From Tissierellales bacterium (GTDB lineage: Bacteria > Bacillota > Clostridia > Tissierellales > Sedimentibacteraceae), in NCBI GenBank assembly GCA_018433765.1, contig JAHDQO010000013.1, forward strand, positions 1 through 64,000: a DNA stretch of 64,000 bases. The letters run 5' to 3'. The position numbers and the translations under genes were made by a program. The stretch's first letter is position 1, and each line of letters opens with the position of its first letter. Positions 1 through 64,000 of this stretch are shown piece by piece. The notes beneath the pieces were generated by a model. It searched no databases and had not been told where the DNA came from. It worked only from the letters and a program-made list of their open reading frames with translations.

Positions 1-141
1 AATGAACGGAGAATCAAAGAGAAACTATGCTGGATGAGTCCTGTGGAATACAGGCTTAACTGCTTAGTAGCATAAAAAGAAAACGCGTAGTAGAAAAATC
101 TACTACGCGACAAAGTCTAACTTTATGGGGTCACATCATTA
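1..141 (+). mobile_element. 3' end of an IS3-family insertion sequence
   Basis: The first 75 bases encode the last 24 residues of a transposase, ending in MSPVEYRLNCLVA and a TAA stop. The preceding RIKEKLCWMSPVEYR motif is typical of the C-terminus of IS3-family (IS150-like) OrfB integrases. A perfect 11-bp hairpin (84-109, AAAA loop) follows the stop. The AT-rich stretch after it, with TCTAACTTTATGGGGTCA near 116-133, is a plausible right inverted repeat. The rest of the element lies outside the window, so whether it is intact and where its exact end lies cannot be judged. Confidence 0.7.
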
Positions 142-247
142 GCTTAAAAAGCTAATCTTTTTTTATTTAATATAAATTTTCTACATTTGTTAAAACTTGT
201 TGAAATTACAAATATGAAAAGGTATAATTTGTATATATAACATGCTG

Positions 248-268
248 AACAGAAGTAATGCTTCTGTT
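248..268 (+). other. small hairpin upstream of the acetyltransferase
   Basis: AACAGAAG and CTTCTGTT form a perfect 8-bp stem with a 5-base loop, 80 bases before the GNAT start. There is no T-run, so an ordinary intrinsic terminator is unlikely. It may be a leader-RNA structure. Its function is unknown. Confidence 0.3.
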
Positions 269-347
269 TATTGTTATTTATGAGTCAGCCTAATGGTATA
301 TGACAGAAATATATTGGTTATAAAATATTTATACATAGGAGATAAAC

Positions 348-836
348 ATGATTAATGTAGAATTAATTAAACCAGAAGATTGTCAATACATTGTTGATTG
401 GAATAAGGATAAAGACGAAGATTTTCTTTTTCAATGGGCAGGACTTAAAGCGTATTCATATCCTATAACATTAGAACAAGTTGGAAAAAGAATAAATATG
501 GAAGGTATATCTATTTATAAGATTATTGAGGGTGATGAAATTATAGGAACAGTTGAATTAAATAGTCTTAATACAGAGGAATTGTCTATAAAAGTAAGTC
601 GTTTTTTAATAAAAAAAGATAAACGAGGAAAAGGTTATGGAAAACAAATATTAGAAATAGTTGCTGATAAAGTTTTTCATGAAATGAATTTTAAAAAACT
701 TACACTTAATGTATATAAATTTAATATAGGTGCAATAAAGTGCTATGAAAAAGCGGGATTTATAGTTGATACATTAAACCAAAATCTTAGAAGCCCTAAA
801 TGGGATTCATATGTTATGATATTAGAAAATAAATGA
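348..836 (+). CDS. GNAT-family N-acetyltransferase
   Basis: A 162-residue cytoplasmic protein of the RimI/RimJ type, which transfers acetyl from acetyl-CoA to an amine. The acetyl-CoA loop is visible as KRGKGYGKQ near residues 91-99. It is followed by the usual C-terminal NVYKFNIGAIKCYEKAGF strand-helix, in which a conserved asparagine and tyrosine normally contact the cofactor. The start is ATG with AGGAG 8 bases upstream. The length is normal for the family. The gene stands alone between an IS end and a decayed methyltransferase, so its context gives no substrate. It could equally be a small-molecule or a protein N-terminal acetylase. Confidence 0.85.
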   Translation: MINVELIKPEDCQYIVDWNKDKDEDFLFQWAGLKAYSYPITLEQVGKRINMEGISIYKIIEGDEIIGTVELNSLNTEELSIKVSRFLIKKDKRGKGYGKQILEIVADKVFHEMNFKKLTLNVYKFNIGAIKCYEKAGFIVDTLNQNLRSPKWDSYVMILENK

Positions 837-933
837 TTTAAAGATATGAAGTTTAAAAGTTTTGCATAAGGAACTATATAAAAGATTATATTAGCTAGAG
901 CTTTTAACATATAATAGATTGGAGAATAATTAA

Positions 934-1126
934 ATGAAAAACGCTGAAGAATTTTAAGACAGCAGTTCAATCTTTGCTAAGCAAAATGGGAGTAATTCCA
1001 TATATGAGAAACATTAAAACATCTGAGTTGAAAGGTATTATAGAAGCTAGTAATTTTTCTATAATTGAAACTAATACTTTATATAATTCTCCCCCCAATT
1101 ATTATATAGCTGCACGAAAAAAATAA
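934..1126 (+). pseudogene. remnant of a SAM-dependent methyltransferase
   Basis: An ATG at 934 behind a GGAG site opens a short frame (MKNAEEF, then TAA). The adjacent frame continues without an ATG from 938 to a TAA at 1124-1126. That frame encodes a C-terminal tail containing MGVIPYMRNIKTSELK and IIETNTLYNSPPNYYIAARK. The ending resembles the last strands of class I SAM methyltransferases (FxIIETxxLYxxPPNYYIxARK). No SAM-binding GxGxG motif remains, so the N-terminal two-thirds has been lost and the rest is frameshifted. This relic explains most of the 400-base gap 837-1244. The methyltransferase assignment is an inference from the tail alone. Confidence 0.55.
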
Positions 1127-1244
1127 AAGTACATTTTATTAGAAGAAGCTTAAACCAATGCTCAATATGACTGTAAAAAAGAATATATTAGATGATTGGA
1201 TGTATAGATAAAACTTAATTTCAACTATTAGGAAGGAGAACAAG

Positions 1245-2138
1245 ATGATAGAAGATACTGCATTAACCCTGAAAAGATTATTTGAAAAAGGTGAAAGTGT
1301 AAGCATAGAGAAAGCTCAGGAGATGTTAAATAAGTCTGAATTGATAGATAAACTTATAACAGAACCAAAGCAGAAGACTAATACATTTGTAGGATTGCGT
1401 GCTTATGAGTGGAGGCTGTTAGAACTATGTGAAATACCTTATACATATACTATTGAAAAAGTTCAAGAATGGCTTAATTTACTTATAGATAAAACATTTA
1501 TACAGGAAGGATTTTCTTTGACAGGAAAGAAAGATGGATTGCTTGCGTGCCATAATGCTATAATTACTAGTATCCTTATAAAGATGAAATACAGTGATAA
1601 AAATAAGATAAATGCAGGTATAAACTGGATATTGGATTATCAAAATGTTGAAAGAGGGAAAAAATGCAGTTGGACTGGAAAGGATTTATTTAATAAGTAC
1701 GGTGGTTGTATGAAGAAAACCCCTTGCTTTTATGGTGTAGTTAAATCTATGGCTGCACTTACTGAATACAAAGACAAGTTTGGTGAATCTAAAGATATTA
1801 ATGATAAACTAAGCCAAGGATTAGAATATATTCTTAATCATAATGTATATAAAAAGCTTTCAACGGGTGATCCTATAGAACCTTCAATTATTACTAATTT
1901 TTATCCATATACGTATAAGACAAATATTATAGAAATTCTATCTCTATTGAAAAAGAATGATTTGCTTTCTGATGCTAGATGTAAAAATGCTTTAGATATT
2001 TTAAGACAAAAACAAAGAAGTGATGGAACTTGGCAGGCAGATATAACTTATATGAAAACAGCTTGGGTAGAGTTTGATAAACCTAAGAAATCTGGACAGT
2101 GGATAAGTTATGTTATAAGCAATTTAATAAATGATTAA
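1245..2138 (+). CDS. prenyltransferase/squalene-oxidase-repeat (alpha/alpha toroid) protein
   Basis: A 297-residue soluble protein with no signal peptide. It contains helical repeats such as CHNAIITSILIKMKY, GINWILDYQNVERG and ALDILRQKQRSDGTWQ. The last of these matches the QxxDGxW motif of prenyltransferase and squalene-oxidase/terpene-cyclase repeats. Cysteines clustered around residues 143-164 (KKCSWTGKD, GGCMKKTPCFYG) could bind metal. In this fold the toroid cradles a hydrophobic substrate, but single-module bacterial members have no established reaction. The start is ATG with GGAAGGAG 8 bases upstream. The DUF998-like gene begins 33 bases downstream and is probably co-transcribed. Confidence 0.65.
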   Translation: MIEDTALTLKRLFEKGESVSIEKAQEMLNKSELIDKLITEPKQKTNTFVGLRAYEWRLLELCEIPYTYTIEKVQEWLNLLIDKTFIQEGFSLTGKKDGLLACHNAIITSILIKMKYSDKNKINAGINWILDYQNVERGKKCSWTGKDLFNKYGGCMKKTPCFYGVVKSMAALTEYKDKFGESKDINDKLSQGLEYILNHNVYKKLSTGDPIEPSIITNFYPYTYKTNIIEILSLLKKNDLLSDARCKNALDILRQKQRSDGTWQADITYMKTAWVEFDKPKKSGQWISYVISNLIND

Positions 2139-2171
2139 AGAAGGTGTTATCAAGAAGAAGGAGTGTAGTTT

Positions 2172-2816
2172 ATGAGTTTTTGGTGCTCTAAATTGAGTTG
2201 GATGCTATTAATAATAGCGATAATAGGTGATTTTGCTGTTGCATATGTTTTGGCTTTTTTTTATTCTGATTATAGTCATGTTAAACAAGTTATGAGTGTT
2301 CTTGGAAATCCTAAAAGTCCAGTAGCTTTTCTATATAATCTTTGGTTAATTATTTTAGGAATTTTAATGTGCATTTCAGCAGTAAACTTTTATATTACTT
2401 ATTCTAATGTATCAAAAAGCTATGCAAATGCAGGTTTAATAATATTATTAATCTTTGGAATAGGTGCAGGAATTTTATCGGGCATATTTAGTGTTAATGA
2501 AGGAAAAGAGATTGAAACAATATCATCTAAAATTCATGGAATTGGAGCTGGGGTAGGATTTATAGCTTTAACTTTTATTCCTTTAGTGGTTGGTGTCATA
2601 TCCTTTAAAGAATATGACAGCATTATGGGTATAGTTTCAATTGTTTTATTCATATTAAGTATAGTATTTTTTGCATTATTTATTATGTCTGAAAAAGAAG
2701 GTTTTCAGAATTCTATAATTGGCTATACTGGGCTTTGGCAGCGATTACTGCTAGCAAGTATGTATATGCCATTGTTATTGATAGCCTTTAAACAAATTAT
2801 GACGATACAAAAATAA
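2172..2816 (+). CDS. DUF998-like integral membrane protein
   Basis: A 214-residue protein with six predicted membrane segments. The first is about residues 8-30 and the last ends near residue 210. The spacing and the SVLGNPKSPVAFLYN loop after the first segment are characteristic of the DUF998 family, whose function is unknown. The start is ATG with AAGAAGGAG about 8 bases upstream. It follows the toroid gene by 33 bases and is closed by a strong terminator, so the two probably form a two-gene operon. A role in lipid or isoprenoid handling together with the toroid protein is only a guess. Confidence 0.65.
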   Translation: MSFWCSKLSWMLLIIAIIGDFAVAYVLAFFYSDYSHVKQVMSVLGNPKSPVAFLYNLWLIILGILMCISAVNFYITYSNVSKSYANAGLIILLIFGIGAGILSGIFSVNEGKEIETISSKIHGIGAGVGFIALTFIPLVVGVISFKEYDSIMGIVSIVLFILSIVFFALFIMSEKEGFQNSIIGYTGLWQRLLLASMYMPLLLIAFKQIMTIQK

Positions 2817-2845
2817 AATGAGATGCTGATTTCAGCATCTCATTT
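2816..2845. terminator. bidirectional terminator between convergent genes
   Basis: AAATGAGATGCTGA pairs perfectly with TCAGCATCTCATTT across a tight turn, flanked by A-rich and T-rich tracts. It sits between the convergent DUF998-like gene and the lipoprotein gene and can serve both. Confidence 0.8.
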
Positions 2846-2855
2846 ATCTTATTTA

Positions 2856-3344
2856 TTATTCTTCATAGGTAATTTCATTAATACGATAATTACCGTCTAA
2901 ATTTGCAATATTTAAAATTTGAGTGTATGTTTCGCTGCTGCTTTCAATTTTAACATAAGCAGTATATTTACTATTTTTAGATGCTGGTTCTATTCTTACA
3001 CTTTCTATGGCAACAATGTCAGAGTCAGTTTTATAGAAAGTATCATCAATGCTTTCTATAAAATCTTTAGTGTATATATCTTCGAGATTTGCGTTTATTC
3101 CTCTATATTGATATAAAACTGATTGATATATCAATGTTTTTAATTGTATCTTACACATTCGTGACTCTATATCACTAGAATCAAAAGATAAATCATCAAA
3201 TTTTAATTCAGTATTAGAAAAGTCACTTAAAGTGTTATTATCAAGTGATTTATCATTATGATGATTACATCCTGTCAAAATTAATATATAAATCAATAAA
3301 ATTACTAAATAAATTTTTTTATTATATAATGCTTTTATTACCAT
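2856..3344 (-). CDS. putative lipoprotein of the ABC transporter cluster
   Basis: A 162-residue protein with a type II signal peptide. A basic start (VIKALYNKK) and a hydrophobic stretch are followed by the lipobox LTGC, so the mature protein would begin at Cys26 and be anchored to the outer face of the membrane. The rest is acidic with no recognised domain. It is about 40 bases downstream of the MacB-type ATPase gene and on the same strand. It is therefore probably the last gene of the transporter operon, perhaps as a sensor or substrate-binding accessory. GAAAGGT lies about 10 bases before the ATG. Its function is unknown. Confidence 0.6.
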   Translation of the reverse strand: MVIKALYNKKIYLVILLIYILILTGCNHHNDKSLDNNTLSDFSNTELKFDDLSFDSSDIESRMCKIQLKTLIYQSVLYQYRGINANLEDIYTKDFIESIDDTFYKTDSDIVAIESVRIEPASKNSKYTAYVKIESSSETYTQILNIANLDGNYRINEITYEE

Positions 3345-3385
3345 AGCTTAAGTACCTTTCATGTATTTTTATTAGAATTTCACAT

Positions 3386-4075
3386 TTATTTGTTTGTTAC
3401 TTGTATTTTTTGTATTGATCCATCTTTTAAAAAAATAATCTTATCTGCATATTGTGCGGCATCATAATCGTGAGTTACCATAATTATAGTTTTACTATAT
3501 TTGTCGCAAAGATGTCTTAATAGTTTCAATATTTCTTGCGAACTCTTTGAATCTAAGTTTCCAGTTGGTTCATCTGCAAGAATTATCTTGGGATCATTAA
3601 TTAAAGACCTAGCTATTGCAACTCTTTGCTGCTGACCTCCTGAAAGTTGATTTGGAAGATGATTACGTCTATCATCTAATCCTACGATATTTATTAATTC
3701 ATTCAGTTTATTTTTATAATTAGTTATCTTTTTATTATCTAATATTATAGGTAATAATATATTTTCTTCTGCATTTAGTATAGGAAGTAGGTTATTAAAT
3801 TGAAAGACAAATCCAATTTTCTGCCTTCTTATTCTGCTTAGTTTATAATCACTTAACGATTTTAAATTTTCACCATCAATTATTATATTTCCACAGGTGT
3901 TTTTATCTAAGGCACCTAATAAGTTCAAAAGTGTGCTTTTTCCTGAGCCTGAAGGTCCCATGACAGCAATAAATTCACCTTTTTTAATTTTTAAATCTAT
4001 TTCTATTAAAGCCGGCACATTAATATTATTAAGTTTATAAGATTTTGAAAGTCTATTTGTTTTTAAAATATACAT
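3386..4075 (-). CDS. ABC transporter ATP-binding protein (MacB/LolD type)
   Basis: A 229-residue ATPase with all nucleotide-binding motifs: Walker [10 protein letters not shown] (about residues 40-48), a Q-loop in FVFQFNN, the signature LSGGQQQR, Walker [14 protein letters not shown] and the switch histidine in VTHDYDAA. The FxFQxxNLLP and ADEPTGNLD forms mark the MacB/LolD/FtsE-like group, which pairs with FtsX-type permeases in peptide or lipid export and mechanotransmission. It lies 67 bases downstream of such a permease gene and upstream of a lipoprotein. No dedicated regulator lies next to it. Confidence 0.9.
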   Translation of the reverse strand: MYILKTNRLSKSYKLNNINVPALIEIDLKIKKGEFIAVMGPSGSGKSTLLNLLGALDKNTCGNIIIDGENLKSLSDYKLSRIRRQKIGFVFQFNNLLPILNAEENILLPIILDNKKITNYKNKLNELINIVGLDDRRNHLPNQLSGGQQQRVAIARSLINDPKIILADEPTGNLDSKSSQEILKLLRHLCDKYSKTIIMVTHDYDAAQYADKIIFLKDGSIQKIQVTNK

Positions 4076-4142
4076 ATTTAATCTCCTTTAACATTTCCTA
4101 TAACCTTCAATTAGTCATTATGAAGAAGTGACTAAGCTTTTA

Positions 4143-6659
4143 TTAAGTATTAATTATAGGAGTTCTCGAAGCCTTTAATGAAGGATATATTGTGGCTATC
4201 ATTGAAAATATAACTACAATAAAAACTATTTGGATTAAAAAACCAAAGGGAATGTAAAATTTAATTGATGAATAATTAACACTTTCCATAATAGCTTTTG
4301 TTTTCCATGCAAGTGCTGTACCTAAAATAATTCCCGTTATTGTTCCGTACACAATCATAATTATACTTTCATGAAAAATCATCTTTTGTATGAATCTTTG
4401 CGTTGAACCTATAGACCTTAACATAGATATTTCACTCTTTCGTCTTAATATGCTGATTAGTATAGCATTCATAAGACCTAATACAGCAATCAATAATACA
4501 ATAATATTAATAATGTCAAAGATAAATGAACTGCTTGAAATTTCATTTTCTAATTCTTTTTTATAATCAAGGCTAGAACTAATACTTGATGAATCATTTT
4601 GTATTATTTTAGAGTCAATTGTATTTATAAGCAAATTAACGTCAGTATTCTTGTTAGATTTTATATAGATATTATTACATAGTTTATTTTCCATCATGTT
4701 ATCCAGCATATCACGATGAATGTATACAATTTTACCATTATAAATAAAATCGTTTACAATACCTACTATCTCAAATTCAAATGTTTTATTTTTACCGGGT
4801 AAAGAAATTTTGTCTCCAATTTTGTAGCCATTTTTTATATAGTATTTTCCTACTAGAGCAGTTCTTTTATTATTTAAAGATTCATTAAAAAAATATTCAG
4901 CTGATCCTTGCAATATCTCTATATTACCAAACTCACGAATTTTCTTCTTATCTATTCCTATTATTGTATGTGACTCGTTATTATTATCTTTAAAGAACTC
5001 ATTTCTGGTATAATAAATCCAATCAATTTCAGAAATATTTTCAAGCCTATTATACTTGTCAAAAGACTCCTTGTTATCTAAATTCCAGTTTGTATTTATT
5101 ATAATATCACTGTTAATAGAATTACTAAGATGAAATTGCATAGACTGCTTAAGGCTGTTAAACATGCCATTAAACCCTATAGATACAGCAACACTTATAA
5201 CAATGAAAGAAATTATAACATTTGTACGGCTGCTGTTTCTAGCCAGATTACGAGTTGATAGAATGACTTCTCGTCTAAAAAATTTTTTTATTACTGCATT
5301 AGTTATAGCTAGAAATCTACCCATTAGTATAGGATTTATTATTATAAAACTAATAAAAATTAAAACATATCCTATTGGTAGTAAAAAATTTCTAATAGCA
5401 GTATCAGAAGTAATGTTATACTCTACTATATTAAAATAGAAAAAACTTAATACCATCATACTTAAACCAATAATAAGCCGCAGTTTTGGGAATACGTGAA
5501 CTTTTTTTTGCATATTGTATTGCTCATTCTGCTTCAGAGCTTTTACAGGAGAATATTTACCGGCCTTTATCGCTGGAATAATGCATGCAAAAATTGACAT
5601 TAGCAATCCTACAGCTATTGAAGTAAAAAATATGCTAGGAGAGATGTCAAATCCACTTAAATTTGTATATACTGCTGCTTTTATTATTTTCAATACAACA
5701 AAGCTGCCAAATATACCTATTACAGCTCCTACAGCTGATCCAAATATACCTAACAAAAGTCCTTCTGTAAGAAACATTTTTATCATCTGACGTTTGTTCA
5801 TTCCCAAAGCTTTTAGCATACCTATAGTATTAATTCGTTCATATATAATAATTATAAATGTTTCATAAATAAATAGCATTCCTGACAATATTACTATAAT
5901 TAATATGGCATATAATCCCATCTTAATGTTATCTAAAGATTTCTTAGCAACTTTTAAATTTTCTGTTAGAGTTTGTGTACTAACAATATTTCCAAACTTA
6001 TTCTTAATTTTATAAGCTACCTCATCTATTAGTTCATCTTTACTTACATCTATATTTAAAATATAATACCAACCAGCAAATCCAGAATCAGAAGTGATAG
6101 CTGTTAAAGGTGTATACATTTCCAATTTTTGAGATGATCCTAAATTTTTATCTTCGACTATACCTATTACTTTATAGTTGAAAGCTCCCGATCTTGTATG
6201 AACTTTAATATCATCATTATATTTAATGCCTAATGATTCAGCTGATTGTTTATTAATAATTATTTCTCTACTATTTTTAGATGAGAACCAATTTCCTTCA
6301 ATAAATAAATAATCTCGTAAATTTCTATCAGTGTCTACAGATATACCTTTAGTCCATACTTTTTCTTTCTTGCCATTGTTATAAATTGATACATCAAGAG
6401 AACATTTAGGAGTTAAGGCTGCTACACCGTCAATTTTCTGTATAAACTGGATATCTTGTTCAGAAAATCCATTGTTCTTTTTAACTATAATATCTGTATT
6501 GTCGCTTTCATTTGTATAAATGTTTTTAAATGTTTTGTACATTGACAGGTTTAGAACACCTATAATAATCATTAAAGATACACTAAGAATTATTCCTATA
6601 GATGTAAATAATGTTCTAATCTTGTCAGTTTTTAAGAATTTCAAAGCTAAACCAAACAA
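4143..6659 (-). CDS. FtsX/MacB-type ABC permease, duplicated form
   Basis: An 838-residue membrane protein. An N-terminal membrane helix (about 15-37) is followed by a MacB_PCD-like extracytoplasmic domain. Three further helices form an FtsX block near residues 250-365. A second transmembrane/extracytoplasmic/FtsX unit ends in three helices near residues 715-830. Motifs such as ERINTIGMLKALGMNKRQM and RRKSEISMLRSIGSTQRF are the usual FtsX cytoplasmic loops. Its partner is the ATPase gene just downstream. It follows the ABC-2 permease gene by 14 bases, so one operon is likely. The substrate is unknown; antimicrobial-peptide or lipid handling is typical of the group. Confidence 0.85.
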   Translation of the reverse strand: MFGLALKFLKTDKIRTLFTSIGIILSVSLMIIIGVLNLSMYKTFKNIYTNESDNTDIIVKKNNGFSEQDIQFIQKIDGVAALTPKCSLDVSIYNNGKKEKVWTKGISVDTDRNLRDYLFIEGNWFSSKNSREIIINKQSAESLGIKYNDDIKVHTRSGAFNYKVIGIVEDKNLGSSQKLEMYTPLTAITSDSGFAGWYYILNIDVSKDELIDEVAYKIKNKFGNIVSTQTLTENLKVAKKSLDNIKMGLYAILIIVILSGMLFIYETFIIIIYERINTIGMLKALGMNKRQMIKMFLTEGLLLGIFGSAVGAVIGIFGSFVVLKIIKAAVYTNLSGFDISPSIFFTSIAVGLLMSIFACIIPAIKAGKYSPVKALKQNEQYNMQKKVHVFPKLRLIIGLSMMVLSFFYFNIVEYNITSDTAIRNFLLPIGYVLIFISFIIINPILMGRFLAITNAVIKKFFRREVILSTRNLARNSSRTNVIISFIVISVAVSIGFNGMFNSLKQSMQFHLSNSINSDIIINTNWNLDNKESFDKYNRLENISEIDWIYYTRNEFFKDNNNESHTIIGIDKKKIREFGNIEILQGSAEYFFNESLNNKRTALVGKYYIKNGYKIGDKISLPGKNKTFEFEIVGIVNDFIYNGKIVYIHRDMLDNMMENKLCNNIYIKSNKNTDVNLLINTIDSKIIQNDSSSISSSLDYKKELENEISSSSFIFDIINIIVLLIAVLGLMNAILISILRRKSEISMLRSIGSTQRFIQKMIFHESIIMIVYGTITGIILGTALAWKTKAIMESVNYSSIKFYIPFGFLIQIVFIVVIFSMIATIYPSLKASRTPIINT

Positions 6660-6673
6660 TATAATTCTCCTAT

Positions 6674-7417
6674 CTATTTTTCTATATGTTTACGCATTCC
6701 TGTAATAAAAAATAGTATAAAACCTACTGCAATTAATACTAATCTACTGATTAGAAATGAACTTGAAATATTAGGTAAAATATTAGATGATGCAAGCATA
6801 GGATCAATTGTATAACTAAACCTGTTTATGTAACAAGTACCGCTTAAATCAAGCAAATAAGGCTGATTAAAATTAAAAGAGGTGAAAAAAAAGATAACAG
6901 GAATAAGAATATACAGTAATTTATTACTTATGCTTCCAACTAGAAAAAACAGTCCTATAGCTAAAAACACTGGCGGTAGAAAAAATAAAATAATAGGAAC
7001 TATAAAGTTTAAAAAATTATGATAGTTAAAAGTTATTGAATAAAATATAAAGCTCATGATAATTGGTACTAAAGCAGTAATTAAAAATGCAACCAATATA
7101 GAAGCTGCTTTTATAGCATAGTACTTTGTTTGTTTCAGCGGTGATGAAAATATTATTTTACGAGCACCAATTTCTTTACGTGAAGAAACAGTAGTGCAGA
7201 GTAAAAATAATACAATAAGGCTGAAAGGTACCATCATTGACATAAATAGCGAATAACTTAACTGAGAAAATGGTGCTGAATAACCATATCCTCCAATAAC
7301 AAGTCTTGTTAAAAAATCATAAGACAATACTCCAATTATTAAAACTATGTAGAAAAATTTTTTGTTAAATACTAATCTTTTTATTTCATATTTTAATATA
7401 GTTTTATTCAAGACCAA
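6674..7417 (-). CDS. ABC-2-type transporter permease
   Basis: A 247-residue protein with about six membrane segments and no soluble domain. A cytoplasmic N-terminus (NKTILKYEIKRLVFNKK) precedes the first helix, as in ABC-2 permeases. The SSRKEIGARKIIFSSPLKQTKYYAIK loop is the coupling region of this family. Its start overlaps the end of the upstream ABC-2/M1 fusion gene by 14 bases, which indicates translational coupling. The pair probably forms a heterodimeric channel powered by the ATPase encoded at 9754-10641. Confidence 0.8.
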   Translation of the reverse strand: MVLNKTILKYEIKRLVFNKKFFYIVLIIGVLSYDFLTRLVIGGYGYSAPFSQLSYSLFMSMMVPFSLIVLFLLCTTVSSRKEIGARKIIFSSPLKQTKYYAIKAASILVAFLITALVPIIMSFIFYSITFNYHNFLNFIVPIILFFLPPVFLAIGLFFLVGSISNKLLYILIPVIFFFTSFNFNQPYLLDLSGTCYINRFSYTIDPMLASSNILPNISSSFLISRLVLIAVGFILFFITGMRKHIEK

Positions 7418-9575
7418 TATCCTCCTTACTTAAGTTAGCTGTATTTAGAAATTCATTAAAAGAAATATTTTTGTTTGTATAATTTGTATATATGTTATAT
7501 AAAACATTTAAAAAGTTTTCTTCACCAAGTTTCTTTTCACCTTCTATTAAGCAAAGAGGCATTTTGTAGTACAATGCTGCTTTTTTCATCTCCATTTCTA
7601 ACCCATATTTAAGATCAGATTTTAAATTATTTAATTCATCTTGGTGATTAAAGTAATAACCTTTTTCAATCTTATTTACGTACCACTGCCATGAAGATAC
7701 TGTAAATCCGAAAACAATTTCTTCAGGGAAATCTTTGCATAGATATTTATATGCAGAATAATTAGCTAAACCTTCATTAGACCAAGGACATTCACTAGCT
7801 GCGTTTACACCAGTTCCCCACCACTGATGTGATATTTCATGTGCTATAATCTCAATATCGTGCATAAAAGTATCAAGAGTATAAGGATTTTCATAATTAT
7901 CTATATTGCATACTTCATTACGATTAAACATATACTCAGAAACTGTCACTACATTAGCTGAAGAATGACCGCCAGTTTTATAAATAGATGTTTCAACTAT
8001 TTTTAGAGGATATTCGGTAGTATAATATGATCCAAAACTTTCTTCGTAAAAACTTACAATATCACAAATATAATTCTGCATATTTGTATCATTTATATAC
8101 TTTTCATGTTTTGGGCTGTAATAAAATTCAACATTAACATCACCTGCATTTAGCACTTCTTTTTTATACTTTCCTGCAAAAACACCTAACTCAATGGAAT
8201 TAGTTTTGATGCTGTATTGCCATGTTTTTGTGTCACCTGACTTAGTTACATTTTCAAGTTTACCGGGAGGTACTACACATAAATCAGCAGGTGCTGTGAT
8301 TTTTCCATAGCTGTAAATGAAATCATTAGGTGTAGTTACAGGAGCTATCAGCCAATAGGAATTTTCTAATAAATAAATACTTTCTTTGTCAATATAACCT
8401 GCAAAAGAACCAGCTGATAAATTTTTGATATTACCTTCGTAACATATTTGGATAGAAATATCTTTATCTTTAGGTACAGGTACTTTCAGCATATCATTTT
8501 CATCTTTAAAAGGTGTGTCGTAACCATTTACTTTAATTTTTAAAACTTTCAATCCATCATTCTTAATAAAATTAATGCTGTCTTCTTTTCCTGTGGATGA
8601 AAATTTATAATTAACTGTTGCTGTTAAGCTCGACTTGACAGTATCAAAACTAATTTCTGGATTTATTTCATATAGAGCGAACTCTTCATTATTTATTAAA
8701 TTATTATCTGCAAGCAGACTACTATTAGATATGTATGGTTCTTTTGTATATAAGACTATAGAACCGGTTAAGCATATAATTAATACAAGTACAGTTAGTT
8801 TATTTAAAGATGTTTTAGTGTTAAGTCTAAAAGATTTTAATAATCCTTCAGAACATTTTCTTTTAAACAATATTCCTATTATGAAGATAGAAATAGAAAT
8901 TACTGTCCATAATAACTTACTGTATACTATAAATTTGCCAGAAGGAGAAAAGCCTCCAAAATCTGAAAAAACTGTAGCACTAGGCGTTACCCATTTTAAT
9001 AAATAGTTAGAAGAACTAATACTTGTGAAAAATATAATAATTGATATTAAGAAACTAATATCAAAGCTGTCAATTATCAGATACAAACCAGCACTTAATA
9101 AGACACTTATTGCAGAAGTCCAAAGCATCATTAAACTAAACGTATATAAATATACTGAAAAATTAGGTTCAATACCAATTATAAGTTTTTGTGTAAAGAA
9201 AACTAATAACATAGAAACAAAACTTACAATAACGGCAAGAATAATAATAGATATTAATCTTACTGATATTAATGTAGTACTGTTTGTACACGAATTAATA
9301 ATTTCTTCAGATTTTTTCCTTTTATCTTTATTTAAAGTAAAAATAGTCAAAAAAGATAATACAAACGCTCCAATCATTGAGCCGTACTTAGCTGAGCCAA
9401 ACGCTACAGTAACAGAGCTTTTCATCAATCCATGAAGAGACATTTCGTTTGAATTTTCTATTGAATTAATACCTGCAATTGTTACTAATATAATTAAAAA
9501 AATTGATGCTAATACAATTTTATTTTTAAAGAAAATACGGAGTTCGTTTTTTAATAACAAAATTCCCTTTTTCAT
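7404..9575 (-). CDS. ABC-2 permease fused to an M1-like metallopeptidase domain
   Basis: A 723-residue protein. The N-terminal half carries about six to seven membrane helices of the ABC-2 type. The C-terminal half is extracytoplasmic and looks like an M1 gluzincin peptidase, with HEISHQWWG (zinc ligands His579 and His583, catalytic Glu580) and a downstream NEGLANY supplying the third ligand. The spacing to that glutamate is one residue shorter than in the classical leukotriene-A4 hydrolase pattern. The start is ATG at 9575, with AAAGGAG 10 bases away. The open frame extends upstream to 9629, but that part is translated from a dispersed repeat. Such permease-M1 fusions exist in Firmicutes; the peptide substrate is unknown. 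Confidence 0.8.
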   Translation of the reverse strand: MKKGILLLKNELRIFFKNKIVLASIFLIILVTIAGINSIENSNEMSLHGLMKSSVTVAFGSAKYGSMIGAFVLSFLTIFTLNKDKRKKSEEIINSCTNSTTLISVRLISIIILAVIVSFVSMLLVFFTQKLIIGIEPNFSVYLYTFSLMMLWTSAISVLLSAGLYLIIDSFDISFLISIIIFFTSISSSNYLLKWVTPSATVFSDFGGFSPSGKFIVYSKLLWTVISISIFIIGILFKRKCSEGLLKSFRLNTKTSLNKLTVLVLIICLTGSIVLYTKEPYISNSSLLADNNLINNEEFALYEINPEISFDTVKSSLTATVNYKFSSTGKEDSINFIKNDGLKVLKIKVNGYDTPFKDENDMLKVPVPKDKDISIQICYEGNIKNLSAGSFAGYIDKESIYLLENSYWLIAPVTTPNDFIYSYGKITAPADLCVVPPGKLENVTKSGDTKTWQYSIKTNSIELGVFAGKYKKEVLNAGDVNVEFYYSPKHEKYINDTNMQNYICDIVSFYEESFGSYYTTEYPLKIVETSIYKTGGHSSANVVTVSEYMFNRNEVCNIDNYENPYTLDTFMHDIEIIAHEISHQWWGTGVNAASECPWSNEGLANYSAYKYLCKDFPEEIVFGFTVSSWQWYVNKIEKGYYFNHQDELNNLKSDLKYGLEMEMKKAALYYKMPLCLIEGEKKLGEENFLNVLYNIYTNYTNKNISFNEFLNTANLSKEDIGLE

Positions 9576-9600
9576 TTTAACATTACTCCTTTCTTTTTTA

Positions 9601-9650
9601 ATTAACCACGGAAGAACACGGAAAGACACTGGAAAATGCTGCTCACTTTA
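9601..9650 (-). repeat. CCGTGGTTAAT dispersed element, copy 1
   Basis: On the minus strand this reads CCAGTGTCTTTCCGTGTT, then CTTCCGTGGTTAAT, followed directly by the ribosome site of the gene starting at 9575. Two more copies (16310-16356 and 54581-54627) have the same orientation relative to the gene just downstream. Confidence 0.75.
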
Positions 9651-9753
9651 TAAGATAAAAACTAAAAGTTAATAGTTAATAGTTATGGTTAATTTACTCA
9701 TAATAATTCGTAAATTTATTTATTAATAATTGTTTTACTTTAGTAAAACTTCC

Positions 9754-10641
9754 TTAACTTTTCACTTTTATCTTTACACTTTTATCTTTTTTCTGCATGC
9801 TGTAAATGTAGGCATCTTCTAGAGATGGACTTACTTTTTCAAAATTATCGGGTATATTTTCTGCGACAACTCTGTATTGGTAGCCATTTTCGGTTAATTT
9901 AGCTGAGATAATTTTAAATTTACTTTCATCTATCTTGTCTTCAAAAGGTATTTCTATTATTCCAACATGATTAACTGCTTCTTTAATGAGTTTAGTCGGA
10001 TTGCCTGCATAAATAACTTTACCTTTATTTAATACAATAATTTTATTGCATATTGATTCTACATCATCAATAATATGTGTGGATAAAATAACAATTTTTT
10101 TATTAGCTTGTTGAGAAAATATATTTCTAAACTTTATTCTTTCTTCAGGGTCAAGTCCAGCAGTTGGTTCATCAACAATAAGAATTTCTGGATCATTAAG
10201 AAGAGCCTGAGCTATTCCTACTCTCTGCTTTTGACCTCCTGATAAAGATTTAATTTTTGCCTTTCTTTTATTAGTTATGTTAGTTTTTTCAATACATTCA
10301 TTTACTATAGACTTTCTATTTGTATGTATTCCTTTTAAACATGCCATATAATCAATAAATTCTTCAACATTTAACTCATTATAAAGCTCGTAATCTTGTG
10401 GAAGATATCCAAGTTTTTTCTTAAAATTGTTGATATCTTTTAAAATATCTTTTTTATCAACAGTAATACTTCCACATTCAAATAAAAGCTGTCCAACTAG
10501 AATTCTCATAAGAGTAGTTTTACCAGCACCATTAGGGCCAATAAGACCAACAATTGATGGAGTTTCAAACTCTAAGTTAATATCTTCAAGTGCCTTAACA
10601 TTCTTATAAGATTTGTTCAAATTATTTATTTCTATTCTCAT
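9754..10641 (-). CDS. ABC transporter ATP-binding protein (ABC-2 partner)
   Basis: A 295-residue ATPase: Walker A GPNGAGKTT, Q-loop YLPQDYELY, signature LSGGQKQRVG, Walker B ILIVDEPTAGLDP and switch histidine in LSTHIIDD. The GxNGAGKTT and DEPTAGLDP forms and the extra C-terminal domain of about 70 residues are typical of drug or bacteriocin ABC-2 exporters (CcmA/DrrA-like). I place the start at the ATG at 10641, since GAGGTGA lies at the right distance; an alternative start is nine bases earlier. A repeat-filled gap of about 180 bases separates it from the permease genes downstream, so operon membership is likely but not certain. Confidence 0.88.
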   Translation of the reverse strand: MRIEINNLNKSYKNVKALEDINLEFETPSIVGLIGPNGAGKTTLMRILVGQLLFECGSITVDKKDILKDINNFKKKLGYLPQDYELYNELNVEEFIDYMACLKGIHTNRKSIVNECIEKTNITNKRKAKIKSLSGGQKQRVGIAQALLNDPEILIVDEPTAGLDPEERIKFRNIFSQQANKKIVILSTHIIDDVESICNKIIVLNKGKVIYAGNPTKLIKEAVNHVGIIEIPFEDKIDESKFKIISAKLTENGYQYRVVAENIPDNFEKVSPSLEDAYIYSMQKKDKSVKIKVKS

Positions 10642-10649
10642 ATATATCA

Positions 10650-11075
10650 CCTCAAATTTTTAAGTTAATAACTAAAAGATAAAAGATAAAAACTTTGGTA
10701 GATTTACTCATTCTTCGTAAATCTAATTTTTAAATGAGTAACTAGTAACGAATAACAAAAATACAGTTAATAGTTGATAGTGTATAATTAATAATTAATA
10801 GTTTAAATTTTCTTATAGAAAATTTATTTTGATTATTTATTTTGGTTTTATATTTTTACGTAAATAAAATTTCCATAACTCTTAACTTTTATCTTTACAC
10901 TTTTATTATTTATTTCTCGTTACTCATTTATCAAATGTTTTACGTAAGTAAAACTTCCATAACTTTAAACTTTTCACTTTAAACTTTTATCTTATCTACA
11001 TTCCAATTATAGCATTATTTAACATTTATATAATTAATTGTTTATGAAATAATTATTAAAATTTTATTAAATATA
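10650..11075. repeat. mosaic intergenic repeats
   Basis: This 425-base gap has no gene. It is filled with variants of a few words that recur in other gaps of the window: AAGATAAAAGATAAAAAC, TTAATAGTTGATAGTG, TTTTACGTAAGTAAAACTTCC and CTCGTTACTCATTTATC. The TTTTACG(T/A)NAGTAAAA units are near-palindromes. The same families occur at 9651-9753, 13860-14100, 15980-16310, 16974-17400, 39480-39660 and 54340-54580. Confidence 0.65.
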
Positions 11076-11112
11076 AAAAAACCCTTGAAATATTTCATTT
11101 CAAAGGCTTTTT
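11076..11112 (-). terminator. terminator of the thiolase/CoA-transferase operon
   Basis: Read on the minus strand, GCCTTTGAAAT and ATTTCAAGGG form a stem with one bulge, followed by a run of T. It lies just past the stop codon of the last gene of the operon. Confidence 0.75.
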
Positions 11113-11129
11113 AATTATATATATAAATT

Positions 11130-11795
11130 TTATAGTCCGAATTTACCTACATTTTCAGGGATGATAAGTTCAGCGCCGGTTGCTGCCTTAACATCTTCTA
11201 TAGAAGCTTCAGGACCGAGTTCTTTGAGAACTAAACCCTTATCAGTGACTTCCATAACAGCCATTTCAGTAATAATTAAATTCACCTGACTTTTTGCAGT
11301 TAATGGAAGTGTACATTCTTTTAATATTTTGTGATTACCTTTTTGAGTATGCTGCATAGCTATAATTACTCTATTTGCACCAACTACAAGGTCCATTGCT
11401 CCTCCCATACCAGGAACCATTTTACCAGGTATCTTCCAGTTAGCAAGGTTTCCTTTTTCATCAACTTGGAGTGCTCCTAAAACAGTTGCATCTACGTGTC
11501 CACCTCTGATGATACCAAAAGAAACTGCACTGTCAAAGAAACTTCCTCCTTCTAAAATAGTAACTGGCATTCCTCCTGCATTTACTAAATCAGGATCTTC
11601 TTTACCAGCTTCAGGAGCAGGTCCTAAACCTAAGAAGCCGTTTTCTGATTGGAAAGTAACATCTATATCATTAGGTATATAATTAGCAACTAATGTTGGA
11701 AGTCCTATTCCAAGATTAACTACGTCACCATCATTTAATTCTTGAGCAACTCTCTTAGCAATAACTGCTTTTATTTGCTTTTTATCCATAGCCAT
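11130..11795 (-). CDS. atoA: 3-oxoacid/acetate CoA-transferase, beta subunit
   Basis: A 221-residue subunit of a family I CoA-transferase (AtoA/ScoB/CtfB group). It contains the GIGLPTLV motif and [10 protein letters not shown], in which Glu51 is the expected residue that carries CoA as a thioester. The C-terminal half matches the family ([19 protein letters not shown]). Its ATG overlaps the stop of the alpha-subunit gene (TAATG), with GGAGGTGA upstream, so the two subunits are translationally coupled. With the thiolase it would interconvert acetoacetate and acetoacetyl-CoA. The exact acyl partner (acetate, butyrate or succinate) cannot be told from sequence, so the symbol is provisional. Confidence 0.88.
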
Positions 11796-12457
11796 TACTT
11801 GTCACCTCCTACTATATAATCAACAAATATAGCCGAACTCATAACATTATTAGGATCAATATCACCTATTTCTACTACTTCATCTGCCTCAACTATTACA
11901 GTATCAGCAGCCATAGCCATTATAGGATTAAAGTTTTTAGATGATTTGTTATAAAAAACATTACCTTTTTTATCTACTTTATTACCTCTAATTAGAGCTA
12001 TATCTGCTCTTAAAGGTAATTCAAGAAGATATTCTTTACCGTCAACAGTAATTTTTTGTTTTTCATTTTCGACTTCAGTACCAATGCCAGTTGGAGTTAG
12101 AACACCACCAAGTCCACAACCGCCGCATCTTACTCTTTCAGCTAATGTACCTTGAGGCACAAGGTCAACTTCAGCTTCACCTTCGTTCATTTGTCTACCT
12201 GTTTCAGGATTTGTTCCTATGTGAGAAACAATCATTTTTTTGAACTGTTTATTTACAACCATCTTTCCTACACCCTTGTCAGGAAAAGATGTATCATTAC
12301 AAATCAATGTTAAATTTTTAACGCCTTTCTCAACTAAAGCATCTAATAACTTATCTGGTGCTCCAGCTCCTAAAAATCCACCTACCATAATTGTCATTCC
12401 GTCTTGAATCTTATCTATAGCTTGTTGAACAGAAATTAATTTATTCAAAATTAACAC
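11795..12457 (-). CDS. atoD: 3-oxoacid/acetate CoA-transferase, alpha subunit
   Basis: A 220-residue alpha subunit of a family I CoA-transferase. The family glycine-rich signature is visible as [20 protein letters not shown] near residues 22-41. A second conserved stretch is [14 protein letters not shown]. It lies 13 bases downstream of the thiolase gene and one base overlaps the beta-subunit gene, so the three genes form one operon. The operon is read from a sigma-54 promoter at 13703-13719. The likely role is activation or release of acetoacetate or short-chain fatty acids in fermentation. Confidence 0.88.
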
Positions 12458-12470
12458 CTACCTTTTATTC

Positions 12471-13652
12471 TTATTTCATTTCAACTAATAAAGCAGTTCC
12501 CATTCCACCGCCTATACAAAGTGTAGCAAGGCCTTTCTTAGAATCTCTCTTCATCATTTCATATAACAATGTTACTAATATTCTTGCTCCAGACGCTCCT
12601 ATTGGATGACCTAAAGCTATAGCTCCACCATTAACATTTACTATATCTGTATTTAATCCTAAATCTTTTACAACAGCTAATGACTGAGCTGCAAATGCTT
12701 CATTTGCTTCAATTAAATCAAGATCATCAACAGTCCATCCTATTTTCTTCAAAACTCTTTTAGTAGCTGGAACAGGTCCATAACCCATTATTGAAGGATC
12801 TACACCTGCTGAAGCGTAAGCTTTTATTACTGCTAAGTATTCCAATCCAAGTTCGTCTGCTTTTTCTTTACTCATAACTATGAATGCAGCTGCACCATCA
12901 TTTATTCCAGAGGCATTTCCTGCTGTTACAGTACCATCTTTTTTGAAAGCAGGTCTTAATTTAGCTAATTTTTCTAATGTTGTTCCATGTCTAGGAAATT
13001 CATCTGTATCTACAACTATAGGATCTCCTTTTCTTTGAGGAACTTCAACAGGAACTATTTCATCTTTAAATCTTCCTGATTTTTGAGCAGCTTCTGCTCT
13101 ATTTTGACTTACTACAGAAAATTCATCTTGATCTTCTCTAGAAATATTCCACTGCTCAGCTATATTTTCAGCAGTAATTCCCATATGATATTTGTTAAAG
13201 ATATCATATAATCCATCATATACCATACCATCAATAAGTTTACCGTCTCCCATTCTTTGTCCCCATCTAGCTTTAGGAACATAGTAAGGAGCATTGCTCA
13301 TACTTTCAGTACCACCGCAGAGAATAATGTCTGCATCGCCATTTTGAATGAATTGATAAGCTATACTAACACTTCTTAAACCAGAACCGCAAACTTTATT
13401 AATAGTCATAGCAGGAACCTCTACAGGAACTCCTGATCCTACAGATACTTGTCTAGTAACATTTTGTCCAATACCAGCACCTAAAACGTTACCCATGATA
13501 ACTTCTTGAACCATTTCAGGTTTAATACCTGCTCTTTTCATTGCTTCTTTTGCCGCAGCAATACCTAAGTCAACCGCTGGTACTGAGGATAAGCTTCCTC
13601 CAAAAGAACCAACAGGAGTTCTAACAGCTGATACTATTACTACATCTCTCAT
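12471..13652 (-). CDS. thlA: acetyl-CoA C-acetyltransferase (thiolase)
   Basis: A 393-residue biosynthetic/degradative type II thiolase of full family length. Nucleophilic Cys88 lies in [11 protein letters not shown]. The catalytic histidine lies in [14 protein letters not shown] and the second cysteine in LCIGGGMG. It condenses two acetyl-CoA to acetoacetyl-CoA or splits the latter. The start is ATG with AGGAGG 8 bases upstream. It is the first gene of an operon with a CoA-transferase, which suggests use or production of acetoacetate and C4 acids. The leader contains a sigma-54 promoter and paired activator sites, so expression should need the divergent activator. Confidence 0.95.
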
Positions 13653-13702
13653 AACAAAACCTCCTAATATTTAATTTTTAACAAGTTATATAAAAATATA
13701 CA

Positions 13703-13719
13703 AGCAATTTATATGCCAA
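13703..13719 (-). promoter_or_regulatory. sigma-54 promoter of the thiolase operon
   Basis: The minus strand reads TTGGCATATAAATTGCT. GG and GC are ten bases apart, as in the consensus TTGGCAC-N5-TTGC. It lies about 50 bases upstream of the thiolase ATG, next to a gene for a sigma-54 activator. Confidence 0.8.
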
Positions 13720-13793
13720 TAAAATAATGCAAAAAAACATATTGATATTCCAGTATCTATACATAAAAAACCATAAGTTAGGTAAAAACTATA

Positions 13794-13837
13794 TGCAAGA
13801 ATGCATATTTTAAAATGAAAACATTTGCATTTTTGCA
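13794..13837 (-). promoter_or_regulatory. paired enhancer sites TGCA-N4-TGCA
   Basis: Two copies of TGCA-N4-TGCA lie 32 bases apart (13794-13805 and 13826-13837), about three helical turns. They are 75-120 bases upstream of the -24 element, the usual place for an enhancer-binding activator. The 456-base gap 13653-14108 otherwise contains the promoter and, from about 13860, repeat-like AT-rich sequence. Confidence 0.6.
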
Positions 13838-14108
13838 TAAGATATGTTAGATTAAAAACATACGAGGAATGAGTAACTGTAAAGGAATGGAGAAAACTGA
13901 CTTAGTGATATTCTGAGCATAGTAAAAATGAGTCTAAGAATCTTGTGTTAATTAGATTCTTAAAAGTTAAAAGTTATTTATTTATAAAGTTGGAGAGAAT
14001 TTTGCAGTGATTTTCTGAGGCTAATTGAAGATTTAAAGGTAAGCAAATCTTTAATTAATTATCAATTTTATACTATAAACTATTAACTATTATGAAGGGT
14101 GTGATGAT

Positions 14109-15830
14109 ATGAGCAATAAAAAATTAATAGAAAAGCCTAATTTAAATATTACATACTTTGGATATGTAATAACTGATACAAAATATAATATCAAATATCA
14201 CAGTAAAACTTTTTTACATTTTATAAAAGATTCTAAATATAAGGACATTATAAACAAAAAAATCACTGTCTTTTTTTCTAACATTAAGCCTGACAAAATA
14301 GATGAATTATATGAAATAAAATCTGTTAACAATGCTAAGTATTATGTTATTAAAAACTATATAAAGCTTTATGATAATAAATTGTATTTAATGTTTTTTT
14401 ATGATTTTTCTATAAGCGATGAGTTGGAAAAACAATTAGATTATTTGAGTAGACAACAGTATTTATATAATGAAATGCTCAATAAACTAGAAGAAGGTAT
14501 ATATATAACAAATGAAGAAGGAAAAACATTATTTGTCAATGATGCATTTGTTAATTTATCAGGACTAAATAGAGACTTATTGATTGGAAAAACAGTTTAT
14601 AATCTTAGAAAAGATAAAATACTTCCTAACTCTTGTTGTGCAAAAGTTATTGAAACAAAAAATTCTGTTTCAACAATAAATAACTATTATGAAGGACAAA
14701 AATGTTTAGTTTCTGGTTCTCCTATAATTGATGAGCAGGGTAATTTTAAAAGAACAATTGCTGTTATTAGAGATGTATCAGAACTTGACATGTTAATGAA
14801 AAATATAGCTAAAGAAGATTCACTTTCAATCAGTTATACTAGAAAAATTGATGTAAATAAAAACAATACTAAACAAAAAGAATTAATAGTATCCAACAAT
14901 GCAATAATGAAATCTATTTACAAAAAAGTTAAGAAAGTTGCTAATGTGGACAGTACTATACTCATACTTGGAGAAACTGGTGTTGGTAAAGATTTTCTTG
15001 CTTCATATATTCACAGTATGAGTGAGAGAAGTGTACAAGGTAATTTAATAAAAATAAATTGCGGAGCCATTCCAGAACCATTAATGGAATCTGAATTATT
15101 TGGATATGAAGAAGGAGCTTTTACAGGAGCACAAAAAGGTGGAAAAAAAGGTTTATTTGAGGAAGCAAATAAAGGAACAGTATTTCTAGATGAAATAGGC
15201 GATATGCCTTATACTTTGCAGGTAAAACTTTTAAATGCTATAAATGATAGAATTTATTACCGTATTGGAGGCAATAAACAAATTCAATTTGATGCTAGAA
15301 TTATAGCAGCTACAAATGCTGATTTAAATAAGCTTGTTGTTGAAAAAAAATTTAGAGCAGATTTATATTATAGATTAAATGTTGTTAAATTAATAATTCC
15401 TCCGTTGAGACAGAGAAAAGAAGATATTTTACCATTAATACAGCAGTTCTTAGAATATTATAACAACAAATATAGAAGAAATTGTTTTTTCTCATCAAAT
15501 TGCTTGGAAAACTTTTTGATGTATAATTGGCCGGGAAATATAAGAGAAATGAAAAATCTTATAGAGAGATTAGTACTTATGTCTGATGATGCATGTATAG
15601 ATTCAGATTTATTTAAAGAACAAATAGTATCTAATGAAGGAGATATGAATGCTGATGAGATATTCATTCAAAACAATGATCAATCACTAAAAAAGAGAAT
15701 GGAAATATACGAAAAAGCAGTAATTGAAAAAACAATATTTACAACCAAAACGCTAAAAGAAGCAGCCGATAAACTAGAAATTGACATATCTACTCTAGTT
15801 AGAAAAAAACAAAAATATAATATAAATTAA
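14109..15830 (+). CDS. sigma-54-dependent transcriptional activator of the thiolase operon
   Basis: A 573-residue enhancer-binding protein. An N-terminal region of about 110 residues of unclear fold is followed by a PAS domain (about 125-225, EGIYITNEEGKTLFVNDAF). Then comes the AAA+ domain with Walker A GETGVGKD at residues 288-295, the sigma-54-contacting GAFTGA loop at about 336-341 and Walker B VFLDEIGD. A Fis-type helix-turn-helix ends the protein (LKEAADKLEIDISTLVRKK). Start: ATG with GAAGGGTG about 8 bases upstream. It is divergent from the thiolase operon, whose promoter is sigma-54 type, so that operon is the natural target. A PAS-sensed metabolite is likely; its identity is unknown. 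Confidence 0.9.
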   Translation: MSNKKLIEKPNLNITYFGYVITDTKYNIKYHSKTFLHFIKDSKYKDIINKKITVFFSNIKPDKIDELYEIKSVNNAKYYVIKNYIKLYDNKLYLMFFYDFSISDELEKQLDYLSRQQYLYNEMLNKLEEGIYITNEEGKTLFVNDAFVNLSGLNRDLLIGKTVYNLRKDKILPNSCCAKVIETKNSVSTINNYYEGQKCLVSGSPIIDEQGNFKRTIAVIRDVSELDMLMKNIAKEDSLSISYTRKIDVNKNNTKQKELIVSNNAIMKSIYKKVKKVANVDSTILILGETGVGKDFLASYIHSMSERSVQGNLIKINCGAIPEPLMESELFGYEEGAFTGAQKGGKKGLFEEANKGTVFLDEIGDMPYTLQVKLLNAINDRIYYRIGGNKQIQFDARIIAATNADLNKLVVEKKFRADLYYRLNVVKLIIPPLRQRKEDILPLIQQFLEYYNNKYRRNCFFSSNCLENFLMYNWPGNIREMKNLIERLVLMSDDACIDSDLFKEQIVSNEGDMNADEIFIQNNDQSLKKRMEIYEKAVIEKTIFTTKTLKEAADKLEIDISTLVRKKQKYNIN

Positions 15831-15934
15831 AATAAAATAGAAAAAATGGTAAAAAAAACTTTTTTTTTAATTTAAAATATGATATTATAAAATCAAAGTC
15901 AAACAACTGCACTTTTATAAATCTCCTTTTTTAG

Positions 15935-15966
15935 CCTTCACTAATTATTAAGTGGAGGTTTTTTCT
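15935..15966 (+). terminator. terminator of the sigma-54 activator gene
   Basis: CCTTCACT and AGTGGAGG pair (one G-T) around an 8-base loop, followed by six T. Confidence 0.75.
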
Positions 15967-15979
15967 TTGGAGATAATGC

Positions 15980-16309
15980 CCTGAATAAGATAAAAGTTAA
16001 AAGATAAAAGTGAAAAGTTAAGGAAGTTTTACTAACGTAAAACATTAAGTAAACGAGAGATGAGAAACAAGAAAATAGTAAACATGTAAAGTTTTACTTT
16101 CGTAAAAAACTTAAAGACATGTCATCCTGAGCGAGCAAAGCGAGTCGAAGGATCTTAGTTAAGATAAAAGTTAAGAGTTAAAAGTGAAAAGTTATGGAAA
16201 TTTCCCTTACGTAAAGATGTAAAAGTAAAAAATAAATAATAATAAAATTTCTGTTAAGAAATTTTAAACGATAAATTTTATCTCTTAACTATTAGTTTTT
16301 AACTTAATA
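15980..16309. repeat. mosaic intergenic repeats before the glycosylase gene
   Basis: This stretch has no gene. It holds AAGATAAAAGTTAAAAG words, near-palindromes such as GTTTTACTAACGTAAAAC (about 16027-16044), and, at 16121-16156, the sequence GTCATCCTGAGCGAGCAAAG continued by CGAGTCGAAGGATCTT. That last unit resembles a repeat seen in many bacterial genomes. It recurs truncated at 17077-17092. Confidence 0.65.
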
Positions 16310-16356
16310 AAGTGCGTAGCACTACCAGTGTCCTTCTGTGTTTTTCCGTGGTTAAT
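16310..16356 (+). repeat. CCGTGGTTAAT dispersed element, copy 2
   Basis: AAGTGCGTAGCACTACCAGT, then GTCCTTCTGTGTTTTTCCG and TGGTTAAT, ends 26 bases before the glycosylase ATG, in the same orientation as the gene. Confidence 0.75.
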
Positions 16357-16382
16357 TTTTTTTAGGTTAAAAGGAGAGTAAT

Positions 16383-16973
16383 ATGAAATTACAAAGAAGT
16401 TTTTACAATAGAAATACTATAGAGGTAGCTAAAGAATTACTTGGTAAAATATTAGTTCATGAAACTAATGGAAAAATTTTATCAGGAATGATAATAGAAG
16501 ATGAAGCGTATATAGGAGAGATAGATAAAGCATGCCATTGCTATGATGGTAAAATTACAAAAAGAACAGAAGTAATGTTTGGACAGCCCGGTATATCTTA
16601 TGTTTATTTGATATACGGTATGTATGACTGTATGAATGTAGTTACAGAAGAAGAAGGAAAAGGTTCGGCAGTATTAATAAGAGGGCTAAAACCTTTAGAT
16701 GGGATAAATGATATGTGTTTAAACAGATACGGTAAGTCAAAAGATAAATTAACAAAAAAACAAATTAAAAACTTATCAAACGGACCGGGAAAACTTTGCA
16801 AAGCACTAAACATAACTAAAAATGAAAACAAACTTGATTTAACAAAAGATAAATTATACATTATAGATGATAATTATATTGATTTCACAATAAAAGAATC
16901 AAAAAGAATAAACATAGATTACGCCGAAGAAGCAAAAGACTTTATGTGGCGATTTGTTTTAGAAAAAGAGTAA
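16383..16973 (+). CDS. DNA-3-methyladenine glycosylase (AAG/MPG family)
   Basis: A 196-residue base-excision repair enzyme that removes alkylated purines such as 3-methyladenine and hypoxanthine. Family landmarks: AKELLGKILVH, the catalytic region IEDEAYIGEIDKACHCYDGK, TEVMFGQPGISYVYLIYGMYDCMNVV (shown here as the known family block, about residues 61-86) and NGPGKLCKAL. The length is normal for bacterial AAG. The start is ATG with AAAGGAG 8 bases upstream. The gene is isolated and embedded on both sides in dispersed repeats, which is consistent with a mobile or recently rearranged neighbourhood. Confidence 0.92.
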   Translation: MKLQRSFYNRNTIEVAKELLGKILVHETNGKILSGMIIEDEAYIGEIDKACHCYDGKITKRTEVMFGQPGISYVYLIYGMYDCMNVVTEEEGKGSAVLIRGLKPLDGINDMCLNRYGKSKDKLTKKQIKNLSNGPGKLCKALNITKNENKLDLTKDKLYIIDDNYIDFTIKESKRINIDYAEEAKDFMWRFVLEKE

Positions 16974-17400
16974 CGAGAAACTAGTAACTAGTAACATGGA
17001 GAGTTTTACTAATGTAAAACAATTTTAAATTATTGGTTGGTTAGTTGGAAAAGACGAAAAAGATATCAAGAGACATGTCATCCTGAGCGAGCTTAATTAA
17101 GATAAAAGTTAAGAGTTAAAAGTTAAAAGTTATGGAAGTTTTACTTACGTAAAAATATAAAATAAAAAATAAATAATAATAAAATTTCTGTTAAGAAATT
17201 TTAAACCATTAATTATTAATTATACACTATCAACTATTAACTGTATTTTTGTTACTCGTTTCTCGTTACTAATTACTCGTTTTTAACTAGAAACATGGTA
17301 GCTGTACTATCGTAAAGTATTAAATAAAATAAATAGATTTACGAAGAATGAGTAAATCATCATTGTTCCTCGTTTTTCGTTCCTCATCACTCGTTTAAAT
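16974..17400. repeat. mosaic intergenic repeats after the glycosylase gene
   Basis: This is the same repeat families as at 15980-16309: TTTTACTTACGTAAAA near-palindromes, GTTACTCGTTTCTCGTTAC strings, and a truncated GTCATCCTGAGCGAGC at 17077-17092. No gene is visible. From 17401 to 17548 the DNA is AT-rich leader of the next gene. I found no convincing sigma-F or sigma-G promoter there. Confidence 0.6.
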
Positions 17401-17548
17401 AAAGTTCTATATGAACTTTATTTTTTATGTAATAAAAATTCCTCTTTTTGTTAATAATAATAAAAATATACTTATTTGCATTATTAAATAGTTTATTTAG
17501 AATTATTTTTAAAAATTTCAAAAAACTATATGCATAAAGGAGGATAAA

Positions 17549-19108
17549 ATGAAATACAAAAACAAAACAATCATAGCAATTGTACTAGTTGCAGTAGCTT
17601 TATGTACATCTTATGCTGCTGATGCGTATCAAAATCTACTGCATATAAAGGACAAAGTAATAAGATTACATGTTATAGCTAATTCAGACACAGTAGAGGA
17701 TCAAGACTTAAAACTTAAGGTAAGAAATAGGATAATAACAGATATGAACAAAGAATTTGAGGATATTTCTTCAAAATCTGAAAGTGAAGAAATAATCATA
17801 TCAAATTTACAGCAAATTAAAGAAAAAGCAGAAGAAGTAATAAAAGAAAATAATTTTGACTATGAAGTCAAAGTATATTATGGAAACTTTGAATTTCCTA
17901 CAAAACAGTATGAAAATATAATTCTTCCATCTGGAAATTATGATGCGGTAAGATTAGTAATAGGAGAAGGAGAAGGTAAAAATTGGTGGTGTGTAATGTT
18001 TCCGCCTCTTTGTTTTGTAGATTTTGGTAAAGTTGAAAATGAAGAAGAAACTTTTGATGTAGATACTGAAGAAAAATTAAGTGAAATTCTTACAGAACAA
18101 GAAATAGCAATGATAAAAACAAGCAGAGGACTTTCAAATATTAAGCTTAAATCTAAAATAGCTGAAATAGTAGAAAGAGGCAAAATTGAGAATGCAGGTA
18201 TAGATGCTGATAAACAAGAAATAGAAGTCTATGCAGCAGTAAAGTCTATAACATGGGGAGCAAAGGGAGAAACAGTCAGACAAATACAAACAAAGCTGAA
18301 AAATTGGGGTTATTACGATGGAGCAGTAGATGGAGACTTCGGTCAAAAAACATTTGATGCAGTAAAGAAATTCCAGCGAAAAAATGGAATAACAGTAGAT
18401 GGTATAGTTGGTCCCAGTACTGCTAAAGCATTAGGTATATCTTTAGAAAAAGCGCAAGTAACATATGAAGATACTAAAACAGCTTCAGTAGATGCAATAA
18501 CATGGGGAGCAAAAGGAGAAACAGTCAGACAAATACAAACAAAGCTGAAAAATTGGGGATATTATAATGGTTCAGTAGACGGAGACTTTGGTCAACAAAC
18601 ATTTGACGCAGTGAAGAAATTCCAGCAGAAAAATGGTATAGCAGTAGATGGTATTGTAGGACCAGAAACGGCAAAAGCGCTAGGCATATCTTTACAAAAT
18701 GCACAAGTAACTTATGATAAGGAGCAAGGCAGCAGCAAAGACCAATCTATTTCAAGAGATGACAATATATATTTACTTGCAAAAGCAATAAATGGAGAAT
18801 CAAGAGGAGAACCATATATAGGTCAAGTAGCAGTTGCATCTGTTATTTTAAATAGAGTTGAACATCCTGATTTTCCTAATACAATTGCAGGAGTTATATA
18901 TCAGCCGGGAGCATTTACAGCAGTATCTGATGGACAAATAAATTTACAGCCTAATGATTCATCTATTAAAGCAGCAAATGATGCACTAAATGGATGGGAT
19001 CCTACATATGGTTGCAGATACTACTGGAATCCTTCTACAGCAACAAGTAAATGGATTTGGTCAAGAGATGTAGTAGTTAAAATCGGTAAACACTGGTTTG
19101 GAAATTGA
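17549..19108 (+). CDS. SpoIIR-SleB fusion: sporulation signal protein joined to a germination cell-wall hydrolase
   Basis: A 519-residue secreted protein. A signal peptide (about 1-26) is followed by a full-length SpoIIR domain (about 30-215), recognised by IRLHVIANSDTVEDQDLKLK, FPTKQYENIILPSGNYDAVR and NWWCVMFPPLCFVD. Two nearly identical peptidoglycan-binding repeats follow (about 233-295 and 316-378). A SleB-type hydrolase domain (about 405-519) has NGESRGEP with the expected catalytic Glu417 and ends in the usual IGKHWFGN. SpoIIR normally triggers pro-sigma-E processing from the forespore; SleB cuts cortex during germination. Each domain looks complete and the frame is uninterrupted. ypeB, the usual partner of sleB, follows by 19 bases. 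Start: ATG with AAAGGAGG. Confidence 0.88.
   Translation: MKYKNKTIIAIVLVAVALCTSYAADAYQNLLHIKDKVIRLHVIANSDTVEDQDLKLKVRNRIITDMNKEFEDISSKSESEEIIISNLQQIKEKAEEVIKENNFDYEVKVYYGNFEFPTKQYENIILPSGNYDAVRLVIGEGEGKNWWCVMFPPLCFVDFGKVENEEETFDVDTEEKLSEILTEQEIAMIKTSRGLSNIKLKSKIAEIVERGKIENAGIDADKQEIEVYAAVKSITWGAKGETVRQIQTKLKNWGYYDGAVDGDFGQKTFDAVKKFQRKNGITVDGIVGPSTAKALGISLEKAQVTYEDTKTASVDAITWGAKGETVRQIQTKLKNWGYYNGSVDGDFGQQTFDAVKKFQQKNGIAVDGIVGPETAKALGISLQNAQVTYDKEQGSSKDQSISRDDNIYLLAKAINGESRGEPYIGQVAVASVILNRVEHPDFPNTIAGVIYQPGAFTAVSDGQINLQPNDSSIKAANDALNGWDPTYGCRYYWNPSTATSKWIWSRDVVVKIGKHWFGN
18244..18730 (+). repeat. tandem duplication encoding two peptidoglycan-binding modules
   Basis: Two units of about 249 bases, starting near 18244 and 18493, are very similar in bases as well as residues (ACATGGGGAGCAAA, GGAGAAACAGTCAGACAAAT and GATGGTAT occur in both). 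This indicates a recent in-frame duplication within the fusion gene. Confidence 0.8.
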
Positions 19109-19127
19109 TATATGAAAGGATAGTAAA

Positions 19128-20489
19128 ATGGGAAGACAATATAAAATTTTATCACTTTTATTAGTCGCAGCTTTGATAGGAACAGGAGTTTGGGGGAATA
19201 TGGAGCGTAATTTGAGGGAACAGTACGAATTAGCGCTAAATAACGAATATCAGAGAATGTTTTATGATATGAAGGATCATATTGAAACAGTGCAAGTTTC
19301 ATTATCAAAAGTAATTCTTTCAGCTTCAAAAGAGCAGAACATTTTACTTTTATCTCAGATATGGCAGCAAGCACTAAATGCTCAAGAAAAACTTACACAA
19401 TTACCGATACAGCACGAAAATGTAAAAAAGACAGAGAAATTTTTAAATCAAGTTGGAGATTTCTGTTATGCACTTATAATTGGCGAACTTAACGATATTC
19501 CAATGAAGGAAGATAAAATTAACAGCCTAACGGAGCTTGAAGGATATACAACAATGCTGACGCAAGAGCTAAAAACAGCAGAAGATAAGTTGAAAGAAGG
19601 AACAGCAACTTTACAAATGCTGAAACAGAGTACAGGTGAAGAAATGCAGGAAGCAGATGAGAGCATGATAGATGTTAATATTGCTAATTTTGAAGAAAGC
19701 ATGTCAGAATATCCTGAACTAATTTACGATGGACCTTTTTCTGATCAAACAATGAATATAAAACCTAAAGGATTAACAGGCGATGAAATAACAGGAGAAA
19801 AAGCAGAAGAACTGATCAGACTTTTACTAGGTGAAGAAAATATAACAGAAATAACAATGTATGAAGCAGGTGAAAATTCAGATACAGTTCTAATTCCTTC
19901 ATATACATTTAATATCAAATTAGGTGAGCAGGAAATGTATATGGGAATAAGTAAAGTAGGAGGCCACATAGTATGGATGGAAAAACCAAGAGAAGTAGGG
20001 GAACCAACTATGGAGGAAAGTCAAGCTCAGCAGATAGCAGTAGATTATTTAAACAATCTCGGTTATAATTCAATGGAACCTAATTATTCACTTATATATA
20101 ACAATACAATTTTATTTAACTTTGCCTATACAGAAAATGGTGTAACAATATATACGGATTTGATAAAAGTAAAAGTAGCACTTGATAATGGCGAAATAGT
20201 AGGAATGGATACAGCAGCATACTTAAAAAGCCATCATCAACGAGAACAAGATTTCTTAACAGCAGATATTTCAGCAGAAGAAGCAAGAAATAATGTAAAA
20301 GTAGATTTTGACATACAAAATACAAGATTATCTGTTATACCAAAGCATGGGAAAATAGAAGCATTGTGTTATGAATTCAGTGGAAAATATCAAGATTCAG
20401 ACTTTCTAGTATACATAAATGCTAAAACAGGAAAACAAGAAGAAATTCTAAAAATAATCAAGAACGAAAACGGAACATTAATGATATAA
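19128..20489 (+). CDS. ypeB: germination protein YpeB
   Basis: A 453-residue protein with an N-terminal membrane anchor (about 5-22) and a helical region rich in Glu and Lys. The C-terminal PepSY-like repeats include GEKAEELIRLLLGEENITE and ESQAQQIAVDYLNNLGY. This is the layout of YpeB, which stabilises and localises SleB in the spore and restrains it until germination. It starts 19 bases after the SpoIIR-SleB fusion with GAAAGGA before the ATG, so the two are co-transcribed. This placement supports the reading of the upstream C-terminal domain as a true SleB. Confidence 0.88.
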   Translation: MGRQYKILSLLLVAALIGTGVWGNMERNLREQYELALNNEYQRMFYDMKDHIETVQVSLSKVILSASKEQNILLLSQIWQQALNAQEKLTQLPIQHENVKKTEKFLNQVGDFCYALIIGELNDIPMKEDKINSLTELEGYTTMLTQELKTAEDKLKEGTATLQMLKQSTGEEMQEADESMIDVNIANFEESMSEYPELIYDGPFSDQTMNIKPKGLTGDEITGEKAEELIRLLLGEENITEITMYEAGENSDTVLIPSYTFNIKLGEQEMYMGISKVGGHIVWMEKPREVGEPTMEESQAQQIAVDYLNNLGYNSMEPNYSLIYNNTILFNFAYTENGVTIYTDLIKVKVALDNGEIVGMDTAAYLKSHHQREQDFLTADISAEEARNNVKVDFDIQNTRLSVIPKHGKIEALCYEFSGKYQDSDFLVYINAKTGKQEEILKIIKNENGTLMI

Positions 20490-20492
20490 TTA

Positions 20493-20533
20493 AAAATCTC
20501 CTCTCTGGAATAAACCAGAAAGGAGATTTTTTT
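20493..20533. terminator. terminator between ypeB and the SLH protein gene
   Basis: AAAATCTCCT and AGGAGATTTT pair, with an inner CTGG/CCAG stem. The T-run on one side and A-run on the other allow it to serve both convergent genes. Confidence 0.85.
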
Positions 20534-20550
20534 ATGAAAATATATTTTTA

Positions 20551-23500
20551 TTAATCTTGTATTGTTACTTCAATCCAGTCCGTAGATGGTATTACTTTAC
20601 CAGCTTTATCACATAATGAATATCTGTAACTAGCAGATGGTAATTTAGGTTGTAGTCTTAACTTAACTTTATCATTCTCATTTATTTTAAATCTAATTTC
20701 ATCATTTAAGTAGCTAAAATCAACGTCATCTATTTTAGTTTCTCCACCATTATAAAGTCTATATACTTCATCATTAATCATTATTTGAAAATTACCTATT
20801 ATGCATTCTGAATAATCATCGTCATAATCACTTGCATAAATATCTAATTTCTTATCTGATAGATCGTATACAGCATTATCTAGTGTTGGAATAGGTGCAT
20901 TAATTTCTTCATTTTTATATGTTTCTTCTATTTTTATAATAGATCCATCATATAACTTCATATTAGTTATTTTTATATTTAGATCACCTGATTTTGGTAA
21001 GTCTTTACCATTATTGATAATATACCAATTTTTTTGACGTTTAAATTGTGACGAATTATTTCTAGTAATAGAATTATTAAATTCTATTTCTTTATTGCCA
21101 TATGTCGCAAGTTTTTCAAAGTTACTATTTAATAGTGAATTATTGAATGAAATCATCATATGAGTTTTATCTTCTGAAAAATATATTTTATCAATACCTA
21201 ATTCAGATGAACGAATATTTTGGTATTCATAATTCATCATTATATTTCCACTTTCATCTTTAATATTAGTTCCTTTATATTCAACAACTAGATTATTAAT
21301 ATCTGAATCAGAAACACTTGATAAGCCACTAACATTTAAAACTATTCTTTGACAATTTCCAACAGTCTCTACTATTACATCACCAGTAACTGATACTCCT
21401 TCAATATTTTTTATAATAAATTCATCCGAATTTGCAGTAGAATTCATATCTAAATCATATGCATTTGATAAATAGCAATATATCTTAGTTTTGTCGTTAT
21501 TTATTACTAAATCATCTATATAAGGTGCATCTTCATCAGAATCTAATTCAGCAGATAATGTTGGCGTAACATCTACTATTGTAGGAAATTCAGATATCCT
21601 ATCATTTTGCTCAATAACGAAGCCTGCAAATGCATATTCATATTTGTAGCCACCTATTTCTACGCAATGCTCTTCAGTATCATTAATTTTTATTCTTTGT
21701 GCTTTACCATTAAGAACAGTTGTAATTCCAACATGTCCATCTAGTATTGAATCCACACTTAAAACAGAATAATAATTACCTTCTGAAAAGACCATTGATA
21801 CTACTGCTTCACTTGAGTCTTTAAGCTTAATATAAAGCTTGGGTTTTTGATTTTCAAATTTTAGTTTAGGATATCCGTCTGCAAATCTATCATCTTTGTA
21901 GCTAAGAATTTCTTCAGCTTTCTCTTCATCAATTCCTTTTTGCAGTTCCCACTTCCAATATAAAGTCAAATCGCTTGTAACTTTGCTACCATAAAATTCT
22001 TCTTTATAGCTACTATCTTTATACCAATGGTTATATGCATCGTATCCATATTTATACATATAAGGGCAATCAAGTGTTTCGCCAGCTGGAACTTCAATAT
22101 CATCTATAATATAATTATCGTCTCCAGTATCAAAACTAACAGTATAAGTTTCACCTGTAACTTCTTCAAGTACAGTAACTTTTAAATTTATTATTGTGCT
22201 TATATCATTGTTATTAGCTACATCGCTTGGCAATGGTAATTCAGCTGTAAATGTATAATTTTCAGGTTTTGAAGAGTCATATTCACCATCACAACTCCAT
22301 TTAACTTCACTAATATCAACATTTTTTGTATTATCATTATTTAATACAATTTGTATTTCTTTAGGAAATGGAATATCACTTTCTTCTGTTCCGTATTTTA
22401 CTGAGATATCATCTAATGAATCAATTGATTTGAGTTCATATGCATTTATAACGCTAACAGTAACTGATAAACTTCCCTTATATACATCATCTTTGTCTTT
22501 TATATGAGATGGTAATTTAAAATCTGATGTTGTAAATGTGTAGTCGTTGTTAGTGTTGGCATCATAGTTTTCACAAATCCAAGAGCATTTACCAATACTA
22601 GTATTTTCTATCATGCCACTTGCTAAATTAAGTTCTACATTTTTTGGGAAATTTATTGTATCTATTTCAGTTCCATTTATAACTGATATAGTCTTAAATG
22701 GATTAATACTTTCAAGCTGATCATATACAGTAACTTTTCTAGTAATTTCAGCTTTATTTCCTGCAGAGTCTGTGACACTATAAGTTATAGTGAAATCTTC
22801 ACCTCTAGATGTATCTATATTTTCTAATTTATCATTAATTGAATTAGTAATAGTTACTACTACATCATCAGAAGTTAAAGTATCGTCATTAATTGTTACA
22901 CCTTTATCTATATATGTACTTCCAACAGCAATTTCTATTTCATCTTCTCCAATAAGAGTAAGCTCTGGTGCTGTATTATCTATTGTTAAGCTGTTAGTAC
23001 TTTTAACTGCAAAGTCAATTTCGTTTAAGTCTTTATTTACTATATAAGCGTATATCTTATCGCCTTCTTCAAACTTAGATAAATCAACTGTAGTTTCTTC
23101 TTCGTTTACACATACTGCATTATCTAAATTTTCTAGTTCATCAGTACTAAAATATACTATATATCCTTTAGGAACTGCTTTTATTTCAGTAGCTGTTGTA
23201 TTAGTAGTTCCTTTATTTTCAGAAATTATAGAGTCTGCAAGTTCTTGAGAAGGAATAAAATTATACTCAAGATCAAATGTACATTTTACATTTTCTTTGG
23301 CTTTATTTGCTGTAAAAGTTATAGCAGATCCAGTTGGATTATCTATAGTAAACTCTTCAACTGTCATTTCCTCAGCTATTTGTTCTGCTAAGTATTTTGC
23401 AGATTTATCATCCTTAAGAATTATTTTACTACTTCTTGAGTCATTGAATACTGCTGTAACAACTACTGTATCTTCAGCTGTACCTTCAAGAGTAACAGTA

Positions 23501-25755
23501 TATACTTGAGGAACTCCAAAAGTAGGTTCAGCACCTTCTACACAGCTATCTGCATTTCTTTCAGCAGTAAGTCCGTCAGTTTCTGCTAAGTTACCTTCAC
23601 AAGTTATATTTGCTTCCATTTTAATCTTTTTAAAAGTTATAGCAGATCCGCTAGCAGTAACAGTCCAATCAGCTATTTCTGTGTTAGCTAAGCCTTTAGC
23701 TATAGTCTCTGCTGTTTCATTTTCTTCAGAAGTTGTATAATTTAATTCTTTATCTTCACCGTCATTAAAAGTAAATGTAATTGTTTTATCAGTAGTAACA
23801 ACTGACCCCTTAAGGTTATAAACTTCAACTTGTACTGCTCCGCCTGTACAGCTAACACCATCAGTAGTATTTAAACCCTTATAAGTTATTCCAAGAGGTT
23901 TAGCATCTTCTGCTATAACAGTTACTTCAAAAGTTTTAGTATCACTTGCATCACCACAGGTTAATGCTGCAGTAAGTGTAACAACAGCATTATCTAGTCC
24001 TGCTATTGGTCTTGTTACTTTACCATCTATACTGATAACATCTTCGTTATTTGAAGTCCAAGTAACTGATACTCCATCTTGTTTTGTAACTAAAACAAGG
24101 TCATCTGTAACCTTTGATAAATCACCTGCTATTTTTAAGTTAGATTTAGCAGTAGCTACTTTTTCAGTATTAGTTGGTCTTGAAGGAGTTGAGTGTCCAC
24201 CACTTGAATGACCTGAATCACCGCTTGATGGTTTATCAGCAACACTTGTATCTCCTGTTGAAGGTTTTCCTGATGTAGTTGATGTTTTGCCATCTTTTAA
24301 ATCTTTTCCACCAGCTTTTGTTCCTTCAATACCTTTAGATACTGAAACTTCTGTACCTTTAGTATCTATTGTTACATTATCTGCTTTAACACTTACAGTT
24401 CCAGTAGTTCCTGTACCTTTAAGTGTAAATCCTTCAGAACTTTTTTCTGCTGTAACTTTATTAATTGTACCTACACAATTTACAGTTACATTCTTAGACT
24501 GTATGCTTAAATCAGAAATTGAAACATCTTCTTCAACATTTAAAGTAGAGTTTTTTGATTCAACATCAAAACTTGTTACTGTACCTTTACCTTGAAGGTT
24601 TAACTCATCTACACCTGATTTAAGAGTAACTGATTTAATCTTACCATCTGCAACTAAATTAATGTTAGTAGATACGTCCATATTATCAATATTAGATTTT
24701 TTATCAACTAATACATTAACATCTTCAGCAGAAACATCTAAATTAGCAAAGCTTCCTTTTATAAGGATATCTGAGTCTTTAGCAACTTCTGGTGATATAA
24801 CTACACTTTCAAAACCAGTTCCTTTTAGTTGTTGTTCTACTAATATAGCACCTGAGTTAAGCTTAGCAACTTTAACTTCTGTTTTTCCGCTAGCTACTAT
24901 TCTTACTTTACCATCTTTCTTTTGTACAACTAATCCGCCTTCTACTGTACAGTTATTAAAGTAAACAGAGTTTTCTCCACCACCACGTACTTTAACATCT
25001 CCTGTAACAGTTACATTATCAAGATTAACTTCACCATTGCCAACTCCTTCTGCAATGATTAAATCACCTTTAACTGTTGATCCTTTTAGTTTTACATCAG
25101 CTGTATTTATTATGACATTTCCATCAAAATCTTTAGTAACTGTACCTGCTGTATTTATCCATTCTGCAATCATGTTATCTACTATTCTAACAACTGCAGC
25201 TCTGGTAATAGATTTTTCAGGTGCAAAAGATCCATCAGGCATACCGTCAATATATCCTTTTTTACTAAAAGCGTTTACATATCCCTTAGCCCAACTTGCA
25301 ATTTTATCATCATCGTTAAATGATGTTTTGCCATTTACTTCAACAATACCCATTGCTCTTGACAGCATAACAACAGCTTCTTGTCTTGTAATACTGTCCA
25401 TTGGTCTAACTAAACCATTAGAACCATTAATTACACCGGCATTACTATTCTTTAGTATTGCTTCTGTGTACCAATCATTACCTAAATCTTTAAATACGTT
25501 TTTGCCAGTCTCTTGATAATCCATTAGTCTATCAATTACTACTGACATTTCAGCTCTTGTGATGTTGTCTTCTGGTTTAAACATTCCATCACTACCTTGT
25601 AGAAGACCTTTTTCTGACCACTTGTTAATTTCACTGCTTGCCCAATGTCCATCAATATCGCCATAACTTACGGCAAATACTGCTGCTTGTCCAAAAGTAA
25701 GCATAAAAATAAGAAGTGCACAAATAAAGGTACTTACACTTTTTTTACCTTTCAT
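20551..25755 (-). CDS. giant SLH-domain surface protein with beta-solenoid-like and Ig-like regions
   Basis: A 1734-residue secreted protein. A signal peptide (about 1-29, FGQAAVFAVS) is followed by three SLH domains (about 31-200, each with ITRAE, ITRQE or ITRAA). Next come short valine- and threonine-rich repeats (about 205-480, such as LKGSTVKGDLIIAEG) like a beta-solenoid, and a Ser/Gly/Pro/Thr-rich linker (about 490-535). The rest contains Ig-like domains: an atrophied Ig-like module, a DUF5011-type module (APELTLIGEDEIEIAVGSTY) and a Listeria-Bacteroides repeat (TYTVSFDTGDDNYIIDDIEV). SLH domains bind pyruvylated wall polysaccharide, so this is an S-layer or S-layer-attached protein. 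RBS AGGAGG precedes the ATG. Confidence 0.85.
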   Translation of the reverse strand: MKGKKSVSTFICALLIFMLTFGQAAVFAVSYGDIDGHWASSEINKWSEKGLLQGSDGMFKPEDNITRAEMSVVIDRLMDYQETGKNVFKDLGNDWYTEAILKNSNAGVINGSNGLVRPMDSITRQEAVVMLSRAMGIVEVNGKTSFNDDDKIASWAKGYVNAFSKKGYIDGMPDGSFAPEKSITRAAVVRIVDNMIAEWINTAGTVTKDFDGNVIINTADVKLKGSTVKGDLIIAEGVGNGEVNLDNVTVTGDVKVRGGGENSVYFNNCTVEGGLVVQKKDGKVRIVASGKTEVKVAKLNSGAILVEQQLKGTGFESVVISPEVAKDSDILIKGSFANLDVSAEDVNVLVDKKSNIDNMDVSTNINLVADGKIKSVTLKSGVDELNLQGKGTVTSFDVESKNSTLNVEEDVSISDLSIQSKNVTVNCVGTINKVTAEKSSEGFTLKGTGTTGTVSVKADNVTIDTKGTEVSVSKGIEGTKAGGKDLKDGKTSTTSGKPSTGDTSVADKPSSGDSGHSSGGHSTPSRPTNTEKVATAKSNLKIAGDLSKVTDDLVLVTKQDGVSVTWTSNNEDVISIDGKVTRPIAGLDNAVVTLTAALTCGDASDTKTFEVTVIAEDAKPLGITYKGLNTTDGVSCTGGAVQVEVYNLKGSVVTTDKTITFTFNDGEDKELNYTTSEENETAETIAKGLANTEIADWTVTASGSAITFKKIKMEANITCEGNLAETDGLTAERNADSCVEGAEPTFGVPQVYTVTLEGTAEDTVVVTAVFNDSRSSKIILKDDKSAKYLAEQIAEEMTVEEFTIDNPTGSAITFTANKAKENVKCTFDLEYNFIPSQELADSIISENKGTTNTTATEIKAVPKGYIVYFSTDELENLDNAVCVNEEETTVDLSKFEEGDKIYAYIVNKDLNEIDFAVKSTNSLTIDNTAPELTLIGEDEIEIAVGSTYIDKGVTINDDTLTSDDVVVTITNSINDKLENIDTSRGEDFTITYSVTDSAGNKAEITRKVTVYDQLESINPFKTISVINGTEIDTINFPKNVELNLASGMIENTSIGKCSWICENYDANTNNDYTFTTSDFKLPSHIKDKDDVYKGSLSVTVSVINAYELKSIDSLDDISVKYGTEESDIPFPKEIQIVLNNDNTKNVDISEVKWSCDGEYDSSKPENYTFTAELPLPSDVANNNDISTIINLKVTVLEEVTGETYTVSFDTGDDNYIIDDIEVPAGETLDCPYMYKYGYDAYNHWYKDSSYKEEFYGSKVTSDLTLYWKWELQKGIDEEKAEEILSYKDDRFADGYPKLKFENQKPKLYIKLKDSSEAVVSMVFSEGNYYSVLSVDSILDGHVGITTVLNGKAQRIKINDTEEHCVEIGGYKYEYAFAGFVIEQNDRISEFPTIVDVTPTLSAELDSDEDAPYIDDLVINNDKTKIYCYLSNAYDLDMNSTANSDEFIIKNIEGVSVTGDVIVETVGNCQRIVLNVSGLSSVSDSDINNLVVEYKGTNIKDESGNIMMNYEYQNIRSSELGIDKIYFSEDKTHMMISFNNSLLNSNFEKLATYGNKEIEFNNSITRNNSSQFKRQKNWYIINNGKDLPKSGDLNIKITNMKLYDGSIIKIEETYKNEEINAPIPTLDNAVYDLSDKKLDIYASDYDDDYSECIIGNFQIMINDEVYRLYNGGETKIDDVDFSYLNDEIRFKINENDKVKLRLQPKLPSASYRYSLCDKAGKVIPSTDWIEVTIQD

Positions 25756-25801
25756 TTTGTCCTCCTAAATATAGATTATTGAAAAAAGTGTTACATAATG
25801 C

Positions 25802-25830
25802 AGTATACTCTTCGAGGTTAATTTTGTCAA
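25802..25830 (-). promoter_or_regulatory. sigma-A promoter of the SLH protein gene
   Basis: On the minus strand TTGACA and TATACT are separated by exactly 17 bases, 47 bases before the ATG. This is a near-consensus promoter, consistent with an abundant surface protein. Confidence 0.85.
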
Positions 25831-26049
25831 TTTAGAAAATAGGGACAGTTTTTATTTTGCTAAAATTATAATATACTAGATAAAAAACCTAATATTTGCT
25901 TAATATATTACAAAATACAGCAAAATTTTCAATTAATTGGTCTTATATTTTGCTATATTTAGGTAGTAAATTATTTGAATGTTTTTTTTTATCATGTATA
26001 ATAATTACAATAATATTTCAAAAATAAGTAATGTTTTATGAGGTGCATT

Positions 26050-26715
26050 ATGAAACAACAAGAAATTTTAATTATAGAAGATGACGATACTATTGCTTTT
26101 GGAATAAAAGTTTTTTTAGAGAAAAAAGGCTTTAGGGTTTATCATGCTGAAAACATAACAGAAGCTGAAAAAATTTATGTTAATAAAGATTTGATTATTT
26201 TAGATTTAAATCTTCCAGATGGAAATGGTTATGATTTCTGTACATACATAAAAAGTAAAACGGATATACCTATAATAATTCTAACTGTGCGAGACGAAGA
26301 AGAAGATATAGTAAAAGGTCTTGATATAGGAGCCGATGATTATATAACAAAACCTTTTAAACTAAGCATATTATTTTCAAGGATAAATGCGGTTTTACGC
26401 CGAACTAACAAATCAGAACAAAGAGATATATTGAAATGTGGAAATATTACATTAAATAAATCTAAAACTACTGCTTATATAAAAGGTAAAGAAATAAATT
26501 TAACTGCTGGTGAATATAGGCTACTGCTTATGTTTATAGAGAATAAAAATCGAACTTTAGCAAGAAATATTTTAATAGAAAAGTTATGGGATACATATGG
26601 CAACTTTATAAGTGATAATACTTTAACTGTTACTATTAAGCGGCTGCGTGAGAAATTAGACAACACAACTCAAATAAAAACTATACGTGGTATTGGTTAC
26701 AGATTGGAGAATTAA
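26050..26715 (+). CDS. OmpR-family response regulator
   Basis: A 221-residue DNA-binding response regulator. The receiver domain has acidic residues EDDD at 10-13, phosphoacceptor Asp52 in LILDLNLPDG (about 48-57) and Lys in KPFKLS. A winged-helix OmpR/PhoB domain ends in KTIRGIGYRLEN. I chose the ATG at 26050 because GAGGTG lies 6 bases upstream; an ATG four codons earlier lacks a site. The kinase gene starts one base after its stop. It should control the ABC transporter genes downstream, as in BceRS- or VirRS-like peptide-sensing modules. It is a paralogue of the regulator at 52364. Confidence 0.92.
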   Translation: MKQQEILIIEDDDTIAFGIKVFLEKKGFRVYHAENITEAEKIYVNKDLIILDLNLPDGNGYDFCTYIKSKTDIPIIILTVRDEEEDIVKGLDIGADDYITKPFKLSILFSRINAVLRRTNKSEQRDILKCGNITLNKSKTTAYIKGKEINLTAGEYRLLLMFIENKNRTLARNILIEKLWDTYGNFISDNTLTVTIKRLREKLDNTTQIKTIRGIGYRLEN

Positions 26716-26716
26716 T

Positions 26717-27880
26717 ATGGAAAAAAAATCAAGAATATTATTAATTAGTAGTATAGCTTTGTTAATTGTTTTTATACTTTTCAGTATAGTTTTATCAAAC
26801 TTAATTGCATACAACAACTATAATTATAATGCTAAAATTATTGGAGCTGTAATAAAGATTGATACTAATAATGAAGAAAAGATAATGATGAATATTAAAA
26901 ATTCACAAGAACAAGACTTAGGAAGCGAAATCCTAAATAAATACGGATATAGTAAAAGGGATTTTTTAAATTACAATGATTTGTACAGTAAAATTACTTT
27001 GTTATTTTTAATTGTATTGGGTGTATTTCTTTCTATTTTTATTTTAATAGATAGACAAAATAAAAAGAAAATAAATGAACTGACTAATTATCTTTCCTCC
27101 ATTAATAGTGGAAAGGAAAGTGTACTGCCTAAAAGCAATGAAGATAGTTTCTCATTATTACAAGATGAAATATATAAAACAGTAATTGAACTCAAACAGT
27201 CTAAACAAAGAGCTGTGACTGCAAATAATTCATATTCTAAAAATCTTGCTGATATTTCGCACCAACTTAAAACGCCCATTACATCTATGTCTTTAATGAA
27301 TGAACTATTAAGTGAAAATAATGAAAATAAAGTATATACTCAAAAACTACAAAATCAAATAAAACGTCTTGAATATTTAGTAACTTCGCTTCTTACTTTA
27401 TCTAAAATAGATGCGGGTACACTTCAGTTAAAAAGAGAAAAAGTTGATGTTTATACTTTACTTTTAAGTGCCATAGAACCTATAGAAGATGTTATTAAAC
27501 AGAAAAATCAAACTATTGAAATCAAATCTGACAAGGAAGTTATATATATAGGTGATGAAAATCAAAGCAGAGAAGCGATTTTAAACATATTAAATAATTG
27601 TTCTGAGCATACACCTGTGAATGGTAAGATAACCTTGTCTTATGATCAAAATTCTATTTATACACAAATTATAATTGAAGATAACGGAGAAGGATTTGCA
27701 AAGGGAGATATACCACATATATTTAAGAGATTCTATAAAGGTAAGAACAGCGGTAAGGACAGCATTGGAATAGGACTAGCTCTATCAAAATCAATTATAG
27801 AAAAACAAAATGGATTTATTACTGCTGAAAACAAAAAAACAAGAGGAGTAAAATTTATTATAAAGTTTTATGCTAATTAA
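26717..27880 (+). CDS. sensor histidine kinase
   Basis: A 387-residue membrane kinase. Two membrane helices (about 9-31 and 93-113) enclose a short extracytoplasmic region of about 60 residues. A linker leads to a HisKA domain with His182 in DISHQLKTP, then the catalytic domain with N-box NILNNCSEH and G-boxes EDNGEGF and GIGLALSKS. The start is the ATG at 26717 with TTGGAGA upstream. It forms a pair with the response regulator before it, and an ABC transporter follows by 65 bases. The small sensor loop suggests that the stimulus is sensed in the membrane or through the transporter. Confidence 0.9.
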   Translation: MEKKSRILLISSIALLIVFILFSIVLSNLIAYNNYNYNAKIIGAVIKIDTNNEEKIMMNIKNSQEQDLGSEILNKYGYSKRDFLNYNDLYSKITLLFLIVLGVFLSIFILIDRQNKKKINELTNYLSSINSGKESVLPKSNEDSFSLLQDEIYKTVIELKQSKQRAVTANNSYSKNLADISHQLKTPITSMSLMNELLSENNENKVYTQKLQNQIKRLEYLVTSLLTLSKIDAGTLQLKREKVDVYTLLLSAIEPIEDVIKQKNQTIEIKSDKEVIYIGDENQSREAILNILNNCSEHTPVNGKITLSYDQNSIYTQIIIEDNGEGFAKGDIPHIFKRFYKGKNSGKDSIGIGLALSKSIIEKQNGFITAENKKTRGVKFIIKFYAN

Positions 27881-27945
27881 TTTTCAAATGTCACTAAATT
27901 GTCATTTTACTTTAGTAAGATGTAATCATCAAAGGAGGAATATAT

Positions 27946-28629
27946 ATGGAAATTTTAAGATGTGAAAATCTTACTAAAACTTATGGTACAGGACAGCGTA
28001 TGGTAACTGCTCTTAATAATGTAAGTTTATCAATTGACAAAGGCGAATTTGTTGCAGTTGTTGGAGCATCAGGAAGTGGAAAATCAACACTTCTGCATAT
28101 GTTTGGTGGAGTTGATACACCTACTGAAGGAAAAATATTTATTGAAGATACTGATATTGCATCATTGAATGAAACTTCTTTAGCCGTATTTAGACGTAGA
28201 AAAGTTGGACTCATATATCAGTTCTATAATCTAATCCCATCATTAAATGTAAAAAAGAACATTCTTTTACCTATACTTTTAGACGGTAGAAAACCTAATG
28301 AAGATCGATTTAACAGCATTGTTAAAACTTTGGGTTTAGGAAATAGGTTAACTCATTTACCTAATGAACTTTCTGGAGGGCAGCAGCAAAGAGTTGCAAT
28401 AGGACGATCTCTTATATATAGACCTGCAATTCTATTGGCGGATGAACCTACGGGTAATTTGGATAAAAAAAATTCAAGAGAAATAGTAGAATTTTTAAAA
28501 ATATCAAATAGACAATATAAGCAAACTGTTGTACTTATTACTCATGAAGAAGAAATTGCTTTAGAAGCTGATAGAATTATTACAATAGAAGACGGAGAAA
28601 TCATCTCAGATGAGGTGAGAGAATTATGA
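27946..28629 (+). CDS. ABC transporter ATP-binding protein (MacB/BceA type)
   Basis: A 227-residue ATPase with Walker A GASGSGKST, Q-loop IYQFYNLIPS, signature [12 protein letters not shown], Walker [14 protein letters not shown] and switch histidine in ITHEEE. It belongs to the FtsX-partner subgroup. Its TGA overlaps the ATG of the permease gene (ATGA), showing translational coupling. Start: ATG with AAAGGAGG 8 bases upstream. With the two-component genes directly before it, it resembles antimicrobial-peptide resistance or sensing modules of Firmicutes. Confidence 0.92.
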   Translation: MEILRCENLTKTYGTGQRMVTALNNVSLSIDKGEFVAVVGASGSGKSTLLHMFGGVDTPTEGKIFIEDTDIASLNETSLAVFRRRKVGLIYQFYNLIPSLNVKKNILLPILLDGRKPNEDRFNSIVKTLGLGNRLTHLPNELSGGQQQRVAIGRSLIYRPAILLADEPTGNLDKKNSREIVEFLKISNRQYKQTVVLITHEEEIALEADRIITIEDGEIISDEVREL

Positions 28630-31301
28630 ATATATTGAAAGAGTACACACTAGATTATATTAAGAAAAACAGAAAATCAAGTATTTCAATCATGATAGCT
28701 GTTTTTGTAGCTACTACTTTAATTTTTAGTATAGCTATATTTTTATATACGATGTATATGGATAATCTTGAAATAGCTATAGAAACTAGAGGAAACTGGC
28801 ATGGAGAACTTTTTGATGATACAAAAGGTAAAGACTTAAAGTATGTAACTGCACATCAAAATGTAGATAAATTGATGATAAAAGGACAGTGGAAGGCAGC
28901 AAAGATAAATGAAATCACGGAAAGTAAATATCCATACATTATATATAGAGGTGCAAATAAAGATTATTGGTTAGATATGCCGGATAAAGACTTAATTATT
29001 GAAGGAAGAGTACCTCAAAATAGTAATGAAATTGTTTTATCAAAACAATACTTTGAGGCTAATCCACATATAAGAATTAATGATAAAATAACATTACCTG
29101 TTGGAAATAGAATAGATAATGGCATAATTTTAGAACCTCGTTCAACATATCGAGATGGAGAAAAATTTGTAACAAAAGAAGAAAAAACATTTACTGTTGT
29201 AGGTAAACTTGATGTTTCCAATTCGTCAGCATATCCTGCATTTACAGGAATGGTGTATTTAGACGAAAGTGAAATACTTCCAGAAGATGACTTGACAGTA
29301 TATTTAAGATTTAAAAACCCTAGAAAAATTTATACTGATTTACCTAAAATAGCAGAACAAGTTGGATTTGAAAAAGATGAATATGGAAATTATTTTATTA
29401 AATATAATGAAAGATTACTTTCTAAATATTTTATATTTCCGCCTCGCGATGAGCTTATAAAGCTTGAACAGTTAGCAGTACCTATTGTGTATCTTCTTAT
29501 AGCTGTGCTTGTAGTAAGCGTTTTTGTCTTCATTATACATAATGCTTTTGCTTTATCATTAAACTCTCGTATAAAACAGCTGGGAATGTTTAAAAGTGTA
29601 GGTGCTACACCTAAACAAATAAAAAAATCTGTAATATATGAAGGATTAATACTTTCTATTATTCCAATTCTATTGGGACTTTTATCGGGATATGGATTTA
29701 GCTTTTTAATTTTTGATAAGATTAATAATATAATTAGAAGTATGGAAGAAATGAATGATTATTACCTATACAATTTAGAAGCTGGAGTTCCTGTGATTAT
29801 TATTACAGTAATTTTAGTTTTGATTACTGTATGGCTTTCAGCATTAATACCAGTAAAAAAAATAGCTAAAAAAACACCCATTTCTGCTATAAGACAGACT
29901 AATGCTGCTAAAACTAAGAAATCAAAAGATTATCCTTTTATAACAAAATTGTTTGGATTTGAAGGACAGCTTGCTATGAATTTCTTAAATTCTTATAAGA
30001 AGTCATTTAGAACAGCATTAGTTTCTCTAACTTTGTCTTTTTTACTGTTTACTATATTTTTAAATATTATTGAACTTAGTAATGCTGCAAAAGAAATCTT
30101 TCCAATGACTAAAAAGAATAATGATATTTCACTGCACATAAAAGATGGAACAGCTTTAGAAAGAGATGCTATTGATGAATTTAGTAATATTAAAAATATT
30201 GATGAAATTACTTTTAGTTATGAAAAGATACTGGCAACATATTTTTTAGACACAGACGAGTCTAAAGAAATTAAACAGAGCGGCGGTTTTAAAAGAATTG
30301 CAGAAGAAAACAAATATAGTTTAGTAAAAAAGAATGAAGCATATCGAATAAACACACAGATAGTAGCCATTGATGATAAAAGTTTTACTGAATACTGTAA
30401 TAATCTAAATATAGATCCAAAAGAGTATTATGATATAAATAATAAAAAAGCAATAATCATAAATGATGTGGTGGACGTTTATAACAGTACTCCTAGAGAT
30501 ATCACCAGAATTAAATTTCTTAATATAGAAAAGGGAGATGAACTTACTATAAGTGAAAAAGCATATGACAGCAGTGTAGGAGATTATGAATTTAATATCG
30601 CAGTAGGAACTGTAACAAACAAATATCCAGAGTTTCACCAATACAATTATTTTGATCACTATACACTACCTGTTATTATGCCTATAAGTGTATATGAAAA
30701 CATTGTTTCAAATTTTCATCCTGAAAATAAAACTAGAAGTCTTTGCAGTTGGGTATACATAAATTCAGATAGGGATAAAATTCCACAGATACTTAGTGAT
30801 ATGAACAAAATAACAGATAAATATTATGGAATCGGAGACATTCATTATTGGAATACAATAAAAGCTGAAGAAGACAATAAAAACTCTGATTCTATAATAA
30901 AACTAATTGTATATAGCATAGCTGGATTATTTGCTTTAATAGGTATTGTCAATGCATTTACAACAGTAAGTACAAGTATAAAACAAAGAAAAAGAGAGTT
31001 TGCAATGCTTCGAAGTATTGGAATATCTCCAAAAGGCATGAATAAAATGTTATTGCTTGAAGGTGCTTTTTTCGGTCTTAAGCCAATTATAAACTCCTTA
31101 CCAGTAATATGCATAGTTATACTTATATCTCTAAAATTTACAGGAATATATTTGAGTGAATTTATTGCAGTAATGCCAGCTATTCCGATTATTGGTTTTG
31201 CAGTGCTAATTTTAGCCTTCATTTCTTTGGCGTACTTTGTATCTCTAAATGATATAAAGAGAGAAACAATTGTAGAAGCTGTGAAAGAAGAAATTATATA
31301 A
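28626..31301 (+). CDS. FtsX-family ABC permease
   Basis: An 891-residue membrane protein. A first helix (about 17-41) is followed by an extracytoplasmic domain of about 240 residues and three helices of an FtsX block (about 285-420). A second unit has a helix near 455-475, another extracytoplasmic domain and three final helices (about 755-885). Cytoplasmic coupling loops SRIKQLGMFKSVGATPKQI and KQRKREFAMLRSIGISPKGM are clear. It is longer than BceB and closer to the YtrF/MacB-like duplicated permeases. It is coupled to the ATPase before it and closed by a hairpin at 31332-31369. The substrate is unknown. Confidence 0.88.
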   Translation: MNILKEYTLDYIKKNRKSSISIMIAVFVATTLIFSIAIFLYTMYMDNLEIAIETRGNWHGELFDDTKGKDLKYVTAHQNVDKLMIKGQWKAAKINEITESKYPYIIYRGANKDYWLDMPDKDLIIEGRVPQNSNEIVLSKQYFEANPHIRINDKITLPVGNRIDNGIILEPRSTYRDGEKFVTKEEKTFTVVGKLDVSNSSAYPAFTGMVYLDESEILPEDDLTVYLRFKNPRKIYTDLPKIAEQVGFEKDEYGNYFIKYNERLLSKYFIFPPRDELIKLEQLAVPIVYLLIAVLVVSVFVFIIHNAFALSLNSRIKQLGMFKSVGATPKQIKKSVIYEGLILSIIPILLGLLSGYGFSFLIFDKINNIIRSMEEMNDYYLYNLEAGVPVIIITVILVLITVWLSALIPVKKIAKKTPISAIRQTNAAKTKKSKDYPFITKLFGFEGQLAMNFLNSYKKSFRTALVSLTLSFLLFTIFLNIIELSNAAKEIFPMTKKNNDISLHIKDGTALERDAIDEFSNIKNIDEITFSYEKILATYFLDTDESKEIKQSGGFKRIAEENKYSLVKKNEAYRINTQIVAIDDKSFTEYCNNLNIDPKEYYDINNKKAIIINDVVDVYNSTPRDITRIKFLNIEKGDELTISEKAYDSSVGDYEFNIAVGTVTNKYPEFHQYNYFDHYTLPVIMPISVYENIVSNFHPENKTRSLCSWVYINSDRDKIPQILSDMNKITDKYYGIGDIHYWNTIKAEEDNKNSDSIIKLIVYSIAGLFALIGIVNAFTTVSTSIKQRKREFAMLRSIGISPKGMNKMLLLEGAFFGLKPIINSLPVICIVILISLKFTGIYLSEFIAVMPAIPIIGFAVLILAFISLAYFVSLNDIKRETIVEAVKEEII

Positions 31302-31331
31302 AAAAAATCACTTATTTCTATTACATGAAGG

Positions 31332-31369
31332 AGCTCCAACTAATATAATTTATTTTATTAGTTGGAGCT
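31332..31369. terminator. AGCTCCAACTAAT hairpin, copy A
   Basis: AGCTCCAACTAAT and ATTAGTTGGAGCT form a perfect 13-bp stem. It lies between the convergent FtsX permease and radical SAM genes, so it probably terminates both. Two relatives occur at 32728-32770 and 45147-45180. Confidence 0.75.
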
Positions 31370-31410
31370 ATTAAGTATTATCAGTAGTTTTATGCTTTCT
31401 TGGATGCTTC

Positions 31411-32667
31411 TTAATTTCTCTTTTCAACAATTTTATGAGCAGCTTTTTCCTGCAATAAAAATTCATAGACAACTTCTGGTGGGAAAGAAACTTCTTCTGA
31501 AATATCTCTCAATGTTTTAAAATCTGTAATTGCATCTAGTATTTTTATACCTTCAATAGTGTATTCAGTATTTAAGCCTAAATTAGGATAGAAAACTTCA
31601 TACCTATCTTTAGATTTTATTATTGAATAAGGTTTATCTAGTTTAAATTCAGCATCTAATGGCAGTGTTAAGTCATTATTTCTTTTCATAACTTCAGTAC
31701 AAATTGATGGAACCTTAAAGTTTGTTCTAAGAGGACAAGGCATGCAAATCTCTTTATGCTTACACATACTGCATGTAGTATTTTTATTTTTTTCATGTAA
31801 AATCTCTAAGAATGGTTCAAACTGGCTAAAATCATCTTTCCAGCTACTCGTATCTGTTATTTTTAAAATTATATCATTATTATTGTAGCAAGTCTTAATG
31901 TTTCCATAAGGATCAGCATAAATTGAATTAGTCATTACATCACATGCTTTTTCTTGTATTTTGTAATTAGTTCCATACTTTCTATTTAAATATTCATTCA
32001 AAATAGGATAATTGTCTAAAAAATTTATTTTAAGATTGGAATTATTAATATGATATTCAGCAATTTTTTCAAAAAAGTCTAACAGTTCATAAGATTTCAT
32101 TTCAAACATTTCTTTATTTATTTTAGCATTTCCATCTATAGCTAAATTATTTAGCTGATATATTATATCAAGATTTTTTGTTGCTTCAATAAAATTAATT
32201 ATTTCATTACTGTTTAATTTGTTTATAACAATGTTTACACCTAATAATGTTTTTCTTACCTTATTTTTGTTGATGTTTACTAGATGATTCAATGAATTCA
32301 TTGATTTTTTCCATGATCCTATACCTCTTATCTTATCATTAGTTTCTTCTAGTCCATCAATACTAACCATAATTGAGGATATATCGTGTTTCATAATATT
32401 ATCTAGTTTTTTTATGTCAGATTGACCGTTTGTGATTAAAAAAACATCCATTCCATTTAAGTTTGCATATTCTATTACTTTTTCAATTTCTGGGTATAAA
32501 AGAGGCTCTCCTCCTAATAATGATATACAATCTACAAAATCTTTACAATAATCTATAATTTTTCTCCAATCTTTGTTTATTGTTTCATTTTCATTAGTTA
32601 ATTTTACTGCGCCGCAGTGCTTACATTTTAAATTGCACTTATTAGTAATATCCCATACTAATTTCAC
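31411..32667 (-). CDS. radical SAM/SPASM peptide maturase
   Basis: A 418-residue enzyme. The radical SAM cluster motif is Cys11, Cys15 and Cys18 (CNLKCKHC), followed by LLGGEPLLYP, the glycine-rich SAM-binding motif. The SPASM region carries many cysteines (ACDVMTN, GNIKTCYNN, CSMCKHKEICMPC, PSICTEV) for auxiliary clusters. The last 80 or so residues (PYSIIKSKDRYEVFYPNLG) look like a PqqD/RRE-type peptide-recognition domain. Such enzymes crosslink or epimerise ribosomal peptides. The start is GTG with GAGGTGA upstream. A 26-residue Cys-rich peptide gene lies just upstream on the same strand, so this is probably its maturase. Confidence 0.85.
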   Translation of the reverse strand: MKLVWDITNKCNLKCKHCGAVKLTNENETINKDWRKIIDYCKDFVDCISLLGGEPLLYPEIEKVIEYANLNGMDVFLITNGQSDIKKLDNIMKHDISSIMVSIDGLEETNDKIRGIGSWKKSMNSLNHLVNINKNKVRKTLLGVNIVINKLNSNEIINFIEATKNLDIIYQLNNLAIDGNAKINKEMFEMKSYELLDFFEKIAEYHINNSNLKINFLDNYPILNEYLNRKYGTNYKIQEKACDVMTNSIYADPYGNIKTCYNNNDIILKITDTSSWKDDFSQFEPFLEILHEKNKNTTCSMCKHKEICMPCPLRTNFKVPSICTEVMKRNNDLTLPLDAEFKLDKPYSIIKSKDRYEVFYPNLGLNTEYTIEGIKILDAITDFKTLRDISEEVSFPPEVVYEFLLQEKAAHKIVEKRN

Positions 32668-32727
32668 ATTATCACCTCTAATATCTATATAAAAATCTTA
32701 GTCTTTATTTATGTAAGGTATTATGAA

Positions 32728-32770
32728 AGCTCCAACTAATTAAAGTTAATCAACTTTATTAGTTGGAGCT
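32728..32770 (-). terminator. AGCTCCAACTAAT hairpin, copy B, between peptide and maturase
   Basis: The 13-bp AGCTCCAACTAAT/ATTAGTTGGAGCT stem is extended by an inner AAAGTT/AACTTT stem. Lying between the precursor gene and the maturase gene, it could act as a leaky attenuator that keeps peptide mRNA in excess. Confidence 0.65.
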
Positions 32771-32852
32771 AGAAGTAGTACCAGTCTTTATTTCTTTAGT
32801 TATTTTTCGCTTTTCTGGTCTCTTCTTCTAATTATAGTAGACGTTATAAGCT

Positions 32853-32933
32853 TTAACTACATTGACAACAAACTTCCCATGGGTATACATTCTTTCTGTC
32901 TTTTTTTACTTGTTTTTCTTTAACTATAAACAT
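32853..32933 (-). CDS. 26-residue Cys-rich peptide, candidate RiPP precursor
   Basis: The minus strand carries AAAGGAGG, 7 bases, then an ATG opening a 26-residue frame that ends in TAA. It starts MFIVKEKQVKKDRKN (a basic, leader-like half) and ends VYPWEVCCQCS (a core with three cysteines in the last five residues). A near-consensus sigma-A promoter lies about 130 bases upstream. A radical SAM/SPASM enzyme gene follows on the same strand, separated by a hairpin. This is the arrangement of ribosomally made, post-translationally modified peptides; I recall similar short clostridial peptides of the Clo7bot type. No export gene is adjacent; the ABC modules nearby could serve. The peptide is inferred, not recognised by family. 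Confidence 0.68.
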   Translation of the reverse strand: MFIVKEKQVKKDRKNVYPWEVCCQCS

Positions 32934-33061
32934 TAAAAACCCTCCTTTATATAAATTTAAATGACTATTTATATAATCATTTATTTTCTTAGTAAAAAAG
33001 AAGTAAAATACAAAATTTATAATTAATAATAAATATAGAGAAAAATGTCAATTTTACCTTT

Positions 33062-33090
33062 ATTGTACACATAAATATACAGCTTGTCAA
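33062..33090 (-). promoter_or_regulatory. sigma-A promoter of the peptide/maturase genes
   Basis: Minus strand: TTGACA, 17 bases beginning AGCTGT, then TACAAT. It is strong by consensus and points at the peptide gene. The same sequence recurs at 45525-45553. The 339-base gap 32934-33272 also holds the prdR leader, with a possible -10 (TATAAT) near 33191 on the plus strand. Confidence 0.8.
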
Positions 33091-33272
33091 TAAATTGTTA
33101 AAAATATGAAAAAAATAGGAAATTTATTACTACCTTTTTTTTGTTCATTAATAATTAATACATTTTTATTTCTATGCTTTACCTTTTGATGTATAATGAG
33201 TTCATTAATATATAAAAAATATTTATATTTAATAAAATATTATAAAATATTTAAATAAAGGTGGTGTAAAGC

Positions 33273-35030
33273 ATGTTTCTCAAGCTGCACAATATTATTT
33301 CAGAAAATGTTATGTCTAAAGAATATTTCTCAGTTGAAAAAACCTGCAAAATGGACATGGTTATAAAGATCTTGTTAAATAATAGAGGTAAAGAGGTATT
33401 TGTTACTGATAATAATACTAATAAATTTATCGGTGTAGTGACTTTATCAGATGTAATAAAAGTACTAAATCATAAGTCGATTAAAAATCTGTTACTAGAA
33501 GAAATTATGACTAAAAATATATTAACTGTTAATACAGATAAAAAATTAACAGAATGCTATGATATTATGACTTCAAATAAAGTCAAAAGACTGCCAGTTT
33601 TAAAAGATGATAAATTAGTAGGGGTAGTAAGAAAAGAAGATTTAGCAAATATTTTGTATGAAAAAATTAATAGTTCAAATGTAGTTTTAAAATACATATT
33701 TAATAACATACATGAGGCAATATGTGTAGTTGATGCTGAAGGAAAAGTTGTTATTTGGAACAAGAATGCTGAAAAATTATATGGAGTTAGTCAAGAGATA
33801 ATAAGAGGTAAATATTTAAAAGATTTTTTTCCTAATGCAATAGATGTAAAGATTCTTAAAACAAGAAAATCAGTTAAAAATATTTATCATACACCAAAAG
33901 AAGGATGCCCAATAATAATAAGTGCATCACCACTAATAGTTGATGGAGAACTTTATGGAGCTGTAAGCACAGATAAAGATATTTCGGACATGCAGAGCTT
34001 ATATAGTGAATTAAAAAAGGCTAATAAAAAAGTTGAGTTCTTAAAAGATGAAATGAAAAAAATCACCTCTAACAATTTTGGCGATATAATTGGAAAAAGT
34101 AAAAAAATTAGAGATAAAATAGAAATGTCTAAACAAGTTTCTAAAACCAATGCAACTATATTAATTTCTGGTGAAAGCGGTACTGGCAAGGAAGTTTTTG
34201 CAAGAGCTATATACGAGTATAGCGGTGTCAAAGGATGCTTTATTCCTGTTAACTGTAGTGCAATTCCAAATGAGTTATTTGAAAGAGAATTCTTTGGATA
34301 TGAGAAGGGTGCTTTTACTGGAGCTAAAAAAGATGGTAAAATAGGGCTATTTGAATTAGCTGATGAAGGAGTACTTTTTTTAGATGAAATAGGAGATTTG
34401 CCGTTGTTTATGCAGGTTAAATTATTAAGAGTTCTTCAAGAAAAAAGGTTAAGAAGAGTTGGTGGCGAAAAATATGTAGACTTAAATATTAGGATTATTT
34501 CAGCTACAAACAAGGATTTAGGAGAATTAGTTAATAAAGGTGAATTTCGAGAAGACTTATATTATAGATTAAATGTTATAAAAATTGAGCTTCCTCCATT
34601 ACGAGAAAGAGGAGAAGATGTATTTTTACTAACTAATTACTTTTTAAATGAATTATCTATAGCAAATAATAAAAAAGTTCCTAAAATAAGCAGAGAAGTT
34701 GTGGACATGTTTATGGAATACGATTGGCGTGGGAACATTCGAGAATTAAAGAATACTGTTGAACATTTAGTCGTTTTATGCAGTGATAATGTTATTACAG
34801 CAGATATGATACCTAAATATATAATTAATAGAATTTGTACAAAAAAAATAAAAGAAGAGAATTACACAAATGATAACTTAGATTTAAATAAATCAGTAGA
34901 GAATCTAGAAAAAGAGTATATTAAAAAAGCTCTGGAAATATCAAATGGTAGTAAAGTTAAGGCAGCAATGCTTTTAAATATTCCAAGAACCACATTGCAT
35001 TCAAAGTTAGAAAAATATACTATTAAATGA
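33273..35030 (+). CDS. prdR: sigma-54-dependent activator of proline reductase genes, PrdR
   Basis: A 585-residue enhancer-binding protein. Two CBS domains (about 5-125, FVTDNNTNKFIGVVTLSDV and RLPVLKDDKLVGVVRKEDL) are followed by a PAS domain (about 135-245, AICVVDAEGKVVIWNKNAE). The AAA+ domain has Walker A GESGTGKE near residue 300 and the GAFTGA loop at about 346-351. A Fis-like helix-turn-helix ends the protein (KAAMLLNIPRTTLHSKLEK). The CBS-PAS-AAA order and the position next to prd genes match PrdR of Clostridioides difficile, which activates proline reductase genes when proline is present. Start: ATG with AAAGGTGG. The promoters of prdF and prdC are sigma-54 type, as this protein requires. 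Confidence 0.92.
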   Translation: MFLKLHNIISENVMSKEYFSVEKTCKMDMVIKILLNNRGKEVFVTDNNTNKFIGVVTLSDVIKVLNHKSIKNLLLEEIMTKNILTVNTDKKLTECYDIMTSNKVKRLPVLKDDKLVGVVRKEDLANILYEKINSSNVVLKYIFNNIHEAICVVDAEGKVVIWNKNAEKLYGVSQEIIRGKYLKDFFPNAIDVKILKTRKSVKNIYHTPKEGCPIIISASPLIVDGELYGAVSTDKDISDMQSLYSELKKANKKVEFLKDEMKKITSNNFGDIIGKSKKIRDKIEMSKQVSKTNATILISGESGTGKEVFARAIYEYSGVKGCFIPVNCSAIPNELFEREFFGYEKGAFTGAKKDGKIGLFELADEGVLFLDEIGDLPLFMQVKLLRVLQEKRLRRVGGEKYVDLNIRIISATNKDLGELVNKGEFREDLYYRLNVIKIELPPLRERGEDVFLLTNYFLNELSIANNKKVPKISREVVDMFMEYDWRGNIRELKNTVEHLVVLCSDNVITADMIPKYIINRICTKKIKEENYTNDNLDLNKSVENLEKEYIKKALEISNGSKVKAAMLLNIPRTTLHSKLEKYTIK

Positions 35031-35141
35031 CGATATATCGACTGGTGACGATATAAAGTCATAACAAGCAATTTGTTAAATTAATAACGAATATATGTGT
35101 TTTAGAGTAAGGTTTGTTTAATGAAATGACGACAAATAGTC
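35028..35141 (+). promoter_or_regulatory. three PrdR-type enhancer sites upstream of prdF
   Basis: TGACGATATATCGACT (35028-35043), TGACGATATAAAGTCA (35046-35061) and TGACGACAAATAGTC (35127-35141) share the dyad TGAC-N8-GTCA or a shorter version. The first begins inside the TGA stop codon of prdR. The same trio recurs upstream of prdC at 37894-38008, which makes PrdR binding the simplest reading. Confidence 0.72.
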
Positions 35142-35179
35142 TTTTTCTTAAATGCCTATAAAAATGTTTTATTATAGAT

Positions 35180-35220
35180 AAAACTCATAGACAGCTTATA
35201 TCAAGCTTCTTGAGTTTTTT
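35180..35220 (+). terminator. terminator between the enhancer sites and the prdF sigma-54 promoter
   Basis: AAAACTCA/TGAGTTTT encloses AGCTT/AAGCT and is followed by a long T-run. It would stop read-through from prdR before the sigma-54 promoter, seven bases downstream. Confidence 0.75.
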
Positions 35221-35226
35221 TATTTT

Positions 35227-35243
35227 TTGGCACAGATTTTGCT
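35227..35243 (+). promoter_or_regulatory. sigma-54 promoter of prdF
   Basis: TTGGCACAGATTTTGCT is a perfect -24/-12 element (GG, 10 bases, GC). The identical 17-mer lies upstream of prdC at 38092-38108. Confidence 0.9.
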
Positions 35244-35302
35244 CTGATCAAGTATATGTATGATATTAGATAAAATAGTTAATAATTTAACAAACTGACG
35301 AT

Positions 35303-35417
35303 TGGAAGGAGGTGTAGATATGAAGTTGAGTGGATGTTTTACAAAAGGATAAAAGAAGTAAATGTAAGATTTAGATACGATAAACCTGGAGTATGCTCGG
35401 GGCAAATTAAAAAATAA
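35303..35417 (+). pseudogene. relic of prdC left behind the prdF promoter
   Basis: GGAAGGAGGTGTAGATATGA (35303-35322) copies the prdC ribosome site and start. A short frame then opens and closes (MKLSGCFTKG, stop). From 35343 the frame KRIKEVNVRFRYDKPGVCSG matches PrdC residues around 349-368 (KRMKEVNGRFRCDKPGVCPG), with one Cys changed to Tyr, and stops at 35417. The middle of prdC, more than 300 codons, and its end are gone. This is a deletion-derived remnant of a second prdC copy. With the control region it fills the gap 35031-35446. Confidence 0.8.
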
Positions 35418-35446
35418 TTGTAAATAATAAAAGGAGGGAAAACAAT

Positions 35447-36445
35447 ATGAAAACTTTCAATGTCATAGATTCTCATACAATGGGAGAACCAACAAGAATT
35501 GTAGTTGGAGGAGTTCCGAATATACCGGGAAAAACTATGCCTAGTAAGAAAGAATATTTAGAAAAAAATATGGATTATATAAGAACATCTTTGATGTTTG
35601 AACCTAGAGGACATAAAGATATGTTTGGAGCAATTATAACTCCACCTACAATTGATGAGGCAGATTTTGGTATAGTCTTTATGGATTGTGGAGGATATCT
35701 TAACATGTGTGGACATGGCTCAATAGGTGCTACTACTGTTGCAATTGAAACGGAAATGGTACCAATTAGAGAGCCTATAACCGAAGTAACGATGGAAGCT
35801 CCTGCAGGAATAATAAAGGGCAAAGGAATAGTTAAAGATAACAAAGTACAATCAGTATCAATAGTAAATGTACCATCATTTTTATATAAAAGAGATGTAG
35901 AAATAGAAGTACCTGAAATAGGAAAAGTTGTTCTTGATATTTCTTTTGGTGGAAGTTTTTTTGCATTAGTTGATGCGAAACAATTAAATATTTCAGTTGA
36001 TATAAAGAATATAGAAAAACTAACTAAAGTCGGATTAAAAATAAGGGATATAGTAAACAAATCAGTAAAAATACGACATCCTTATCTTAAATATATAAAA
36101 ACTGTAGATTTAGTTGAAATTTACGATGAAACTACAAATCCTAATGCTGATAAAAAAAATGTTGTTATTTTTGGAAAAGGACAAGTAGACAGATCACCTT
36201 GTGGAACAGGTACAAGTGCTAAAATGGCAACTTTGTATGAAAAAGGTCAATTAAAAAAAGGGGAAGAATTTATTTATGAAAGTATAGTAGGCACTACATT
36301 TAATGGCAAAATTATAGGAACTACTAAAGTAGGTGAATATTCAGCAGTGATTCCTGAAATTACTGGTAAAGCATATATTACTGGATTTAATCAATATATA
36401 ATTGTTCCAGAAGATCCAGTAAAATATGGTTTTATAGTTAAATGA
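35447..36445 (+). CDS. prdF: proline racemase
   Basis: A 332-residue PLP-independent racemase that interconverts L- and D-proline through two cysteine bases. Both are present: Cys88 in LNMCGHGS and Cys252 in DRSPCGTGTS. The N-terminal IDSHTMGEPTRIVVGG block is typical of the family. It feeds D-proline to the PrdA/PrdB reductase encoded downstream. Start: ATG with AAAGGAGGG 8 bases upstream. It is read from its own sigma-54 promoter at 35227-35243, set behind a relic of prdC. A 4-hydroxyproline epimerase is an alternative within the family, but the context favours proline. Confidence 0.93.
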   Translation: MKTFNVIDSHTMGEPTRIVVGGVPNIPGKTMPSKKEYLEKNMDYIRTSLMFEPRGHKDMFGAIITPPTIDEADFGIVFMDCGGYLNMCGHGSIGATTVAIETEMVPIREPITEVTMEAPAGIIKGKGIVKDNKVQSVSIVNVPSFLYKRDVEIEVPEIGKVVLDISFGGSFFALVDAKQLNISVDIKNIEKLTKVGLKIRDIVNKSVKIRHPYLKYIKTVDLVEIYDETTNPNADKKNVVIFGKGQVDRSPCGTGTSAKMATLYEKGQLKKGEEFIYESIVGTTFNGKIIGTTKVGEYSAVIPEITGKAYITGFNQYIIVPEDPVKYGFIVK

Positions 36446-36513
36446 TATTTTAAGTGACATGGTAAGTATAATTAAAATTATCAAAACTTTAAAACATATA
36501 ATTATCTTTAAAA

Positions 36514-36812
36514 GGTTGTTTATACAATTTTATCTAGAGCAGAATTTTCAATTAAGAGCATAACATATAGTTTCTTAATATTAGGCTATTAAGAAGCACT
36601 TATTTGTTATTTATAATATTAAACTTGGTAGAGTTTAAATACTTAATATTTCTGCTCTAGATGTTGTTAAAAATACTTATGTCGATGGGACAAGAAAGTA
36701 TTTTAAGGCATCAAACAATTTTAAAACTTTGATTAAAACCCTAAAATAACAAGTTTTGATCGAGTTAAAATTAATGATGCCATTTATATGATTATTATAT
36801 AATTAAACAACC
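36514..36812 (+). other. multi-stem intergenic element between prdF and the first TSUP gene
   Basis: GGTTGTTTA (36514-36522) pairs with TAAACAACC (36804-36812) and encloses several nested stems. ATCTAGAGCAGAA (36532-36544) pairs perfectly with TTCTGCTCTAGAT (36650-36662). Inside this arm lie TTCTTAAT/ATTAAGAA (36572-36595) and AAACT/AGTTT near 36621-36636. Downstream lie AATACTT/AAGTATT (about 36672-36702) and GGCATC/GATGCC (36708-36781). It could be a structured leader RNA or a nested MITE. No protein frame or known riboswitch was recognised. It explains most of the gap 36446-36895. Confidence 0.5.
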
Positions 36813-36895
36813 CTAAAGTAAATAGGAAAGTTGTTCTGACCTCCTTTAAGATAATCTAAATGTTAAATATTTTTTTAAAAATAAGGAGGAACATT

Positions 36896-37798
36896 ATGAT
36901 ATTAAATATTTTGTTAGGAACTTTAAGCTTGTTAGGTATCGGATTTTCAATAATATTTATAAAGGATTATGTTAAGCATAAGAATGAGCTAGAAAATAAT
37001 TCATTTGCTAAGCTTTCAGGTATTGGATTTTTAGTAAACTTTTTTGATGCATTAGGTATTGGATCGTTTGCCCCTGCTACAGCTTTATTAAGAATATTTA
37101 AACAAACAGAAGATAGAGTTATACCAGGAACGTTAAATGTTTCCTGTACTATTCCTGTTATATGTGAAGCTATAATTTTTATAAAAGTAATAGATGTAGA
37201 AATTATAACTTTAATAGTAATGCTTGGTGCAGCTACAATAGGCTCGTGGATAGGAGCAGGATATGTTGCTAAATTACCCGAAAAATCAGTTCAAAAATTA
37301 ATGGGAACAGCGTTATTAATAACAGCGGTAGTTATGATTATGAGTAAAGTGGGATTAATGCCTTTAGGAGGAGAAGCTATAGGATTAACGGGTTGGAAAT
37401 TAATATTAGCTGGATTTGTTAATCTCATACTTGGAGCATTGATGTCTGCTGGTATTGGGTTATACGCACCATGTATGGCGATTGTTTTTGTATTAGGTAT
37501 GTCACCTAGAGTTGCGTTTCCTATTATGATGGGATCATGTGCATTTTTAATGCCAGTTGGTTCAATTAAGTTCATAAAAGAAGGATCGTATAATAGAAAA
37601 GCTTCTTTAGCAATTACTATATTTGGGACAGTAGGAGTATTTATTGCAGCGTTTTTAGTTAAATCATTGTCACTAAATATTTTGACTTGGTTAGTGATAC
37701 TAGTAGTAACTTATACTTCATATACATTGATTAAAGCATCAAATCAAAATAAGAATGTTAGTACTACTGGTCTTAAAAAAGAATGTATTACAAATTAA
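36896..37798 (+). CDS. TSUP (TauE/SafE) family membrane transporter, copy 1
   Basis: A 300-residue protein with about eight membrane segments in two halves. The family glycine-rich blocks are visible: SGIGFLVNFFDALGIGSF early and a second, related block, LGALMSAGIGLYAPCMAIVF. TSUP proteins export small anions such as sulfite, sulfoacetate or taurine-derived acids. I chose the ATG at 36896, with AAGGAGG 8 bases upstream; an ATG 12 codons earlier lacks a site. A closely similar copy ends the prd operon (43990). Two TSUP genes within a proline reductase cluster point to a transport job in this pathway, perhaps proline uptake or 5-aminovalerate export. Confidence 0.82.
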   Translation: MILNILLGTLSLLGIGFSIIFIKDYVKHKNELENNSFAKLSGIGFLVNFFDALGIGSFAPATALLRIFKQTEDRVIPGTLNVSCTIPVICEAIIFIKVIDVEIITLIVMLGAATIGSWIGAGYVAKLPEKSVQKLMGTALLITAVVMIMSKVGLMPLGGEAIGLTGWKLILAGFVNLILGALMSAGIGLYAPCMAIVFVLGMSPRVAFPIMMGSCAFLMPVGSIKFIKEGSYNRKASLAITIFGTVGVFIAAFLVKSLSLNILTWLVILVVTYTSYTLIKASNQNKNVSTTGLKKECITN

Positions 37799-37893
37799 AT
37801 TGTTTAAAATGTAATGGGAAAAGATTGTAATACCATATTTTAGTATGCATTTTGGATATGCAACTGTCAAAAATAAAAAGATATCATACTAAA

Positions 37894-38008
37894 TGACGAT
37901 ATATCGACTAATGACGATATTAAGTCATAATAAGTATTTTGTTAAATTAATAACAAATAAACATATTTTGCAGCAAAAGTTTGTTTGAAAAATGACGATA
38001 AATAGTCT
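37894..38008 (+). promoter_or_regulatory. three PrdR-type enhancer sites upstream of prdC
   Basis: TGACGATATATCGACT (37894-37909), TGACGATATTAAGTCA (37912-37927) and TGACGATAAATAGTC (37994-38008) repeat the trio at 35028-35141 with nearly the same spacing. They lie about 85-200 bases upstream of the -24 element. Confidence 0.75.
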
Positions 38009-38043
38009 TTTACTTAGATATTTATAAAAATGTTTTACACAAA

Positions 38044-38082
38044 AAAACTCAAGAATAGCTTGTATCAAGCTTCTTGAGTTTT
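38044..38082 (+). terminator. insulating terminator before the prdC promoter
   Basis: AAAACTCAAGAA and TTCTTGAGTTTT form a perfect 12-bp stem, with GCTTG/CAAGC inside. It lies between the enhancer sites and the sigma-54 promoter and would stop transcription coming from the TSUP gene. Confidence 0.75.
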
Positions 38083-38091
38083 CTTTATGTT

Positions 38092-38108
38092 TTGGCACAG
38101 ATTTTGCT
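38092..38108 (+). promoter_or_regulatory. sigma-54 promoter of the prdC operon
   Basis: TTGGCACAGATTTTGCT is identical to the prdF promoter element and lies 79 bases upstream of the prdC GTG. The gap 37799-38186 is fully taken up by this control region. Confidence 0.9.
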
Positions 38109-38186
38109 TTAATTATGTAAATATACGACAGAAGATAAATAGTGAATAATTTAACAAAATTTACTATTTTGAAAGGAGGTGTAGAT

Positions 38187-39473
38187 GTGAAGGTATCAAT
38201 ATTATTGAAACAGCATGTAGGAGGAACTTGCATACCTATAATTAAAGAAAATGAAGTAGTTAAGAAAGGTCAGCTTATTGCTATACCTGATGGATTAGGA
38301 GCAAATATTCACTCAAGCGTATATGGTAAAGTTGCATCTATTGAAAAAGACAGAATTATCATTCAACTTGACGATAATCAGTCTGATGAATATATAAAAA
38401 TAAAAGATAATGATAATTATTTAGAATTAATAAAAGAAGCAGGAATAGTTGGAGCAGGAGGCGCAGGTTTTCCTACTCATGTAAAGTTGAATGTTGATTT
38501 AAACGGAGGCTGTGTAATAGCCAATGCTGCAGAATGTGAACCAACTTTAAATCATAATATAGAAATGATAAAAAAGAGTTCAGAATATGTAATTAAAGGA
38601 CTCAAATATGTCATGAAAATTACTAATGCACAAAGCGGTTATATAGCAATAAAACCAAAACATAAAGATGCTGTAAAAGTACTGCTAAATGCATGTAAAA
38701 ATGAAGAAAATATAGAGGTTAAATATTTACCTAATATGTATCCAGCTGGTGATGAAAGAGTCATAGTTAGAGAGATTTTAGGTGTGTTATTAAAACCCGG
38801 TCAGCTTCCAGTTGAAGCTAATACAGTAATTTCTAATGTTGAAACTTTAAAAAACATCGTTTTAGCAATTGAAGAAAGAAAACCTGTCATTACCAAGGAT
38901 ATAACAGTAGGGGGAAGATTAACAGAAGCTAAAAAAGGAAAAGTATTTTTAGATGTACCTATTGGTATTTCTGCAAAATATTTTATTAAAAAATGTGGTG
39001 GCTATGTGGAACCTCATGGAGAAATAGTCATTGGAGGACCTTTTACTGGTAGACATGGAGAAGAAGATTCACCAATTATGAAAACAACTGGTGGAGTTCT
39101 AGTAAGTATGCCTTTTCCAAATACTCATAAGAAAGTTGGGGTATTAGCTTGTGAGTGTGGTGCTCAAGAAGAAAGATTAAAAGAAATTGCTTCAAAAATG
39201 GGTGCAGAAGTAGTAGTTACTGCTAAATGCAAAAGGATGAAAGAAGTAAATGGAAGATTTAGATGCGATAAACCTGGAGTGTGTCCAGGGCAAGCTGAAA
39301 CTGTTATATATTTAAAAAAACATGGAGCTGAAGCAATTTTAACTGGAAGCTGTGAAGGCTGAACTGACACAGTAATGAATATAGCTCCTAGGTTAGGAGT
39401 TCCAGTATATCACAGTACAGATCATGTTTTGAGGGCTTTTGGTCATCGACTTTACCGAAAGAAGGATGAATAA
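38187..39473 (+). CDS. prdC: selenoprotein PrdC, electron carrier to proline reductase
   Basis: A 428-residue RnfC-like protein if the in-frame TGA at 39360-39362 is read as selenocysteine (residue 392, in CEG-U-TDT). Reading continues 37 codons to TAA at 39471. The N-terminal part has the RnfC-type HVGGTCIPIIKENEVVKKGQ and VGAGGAGFPTHVK; the C-terminal part has many cysteines (ACECGAQ, KCKRMKE, RCDKPGVCPG, GSCEG). It is thought to pass electrons from NADH to the reductase. The start is GTG at 38187, with AAAGGAGGTG upstream; the open frame extends earlier but without a site. Stopping at the TGA would lose the conserved tail. Confidence 0.92.
39383..39401 (+). promoter_or_regulatory. candidate SECIS hairpin of prdC
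   Basis: AGCTCCT-AGGTT-AGGAGTT forms a 7-bp stem (one G-T pair) with a 5-base loop, beginning 21 bases after the UGA. The place and size fit a bacterial SECIS read by SelB. It is weaker than the prdB hairpin. Confidence 0.55.
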
Positions 39474-39660
39474 GTAGAAACATTAGAACGAAAGACGAGT
39501 AACTATTAATGAGTAACATTGTAACTTTACTAACGTAAAGGTTTAATGAAATGAGAAATGAGAATGGAGAATTAAAGGAAGTTTTACTAACGTAAAACGA
39601 TTATAAATAAAAAAGAAAATTTAACCATTAACTTTTAGTTTTTATAATTCGTAGAGTTAC
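39474..39660. repeat. mosaic repeats between prdC and prdA
   Basis: GAACGAAAGACGAGTAAC, TTTACTAACGTAAAG and TTTTACTAACGTAAAACG belong to the dispersed families seen elsewhere. They sit inside the prd operon, and no sigma-54 or clear sigma-A promoter separates prdC from prdA. Confidence 0.6.
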
Positions 39661-39708
39661 TAAGTTTAGTGAAGAATCACATTTTAAATCATAAAGGAGT
39701 GAAAACAT

Positions 39709-41622
39709 ATGTCAATTAGTAAGGAAACAGCTATGGAGCATATTAATGATTATGCTGTTACATGCTGTAGATTTGAAGCAGGAACAGTCATTGAGCCGTC
39801 AAATTTGGAAGACCCTAATATAATTCCAGATTTAGAAGTATCAGGGCTGTTAGAAATACCAGAAAATTGTTTAAGAATTGGTGAAGTTTTAGGATCTAAG
39901 CTAAAAAAGACAATAGATTCACTAACTCCTCTAACAGAAGAATTTTTAGATGGAGTTAAGAAAATTAATAATGAAAAAGAAAAAGAAAATTTACAAGATA
40001 AAGCAGAAGAGATTGAAGTTACACAAAATGAAGTTCAAGAACAACCAGCTGTATCATCTAATTTAGTTAGCAGTGTAATAGCAGATAAAGTTAAAATTCA
40101 TATTGGAGAGGGAAAAGATATTAATCTTGAAATTCCTTTAATAATATCAAACAATAATTTAAGAACAGTAGCAGAGCAAGAACCTAGCATTGATAATCAA
40201 CAATCTTCATTTAATAATGAACAAACAGATTTACAAGAAAATAAAGAAAAAATTGTAAGAAAATTAGTAAGAAAACACTTTAAAATAGACGACGTAAAAT
40301 TTGGAGCAGAAACTAAGATTGAAGGAACTACTCTTTATATAAGAGAAGATATATGTAAAGATGCGGTTGCTTCACAGGATTTAGTTGTAGATATGAAAAT
40401 TGAAATTATAACTCCTGATAAATACGGTGAATACAGCAATACCATCATGGACGTTCAGCCTATAGCAGTAAAAGAAGAAGGCGAACTAGGAGAAGGAATC
40501 ACTAGAGTAATTGACGGCACAATAATGATGGTTACAGGTGTTGACGAAAGAGGAGTTCAAATAGGTGAATTTGGATCTTCAGAAGGTATATTAGAAAGAA
40601 ATATTATGTGGGGAAGACCTGGGTCTCCAGAAAAAGGAGAAATATTCATTAAGTCTGAAGTAATAATCAAATCACATAAAAACATGGAAAGACCGGGACC
40701 TATGGCTGCACATAGAGCTACTGATGTAATTACCCAAGAAATTAGAGAAGCATTGAAAAAAGTGGACGAAGAATTAGCAGTTAACACAGAAGAATTTGCA
40801 CAGAAACGCCATCCAGGTAAGAAAAAGGTTGCCATAATAAAAGAAATAATGGGACAGGGAGCAATGCATGATAATTTCTTGATTCCAGTAGAACCTGTAG
40901 GGACTTTAGGAGCAAAAGCTAATGTTGACCTTGGAAATGTTCCAGTTGTAGTATCTCCACTTCAAATATTAGATGGATGTATCCATGCTTTAACATGTAT
41001 TGGACCAGCTTCTAAGGAAACATCCAGACATTATTGGAGAGAACCGCTTGTACTTGAAGCTATGAAAGATGAAGAAATTGATTTAGCAGCAGTAATACTC
41101 GTAGGTTCTCCTCAAGTTAATTCAGAAAAATTCTATGTATCAAGATTATTAGGAATGGCAGTTGAAGCAATGGATTTAGATGGAGCTGTAATTACTACTG
41201 AAGGATTTGGAAATAATCATGTTGATTTTGCAAGTCATGTTGAACAAGTTGGTAAAAGAGATGTTCCAGTTGTTGCAATGACATATGCGGCTGTACAAGG
41301 ACAGCTAGTTGTTGGAAATAAGTATATGGATGCTTTAATAGACTTAAATAAATCAGAGCAGGGAATAGAAAATGAAATACTAGAAAACAACTGTCTAGCT
41401 CCGGAAGATGCAGTAAGAGCAATATATATGCTTAAAGCTAAGATGGCAGGCGAAGAAATTAAGTCACCAGAAAGAAAATGGAATCCAAATGTAAAATTAA
41501 ACAATATAGACTTAATTGAACAATCAACTGGTAAGAAAATAGAACTTGAGCCAAATGAAACATCACTTAAGAAGAGTAAAAAAAGACGAGAAATTTACGA
41601 AAAAGATGAAGCAGATGAGTAG
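39709..41622 (+). CDS. prdA: D-proline reductase proprotein PrdA
   Basis: A 637-residue proprotein. In this family the chain cleaves itself between Thr and Cys and the cysteine becomes a covalent pyruvoyl group that binds D-proline. The site is visible as HALTCIGPASKE, Thr429-Cys430, giving a beta chain of about 45 kDa and a pyruvoyl alpha chain of about 23 kDa, as expected. The N-terminus has YAVTCCRFEAGTVIEP, and a low-complexity stretch spans about 85-180. With PrdB it reduces D-proline to 5-aminovalerate. Start: ATG with AAAGGAG 8 bases upstream. Confidence 0.95.
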   Translation: MSISKETAMEHINDYAVTCCRFEAGTVIEPSNLEDPNIIPDLEVSGLLEIPENCLRIGEVLGSKLKKTIDSLTPLTEEFLDGVKKINNEKEKENLQDKAEEIEVTQNEVQEQPAVSSNLVSSVIADKVKIHIGEGKDINLEIPLIISNNNLRTVAEQEPSIDNQQSSFNNEQTDLQENKEKIVRKLVRKHFKIDDVKFGAETKIEGTTLYIREDICKDAVASQDLVVDMKIEIITPDKYGEYSNTIMDVQPIAVKEEGELGEGITRVIDGTIMMVTGVDERGVQIGEFGSSEGILERNIMWGRPGSPEKGEIFIKSEVIIKSHKNMERPGPMAAHRATDVITQEIREALKKVDEELAVNTEEFAQKRHPGKKKVAIIKEIMGQGAMHDNFLIPVEPVGTLGAKANVDLGNVPVVVSPLQILDGCIHALTCIGPASKETSRHYWREPLVLEAMKDEEIDLAAVILVGSPQVNSEKFYVSRLLGMAVEAMDLDGAVITTEGFGNNHVDFASHVEQVGKRDVPVVAMTYAAVQGQLVVGNKYMDALIDLNKSEQGIENEILENNCLAPEDAVRAIYMLKAKMAGEEIKSPERKWNPNVKLNNIDLIEQSTGKKIELEPNETSLKKSKKRREIYEKDEADE

Positions 41623-41630
41623 GTATCAAG

Positions 41631-41888
41631 ATGAATAAATTAAAATATGTATCTTCAGAAAGATATTTTGAAGGAATAATTGTTGAAATTAGTGATTGTG
41701 CAATTTCAATAGATTTAAAGGGCAGAATGGGACAATTGAAACTTCCTAGAAGAATGGTTATTAGTGAAAATGCCCTCGAACTTGGTCAAGAAGTAGGCAT
41801 GTTGATGTCTTATCCAGAAGTTTTAAGTGGTGAAATTGACACAGAATATGCTAAAAATGCACAAAGACAATTAAAATTAGAAAAATAA
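41631..41888 (+). CDS. small proline-reductase-associated protein
   Basis: An 85-residue soluble protein nine bases after prdA and 35 before prdB. The sequence ERYFEGIIVEISDCAISIDLKG, followed by MGQLKLPRRMVI, suggests a small beta-barrel like an S1 or SH3 fold. I recall a named clostridial family at this place in prd clusters (CBO2463/CBO2479 domain), which was not checked. No catalytic residues stand out. A structural or assembly role in the reductase complex is the likeliest reading. Start: ATG with a weak site (GGTATCAAG). Confidence 0.75.
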   Translation: MNKLKYVSSERYFEGIIVEISDCAISIDLKGRMGQLKLPRRMVISENALELGQEVGMLMSYPEVLSGEIDTEYAKNAQRQLKLEK

Positions 41889-41923
41889 TATAAAAAGATC
41901 AATTTAAAAGGAGGTTAATATTT

Positions 41924-42649
41924 ATGAGTTTAACAGTAATAAAAGGTTTACAGTCTGAAATATATGTTCCTATTACTCCACCAGTAGTTTGGACTCCTGT
42001 GGAAAAACCATTAAAAGACATGACGGTAGCGATAGCAACTGCTGCTGGCGTGCATTTAAAATCAGATAAAACATTTAATCTTGCAGGGGATACAAGTTAT
42101 AGAGTAATTCCCGGCGATTCTGACAGCAAAGATTTAATGGTATCTCATGGAGGCTATGACAATAGTGATGTGAACAAAGATATAAATTGTATGTTTCCAA
42201 TAGATAGGTTAAGAGAGTTAGCAGAAGAAGGATTTATTAAAGGAATTGCACCTAAACATGTTGGTTTTATGGGTGGAGGAGGAGACGTACAAGTCTTCAA
42301 AGAAAAAACAGGCCCTGAAATTGCAGAAATATTATTGAATGAAGGAGTTGACGCAGTTTTACTAACTGCAGGCTGAGGCACCTGCCACCGCTCTGCCGTG
42401 ATTGTGCAGAGAGCGATTGAAGCAGCTGGAATTCCTACTATTGTAATAGCTGCATTACCTCCAGTTGTTAGACAAAATGGTGCACCAAGAGTTTCTGCTC
42501 CATTAGTTCCTATGGGTGCTAATGCTGGTGAACCTAATAATCCTGAAATGCAAAGAGCTATAGTTAGAGATACATTAGAACAATTAGTTAAAATAGAAAC
42601 GCCCGGAAGAATAGTATCTCTTCCTTATCAATATATTGCTAAAATTTAG
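41924..42649 (+). CDS. prdB: selenoprotein PrdB, catalytic subunit of D-proline reductase
   Basis: A 241-residue protein if the in-frame TGA at 42374-42376 is selenocysteine, residue 151, in LLTAG-U-GTCHRSAV. The sequence on both sides is in one frame and forms one domain (LTVIKGLQSEIYVPITPP at the start, GRIVSLPYQYIAKI at the end). The selenol, with the nearby cysteine, attacks the C-N bond of the proline bound to the pyruvoyl group of PrdA. A strong hairpin follows the TGA by 12 bases, as needed for recoding. Start: ATG with AAAGGAGG. A gene caller would wrongly split it into two pieces. Confidence 0.95.
42389..42415 (+). promoter_or_regulatory. SECIS hairpin of prdB
   Basis: CGCTCTGC pairs with GCAGAG..CG (two-base bulge) around CGTGATTGT, 12 bases after the UGA. 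This GC-rich stem stands out in the AT-rich gene and has the position of a bacterial SECIS. Confidence 0.85.
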
Positions 42650-42656
42650 AGCTTAT

Positions 42657-42683
42657 CCTTCTACTTCTTTTTGAAGTAGAAGG
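42657..42683 (+). terminator. hairpin between prdB and prdD
   Basis: CCTTCTACTTC and GAAGTAGAAGG form a perfect 11-bp stem with a T5 loop; the following T-run is short (TATTTTGG). It may reduce transcription of prdD, prdE and the second TSUP gene, or stabilise the prdA-prdB message. Confidence 0.65.
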
Positions 42684-42709
42684 TATTTTGGTGCAAAAGG
42701 GTGGTATAA

Positions 42710-43468
42710 ATGAATAAAAAAATGTCAAGTAGATTAGTAATTAAATGCTACCATATAAACAAAGTAGAATTTGGAGATAAAAATGATATTATAGACGGAA
42801 AACTTTTAATAAATGAAAAAGTTGAAAGTGAATTAGTTAAATTAAATGATTTAATAGAAGAAATATCTATAAGTATTATTAAGCCAAGAGAACATAAAAA
42901 ATATGTAAATAGCATTATGGATATTATTCCTATATCAACTAAAGCTTTAGGGTGTATTGGAAATGGAATTACACATACTTTAACTGGTGTATATGTAATG
43001 CTTACAGGAAAAACTGGTGATGGACGTCAAATGGCTGAATTTGGGTCATCTAACGGTATACTAGAAGAAAAAATGATATTAGGAAGAGCAGGTACTCCAT
43101 CAATTGATGATCACATTATTCATTTTGATGTAGTAGTTAAAGGTGGAGTTCCTCTTGGAAGAAATCTTGCAATGGCAGCACATAAAGTATGTGATATTTT
43201 CATACAGCAAATTAGAGATGTTCTTAGACAATTGGACGGAAGAAAAGCTGACGAAATTCATGAATATGTCGATAGAATTGTATATAACAAGACAAAGGTA
43301 GTAATAATAAAACAAATAGCTGGTCAAGGAGCTATGTACGATAATCAGCTGCTTTCAAATGAACCAAGCGGAATTGAAGGTGGTAGAAGCATTATAGATA
43401 TAGGTAATGTACCTATTATACTATCTCCAAATGAATATAGAGATGGTGCTATCAGAGCTATGACATAA
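42710..43468 (+). CDS. prdD: PrdA-like protein PrdD (beta-chain homologue)
   Basis: A 252-residue protein matching the middle of PrdA, about residues 180-429 (KVEFGDKNDIIDGKLLI, AEFGSSNGILEEKMILGRAG, IIKQIAGQGAMYDNQLL). It ends in REGAIRAMT-like residues (GAIRAMT), aligned with HALT of PrdA. The stop codon therefore falls exactly where PrdA cleaves itself, after the threonine. It cannot form a pyruvoyl group. PrdE continues the alignment nine bases later. PrdD is known from other prd clusters but has no established activity; a scaffold or carrier role is possible. Start: ATG preceded by AAGGGTGG. Confidence 0.85.
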   Translation: MNKKMSSRLVIKCYHINKVEFGDKNDIIDGKLLINEKVESELVKLNDLIEEISISIIKPREHKKYVNSIMDIIPISTKALGCIGNGITHTLTGVYVMLTGKTGDGRQMAEFGSSNGILEEKMILGRAGTPSIDDHIIHFDVVVKGGVPLGRNLAMAAHKVCDIFIQQIRDVLRQLDGRKADEIHEYVDRIVYNKTKVVIIKQIAGQGAMYDNQLLSNEPSGIEGGRSIIDIGNVPIILSPNEYRDGAIRAMT

Positions 43469-43486
43469 AAATGAGGAGTGATAATT

Positions 43487-43963
43487 ATGGGAATAGGTCC
43501 TTCTACTAAAGAAACTTCATTACATCACTTTAGAGATCCGTTGTTGGATGTTATTTCAAATGATAATGATATTGATTTATTAGGGGTAATGGTAGTCGGA
43601 ACACCTCAAGATAATAATGATAAATGCTTTGTTGGAAAAAGAGCTGCTTATTGGGCAGAGGCTATGCGAGCAGATGGTGTAATTATATCTGTTGATGGCT
43701 GGGGAAATTCTCATGTTGATTTTGCAAATACTATTGAAGAAATAGGGAAAAAAGATATTCCCGTAGTAGGATTAAGTTTTATAGGGACTCAAGCTAGCTT
43801 TGTTGTAACCAATAAATATATGGATACAATAGTAGACTTTAATAAGTCTGAAAAAGGAATAGAAACTGAAATAGTAGGCGAAAACAATGTAAATAAATTG
43901 GATGCTAAGAAGGCATTAGCATTATTAAAATTAAGAATAAAAAAAGCTAAAAATAGATATTAA
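43487..43963 (+). CDS. prdE: PrdA-like protein PrdE (alpha-chain homologue)
   Basis: A 158-residue protein matching the alpha chain of PrdA (GIGPSTKETSLHHFRDPLLD against CIGPASKETSRHYWREPLVL, then DGVIISVDGWGNSHVDFANT). Methionine stands in place of the cysteine that becomes pyruvoyl, so the initiator Met is the first aligned residue. I chose the ATG at 43487 with GAGGAG 9 bases upstream; a GTG three codons earlier overlaps that site. It probably pairs with PrdD to make a PrdA-like heterodimer without the cofactor. Confidence 0.85.
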   Translation: MGIGPSTKETSLHHFRDPLLDVISNDNDIDLLGVMVVGTPQDNNDKCFVGKRAAYWAEAMRADGVIISVDGWGNSHVDFANTIEEIGKKDIPVVGLSFIGTQASFVVTNKYMDTIVDFNKSEKGIETEIVGENNVNKLDAKKALALLKLRIKKAKNRY

Positions 43964-43989
43964 AAATTAATGAATGGAGGCGTTATTAA

Positions 43990-44898
43990 ATGATTACTGT
44001 TCTTTTATCCGTATTAGCCATACTAGGCGTTTTGTTTTTGATTAGGTTTATAAGTGATTTTATAAAGAATAAACTTCAGCTAGAGGATAATTCATGGACA
44101 AAGGTTTCTATCATAGGATTTGTAACAAACTTTTTTGATGCGTTAGGAATAGGTTCATTTGCAACAGGGGCTGCACTGCTTAGAATAATGAAACAATGTA
44201 GTGATAGAGTAATACCGGGAACATTAAATGTTGGCTATACAATACCTGTTATGTTAGAAGCATTTATTTTCATAAAAGTTATACAAGTTGAAGCCTTAAC
44301 TTTAATTCCAATGATATTTTCTGCTATCATAGGAGCGTGGATAGGAGCAGGAGTTGTTTCTAAACTTTCAGAGAAAAAAGTACAAAAAGTTATGGGAACA
44401 GCATTACTGCTTACAGGATTTTTAATGATAGCAAGTCAGCTAGGTTTAATTCCAAGCGGCGGAGATTCAATAGGTTTAGCAGGATGGAAATTAGGACTTG
44501 CTGTAGCAGTTAACTTTATTTTAGGTGCTTTAATGACAGCAGGAATTGGTCTTTATGCTCCTTGTATGGTACTAGTGTATTTCTTAGGAATGTCTCCTAA
44601 GGTTGCATTTCCTATAATGTTTGGTTCATGTGCTTTTCTTATGCCAATAGCTTCTATCAAATTCATAAAAGAAGGTGCATATAACAGAAAGGCATCAATG
44701 GCATTTACTACTATAGGTGCTGTTGGTGTTGTAATAGCAGTGTATTTAGTAAAATCACTACCTACAAATATATTAACATGGGTAGTTGTAGGAGTAGTAT
44801 TATACACAGCAATATCTTTATTAAAAGATGCAAGAAAAGAATCTGCAAGAAAAGAAACAAAACTAGATGGAAAGCTGATACAAGAAATTGAGGCATAA
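43990..44898 (+). CDS. TSUP (TauE/SafE) family membrane transporter, copy 2
   Basis: A 302-residue protein with about eight membrane segments, clearly paralogous to the gene at 36896. It shares VTNFFDALGIGSFATGAALLR-type sequence (about residues 46-66), SDRVIPGTLNVGYTIPVM and GLYAPCMVLVYFLGMSPKVA. It starts 27 bases after prdE with GGAGG before the ATG and is the last gene of the operon. As the only membrane proteins of the cluster, the two TSUP copies are candidates for moving proline in or 5-aminovalerate out. That is an inference; the family is best known for sulfur-containing anions. Confidence 0.83.
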   Translation: MITVLLSVLAILGVLFLIRFISDFIKNKLQLEDNSWTKVSIIGFVTNFFDALGIGSFATGAALLRIMKQCSDRVIPGTLNVGYTIPVMLEAFIFIKVIQVEALTLIPMIFSAIIGAWIGAGVVSKLSEKKVQKVMGTALLLTGFLMIASQLGLIPSGGDSIGLAGWKLGLAVAVNFILGALMTAGIGLYAPCMVLVYFLGMSPKVAFPIMFGSCAFLMPIASIKFIKEGAYNRKASMAFTTIGAVGVVIAVYLVKSLPTNILTWVVVGVVLYTAISLLKDARKESARKETKLDGKLIQEIEA

Positions 44899-44966
44899 AA
44901 TAATATGCTAAACCAATAAATCTTATCATACCATACCCTTCTATAATACAATAGAATAACAATAAA

Positions 44967-44988
44967 GGGAGCAGCTTTTACCGCTCCC
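44967..44988 (+). terminator. terminator of the prd operon
   Basis: GGGAGC and GCTCCC pair around a 10-base loop, followed by AATTTTAT. It is GC-rich against the background and lies about 70 bases after the last prd gene. Confidence 0.65.
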
Positions 44989-45146
44989 AATTTTATGTCT
45001 TAATAATTTTTTGCCTTATAATAAAATTAATATTAGCTATTTCCATCATTACATTACATAAAAAATTCCTTATTGTTCTAATATGCACACAAAATATATA
45101 AAGTATTCTAATCCTTTTATCCATATATTATTTTTAATAGTAAAAA

Positions 45147-45180
45147 CTCCAACTAACAAAGTTTCCTTTATTAGTTGGAG
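45147..45180 (-). repeat. AGCTCCAACTAAT hairpin, copy C
   Basis: CTCCAACTAA/TTAGTTGGAG with an inner AAAG/CTTT stem. The adjoining minus-strand sequence GGTACTACTT is shared with copy B, so a longer unit was duplicated. Confidence 0.7.
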
Positions 45181-45258
45181 CTGAAAGTAGTACCAGCGTA
45201 TATATACCTAAGGGTATGTTTCAGTTTTTTCTGGTTTACTTTCACTATCCTTTTATGT

Positions 45259-45342
45259 TTAATAAAACAGGAACAAAATTAATATTTTAAGAACAGTATT
45301 TACTTGTCTAGTAGTTATCTTAAACTTTTTAACTACAAATAT
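45259..45342 (-). pseudogene. probable relic of a second peptide precursor gene
   Basis: On the minus strand AAGGTGA stands 8 bases before ATATTTGTAGTTAAA, which lines up with ATGTTTATAGTTAAA of the peptide gene at 32933. The ATG has become ATA. The frame (FVVKKFK...) runs 27 codons but has lost the Cys-rich core. The same promoter and hairpin flank it as at the intact locus, which supports the reading as a decayed copy. Confidence 0.45.
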
Positions 45343-45369
45343 TCAAGAATTCACCTTAATTTTGGCTTT

Positions 45370-45417
45370 AAATAGACGGTTGCTAACATATTATTTAAAT
45401 TTCGCAATCGTCTATTT
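45370..45417. other. 14-bp stem hairpin in the relic peptide leader
   Basis: AAATAGACGGTTGC pairs with GCAATCGTCTATTT (one G-T pair) around a 20-base loop. It lies between the minus-strand promoter at 45525 and the relic peptide. A terminator or attenuator is possible. Confidence 0.5.
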
Positions 45418-45524
45418 TAAAATATAAGTAATAATATATAATAGAATAAGATCAATCAAAAGTAATAATCAAGAAAAACAACTAAATAATATTAAAAATG
45501 CATTAAATTGTAAATAACAATTTA

Positions 45525-45553
45525 ATTATATACATAAAAAAACAGCTTGTCAA
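45525..45553 (-). promoter_or_regulatory. sigma-A promoter, duplicate of the peptide promoter
   Basis: Minus strand: TTGACA, 17 bases beginning AGCTGT, then TATAAT. It matches the promoter at 33062-33090. The surrounding gap 44899-45696 (798 bases) holds, in order, the prd terminator, hairpin C, the relic peptide, a hairpin and this promoter. Confidence 0.8.
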
Positions 45554-45696
45554 CAAAATCAACAAATAATTATAATATTGTTTATAAAAAAACTAATATT
45601 AATTAAATTATTTTAATTTTTATGTTTTCTCTTTTGATGTATAATAATTACATAAAAATAGCTAACTTATAATAATCTATGTATAAGGAGATATAT

Positions 45697-46335
45697 ATGA
45701 CTGATAGAGAAAATGAAAATTTAGTAGGGGATATAGATGGTTTAATTGGATACATTTCCTTTGAAGGAAAAGAATATATTGATATTCGTTATAAGAAAGA
45801 AGTTGTACCAGTTCCTAAACGAGAGAGACACCATGTTATTTATAAGCTTCTGGAAGATAATTGTGATGTTATATTTTGCACAGATCAAAAAAATGATGAT
45901 TTTATGTTTGAATGTAGAGAACAATTTGTAATTTTTGCAGTTGATGGTGGTGGAAATTGTTTTGGTACTATTGGTGGTATGGGTGATATAAATGATGATA
46001 ATTATCCAGTAGGTTATGTTTGCCACGAAGGGCTAAGTGGAAGAATTGCCAACAATTTCAGAGAATTTATGGAGCTGGTTAATTTTTATCCATTTTGGTA
46101 TGACATATTAAAGTTTGAAAAAATGGGAATAAATTATTCAATCTCCGAATTAGAAAATGAAAGAATTGAATTTAACAGTAAATATTTAGAGCAGCAGGAG
46201 GAAATTGCAAAAATACTTAATCTTAATAAAAACAATGATTCAATAAAATTACTTATATCAAACTTAAAAGATAAGCCTAAGTTTACTGTGTATGGCTTAG
46301 ACGAAGAGCATAATCCTTATCAAAATTTGTTATAA
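45697..46335 (+). CDS. SUKH (SMI1/KNR4) domain protein
   Basis: A 212-residue soluble protein. The stretch EQFVIFAVDGGGNCFGTIGG, then PVGYVCHEGLSGRIANNFRE and LVNFYPFWYDILKF, is the core of SMI1/KNR4-type domains. Many bacterial SUKH proteins are immunity proteins that neutralise contact-dependent or polymorphic toxins, but no toxin gene is near. I chose the ATG at 45697, with AAGGAG 7 bases upstream, over one six codons earlier. A secreted-protein gene follows by 25 bases and is probably co-transcribed. Confidence 0.7.
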   Translation: MTDRENENLVGDIDGLIGYISFEGKEYIDIRYKKEVVPVPKRERHHVIYKLLEDNCDVIFCTDQKNDDFMFECREQFVIFAVDGGGNCFGTIGGMGDINDDNYPVGYVCHEGLSGRIANNFREFMELVNFYPFWYDILKFEKMGINYSISELENERIEFNSKYLEQQEEIAKILNLNKNNDSIKLLISNLKDKPKFTVYGLDEEHNPYQNLL

Positions 46336-46360
46336 AAAAAATATATAGAAGGTGAGAGTT

Positions 46361-47956
46361 ATGAAAAAAATAATTATTGTTTTAACCATTATAATTTGTT
46401 TAAGTGCTAATGTTGTATCTGCAGGAGAAAAACAAGAACCTATAGAAAGTATTCAAATAAAAGGATGTAACGAATATATAGAAGATGATCCAGAACAAAT
46501 ACAAATCTATATAGATTATGAACCTACAACTATTTATCTTATAGATGACAAAAGTGTAACACAAATTTTTACTAATAGCTTTTCTAATCTAAACAATTAT
46601 GGCTTTACAGTAGAATGTGATGATTGGTTATACTATACAAATTTCAATAAAAATGAGTCTTTATATAGAAAAAAAGGAAAATACAATGAGCTTATTTTAG
46701 ATAGAAAACAAGTATATGGGATAAATTACAATTACTATAAAAAGAAACTTTACTTTGGATGCTTTAATGAAGAAAAAGAATGTATGCAGTTATGCTGTAT
46801 TAATAAAGATGGTTATGAGTTTGAAGAATTAATAGATAACATTGGAAATGACATTTATTCTATAGATAAATATATTTATTATACAATACAGCCGTATTAT
46901 AAACTGTATAGATTAGACTTGTCAACTGGAGAAATTGAGCAGTTAACACGAAAACGAACAGAATATATAAATATATATAATAAAAAGCTGTACTATGTTA
47001 ATAGGAATAATATAAAAGAACTTGACTTAGATACTGGAGAAGAAAAATTACTTAAATCAGAAAAAGGTATTAAACATTTACAATATTTTGACAATTGTTT
47101 ATATTACAGCTGTGATGAAGGTATTAAAAAAATAAATTTAGATACATATGAAATTGAAACATTGCTTGAAAACAAAGCTGAACTTCAAGTAAAAGGATTA
47201 GCAGTATCATATAATTGTATACTTTTCTTAGGTTATAATTTTGATGAAGAAAATGAAAAAGAAAATCAATTTGTTTATAAAATAGACCATGATGGTAGTA
47301 ATTTAACTCAGATATACGATAAAGAAAACATAAGTAAGATAAATGTATATATAGATAAGATTTTTATAACTAATGATAAATTTGCAGAAAGTGAAGAAGA
47401 CAAATTCATTAAAATTATAGACTATGAAGGAAATGAAATTTACTTTCAGCTAGAGGAAAACGGTGCTTGTGATATAGGTATGTGTAAAATGGAATGGTCT
47501 ACTCCGTATTCACCTATATGTTATGGTATTCCTTGCTTTTTACGTGATATTTTGGGGAATGAAAAAGTTGATGAATGGCTGTTTCAATTTGAGAGTTTAG
47601 ATAATCCAGATGGACGAGATAAATTCGAACTAAATGTAATAAATGCTGTAAAAGAAATGAATGTACCAAAAGATGGTTTTATAAAAGAAAGTGGTGAAAT
47701 TTTCACAGAAGAACAAATTGAAGCTATGTTTTTAGGTGACCAAAAGCTTATAAACAGAGCTTTTATAAACGAGGGTGCAATTCTTATAGATGATGAAATA
47801 TATAGTGCAGACTGGATTGTTAATCACTCTGTTGATGATTATAAAAAAGTAGGTATTACAGAAGAAGTATTAAATAAATATCTTGAAAAAATAATAAATA
47901 CTCCATTGAAAGAAAATTATGAAATATTAAAAGAAAGATATAAAAAACTTCTATAG
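46361..47956 (+). CDS. secreted beta-propeller-like protein (DUF5050 type)
   Basis: A 531-residue protein with a signal peptide (about 1-23, ending VVSAGE). The middle is a run of repeats with the pattern xYYxxxxxxLYRxDLxTGE, such as NKKLYYVNRNNIKELDLDTG and DNCLYYSCDEGIKKINLDTY. These look like blades of a DUF5050-type propeller. The last 150 residues or so (from about EMNVPKDGFIKESGEIFTEE) form a separate helical domain I do not recognise. Start: ATG with AAGGTGAG 6 bases upstream. It follows the SUKH gene closely. The ligand is unknown; a cell-surface sensor or binding protein is possible. Confidence 0.65.
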   Translation: MKKIIIVLTIIICLSANVVSAGEKQEPIESIQIKGCNEYIEDDPEQIQIYIDYEPTTIYLIDDKSVTQIFTNSFSNLNNYGFTVECDDWLYYTNFNKNESLYRKKGKYNELILDRKQVYGINYNYYKKKLYFGCFNEEKECMQLCCINKDGYEFEELIDNIGNDIYSIDKYIYYTIQPYYKLYRLDLSTGEIEQLTRKRTEYINIYNKKLYYVNRNNIKELDLDTGEEKLLKSEKGIKHLQYFDNCLYYSCDEGIKKINLDTYEIETLLENKAELQVKGLAVSYNCILFLGYNFDEENEKENQFVYKIDHDGSNLTQIYDKENISKINVYIDKIFITNDKFAESEEDKFIKIIDYEGNEIYFQLEENGACDIGMCKMEWSTPYSPICYGIPCFLRDILGNEKVDEWLFQFESLDNPDGRDKFELNVINAVKEMNVPKDGFIKESGEIFTEEQIEAMFLGDQKLINRAFINEGAILIDDEIYSADWIVNHSVDDYKKVGITEEVLNKYLEKIINTPLKENYEILKERYKKLL

Positions 47957-48022
47957 TTTTAAATTAGTTTTTTAAATAAATTAAATTAGCTAATTGTTTT
48001 ACATATTTACAATAATTTAAAG

Positions 48023-48099
48023 AATAATTTAAGCTTTAGGACTGTAGTATATATGGTAATGTATCATGTAATACTAAATATCCAAAAGCTTAAATTATT
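48023..48099. terminator. long hairpin between convergent genes
   Basis: AATAATTTAAGCTTT pairs perfectly with AAAGCTTAAATTATT. Inside, GTAGTAT/ATACTAA-like sequence can extend the structure. At 77 bases it may be a bidirectional terminator or a small MITE. Confidence 0.6.
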
Positions 48100-48101
48100 G
48101 T

Positions 48102-48569
48102 TCATTTAAATATTTTATCTATTTCTGATTTAATACTGTCCTCTCCTGCAAAATGTCCCATCTTAGCGCCTACTAAAGCATAGCAGTTTAAAACTTTTCC
48201 ATTCTTCTGTTCAACTTTTTTCTTAATATAATTATGTACTTTTTCGCTACCCTTTAATTCTCTAGATTGTTGAAATGTTATTATTGTTACCTCCTTATTT
48301 GACAAATCAGCATTATTTAAGAAAGCGTTTATGGCAGGAGAACTATTACTTGCCCATATTGGTGTCATGATAAAAATTTCATTATCATTTTTAATTTTGT
48401 TCCATGGTTCTTCTTCAAGAGTAGAACCTTTTTTTCTTATTGCTTGAAAAACATTTCCATTTTTTGCTTCTTTCAACTCAATTACTTTTGCACCCAATCT
48501 TTCTCCTAAGTTTTCTGCACCTACTCTAGTGTTATTATTTTTAGAGTAATATACAACTGCTGTTGACAT
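48102..48569 (-). CDS. flavodoxin-family protein
   Basis: A 155-residue protein. The start, STAVVYYSKNNNTRVGAENL, matches the FMN-phosphate loop of the flavodoxin/menaquinone-dependent group (SxxxNT). The loop TPIWASNSSPAINAFL fits the flavin-ring contact region. It is a likely one- or two-electron carrier or quinone-type reductase in the cytoplasm. The start is the ATG at 48569 with GAGGAGG 7 bases upstream. The gene is monocistronic, convergent with the DUF5050-like gene, and nothing nearby identifies its redox partner. Confidence 0.85.
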   Translation of the reverse strand: MSTAVVYYSKNNNTRVGAENLGERLGAKVIELKEAKNGNVFQAIRKKGSTLEEEPWNKIKNDNEIFIMTPIWASNSSPAINAFLNNADLSNKEVTIITFQQSRELKGSEKVHNYIKKKVEQKNGKVLNCYALVGAKMGHFAGEDSIKSEIDKIFK

Positions 48570-48639
48570 ATTATACCTCCTCACGATATATTATAATTTT
48601 TCACTAATTATACATTATTTACTAAACTATTACAAATTA

Positions 48640-48704
48640 TAGAATTAGGGGACGGTACTTTTTTGCTCATTATATGAGCAAAAAAGTACCGTCCCCTAAT
48701 TCTA
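48640..48704. repeat. perfect GGGGACGGT inverted repeat
   Basis: A perfect 31-bp inverted repeat with a 3-base loop. Its arms contain TTAGGGGACGGTACTTTTTT. A related hairpin at 57791-57857 shares GGGGACGG and the A/T-rich inner arm. The form suggests a REP-type or MITE-type element. Confidence 0.8.
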
Positions 48705-48764
48705 ACCGATAAAAAGCTGAATATTTATGGTATAATATAGAAAAAGTATTTTTGGAGGTTCAGA

Positions 48765-50747
48765 ATGAAAAAAATAGGTGTAAATGGATTTTCTGAGTTT
48801 AATTATTTATCACAACTAAAAGTTAGTAAAAAAGGTAAAATAGCATTTATTAAGAGTAATGCAGTAGTTAAAGATAATAAATATATTTCAGATTTATATC
48901 TTTTAGATGAAAATAATAATGCTAAAAAAATGACTTCTAGTGGAGATGTAAGTAATTTTATATGGCTTGATGATAATACATTAATTTTTCCAGCTGTTAG
49001 AAAAGAAAAAGACAAAAAAGAAAAGAAAAAGAATATACCATTAACTGTATTTCAAAAATTACTAATTAATGGTGGTGAAGCTGAAGAATTTTTAAGATTT
49101 AATATGGAAGTAACATCTTTATATCCTATTTGTGAAAATAAATATTTATTTATTGCCAAATACAATAAAGAGCATGAAAATCTTATGAAATGTGAAGATA
49201 AAGAAAAAAGAACAGAAAAAATTAATGAGGAGAAAGATTATATAGTATTAGATGAAATACCATTTTGGTCAAATGGAGCTGGTATAACAAACAAGATAAG
49301 GAATAGACTATATATTTATGATAATGGAGAAATTACTCCATTAACTAATGAGTATACAAATGTAGGAAATTTTGAATTATACGATAATTATGCAGTATTT
49401 ACTGGTAGAGAATTTAAAGATAAAATGGAAACAAAAGAAAATTTATATTATATACCTTTTGATACATTAAAAATTGAAAATATAACTCATGAAGATACAT
49501 ATTATTATAACTGTATAGTTCCAATATCAGAGAGTGAATTAATTACGTATGGAACAAATGGTAAAAAACACGGAATTAATGAAGACGGCGAATTTTTATT
49601 ATATAATTTCAAAACAAAAAAAATCGAGACATTAGGTAATGTAGGAGAATACAGTGTAGGAAACAGAATGAACAGTGATGTTAAATATAAATCTGCTGAT
49701 AATAAATTTTTATATGATGGTAAAGGATTTTATTTTACAGCAACTTTGAATGATAATGTTAAAATAATGTACTTAAATATAGATAATAGAGAGTTAAAAG
49801 AGATTACAAAAGAAAAATGTGTAATTAATGAGATTGCATTTGTTAATGAATCTATTTATTTTATTGGAATGAGGGGCATGTTAGGAAGTGAAATCCATAG
49901 ACTATCCAGTAATAATTCAATTGAAACATTAACAAGTTTCAACAAAAATGCTCAAGAATATGAAATTTCAGAACCTCAAGAATTTACTTTTGCAAATAAA
50001 GATGGGGTAAAAATATATGGATGGGTAATAAAACCGATTGGATTTGAAGAAGGAAAGAAATATCCTACTATATTAGAAGTACACGGAGGACCAAAAACAA
50101 CATATGGACCAAACTATATACATGAAATTCAATATTTAGCTTCTGAAGGTTATGCTGTTATATACTGCAATCCAACAGGTTCAGCAGGTAGAGGTAATGA
50201 GTTTGCTGATTTAAGGAGAAAATATGGAACTATAGACTATGATGACTTAATGATGTTTGCAGATGAATGTATTAAAGCTTTTAATTGGATAGATGAAGAG
50301 AGAATGGGAGTAACAGGTGGGTCTTATGGAGGATTTATGACTAACTGGATAATAGGTCATACTTCTAGGTTTAAAGCAGCTGTTTCACAAAGAAGTATAT
50401 CAAATTGGATATCTAAGTCCAATACTACAGATATAGGGTACTATTTTAATAAAGATCAAATAGGAGAAACTGCATGGACTGATTACGAAGAATTATGGGA
50501 TAAATCACCTCTTAAATATGCAGATAAAGCATCAACACCTACTCTTTTTATACATTCAGAAGAAGATTACAGATGCTGGCTTGTTGAAGGACTCCAAATG
50601 TTCACAGCATTAAAATTCTTTGGAGTTGAATCAAGAATGGTTAGATTCAAAGGAGAAAACCATGAACTTAGCAGAAGCGGGCTTCCTAAACATAGAATAA
50701 GAAGATTAAAAGAAATGAAGGATTGGTTTGATAAATATTTAAAGTAA
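48765..50747 (+). CDS. S9-family peptidase (acylaminoacyl-peptidase/prolyl-oligopeptidase type)
   Basis: A 660-residue serine peptidase. The N-terminal 400 residues have the repeated pattern of a beta-propeller (LYLLDENNNAKKMTSSGDVS, for example). The C-terminal alpha/beta-hydrolase domain has the nucleophile Ser520 in TGGSYGGFMT, an aspartate in HSEEDYRC and a histidine in GENHELSRSG. These enzymes cut short peptides, often taken up as nutrients, in the cytoplasm. There is no signal peptide. Start: ATG with TTGGAGG 7 bases upstream. Peptide degradation suits an amino-acid fermenter and could supply proline to the Prd system. Confidence 0.92.
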   Translation: MKKIGVNGFSEFNYLSQLKVSKKGKIAFIKSNAVVKDNKYISDLYLLDENNNAKKMTSSGDVSNFIWLDDNTLIFPAVRKEKDKKEKKKNIPLTVFQKLLINGGEAEEFLRFNMEVTSLYPICENKYLFIAKYNKEHENLMKCEDKEKRTEKINEEKDYIVLDEIPFWSNGAGITNKIRNRLYIYDNGEITPLTNEYTNVGNFELYDNYAVFTGREFKDKMETKENLYYIPFDTLKIENITHEDTYYYNCIVPISESELITYGTNGKKHGINEDGEFLLYNFKTKKIETLGNVGEYSVGNRMNSDVKYKSADNKFLYDGKGFYFTATLNDNVKIMYLNIDNRELKEITKEKCVINEIAFVNESIYFIGMRGMLGSEIHRLSSNNSIETLTSFNKNAQEYEISEPQEFTFANKDGVKIYGWVIKPIGFEEGKKYPTILEVHGGPKTTYGPNYIHEIQYLASEGYAVIYCNPTGSAGRGNEFADLRRKYGTIDYDDLMMFADECIKAFNWIDEERMGVTGGSYGGFMTNWIIGHTSRFKAAVSQRSISNWISKSNTTDIGYYFNKDQIGETAWTDYEELWDKSPLKYADKASTPTLFIHSEEDYRCWLVEGLQMFTALKFFGVESRMVRFKGENHELSRSGLPKHRIRRLKEMKDWFDKYLK

Positions 50748-50754
50748 TAAAAAA

Positions 50755-50945
50755 AAGCCCTTGAAATAGGGCTTCAGATTGTTGACAAAGTCAACAAGAT
50801 GACAGGCTTTTGAGAAACTTGAAGTTCGAGGCGTGCCGAAAACGAGTAAGCGGAGCGTATATAGAAATACGTGAGCATTCTCGATTGAGGCAACAACGAT
50901 GAAATTTGGGTTTGTCAATAGCCTGAAGCCCTTGAAATAGGGCTT
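50755..50945. mobile_element. 151-bp MITE-like element flanked by a duplicated 20-bp terminator
   Basis: The 20-mer AAGCCCTTGAAATAGGGCTT occurs at 50755-50774 and again at 50926-50945, the second followed by T7. Between them is a 151-bp element with terminal inverted repeats CAGATTGTTGACAAA and TTTGTCAATAGCCTG (a few mismatches) and internal dyads. It is richer in GC (GGCGTGCCG, GCGGAGCG) than its surroundings. It looks like a non-autonomous transposon that entered the terminator of the peptidase gene. With flanking sequence it fills the gap 50748-51059. Confidence 0.7.
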
Positions 50946-51059
50946 TTTTTAGTTTCAAATTTATAAGTTATAATAAAGTTATTTTTATGTAGTTGACATT
51001 ATAGATATAAAGTGATACATTAGAAATGGAAAGCTTGCTTTCCATGCGGAGGTGTTTTA

Positions 51060-51257
51060 TTGAAAAATAAGCTTGAAGAATTAAGAAAACAGCGTGGTAT
51101 AAGGCAGGAAGAACTAGCTGCTAGTCTGAAAGTATCACGTCAAACAATAGGTTCACTTGAAAATGGCAGATATAATCCATCAATTTTATTAGCTTTCAAA
51201 ATTGCAAGGTATTTTAATATGAGTATTGAAGATATTTTTATTTATGAGGAGGAATAG
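51060..51257 (+). CDS. Xre-family HTH regulator (YozG-like)
   Basis: A 65-residue single-domain helix-turn-helix protein (LEELRKQRGIRQEELAASLK, then SRQTIGSLENGRYNPSI), the size of YozG/small Cro-like regulators. These often control the membrane protein encoded beside them. The start codon is TTG, with GGAGGTG 6 bases upstream; no ATG is available in frame. It is two bases from the next gene (TAGCA then ATG), so it leads a three-gene operon of small membrane proteins. Confidence 0.88.
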   Translation: MKNKLEELRKQRGIRQEELAASLKVSRQTIGSLENGRYNPSILLAFKIARYFNMSIEDIFIYEEE

Positions 51258-51259
51258 CA

Positions 51260-51676
51260 ATGAAAAAAAGAGAAAATATAAAATATATTTCTTTATTAGC
51301 TGTAGGCATAGCTTTATTATTATCATCTTATTTTATAGAAAATATGCCAAAAAGAGTATTTGCATTGTGTATTAGTATAGGAATTTCATTTACTATAATA
51401 AGTCTTGTAAATATTTTTTTAGTTATTTATTTGAATAAAAGACCTATGATAAAAATTCAAAAAGATATTGATGAAAATGATGAGCGTAATGTTTACATAG
51501 AAAAATCGGCAAAAGCTAAATCACTAGATTTAATAAGACCTATAATGGTATTAATGACATTTTTATTAATATATGAAGATGCTAGTATTTTAGTTATTTT
51601 AACATCTTTGATTATTTACTTATTAGGATATATAATTCAACTATTTTATATTAAGAAACTCCATAAGGAAATTTAG
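51260..51676 (+). CDS. DUF2178-like membrane protein
   Basis: A 138-residue protein with four membrane segments (about 8-25, 33-54, 94-108 and 112-130). The cytoplasmic loop between the second and third contains DIDENDERNVYIEKSAKAKS, a hallmark of the DUF2178/DUF6773-type proteins found next to small Xre regulators. No biochemical role is known. It follows the Xre gene by two bases, with GAGGAGG as ribosome site within that gene's end. Confidence 0.75.
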   Translation: MKKRENIKYISLLAVGIALLLSSYFIENMPKRVFALCISIGISFTIISLVNIFLVIYLNKRPMIKIQKDIDENDERNVYIEKSAKAKSLDLIRPIMVLMTFLLIYEDASILVILTSLIIYLLGYIIQLFYIKKLHKEI

Positions 51677-51694
51677 ATAAAAAGGAGTTAAATT

Positions 51695-52321
51695 ATGATT
51701 AATAAATTAAAACATAGAATTACATCAGATAAATTAAGTGAGAGAATAATATCAGCGTATATTGCTTTTATAATAGTATTTTTTTTAGTAATGACAATAT
51801 CATATTTTATTTTACCTGAAGGACTGCTGAAAAATAAAAATCCACTTCAAAGTTGGGAAGTATCTAGCAATGTACTAATAGGCACATTACAAATATTTTT
51901 TTATAATATGATATCTGTTATACTTATATTATTTGGCAATCTGTTTACATCAAGACGAAAAGAAAATCAACCATTTATTCCTATAGGATATAATGGTTTC
52001 TTAATACTAATTATAATAAATGGAATAGTATTAGGCACATGGTCTTTTTCAGAAGTAGAAATATCAGCTCCTCCTTTAATCAACCGCTATTTTAGAACTT
52101 TTGACTTGCTTAATAGGTCGGGTTTATGGGAAATGACAGGTCAACTGATGATAACAACTGCAACAGCAAAGATTTCTATTATAATTACAGATTGTAAGAA
52201 TACTACAGCAAAAAAGCTCAAAGATATACATCTTTCACGTAATGAAATCTTATTATTTATCTTTGGAATTATATTAATGTTTATAGGAGCTTTTATAGAG
52301 AGTAATAGCATAATATATTAA
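51695..52321 (+). CDS. putative membrane protein, unrecognised
   Basis: A 208-residue protein with about five membrane segments (near 20-40, 60-82, 95-118, 140-160 and 185-203). The cytoplasmic tip has SRRKENQPFIPIGYNG. The general form is like SpoIIM/DUF95 proteins, but I see no decisive motif. It lies 18 bases after the DUF2178-like gene with AAAGGAG, and 42 bases before a response-regulator gene. It could therefore belong to the Xre operon and possibly be co-transcribed with the two-component system. Confidence 0.6.
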   Translation: MINKLKHRITSDKLSERIISAYIAFIIVFFLVMTISYFILPEGLLKNKNPLQSWEVSSNVLIGTLQIFFYNMISVILILFGNLFTSRRKENQPFIPIGYNGFLILIIINGIVLGTWSFSEVEISAPPLINRYFRTFDLLNRSGLWEMTGQLMITTATAKISIIITDCKNTTAKKLKDIHLSRNEILLFIFGIILMFIGAFIESNSIIY

Positions 52322-52363
52322 ATATATAGGTTATCCTTATTTTGAAAGGAATGAATTATAATT

Positions 52364-53047
52364 ATGAAAAGAATATTATTAGTTGAAGATGATTTAAGTT
52401 TAATTGAAGGATTGAAATTTTCTCTTACTAAACATGATTTTGATGTAACAGTTGCTAGAACTGTAAAAGAAGCAAAAACTTACTTTAAAAATAATCTGTA
52501 TGATTTGATAATACTAGACTTAATGCTTCCAGACGGAAGCGGTTTTAATATATGTAAAACTATTAGACGAACTTCTAACATACCTATTATTTTCCTTACA
52601 GCTTTTGACGAAGAGGTAAATGTGGTTATGGGATTAGATATAGGTGGAGATGATTATATAACAAAGCCTTTTAAGTTAAATGAACTTATATCAAGAATAA
52701 ATGCTGCATTGAGACGTTCAGATTCATTTAAAGAACAGTTAAAGGAATTAAGCTCAAATGGTATAACAGTAAAGTTGCTGGAAGGAAGAGTAATAAAGAA
52801 TGGCGTAGATATTGAGCTTACATCTGCTGAATACAGACTATTATGCTTATTTATGCAAAATCCAAATATAATATTATCAAAAGATCAAATAATGCAGAGA
52901 TTATGGAACTGTAATGAAAGTTTTGTTGATGATAATACTTTAGCAGTTTATATAAGCAGACTGCGTGAGAAAATAGAAGATAACCCAAAAGAACATATAT
53001 TTTTAACAACTATAAGGGGCAGGGGTTATAAATGGAATGTGGTGTAA
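52364..53047 (+). CDS. OmpR-family response regulator
   Basis: A 227-residue response regulator: receiver domain with EDD at 8-10, phosphoacceptor Asp52 in LIILDLMLPDGSG and Lys in KPFKLNE. The C-terminal winged helix ends TIRGRGYKWNV. It resembles the regulator at 26050 in sequence and in setting. The start is ATG with GAAAGGA about 12 bases upstream. A kinase gene follows by 10 bases, and an ABC transporter comes after a repeat-filled gap. It probably controls those transporter genes. Confidence 0.92.
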   Translation: MKRILLVEDDLSLIEGLKFSLTKHDFDVTVARTVKEAKTYFKNNLYDLIILDLMLPDGSGFNICKTIRRTSNIPIIFLTAFDEEVNVVMGLDIGGDDYITKPFKLNELISRINAALRRSDSFKEQLKELSSNGITVKLLEGRVIKNGVDIELTSAEYRLLCLFMQNPNIILSKDQIMQRLWNCNESFVDDNTLAVYISRLREKIEDNPKEHIFLTTIRGRGYKWNVV

Positions 53048-53057
53048 GGAGTTAGAA

Positions 53058-54305
53058 ATGAATTTATTTATAGATAAGGATATAAGAAAATTTATAGTAA
53101 GCCTGATATTAACTTTATTCATAGGAATTATATTAATTCAAATTATTACGTATGTTAATACTATTCATTTTAAAAATGAAATAATAAGACATGACTATGA
53201 ACTTGCAGGATATCTTATTGATAAATACCCAAACATGGATGTAGAAATACAATCTTTGTTTACAAAAGAAAAAACTAACGACAATTATCAAAAAGGAAAA
53301 AAATTGCTTGAAAAGTCAGGTTTTAATGAGAATATGGAAATGTTCTTAATCCCACAAATAGATAATTACTATAACACAAATAGATTTATCAGTTTTGTAT
53401 TTTCTATAGTTTTTAGCCTTATAGTAGTATTTATAGTGTATATTTTTTTGAAAGCTTATACTGATAAAATTAATAAGTACAGCAGAGATGTAAACAAAAT
53501 TATGAATGGTGAAATAGCAACAAGGCTTGCAGATAACGACGAAGGTAATCTTGCTAAACTGGCAACATCTATAAACTTAATGGCTACTTCACTGCATACT
53601 CATATTGAAAAAGAAAAGGGAAATCGAATTTTCTTAAAGAATATTATAACTAATATATCACACCAGCTTAAAACTCCTCTTTCTGCTCTTACAATGTATA
53701 ATGAAATTATGAAGGATGAAAATGTTAATAATGAAGTAATAAACGATTTCTTAAATAAAAGTGAAAATGAACTTAACCGTATACAAATACTTATTTCTAA
53801 TTTATTAAAATTAGCAAAATTGGATGCGGGCATTATTGTACTAAACAAGAACAGTCATGTTTTAAATGATATTATAAATAAGGTAGTTAAAAGCTTTGAA
53901 ACAAGAGCAATTATAGAGCAGAAGACTATTGAAATTAAATCTAAAAGTTCTGTAACATACTTTTGTGATAGAGTATGGATGCTTGAAGTTTTAAGCAATC
54001 TGGTTAAAAATGCATTGGAGCATACTACTGAGGGTAATAACATATTACTTGAAATTGAAGAAACTCCTTTAATGATTAAAATAATAGTTAGTGATAATGG
54101 TAAAGGAATTCATCCTGATGATATAAATCACATTTTTAAAAGATTTTACCGAAGCAGGTTTTCTCAAAACAAGCAGGGCACAGGGGTAGGACTTACTTTA
54201 GCTAAGTCAATTGTTGAAATGCACGGAGGTTTTATATCTGTCCAAAGTACAATCGAAAAAGGAACAACATTTATAGTTCATCTACCAAAGCTTACAGATT
54301 TGTAA
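53058..54305 (+). CDS. sensor histidine kinase
   Basis: A 415-residue membrane kinase. Two helices (about 12-33 and 108-132) enclose an extracytoplasmic loop of about 75 residues. A HAMP-like linker (YSRDVNKIMNGEIATRLAD) follows, then HisKA with His202 in ITNISHQLKTP. The catalytic domain has N-box NLVKNALEH and G-boxes SDNGKGI and GTGVGLTLAKS. I chose the ATG at 53058 with AAGGAG 6 bases upstream, since the longer frame overlaps the regulator gene without a site. It is the cognate kinase of the preceding regulator and a paralogue of the one at 26717. Confidence 0.9.
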   Translation: MNLFIDKDIRKFIVSLILTLFIGIILIQIITYVNTIHFKNEIIRHDYELAGYLIDKYPNMDVEIQSLFTKEKTNDNYQKGKKLLEKSGFNENMEMFLIPQIDNYYNTNRFISFVFSIVFSLIVVFIVYIFLKAYTDKINKYSRDVNKIMNGEIATRLADNDEGNLAKLATSINLMATSLHTHIEKEKGNRIFLKNIITNISHQLKTPLSALTMYNEIMKDENVNNEVINDFLNKSENELNRIQILISNLLKLAKLDAGIIVLNKNSHVLNDIINKVVKSFETRAIIEQKTIEIKSKSSVTYFCDRVWMLEVLSNLVKNALEHTTEGNNILLEIEETPLMIKIIVSDNGKGIHPDDINHIFKRFYRSRFSQNKQGTGVGLTLAKSIVEMHGGFISVQSTIEKGTTFIVHLPKLTDL

Positions 54306-54339
54306 GCTTATTTTCATATTATAGTAAGAATCTGATGTT

Positions 54340-54580
54340 ACTATAAAAGAAGATAAAAGTTTTATGAAATGAGAATGGAGAATTAATGGTTAATAAACGA
54401 GTGACGAGAAATGAGGAACTAGTAACATGGAAAGTTTTTTATTTTAATAAAAAACTATAGAATAATCAAAAATAGTTCTCGGTTACTAGTTATTCATTAT
54501 TTATTCAACTATTGATTTACGAAGTTTGAGTAAATTAACATTGTTACTTGTTCCTCATTACTAGTTTTTGTTTAAATGAA
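54340..54580. repeat. mosaic repeats between kinase and ABC genes
   Basis: AAATGAGAATGGAGAATTAA, AACGAGTGACGAGAAATGAG and GTTACTTGTTCCTCATTACT belong to the dispersed families. There is no gene in the 355-base gap 54306-54660. Confidence 0.6.
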
Positions 54581-54627
54581 TTGCGGAGCACTTTTACAGT
54601 GTACTTCCGTGTTATTCCGTGGTTAAT
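54581..54627 (+). repeat. CCGTGGTTAAT dispersed element, copy 3
   Basis: TTGCGGAGCACTTTTACAGT, then GTACTTCCGTGTTATTCC and GTGGTTAAT, ends 33 bases before the ATG of the ABC ATPase gene, in the same orientation as that gene. Confidence 0.75.
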
Positions 54628-54660
54628 ATTATCAATTATTTAAAACTTTGGAGGTATAAA

Positions 54661-55341
54661 ATGAAGATACTTAAAACAGTAAATCTTTCTAAAACATATG
54701 GAAAAGGTAATATAAAGGTAGAAGCTTTGAAGAATGTTTCTTTTTCGGTTAATAAAGGTGAATTTGTTTCAATAGTTGGACCATCAGGTTCAGGAAAAAG
54801 CACACTTCTTAATCTGCTTGGTGGATTAGATACACCAACAAAAGGAAAAGTATATTTAGATGATAGAGACTTGTTTTCTATGAAAGAAAAGGAACTGTCA
54901 GTATTTAGAAGGCGTAATATAGGGTTTGTTTTTCAAGCATATAACTTAGTTCCTGAATTAAACGTTGAAGAAAATATAGCATTACCAATACTGCTAGACT
55001 ATAAAAAGCCTGATATGAAGCATATCAATGAATTACTAGATATACTAGGGCTAAGCGAAAGAAAACACCACTTACCGAATCAGCTTTCTGGAGGACAGCA
55101 GCAGCGTTTAGCGATAGGCAGAGCACTTGCTACAAAACCATCAATTATTTTAGCAGATGAGCCAACAGGAAACCTTGACAGCAAGAACAGTAAAGATGTA
55201 ATTAATTTAATGAGAATGTCTGTTGATAAATATAATCAAACTCTTATAATGATAACTCATGACCAAAATTATGCTTCCTATGCAGACAGAATACTAAATG
55301 TCGAAGATGGAGTTGTAACTGAACTTGGAGGTGCAAGATAA
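54661..55341 (+). CDS. ABC transporter ATP-binding protein (MacB/BceA type)
   Basis: A 226-residue ATPase: Walker [11 protein letters not shown]-loop [10 protein letters not shown], signature [12 protein letters not shown], Walker [14 protein letters not shown] and switch histidine in ITHDQN. I chose the ATG at 54661, with TTGGAGG 7 bases upstream. The frame runs 14 codons further up, but that part lies next to a dispersed repeat and has no site. Its stop overlaps the permease start (TAATG). It is a paralogue of the ATPase at 27946. Confidence 0.92.
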
Positions 55342-57755
55342 TGAACAGTTATCTATCAATTGTCAATAGGTATTTGGCAGCTCATAAAAAAAAGACTAGG
55401 CTGACAATGATTAGCATTGCTATATCTGTTGCACTTGTCACAGGTATTTTTTCTATGCTTGATGTTTTCTTACAATATGAAAAAATGCAGGTTATAAAAG
55501 ACATAGGCAACTATCATATTCTTGTACAAAATCCTTCTGAAAAAGAAATGCAGTCAATAAGCAGCCGTATAGATGTACAAAATGCAGGTAGATGGATAGA
55601 TTATGGAAGAGGTAGTATAAATAATATAAAATGCAGGCTTGGAGCTCTTGAAGAAAAAATTGCAGATAATTTTGATTTAAAAGTCTTAGAAGGCAAATAT
55701 CCAACTAATAAAAACGAGATCATGATTGAGAAGTGGACAGCAGAAAGCTTATACTTGGATAAAAAAGTTAATGATACTATTAAAATTACTTTTAATGAAG
55801 ATGATACTGAAAGAGAGTTTGTTATAAGCGGCATATACAATGATTTTGCATATATGAAAGCAGAAGGTATACCTGCTTTGCTTTTATCTAGCGATAGTAA
55901 TAATGAGATTAATAAATATAAAGACTTATATATGGTAGAATTTAAAAATAGAGTAAATATAAACAAAGCAGTTGAAGACATCAAGAATCAACTTAATATT
56001 GAAGGTGACAGAGTTGTTCTAAATGAACGCTTACTTGCTGTTATAGGACAAAGTAAGAATAGTTCTGCTTTGTGGCTGTATTCTACAGGAGCTGTTTTAT
56101 TTTTTATTGTTCTTCTAGCTGGAGTTGTTATGATATATAATACTTTTAATATTTCAGTTATGGATAGAATAAGGCAGTTTGGACTTTTAAGGTGTATAGG
56201 AGCTTCACAGTCACAGATAAAGAAAATAGTAAAAAGACAAGGGCTTATTATAACTTTAAAGGCTATTCCAATAGGTATATTTGCAGGTGTGATTATAACT
56301 TTTGCATGTTCCGCAATACTAAAGTTTTATAATAATAATTTATTTGGAAACATATCAGTATTTAATTTTAGCCCAATAGGTATAGCAGCAGGGATTCTTG
56401 TTGGCTTTTTAACTGTTTTTATAGCATCTTCACTACCTGCAAAAAAGGCAGCTAGTGTTTCTCCAGTCAATGCTGTGACTGGAAGTAATGAAACAAAAAC
56501 AAAAAAAACTAAGAAAAAAGGTCTTTTAACAAAGATTTTTCATGCTGATATTGCTATGGGAATAAATAATGCTACTATTAAAAAGAAAACACTTATATTG
56601 ATGTCGTGTTCAATAGCAATAAGTATTATTATGTTTTTAGGATTCAATGTGTTTATTGATTTCATGCATAAAGCTTTAAAAACTACTAAACCTTACACAC
56701 CAGATATTTCTTTAATATCAGAGGAAGGATTGAGCAATGATTTATATAAAGATCTATCAGATATAGAAGGTGTTAAAAATGTTTATGGTAGAATGTTTGG
56801 TTATGTTGATGCTACTTTTGATGCGGAAAAGCTGACAGATAATTATAAAGAAATGATGGAGGATATTGAAGTAACTGATAACGGTTTATTTATTCCTCCT
56901 GAAAAATCTTGGATAATATCTTATGATACAAACCAGCTTAAATGGGCAAAAACAGACTTGTTAGAAGGAGAATTATCCGAAGATAAAATGAATGAAAAAA
57001 ATGGAGTTATAGTAGTTGCTAGGCAGTTTAGAAACAATATTGCAACGCATACCACTAATCTACAATTAGGAGATAGTGTTTATATAAAAACACCTAATGG
57101 AACAAAGGAATTAACTGTTATGGGTATACTTCGAACAGTACCTTTTAGTGATTCAGAGTTAAATTTAACTACATTCATAACTACAGAAAAGTTGTTTACT
57201 GAATTAACTAATAAGTCACGATTTGAGGCAATTGACATACAGCTTAACAGTAGGAAAGATGAAAAAACTGTAGACGTTATCAAAAATAAGGTAGATGATT
57301 CTATTACCTATCTAGACGCAAGACAGAAGAATAGTGATATTAATCAAACATTTTTTACTATGGCACTATTTGTTTACGGCTTTGTAGCTGTTATAGCTTT
57401 GATTAGTATTTTAAACATAATAAATACTATGAACACAAGTATTACTAATAAAACTAGGTATTTAGGGGTAATGAGAGCAGTAGGAATGACAGGTAAACAA
57501 CTTGATAAGATGGTTTTAGCTGAAGCATTTACCTATAGCGTAGTTGGATGCATTGCAGGGTGCATACTAGGCGTTTTACTTCAAAAATTCTTAATTGAAA
57601 GCTTAGCCGAAACAATGACTATATTTTGGAAGTTTCCTTTAACACAGGTAATTTTTATAGTCATTATTACATCTGCTGTAACACTTTTATCAGTTATTAG
57701 TCCTTTGAAACGAATAAAAGCTAAGGCAGTATCAGAGGTTGTAAACTCATTGTAA
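55341..57755 (+). CDS. FtsX-family ABC permease
   Basis: An 804-residue membrane protein with two FtsX units. Helix 1 (about 18-40) is followed by an extracytoplasmic domain and three helices near 245-370. A fifth helix (near 425-445) is followed by a second domain and three helices near 675-800. Coupling loops MDRIRQFGLLRCIGASQSQI and TNKTRYLGVMRAVGMTGKQL are present. It is translationally coupled to its ATPase. With the kinase and regulator upstream this forms a sensing-and-response module like that at 26050-31301. The substrate is unknown; peptide antibiotics are common for such modules. Confidence 0.9.
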   Translation: MNSYLSIVNRYLAAHKKKTRLTMISIAISVALVTGIFSMLDVFLQYEKMQVIKDIGNYHILVQNPSEKEMQSISSRIDVQNAGRWIDYGRGSINNIKCRLGALEEKIADNFDLKVLEGKYPTNKNEIMIEKWTAESLYLDKKVNDTIKITFNEDDTEREFVISGIYNDFAYMKAEGIPALLLSSDSNNEINKYKDLYMVEFKNRVNINKAVEDIKNQLNIEGDRVVLNERLLAVIGQSKNSSALWLYSTGAVLFFIVLLAGVVMIYNTFNISVMDRIRQFGLLRCIGASQSQIKKIVKRQGLIITLKAIPIGIFAGVIITFACSAILKFYNNNLFGNISVFNFSPIGIAAGILVGFLTVFIASSLPAKKAASVSPVNAVTGSNETKTKKTKKKGLLTKIFHADIAMGINNATIKKKTLILMSCSIAISIIMFLGFNVFIDFMHKALKTTKPYTPDISLISEEGLSNDLYKDLSDIEGVKNVYGRMFGYVDATFDAEKLTDNYKEMMEDIEVTDNGLFIPPEKSWIISYDTNQLKWAKTDLLEGELSEDKMNEKNGVIVVARQFRNNIATHTTNLQLGDSVYIKTPNGTKELTVMGILRTVPFSDSELNLTTFITTEKLFTELTNKSRFEAIDIQLNSRKDEKTVDVIKNKVDDSITYLDARQKNSDINQTFFTMALFVYGFVAVIALISILNIINTMNTSITNKTRYLGVMRAVGMTGKQLDKMVLAEAFTYSVVGCIAGCILGVLLQKFLIESLAETMTIFWKFPLTQVIFIVIITSAVTLLSVISPLKRIKAKAVSEVVNSL

Positions 57756-57790
57756 TATATGATATTAATTAAAAAGTTAATTGTAATGAA

Positions 57791-57857
57791 AAGAATCTGG
57801 GGACGGCATTTTTTTGACTATTTCAAATAGTTAAAAAGTTGCCGTCCCCAGATTCTT
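57791..57857. repeat. GGGGACGG inverted repeat, second copy
   Basis: AAGAATCTGGGGACGGCA pairs with TGCCGTCCCCAGATTCTT. The inner part (GACTATTT/AAATAGTT) also pairs, apart from a few mismatches. It is related to the element at 48640-48704 and may also terminate the permease gene. Confidence 0.78.
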
Positions 57858-57971
57858 AAACTTAGTTGTGATATAATAATTAATATTTTAATAAAATATT
57901 AATAAAACAATTATAAAATTGTGTGTTAAAATAAGTGAAGACAATTACAGTCCTAAGTAGGAGGGAAATAC

Positions 57972-59054
57972 ATGAAAACAAATATATATGTATTATGTGG
58001 AGGACGATCAGTAGAGCACGAAGTATCTCTAAAAAGTGCTTCTGCAATATTAAATGCGCTTGATAGAGAAAAATACAATGTTTACCCAATATTTATAACA
58101 AAAGAAGGAATTTGGTGCAATTTAGGATTACTAGAACATAAAATAGAAAATGTAAAACAATTACAGAGAACATCAACGAATACTATATCTAATTCTATAG
58201 GAGAATTTTTAACTAACCAATTTAAACAAGATGAAAGAAATATAATATTTCCAGCTTTACATGGGAAAAATGGAGAAGATGGAACTATACAAGGACTCTT
58301 GGAATTAATTGATGTACCTTATGTAGGAAATGAAGTTTTATCTTCAGCAGTAGGCATGGATAAGGTTGTTATGAAAGATATATTTAAAAAATACAGCATT
58401 CCTCAAGTAAAGTATACACATATTAAAAGAAACATATGGGAAGAAAATGAAGAGTTAGCTTATGAACAAATAGAAAAAGAAATAGGTTATCCTTGCTACG
58501 TTAAACCAGCTAATTCTGGCTCTAGTGTTGGAATTAATAAAGTTGATAATAGAGAACAAGTTATTAAAGCAGTTAAAGAAGCCTTTTTATATGATGTAAA
58601 AATAATAGTAGAGCAAGAAATAACTGCTAGAGAGATGCAGTTATCAGTAGTAGGGAATGAACATCCTAAATCTTCTGTGGCTGGAGAATTTATATTGGAA
58701 AGACCTTTCTTTGATTACAATGCTAAATATATAGATGGAACATTAATACCTGTTGTTCCTGCAAGATTAAAGCCTGAAGTAAGTGATAAAGTACGTGAAA
58801 TGGCTGTAAAAGCATTCAAGGTATTAAATTGCTATGGTTTAGCAAGAGTTGATATATTTGTTACTGATAATGATGAAATTTATGTTAATGAAGTTAATAC
58901 AATGCCTGGATTTACAAGTGTAAGCATGACACCTGTTTTATGGGGAGCTACAGATGGAACTACATATGCTGAGTTAGTTGAAAGATTAATTGATTTAGCA
59001 TTTAATAGATATGATCAAAAGAAATCTATATTAAATTCGAGGTGTATAAAGTGA
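57972..59054 (+). CDS. ddl: D-alanine--D-alanine ligase
   Basis: A 360-residue ATP-grasp ligase that makes D-Ala-D-Ala for peptidoglycan. Family marks are CGGRSVEHEVSLKSA at the N-terminus, HGKNGEDGTIQGLLEL, the ATP-grasp YPCYVKPANSGSSVGINKV and the metal-binding NEVNTMPGFTSVSM. The length is normal. Start: ATG with AGGAGGG 8 bases upstream. Its TGA overlaps the GTG start of murF (GTGA), so the next enzyme of the pathway is translationally coupled. The residues that select D-lactate in VanA-type ligases were not assessed. Confidence 0.95.
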   Translation: MKTNIYVLCGGRSVEHEVSLKSASAILNALDREKYNVYPIFITKEGIWCNLGLLEHKIENVKQLQRTSTNTISNSIGEFLTNQFKQDERNIIFPALHGKNGEDGTIQGLLELIDVPYVGNEVLSSAVGMDKVVMKDIFKKYSIPQVKYTHIKRNIWEENEELAYEQIEKEIGYPCYVKPANSGSSVGINKVDNREQVIKAVKEAFLYDVKIIVEQEITAREMQLSVVGNEHPKSSVAGEFILERPFFDYNAKYIDGTLIPVVPARLKPEVSDKVREMAVKAFKVLNCYGLARVDIFVTDNDEIYVNEVNTMPGFTSVSMTPVLWGATDGTTYAELVERLIDLAFNRYDQKKSILNSRCIK

Positions 59055-60427
59055 TAAAATATTCATTAAAAGAGCTGCAAACAATAGTAAAAGGTTCAAA
59101 TTTAAAAAAAGAATATGAATCTTTATCTATTAAAGGAATTTCTATAGATTCAAGACAAATAGAAAAAGGTCAGCTCTTTGTACCTATAATAGGAGAAAAT
59201 TTTGATGGTCATACATTTATTGATGGAGCAATTAAAAATGGTGCAGCAGCAGCTTTGTGGAATGAAGACACGCCAGTTCCTAATATTGATTTTCCTTTTA
59301 TATTAGTTAAAGATACATTAGAAGCAATGCAGATGATTGCTAAAGAGTATAGAAGTAGTTTAAAAGTAAAAATAGTAGGGATTACAGGCAGTAATGGCAA
59401 AACATCAACTAAAGATATCTTAGCAGGGCTTTTAAGTACTAAGTACAAAACTAAAAAAACTTTAGGTAACTTTAATAATGAAATAGGAGTGCCGCTTACT
59501 ATTTTTAATTTAGAAGAAGATACAGAAATAGCTGTTATAGAAATGGGTACCATGAAATTTGGTGATATAAGTCAGTTAACAAACTTTGTAAAACCAGATG
59601 TAGCCATTATAACAAGTATTGGAGAGGCTCATTTAGAAGATTTAAAAACATTGGAAAATGTAGCTGTAGCAAAACTTGAAATTTTAGAGGGATTAAACCC
59701 AAATGGATTATTTATTTATTATGGTGACGATCCGTATTTAAAAGAAAAAGTTCCAACATATAATATAAAACAAAAAGTTATTACATATGGAGAAGATAAT
59801 CACAATGATTATCAACCTAATTTAGATGACTATGATGGAAAAGGAATAACCTTTAAATTCAATAAACCTGAGTCGTCTAGTTTTACTCTATCTATGATAG
59901 GTAAGCATCAAATGTATAATGCAACAGCAGCAATTATAGCTGCTCAACATTTTGGCATAACTTTAGAAAACGTGCAAAAAGGTTTTGAAAAAATAGATAA
60001 AACAGGAATGAGAAACGAGTTAATAAAAGCTAATGGATTTTCAATCTTAAATGATTGCTATAAATCAAACCCAGCTAGTGTTGTTACATCATTAGAAACT
60101 CTATACAGTTTAAAACAATATGATCAAAAGATTGTTGTTTTAGGCGATATGCAGGGACTAGGAACTTCAGAAATAGAATTGCATGAAGAAATAGGTGAAA
60201 GTATAGATCCAAATCAAATAGAGTATATTTTTACTTTAGGTCCTATTTCAGAATTTTTAGTTAAGAAAGCTAGGAGAAGATTTGATGAAAATAAAGCACT
60301 TTCATATTTAAATAAACCTGATTTAATTAAAGACTTGAAAAAAGTCATAAAGCCTAATGCTCTTGTATTGATAAAAGGTTCTAGAGGATTAGAATTAGAA
60401 GAAATTGTAGAGGCATTAGTAAAGTAA
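59051..60427 (+). CDS. murF: UDP-MurNAc-tripeptide--D-Ala-D-Ala ligase
   Basis: A 458-residue Mur ligase that adds D-Ala-D-Ala to the muropeptide precursor. It has the N-terminal uridine-binding block IKGISIDSRQIEKGQLFVPI, ATP loop GITGSNGKTSTKD, ATP/metal region ETEIAVIEMGTMKFGDI and C-terminal NDCYKSNPASV typical of MurF. I chose the GTG at 59051 with GAGGTG 6-8 bases upstream, giving the usual MIKYSLKEL start and a 4-base overlap with ddl. A GTG three codons earlier would begin inside that site. The pair supplies the last cytoplasmic amino-acid steps of wall synthesis. Confidence 0.95.
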   Translation: MIKYSLKELQTIVKGSNLKKEYESLSIKGISIDSRQIEKGQLFVPIIGENFDGHTFIDGAIKNGAAAALWNEDTPVPNIDFPFILVKDTLEAMQMIAKEYRSSLKVKIVGITGSNGKTSTKDILAGLLSTKYKTKKTLGNFNNEIGVPLTIFNLEEDTEIAVIEMGTMKFGDISQLTNFVKPDVAIITSIGEAHLEDLKTLENVAVAKLEILEGLNPNGLFIYYGDDPYLKEKVPTYNIKQKVITYGEDNHNDYQPNLDDYDGKGITFKFNKPESSSFTLSMIGKHQMYNATAAIIAAQHFGITLENVQKGFEKIDKTGMRNELIKANGFSILNDCYKSNPASVVTSLETLYSLKQYDQKIVVLGDMQGLGTSEIELHEEIGESIDPNQIEYIFTLGPISEFLVKKARRRFDENKALSYLNKPDLIKDLKKVIKPNALVLIKGSRGLELEEIVEALVK

Positions 60428-60519
60428 AATATCAATAATATACTAAGCAAAAGGTTATACTATAATATGATATAGTTGGCAAATACAAATAAAGCATTAA
60501 TATTATAGGAGGTAATAAA

Positions 60520-61677
60520 ATGACATTAAAAGCTTTTAAAATACCTAAAGACATAGTTTTTGGAGAAGGGGCTTTAGAACATTTATCTAAACTTGAAGGT
60601 AAAAAAGCTACAATAGTTACAGGTGGAAGGTCGATGAAGAGATTTGGCTTTCTAGATGAAGCTAAATCTCAATTAGAAAAAGCAGGTATGGAAGTATCAA
60701 TAGTAGATGGTGTAGAACCTAATCCATCAATTGAAACAGTAATTCGAGGCGGGAAAGAAATGGAAGAATTCGGACCTGATTGGATTGTTGCTATAGGTGG
60801 AGGATCTGCACTAGACGCAGCTAAGATTATGTGGGTTTATTATGAATACCCTGATACAAAATTTGAAGATTTAATTGCTGGAAAATTTCCTAAATTAAGA
60901 ACAAAGGCGAAATTTATCGCCTGCCCATCAACAAGTGGTACAGCTTCTGAGATTACAGCATTTTCTGTTATAACAGATGTAAAAAATCATATAAAATATC
61001 CATTAGTTTCATATGAAATGACACCAGATATTGCTTTATTGGATGCTAATATTCCATCAAAAATGCCTAAAAATATTACAGCAAATACTGGTATGGATGT
61101 TATGACTCATGCTATCGAAGCTTATGTATCTACAGCTGCTTCCAGTTATACTGATCCGTTAGCACTAGAAGCTATTAAGTTAGTATTTAAACAAATAGTT
61201 AATGCATATGAAGATGGAGATAATATTAAGGCTAGAGAAGATATGCACAACGCTTCAGCATTAGCAGGTATGGCTTTTACAAATGCTTCTCTAGGTTTAG
61301 TTCACAGCCTTGCACACAAAATAGGTGGAGAATTTGGTATTACTCATGGATTAGCAAATGCTGTATTACTGCCTTATATTATAGAATATAACAGTAAGGC
61401 AACTGATAAATTCAAAGAAATAGAAAAACAGCTTGAGATAAGTGATTTAGTATCTGCATTAAAGGAATTAAATGTTAAAGTAGGTATACCAAAGACACTT
61501 AAAGATGTTACAGAAGTTGAAATAACAGAAGAAAAATTAAATGAAGTTTTAGATAGAATGAGTAAAAACGCATTTGAAGACCCATGTACATTGACAAATC
61601 CTAGAGATTCATCACCAGAAGATGTTAAAGAAATTTATAAATGCGCATTCTACGGCGAATCAGCCTTAAAAATATAA
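60520..61677 (+). CDS. iron-containing alcohol dehydrogenase
   Basis: A 385-residue group III alcohol dehydrogenase. It has the dinucleotide-binding VAIGGGSALDAAKIM, ACPSTSGTASEITAFSVITD, and the metal-binding histidines in NAYEDG...ASLGLVHSLAHKIGGEF and GITHGLANAVLLPYI. Members reduce aldehydes to alcohols with NAD(P)H in fermentation. The DPCTLTNPRDSSPEDVKEIY tail is shared with clostridial butanol/ethanol dehydrogenases. Start: ATG with AGGAGG 8 bases upstream. It is a single gene closed by a terminator; which alcohol it makes cannot be told. Confidence 0.93.
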   Translation: MTLKAFKIPKDIVFGEGALEHLSKLEGKKATIVTGGRSMKRFGFLDEAKSQLEKAGMEVSIVDGVEPNPSIETVIRGGKEMEEFGPDWIVAIGGGSALDAAKIMWVYYEYPDTKFEDLIAGKFPKLRTKAKFIACPSTSGTASEITAFSVITDVKNHIKYPLVSYEMTPDIALLDANIPSKMPKNITANTGMDVMTHAIEAYVSTAASSYTDPLALEAIKLVFKQIVNAYEDGDNIKAREDMHNASALAGMAFTNASLGLVHSLAHKIGGEFGITHGLANAVLLPYIIEYNSKATDKFKEIEKQLEISDLVSALKELNVKVGIPKTLKDVTEVEITEEKLNEVLDRMSKNAFEDPCTLTNPRDSSPEDVKEIYKCAFYGESALKI

Positions 61678-61702
61678 ATTTAAAATGAATATTTATTTTA
61701 GT

Positions 61703-61741
61703 AAAAACGAAGTTAGAATAGAAATATTCTTCTTCGTTTTT
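61703..61741 (+). terminator. terminator of the alcohol dehydrogenase gene
   Basis: AAAAACGAAG pairs with CTTCGTTTTT, with AGAATA/TATTCT inside and a T-run in the 3' arm. Confidence 0.8.
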
Positions 61742-61785
61742 ATATGTATGCATAATAGACAAAATATGAGTATATATTATTAAAT

Positions 61786-61843
61786 TTGACAAAGTATTAA
61801 ATAAAATTTATACTATATTTAATTAGTTTTACTTTAACTAATT
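61786..61843 (+). promoter_or_regulatory. sigma-A promoter and operator of the MarR-led operon
   Basis: TTGACA (61786-61791) and TATACT (61809-61814) are 17 bases apart. Just downstream AATTAGTT-N7-AACTAATT (61821-61843) is a perfect 8-bp dyad covering the transcription start region. It is the size of a MarR operator, so the first gene product probably represses its own operon. Confidence 0.75.
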
Positions 61844-61857
61844 AAATGGAGGTAAGT

Positions 61858-62277
61858 ATGAATAATAATGCTTTAGAACAAATTTATAATAAATGGGATT
61901 GCTGCATAAGCGGTGCATTAAAAGATATATTAGAAAATAAAGATTTTCTTAAACTGTCAATTAACGATTTAAAGTATTTAGATTTGATTAGGTTAAATCC
62001 TAAGATTACTCCTGTCGAAATATCTAAAAAATTAAATATTAGTAAACCATCTGTTACATATATGATAGAAAAACTTGAAAGGATAGGAGCTGTAAAAAAA
62101 ATAAAATCTGCTCGGGATAAAAGGTCATATTGCATAGTTATTACAGAAGAATCTAAAAAAATAATGGAACTTGAAAAAAATATATTTATTGAACATGCAG
62201 TTAGGCTAGTAAAAAAGCTTGATTTTAAAGAAAGAGAACAACTGTATAAATTATTTTGCAAAATGGAACTCATATGA
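61858..62277 (+). CDS. MarR-family transcriptional regulator
   Basis: A 139-residue winged-helix regulator. The recognition region reads PVEISKKLNISKPSVTYMIE and the wing IKSARDKRSYCIVIT, as in MarR. Such proteins bind as dimers to short palindromes and let go when a small ligand binds. The dyad at 61821-61843 is the obvious site. I chose the ATG at 61858 with GGAGG 6 bases upstream. Three envelope genes follow on the same strand, suggesting that it controls them. Confidence 0.88.
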   Translation: MNNNALEQIYNKWDCCISGALKDILENKDFLKLSINDLKYLDLIRLNPKITPVEISKKLNISKPSVTYMIEKLERIGAVKKIKSARDKRSYCIVITEESKKIMELEKNIFIEHAVRLVKKLDFKEREQLYKLFCKMELI

Positions 62278-62348
62278 ATAAATTCAAATTATAAATTCAA
62301 AATGCAAAAGATTTGATTTTTAATCTAAAAGGAAAGGAAAGATGTGAC

Positions 62349-63059
62349 ATGATTGCATTATATATTATACTGTTTGTTGTTATTATATATATGTTAATAC
62401 CTTCTATTTGGGGCAGACATATATCTCAAAATGTTATCAGAAAGGTTAATGGTGGAAAAAATATAGCATTAACTTTTGATGATGGACCTGATAAAATATA
62501 TACTATGCATTTACTAGAAGTTTTAAATAAATATAATGTTAAAGTGACATTTTTTATGTTAGCAAAAAAAGCACAAGAGAATCCAAACATTGTCAAAGCA
62601 ATAAAAGATAATGGACATGAAATTGAAATACATTCTTATAATCATAGATGTCAATTACTTCATTTGCCATTATCATCAGGGAAAGATATTAGTAGAAGTA
62701 TAAAAACAATGAGCAGTTTGGGGATAAAAATTAACTTATTTCGTCCACCTTGGGGATTATTTAATTTATTTACTATATACTACATTAATAAATTTAATCT
62801 TAAGGGAGTTTTTTGGACAAGACATGCATTTGATTGGAGTAAATTTATGACTCTTGATAAAATAAAGAATATCTTGTTAAATAATATTAAGGCAGGAGAT
62901 ATTATTCTTTTACACGATAGTAATGAAAATGAAAAAGCACCGCCACGAACTATAGAGGCGTTAGATGACATTATCCCAAAATTGCAAAGTAAAGGTTTCA
63001 AATTCATAACTTTAAAAGAAAGTATGGGTATAAGTGATGAAAAAGGATACATATCGTAA
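62349..63059 (+). CDS. polysaccharide deacetylase (NodB type), membrane-anchored
   Basis: A 236-residue carbohydrate esterase family 4 protein. An N-terminal membrane anchor (about 2-20) is followed by the NodB domain: ALTFDDGPDK (motif 1, catalytic Asp and metal Asp), HEIEIHSYNHRC in motif 2 (in many relatives HSxxH; here HSYNH), RPPWGLFN in motif 3, and LLHDSNEN as the last motif. It would remove N-acetyl groups from a cell-wall or other polysaccharide outside the cell. Start: ATG at 62349 with AAAGGAAAGG upstream. It overlaps the next gene, so the two are coupled. Confidence 0.88.
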   Translation: MIALYIILFVVIIYMLIPSIWGRHISQNVIRKVNGGKNIALTFDDGPDKIYTMHLLEVLNKYNVKVTFFMLAKKAQENPNIVKAIKDNGHEIEIHSYNHRCQLLHLPLSSGKDISRSIKTMSSLGIKINLFRPPWGLFNLFTIYYINKFNLKGVFWTRHAFDWSKFMTLDKIKNILLNNIKAGDIILLHDSNENEKAPPRTIEALDDIIPKLQSKGFKFITLKESMGISDEKGYIS

Positions 63060-63567
63060 TTTTTTTATAAGATTTGAAAAAGTATTTTCTAAATTTAATA
63101 GATGGATACATATTCCTATGTCTCAACATAAGATGCTTTTAGTCGATATTAAAAAGTATAAAGGAAAAACTTTCAAGTTAAAAGATGGAACTGTAATAAA
63201 AAAAGGGGACCAAATAGGAGAATTTCATATTGATAATTTACAAGTTTTAGACTTAGATAATTCATTTAAAAATGTTAATAGACTTTTAGTTGATGAGCTA
63301 AACAGTGTTTGCTTAGCATGTAAAGAAGATGATAAATTTAAGAATATTAAAGCTTTCTATTGTTTTACGGTTTTATATCCATTGATAGGTAGAAAAGGAT
63401 TCGAAATTTATGAAATGAAAAAAAATGCAGTAACTTACTTTTTAGGTTTTTGGGACAGCACATTAAAGAATGTTTTTTCATCAAATAAGAATTTTAAAAA
63501 GGTTAGAAAGCCCAGGAAGTGTTGGATTTCTAAAAATAAGCTGTTAACTTTAAATTATAAAAAGTAA
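63037..63567 (+). CDS. YkoP-like protein
   Basis: A 176-residue soluble protein. It starts with NFFIRFEKVFSKFNRWIHIP and has MLLVDIKKYKGKTFKLKDGT and KGDQIGEFHIDN, features of the YkoP-like domain found beside polysaccharide deacetylases and glycosyltransferases. Its biochemical role is not known. The gene begins inside the end of the deacetylase gene (GTGATG at 63034, both possible starts), showing tight coupling. The next gene starts about 70 bases later. Confidence 0.75.
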   Translation: MKKDTYRNFFIRFEKVFSKFNRWIHIPMSQHKMLLVDIKKYKGKTFKLKDGTVIKKGDQIGEFHIDNLQVLDLDNSFKNVNRLLVDELNSVCLACKEDDKFKNIKAFYCFTVLYPLIGRKGFEIYEMKKNAVTYFLGFWDSTLKNVFSSNKNFKKVRKPRKCWISKNKLLTLNYKK

Positions 63568-63639
63568 TAAGAAATTTGAAACCTAACATTAAAGTTAAAA
63601 CATAAAGAAAGGAAGGAATGCTATTTACGGCAGGAATTT

Positions 63640-64000
63640 ATGAAAAAGATAATTATATTTACCATGTCAACAGGTGGAGGTCACAATCAAGTAGCTAACA
63701 CCTTAAAAGATGAACTAGAAGGGCAGGGTCATAAGGTCTATATAATTAATATGCTAAGTGACATTAATAAAATAATTAATTTTATTGTAATAAAGGGATA
63801 TAAAATTCTATATTCTCTTTTTCCTAGATTTTTTGGATGGCTTTATAAAAAGTCGGACAATAAAAAAACTAGTGATAATATATCTGGAGTCTTAACTTTT
63901 ATTTTAGAAAGAAAAACCTGTGGCTTTGTAGGGAGAGTTAAACCTGATATCATAATAGGAGTTCATCCATTTGTTCCGGGAATTATTGGACGTTTAAGAA
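63640..64000 (+). CDS. diacylglycerol/MurG-like glycosyltransferase, N-terminal part
   Basis: The first 120 residues of a protein cut by the window end. MKKIIIFTMSTGGGHNQVAN is the N-terminal signature of the MGDG synthase/UgtP group (GT28, SxGxGH). The rest fits the acceptor domain (INFIVIKGYKILYSLFPRFF, VKPDIIIGVHPFVPGI). Such enzymes add sugar to diacylglycerol to make membrane glycolipids and anchors for lipoteichoic acid. Start: ATG with CAGGA 5 bases upstream, a modest site. It is the last visible gene of the MarR-led envelope operon. Confidence 0.85.
   Translation, partial: MKKIIIFTMSTGGGHNQVANTLKDELEGQGHKVYIINMLSDINKIINFIVIKGYKILYSLFPRFFGWLYKKSDNKKTSDNISGVLTFILERKTCGFVGRVKPDIIIGVHPFVPGIIGRLR

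Follow-up and report, generated by a model that had tools for sequence, protein, structure and literature searches.

The region at 31411 to 33090 of the window (the whole stretch of Tissierellales DNA that was analysed, 64,000 nucleotides) raises the question of whether a frame of only 26 codons, lying just upstream of a radical SAM/SPASM gene, encodes the substrate of that enzyme. An earlier note had read the two genes as precursor and maturase of a RiPP system. In our analysis, two bacteria whose neighbourhoods otherwise differ both have a short, conserved peptide gene just ahead of the gene for a complete radical SAM/SPASM enzyme. We give a probability of roughly 0.88 to the reading that these two genes make up a minimal RiPP system whose radical SAM enzyme belongs to an unnamed family. 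The features of the locus are as follows.

33062..33090, minus strand: promoter-like site TTGACA-N17-TACAAT, a consensus match only (11/12 positions)
32941..32948, minus strand: ribosome-binding site of the peptide gene, AAAGGAGG, read directly
32853..32933, minus strand: putative precursor peptide gene, ATG start, 26 codons encoding the 26 residues MFIVKEKQVKKDRKNVYPWEVCCQCS; frame conserved upstream of the orthologous maturase of Maledivibacter halophilus
32880..32933, minus strand: conserved leader-like part, residues 1-18, MFxVKEKxVKKxxKNVYP
32856..32879, minus strand: variable core-like tail WEVCCQCS (RGHCTDVCW in M. halophilus)
32728..32770, minus strand: intercistronic hairpin in the gap between peptide and maturase genes (-23.1 kcal/mol, z -5.2)
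32671..32678, minus strand: ribosome-binding site of the maturase gene, GAGGTGAT, read directly
31411..32667, minus strand: radical SAM/SPASM maturase, 418 residues, with a C-terminal RRE-like domain
32614..32637, minus strand: radical SAM cluster motif CNLKCKHC, residues 11-18, conserved in the ortholog
31699..31944, minus strand: SPASM cysteines, residues 242-323, all seven conserved in the ortholog
31414..31665, minus strand: C-terminal RRE-like domain, residues about 335-418, a predicted fold
31332..31369, no strand assigned: second hairpin, downstream of the maturase, with the same 13-bp arms (-19.1 kcal/mol, z -4.5)

The promoter, ribosome-binding site and 26-codon frame claimed by the earlier note are all present. 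Read along the minus strand, the order is promoter-like site, AAAGGAGG, 26-codon frame, hairpin, GAGGTGAT and a GTG-started gene of 418 codons. The promoter-like site is the best of 26 in the region, a number that does not exceed that found in shuffled sequence. A gene for a 26-residue peptide would be passed over by ordinary gene finders.

A scan of GTDB contigs revealed one true ortholog of the maturase, from M. halophilus, with 49% identity over residues 1-418. A 27-codon frame, MFKVKEKKVKKSTKNVYPRGHCTDVCW (L006, 5827-5910), precedes it there on the same strand and in the matching position. Conservation of the small frame beside maturase homologues, the test proposed for the RiPP reading, was therefore observed. 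The two peptides share 16 of 26 residues, 14 of them within the 18 residues of the leader, and the segment KNVYP is invariant. Their tails diverge apart from two cysteines, one of which stands second from the end; two of the three cysteine positions of the window peptide are kept, with a different spacing. Aligned with each other, the two peptides reach a score of 71. Shuffles give 20.3 +/- 4.5, with 49 as the highest of 5,000, and the runner-up among 1,265 M. halophilus frames, drawn from about 51 kb of partly overlapping stretches, has 37. Among the 18 leader codons, eight are identical, six differ silently and four change the residue. This is the pattern of what appears, from one comparison between the two known members, to be a translated and selected leader followed by a variable core. 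Two loci thus show the arrangement typical of a RiPP system, in which a short precursor gene, constant in its leader and variable in its core, stands next to the gene of a modifying enzyme. On this evidence, to which the fold of the enzyme's C-terminus adds further support, we consider it very highly probable that the peptide and the enzyme stand in a precursor/maturase relationship.

Two further observations concern M. halophilus. Just upstream of the pair, a short frame (L006, 5251-5502) resembles by eye an N-terminal fragment of an HtpG-like chaperone and is perhaps a gene remnant marking an insertion. About 4 kb downstream lies a separate RiPP cluster (L006, 11406-13056, continuing into L036, 10465-15378) encoding a TIGSVSG-repeat peptide, a radical SAM/SPASM enzyme, a 479-residue protein and an ABC exporter. 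This cluster resembles the TigE system of Paramaledivibacter.

The description of the larger gene as a radical SAM enzyme with SPASM cysteines holds. Pfam detects Radical_SAM (PF04055, 68.4 bits), and CNLKCKHC is followed by a complete SPASM pattern, C242-x-G255x4C260-x-C299x2C302x5C308x2C311-x-C323. Exactly ten cysteines are common to both enzymes: C11, C15 and C18 of the radical SAM motif and C242, C260, C299, C302, C308, C311 and C323 of the SPASM region. The CxxxCxxC motif and seven SPASM cysteines of radical SAM/SPASM peptide maturases are accordingly present in both members. The start codon is GTG in the window (32667; stop at 31411) and TTG in M. halophilus. Comparison with NCBIfam yielded no model at its cut-off for the peptide, and none for the maturase among the best 25 of 59 matches, the highest being TIGR04317 (80 bits against a cut-off of 380). 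The models for the ranthipeptide maturase PapB (NF047865; 53.6 bits against 340), mycofactocin MftC (TIGR03962; 70.8 against 265) and PqqE (TIGR02109; 49.3 against 381.35) all fell short. Since every model shown scores far below its cut-off, the maturase belongs to no named NCBIfam family. When a profile of the two orthologs was compared with solved structures, the sactisynthases SkfB and CteB were best, and SuiB was also in the list.

The last ~80 residues form the most conserved stretch of the maturase: identity between the two species is 61% in this domain, 52% in the radical SAM core and 38% in the SPASM region, and the high conservation of the domain parallels the conserved leader. The earlier note had described a PqqD-like tail. 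Pfam gave no match for a C-terminal PqqD-like domain, whereas structure prediction supports an RRE-like fold here. The model comprises four strands, three helices and a final strand (beta4-alpha3-beta; pLDDT 88.6), an element order that agrees with the definition of RREs (PMC12710340). Structural interpretation is confined to this domain, the full-length model being poor (pLDDT 50). A Foldseek search of the PDB returned almost exclusively RREs as top matches (TigE, TbiB1 with leader, PqqD, MccB and McbB, with CteB lower), the best E-value being 6.8e-3. A second aligner gave Z of about 8-10 to those RRE proteins, values matched or exceeded by some winged-helix domains of non-RiPP proteins. Profile comparison of the domain with a nif11-class-3 maturase and with a GDL-type maturase returned nothing. 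The C-terminus is thus predicted, by modelled fold alone, to be a RiPP recognition element, with a putative role in leader binding.

We considered whether the neighbours belong to the same system. Upstream and divergent lie PrdR, which regulates the D-proline reductase operon and scores above the NF041552 cut-off, and then a proline racemase. Downstream and convergent (26038-31301) are a response regulator, a histidine kinase, a LolD/MacB-type ATPase and an 891-residue FtsX permease, and the earlier note had proposed that this sensor/ABC module handles the peptide. The module would then be an immunity or export part, an addition to the two-gene reading rather than a replacement for it. It adjoins the pair, FtsX-type ABC modules often handle peptides, and the LolD/MacB-type ATPase shows similarity, below cut-off, to the darobactin exporter model. 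However, the module lies on the opposite strand, no homologue of its permease occurs within about 20 kb of the M. halophilus pair, and the permease has two paralogues elsewhere in its own genome, one of them at 55356 in the window. The proposal is consequently unsupported, and we judge such a role unlikely. The other three components, regulator, kinase and ATPase, are represented over the same distance by generic paralogues only. Because M. halophilus lacks specific equivalents and the permease has paralogues in its own genome, the pair looks like a stand-alone unit; no protease, exporter or immunity gene was found to travel with it.

Other frames of the window were noted in passing. The second FtsX-type permease (55356-56810) is 29% identical to that at 28626-31301. 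A PrdB-like frame (41924-42649) is interrupted in frame by a stop (VLLTAG*GTCHRS), which the selenocysteine of D-proline reductase would lead one to expect. On the minus strand, 20551-25755 encodes a 1734-residue protein with N-terminal repeats that by eye are S-layer-homology-like; it has no NCBIfam match at 1e-5.

From these features we propose how the two-gene system might operate. The RRE-like domain would bind the basic leader MFxVKEKxVKKxxKNVYP and keep the cysteine tail positioned in the active site. A 5'-deoxyadenosyl radical, made at the [4Fe-4S]-SAM cluster (C11, C15, C18), would abstract hydrogen from one of the core residues, whereupon the auxiliary SPASM clusters could bind a cysteine thiolate and accept an electron, giving a thioether or other cross-link. 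Thioether chemistry is favoured on two grounds: no core residue other than the cysteines is kept in both species, and sactisynthases are the closest relatives with solved structures. We place its probability at about evens. A protease and exporter encoded elsewhere would release a peptide of about 8-10 residues, perhaps a competition or signalling molecule, a role for which the odds appear evenly balanced. The peptide gene has a strong ribosome-binding site and an ATG, the maturase gene a GTG/TTG start, a contrast that fits an excess of substrate over enzyme; the intervening hairpin may set their transcript ratio.

The conserved KNVYP could belong to the modified region instead of the leader. 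Taken further, this suggests that the peptide is indeed the substrate, yet that NVYP is what becomes modified, the product being small and cofactor-like, as with PQQ and mycofactocin, and the cysteine tail a discarded follower. The invariance of KNVYP is consistent with this, the weak NCBIfam matches include mycofactocin and PqqE maturases, and an RRE/PqqD partner with a very short precursor is PQQ-like, the PQQ precursor being very short too. Conversely, the maturase scores far below the cut-offs of both those families, and no other cofactor-pathway genes were recognised near either copy. Moreover, mycofactocin uses a C-terminal Val-Tyr, whereas VY is internal in this peptide. We therefore consider a cofactor-like product quite improbable.

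The hairpin in the gap had been labelled an attenuator. A hairpin is present (32770-32728), and a different one occupies the same place between peptide and maturase in M. halophilus. No run of U (T in the DNA) follows that of the window, which sets it apart from a textbook terminator or attenuator, and intercistronic hairpin is the better name. Its 13-bp arms (AGCTCCAACTAAT / ATTAGTTGGAGCT) are identical to those of the hairpin at 31332-31369, such that the two bracket the maturase gene; exact copies of the arms occur only at these two places in the 4.19-Mb genome. Probably the twin hairpins are duplicated elements for processing or termination. We also considered, and rejected, a mobile cassette with the hairpins as its ends: the maturase alone is flanked, with the peptide outside, and no duplicated target site is visible. 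An Rfam search over 31300-33300 gave no meaningful match.

Attenuation bears on the reading of the peptide itself. The small frame might be a cysteine-sensing leader peptide that controls the radical SAM gene, with the enzyme acting on something else, and in both species Cys codons near the end of the frame are indeed followed by a hairpin. However, it is the basic N-terminal part that is conserved and not the cysteine codons (two of three positions kept, spacing different), the hairpin lacks a U-run, and the enzyme carries a predicted peptide-binding, RRE-like fold. Attenuation control is thus very unlikely. Least probable of all is that the peptide serves unmodified, in metal binding or signalling, and that the enzyme is merely its neighbour, a view that fits the Cys-rich tail and the lack of exporter or protease in the unit but not the persistence of the pair in unrelated surroundings, nor an enzyme with complete SPASM ligands and an RRE-like domain.

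We sought further members of the two-gene family using maturase queries against the genomes of the family (27), order (249), class (391) and phylum (398) and of the order of M. halophilus (297), and using peptide-profile searches of 297 and 321 genomes. No third member was found in about 1,300 sampled Bacillota genomes, nor in viral (IMG/VR), plasmid and phage collections. The two-peptide profile gave high significance at these two loci only (3.7e-18 and 5.2e-19). One weak match (L039, E 0.005), whose 3 kb contain no radical SAM gene, was attributed to chance. Within the genomes searched, which represent about half of known species, with class and phylum partly sampled and metagenomes outside the search, the peptide-maturase system is rare and patchy. 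In the collection of papers searched, none joined Maledivibacter and radical SAM.

The pair is thus a complete, self-contained two-gene candidate, and suggests that precursor genes of ~26 codons are overlooked beside orphan radical SAM enzymes. The earlier note had raised the possibility of a new class. The enzyme family is indeed unnamed, whilst a new class is unproven: short-precursor radical SAM RiPP systems were known before, and what we describe, with two members so far, is a new unnamed family within that kind. A bolder proposal makes it a new class, one of very small RiPPs whose single radical SAM/SPASM enzyme has its recognition domain built in at the C-terminus and forms an undescribed cross-link in a species-variable tail of 8-9 residues, on a precursor too short for standard gene callers. 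We regard this as speculative and rather doubtful.

Among known systems, the streptococcal RaS-RiPPs (streptide, streptosactin and others) comprise 16 subfamilies, of which some that contain cysteine make thioethers, and their operons have Rgg/SHP regulation and a transporter (PMC13361665). They share with the present pair a short precursor directly upstream of a radical SAM maturase. Here, however, the WgkB and StsB NCBIfam models match the maturase only weakly, neither an Rgg/SHP regulator nor a transporter was found in the unit, the neighbours being PrdR and the convergent two-component/ABC module, and the leader is unrelated to the motifs listed (PMC13361665). The Asn-x-x-Cys beta-thioether motif (PMC13361665) was also considered; the spacing in this peptide does not fit it.

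PqqA/PqqD/PqqE and mycofactocin MftA/B/C likewise combine a very short precursor, a SPASM enzyme and a PqqD-type domain, but here the PqqD-like domain is fused to the C-terminus of the enzyme, the tail is variable and cysteine-containing, and no cofactor genes were recognised nearby. Such a fusion is not a first, since a protein of another Bacillota genome (L031:1489-2976) already has one by Pfam, with the same order of radical SAM, SPASM and C-terminal PqqD (PF05402, 50.7 bits); it differs in scoring 108 bits to the family profile, in its length of 495 residues and in that no such peptide was seen upstream. In two genomes of one genus (L029, 878-3698, and L030), a radical SAM/SPASM gene adjoins a gene whose product has a PqqD domain (PF05402, 51 bits) at the N-terminus; the two may be a further unnamed RiPP cluster.

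TigE of Paramaledivibacter caminithermalis (PDB 8vpo) is the best Foldseek match of the RRE-like domain (TM 0.70, 22% identity). The matched RRE is at the N-terminus of TigE (residues 4-85), in contrast to its C-terminal place here, and the TIGSVS-repeat peptide cluster of M. halophilus is a unit separate from the peptide-maturase pair. Finally, the sactisynthases and ranthipeptide synthases SkfB, CteB and PapB resemble the present enzyme in joining radical SAM, SPASM and an RRE-like fold and in having Cys in the core of their substrates. Sactipeptides carry a Cys-to-alpha-carbon thioether in the product, and both cores here retain cysteines. They differ in that the precursor here has only 26 residues, and in that the enzyme, outside every named maturase family found, carries its predicted recognition domain at the C-terminus, the opposite end from that of the solved sactisynthase CteB (matched residues 2-75).
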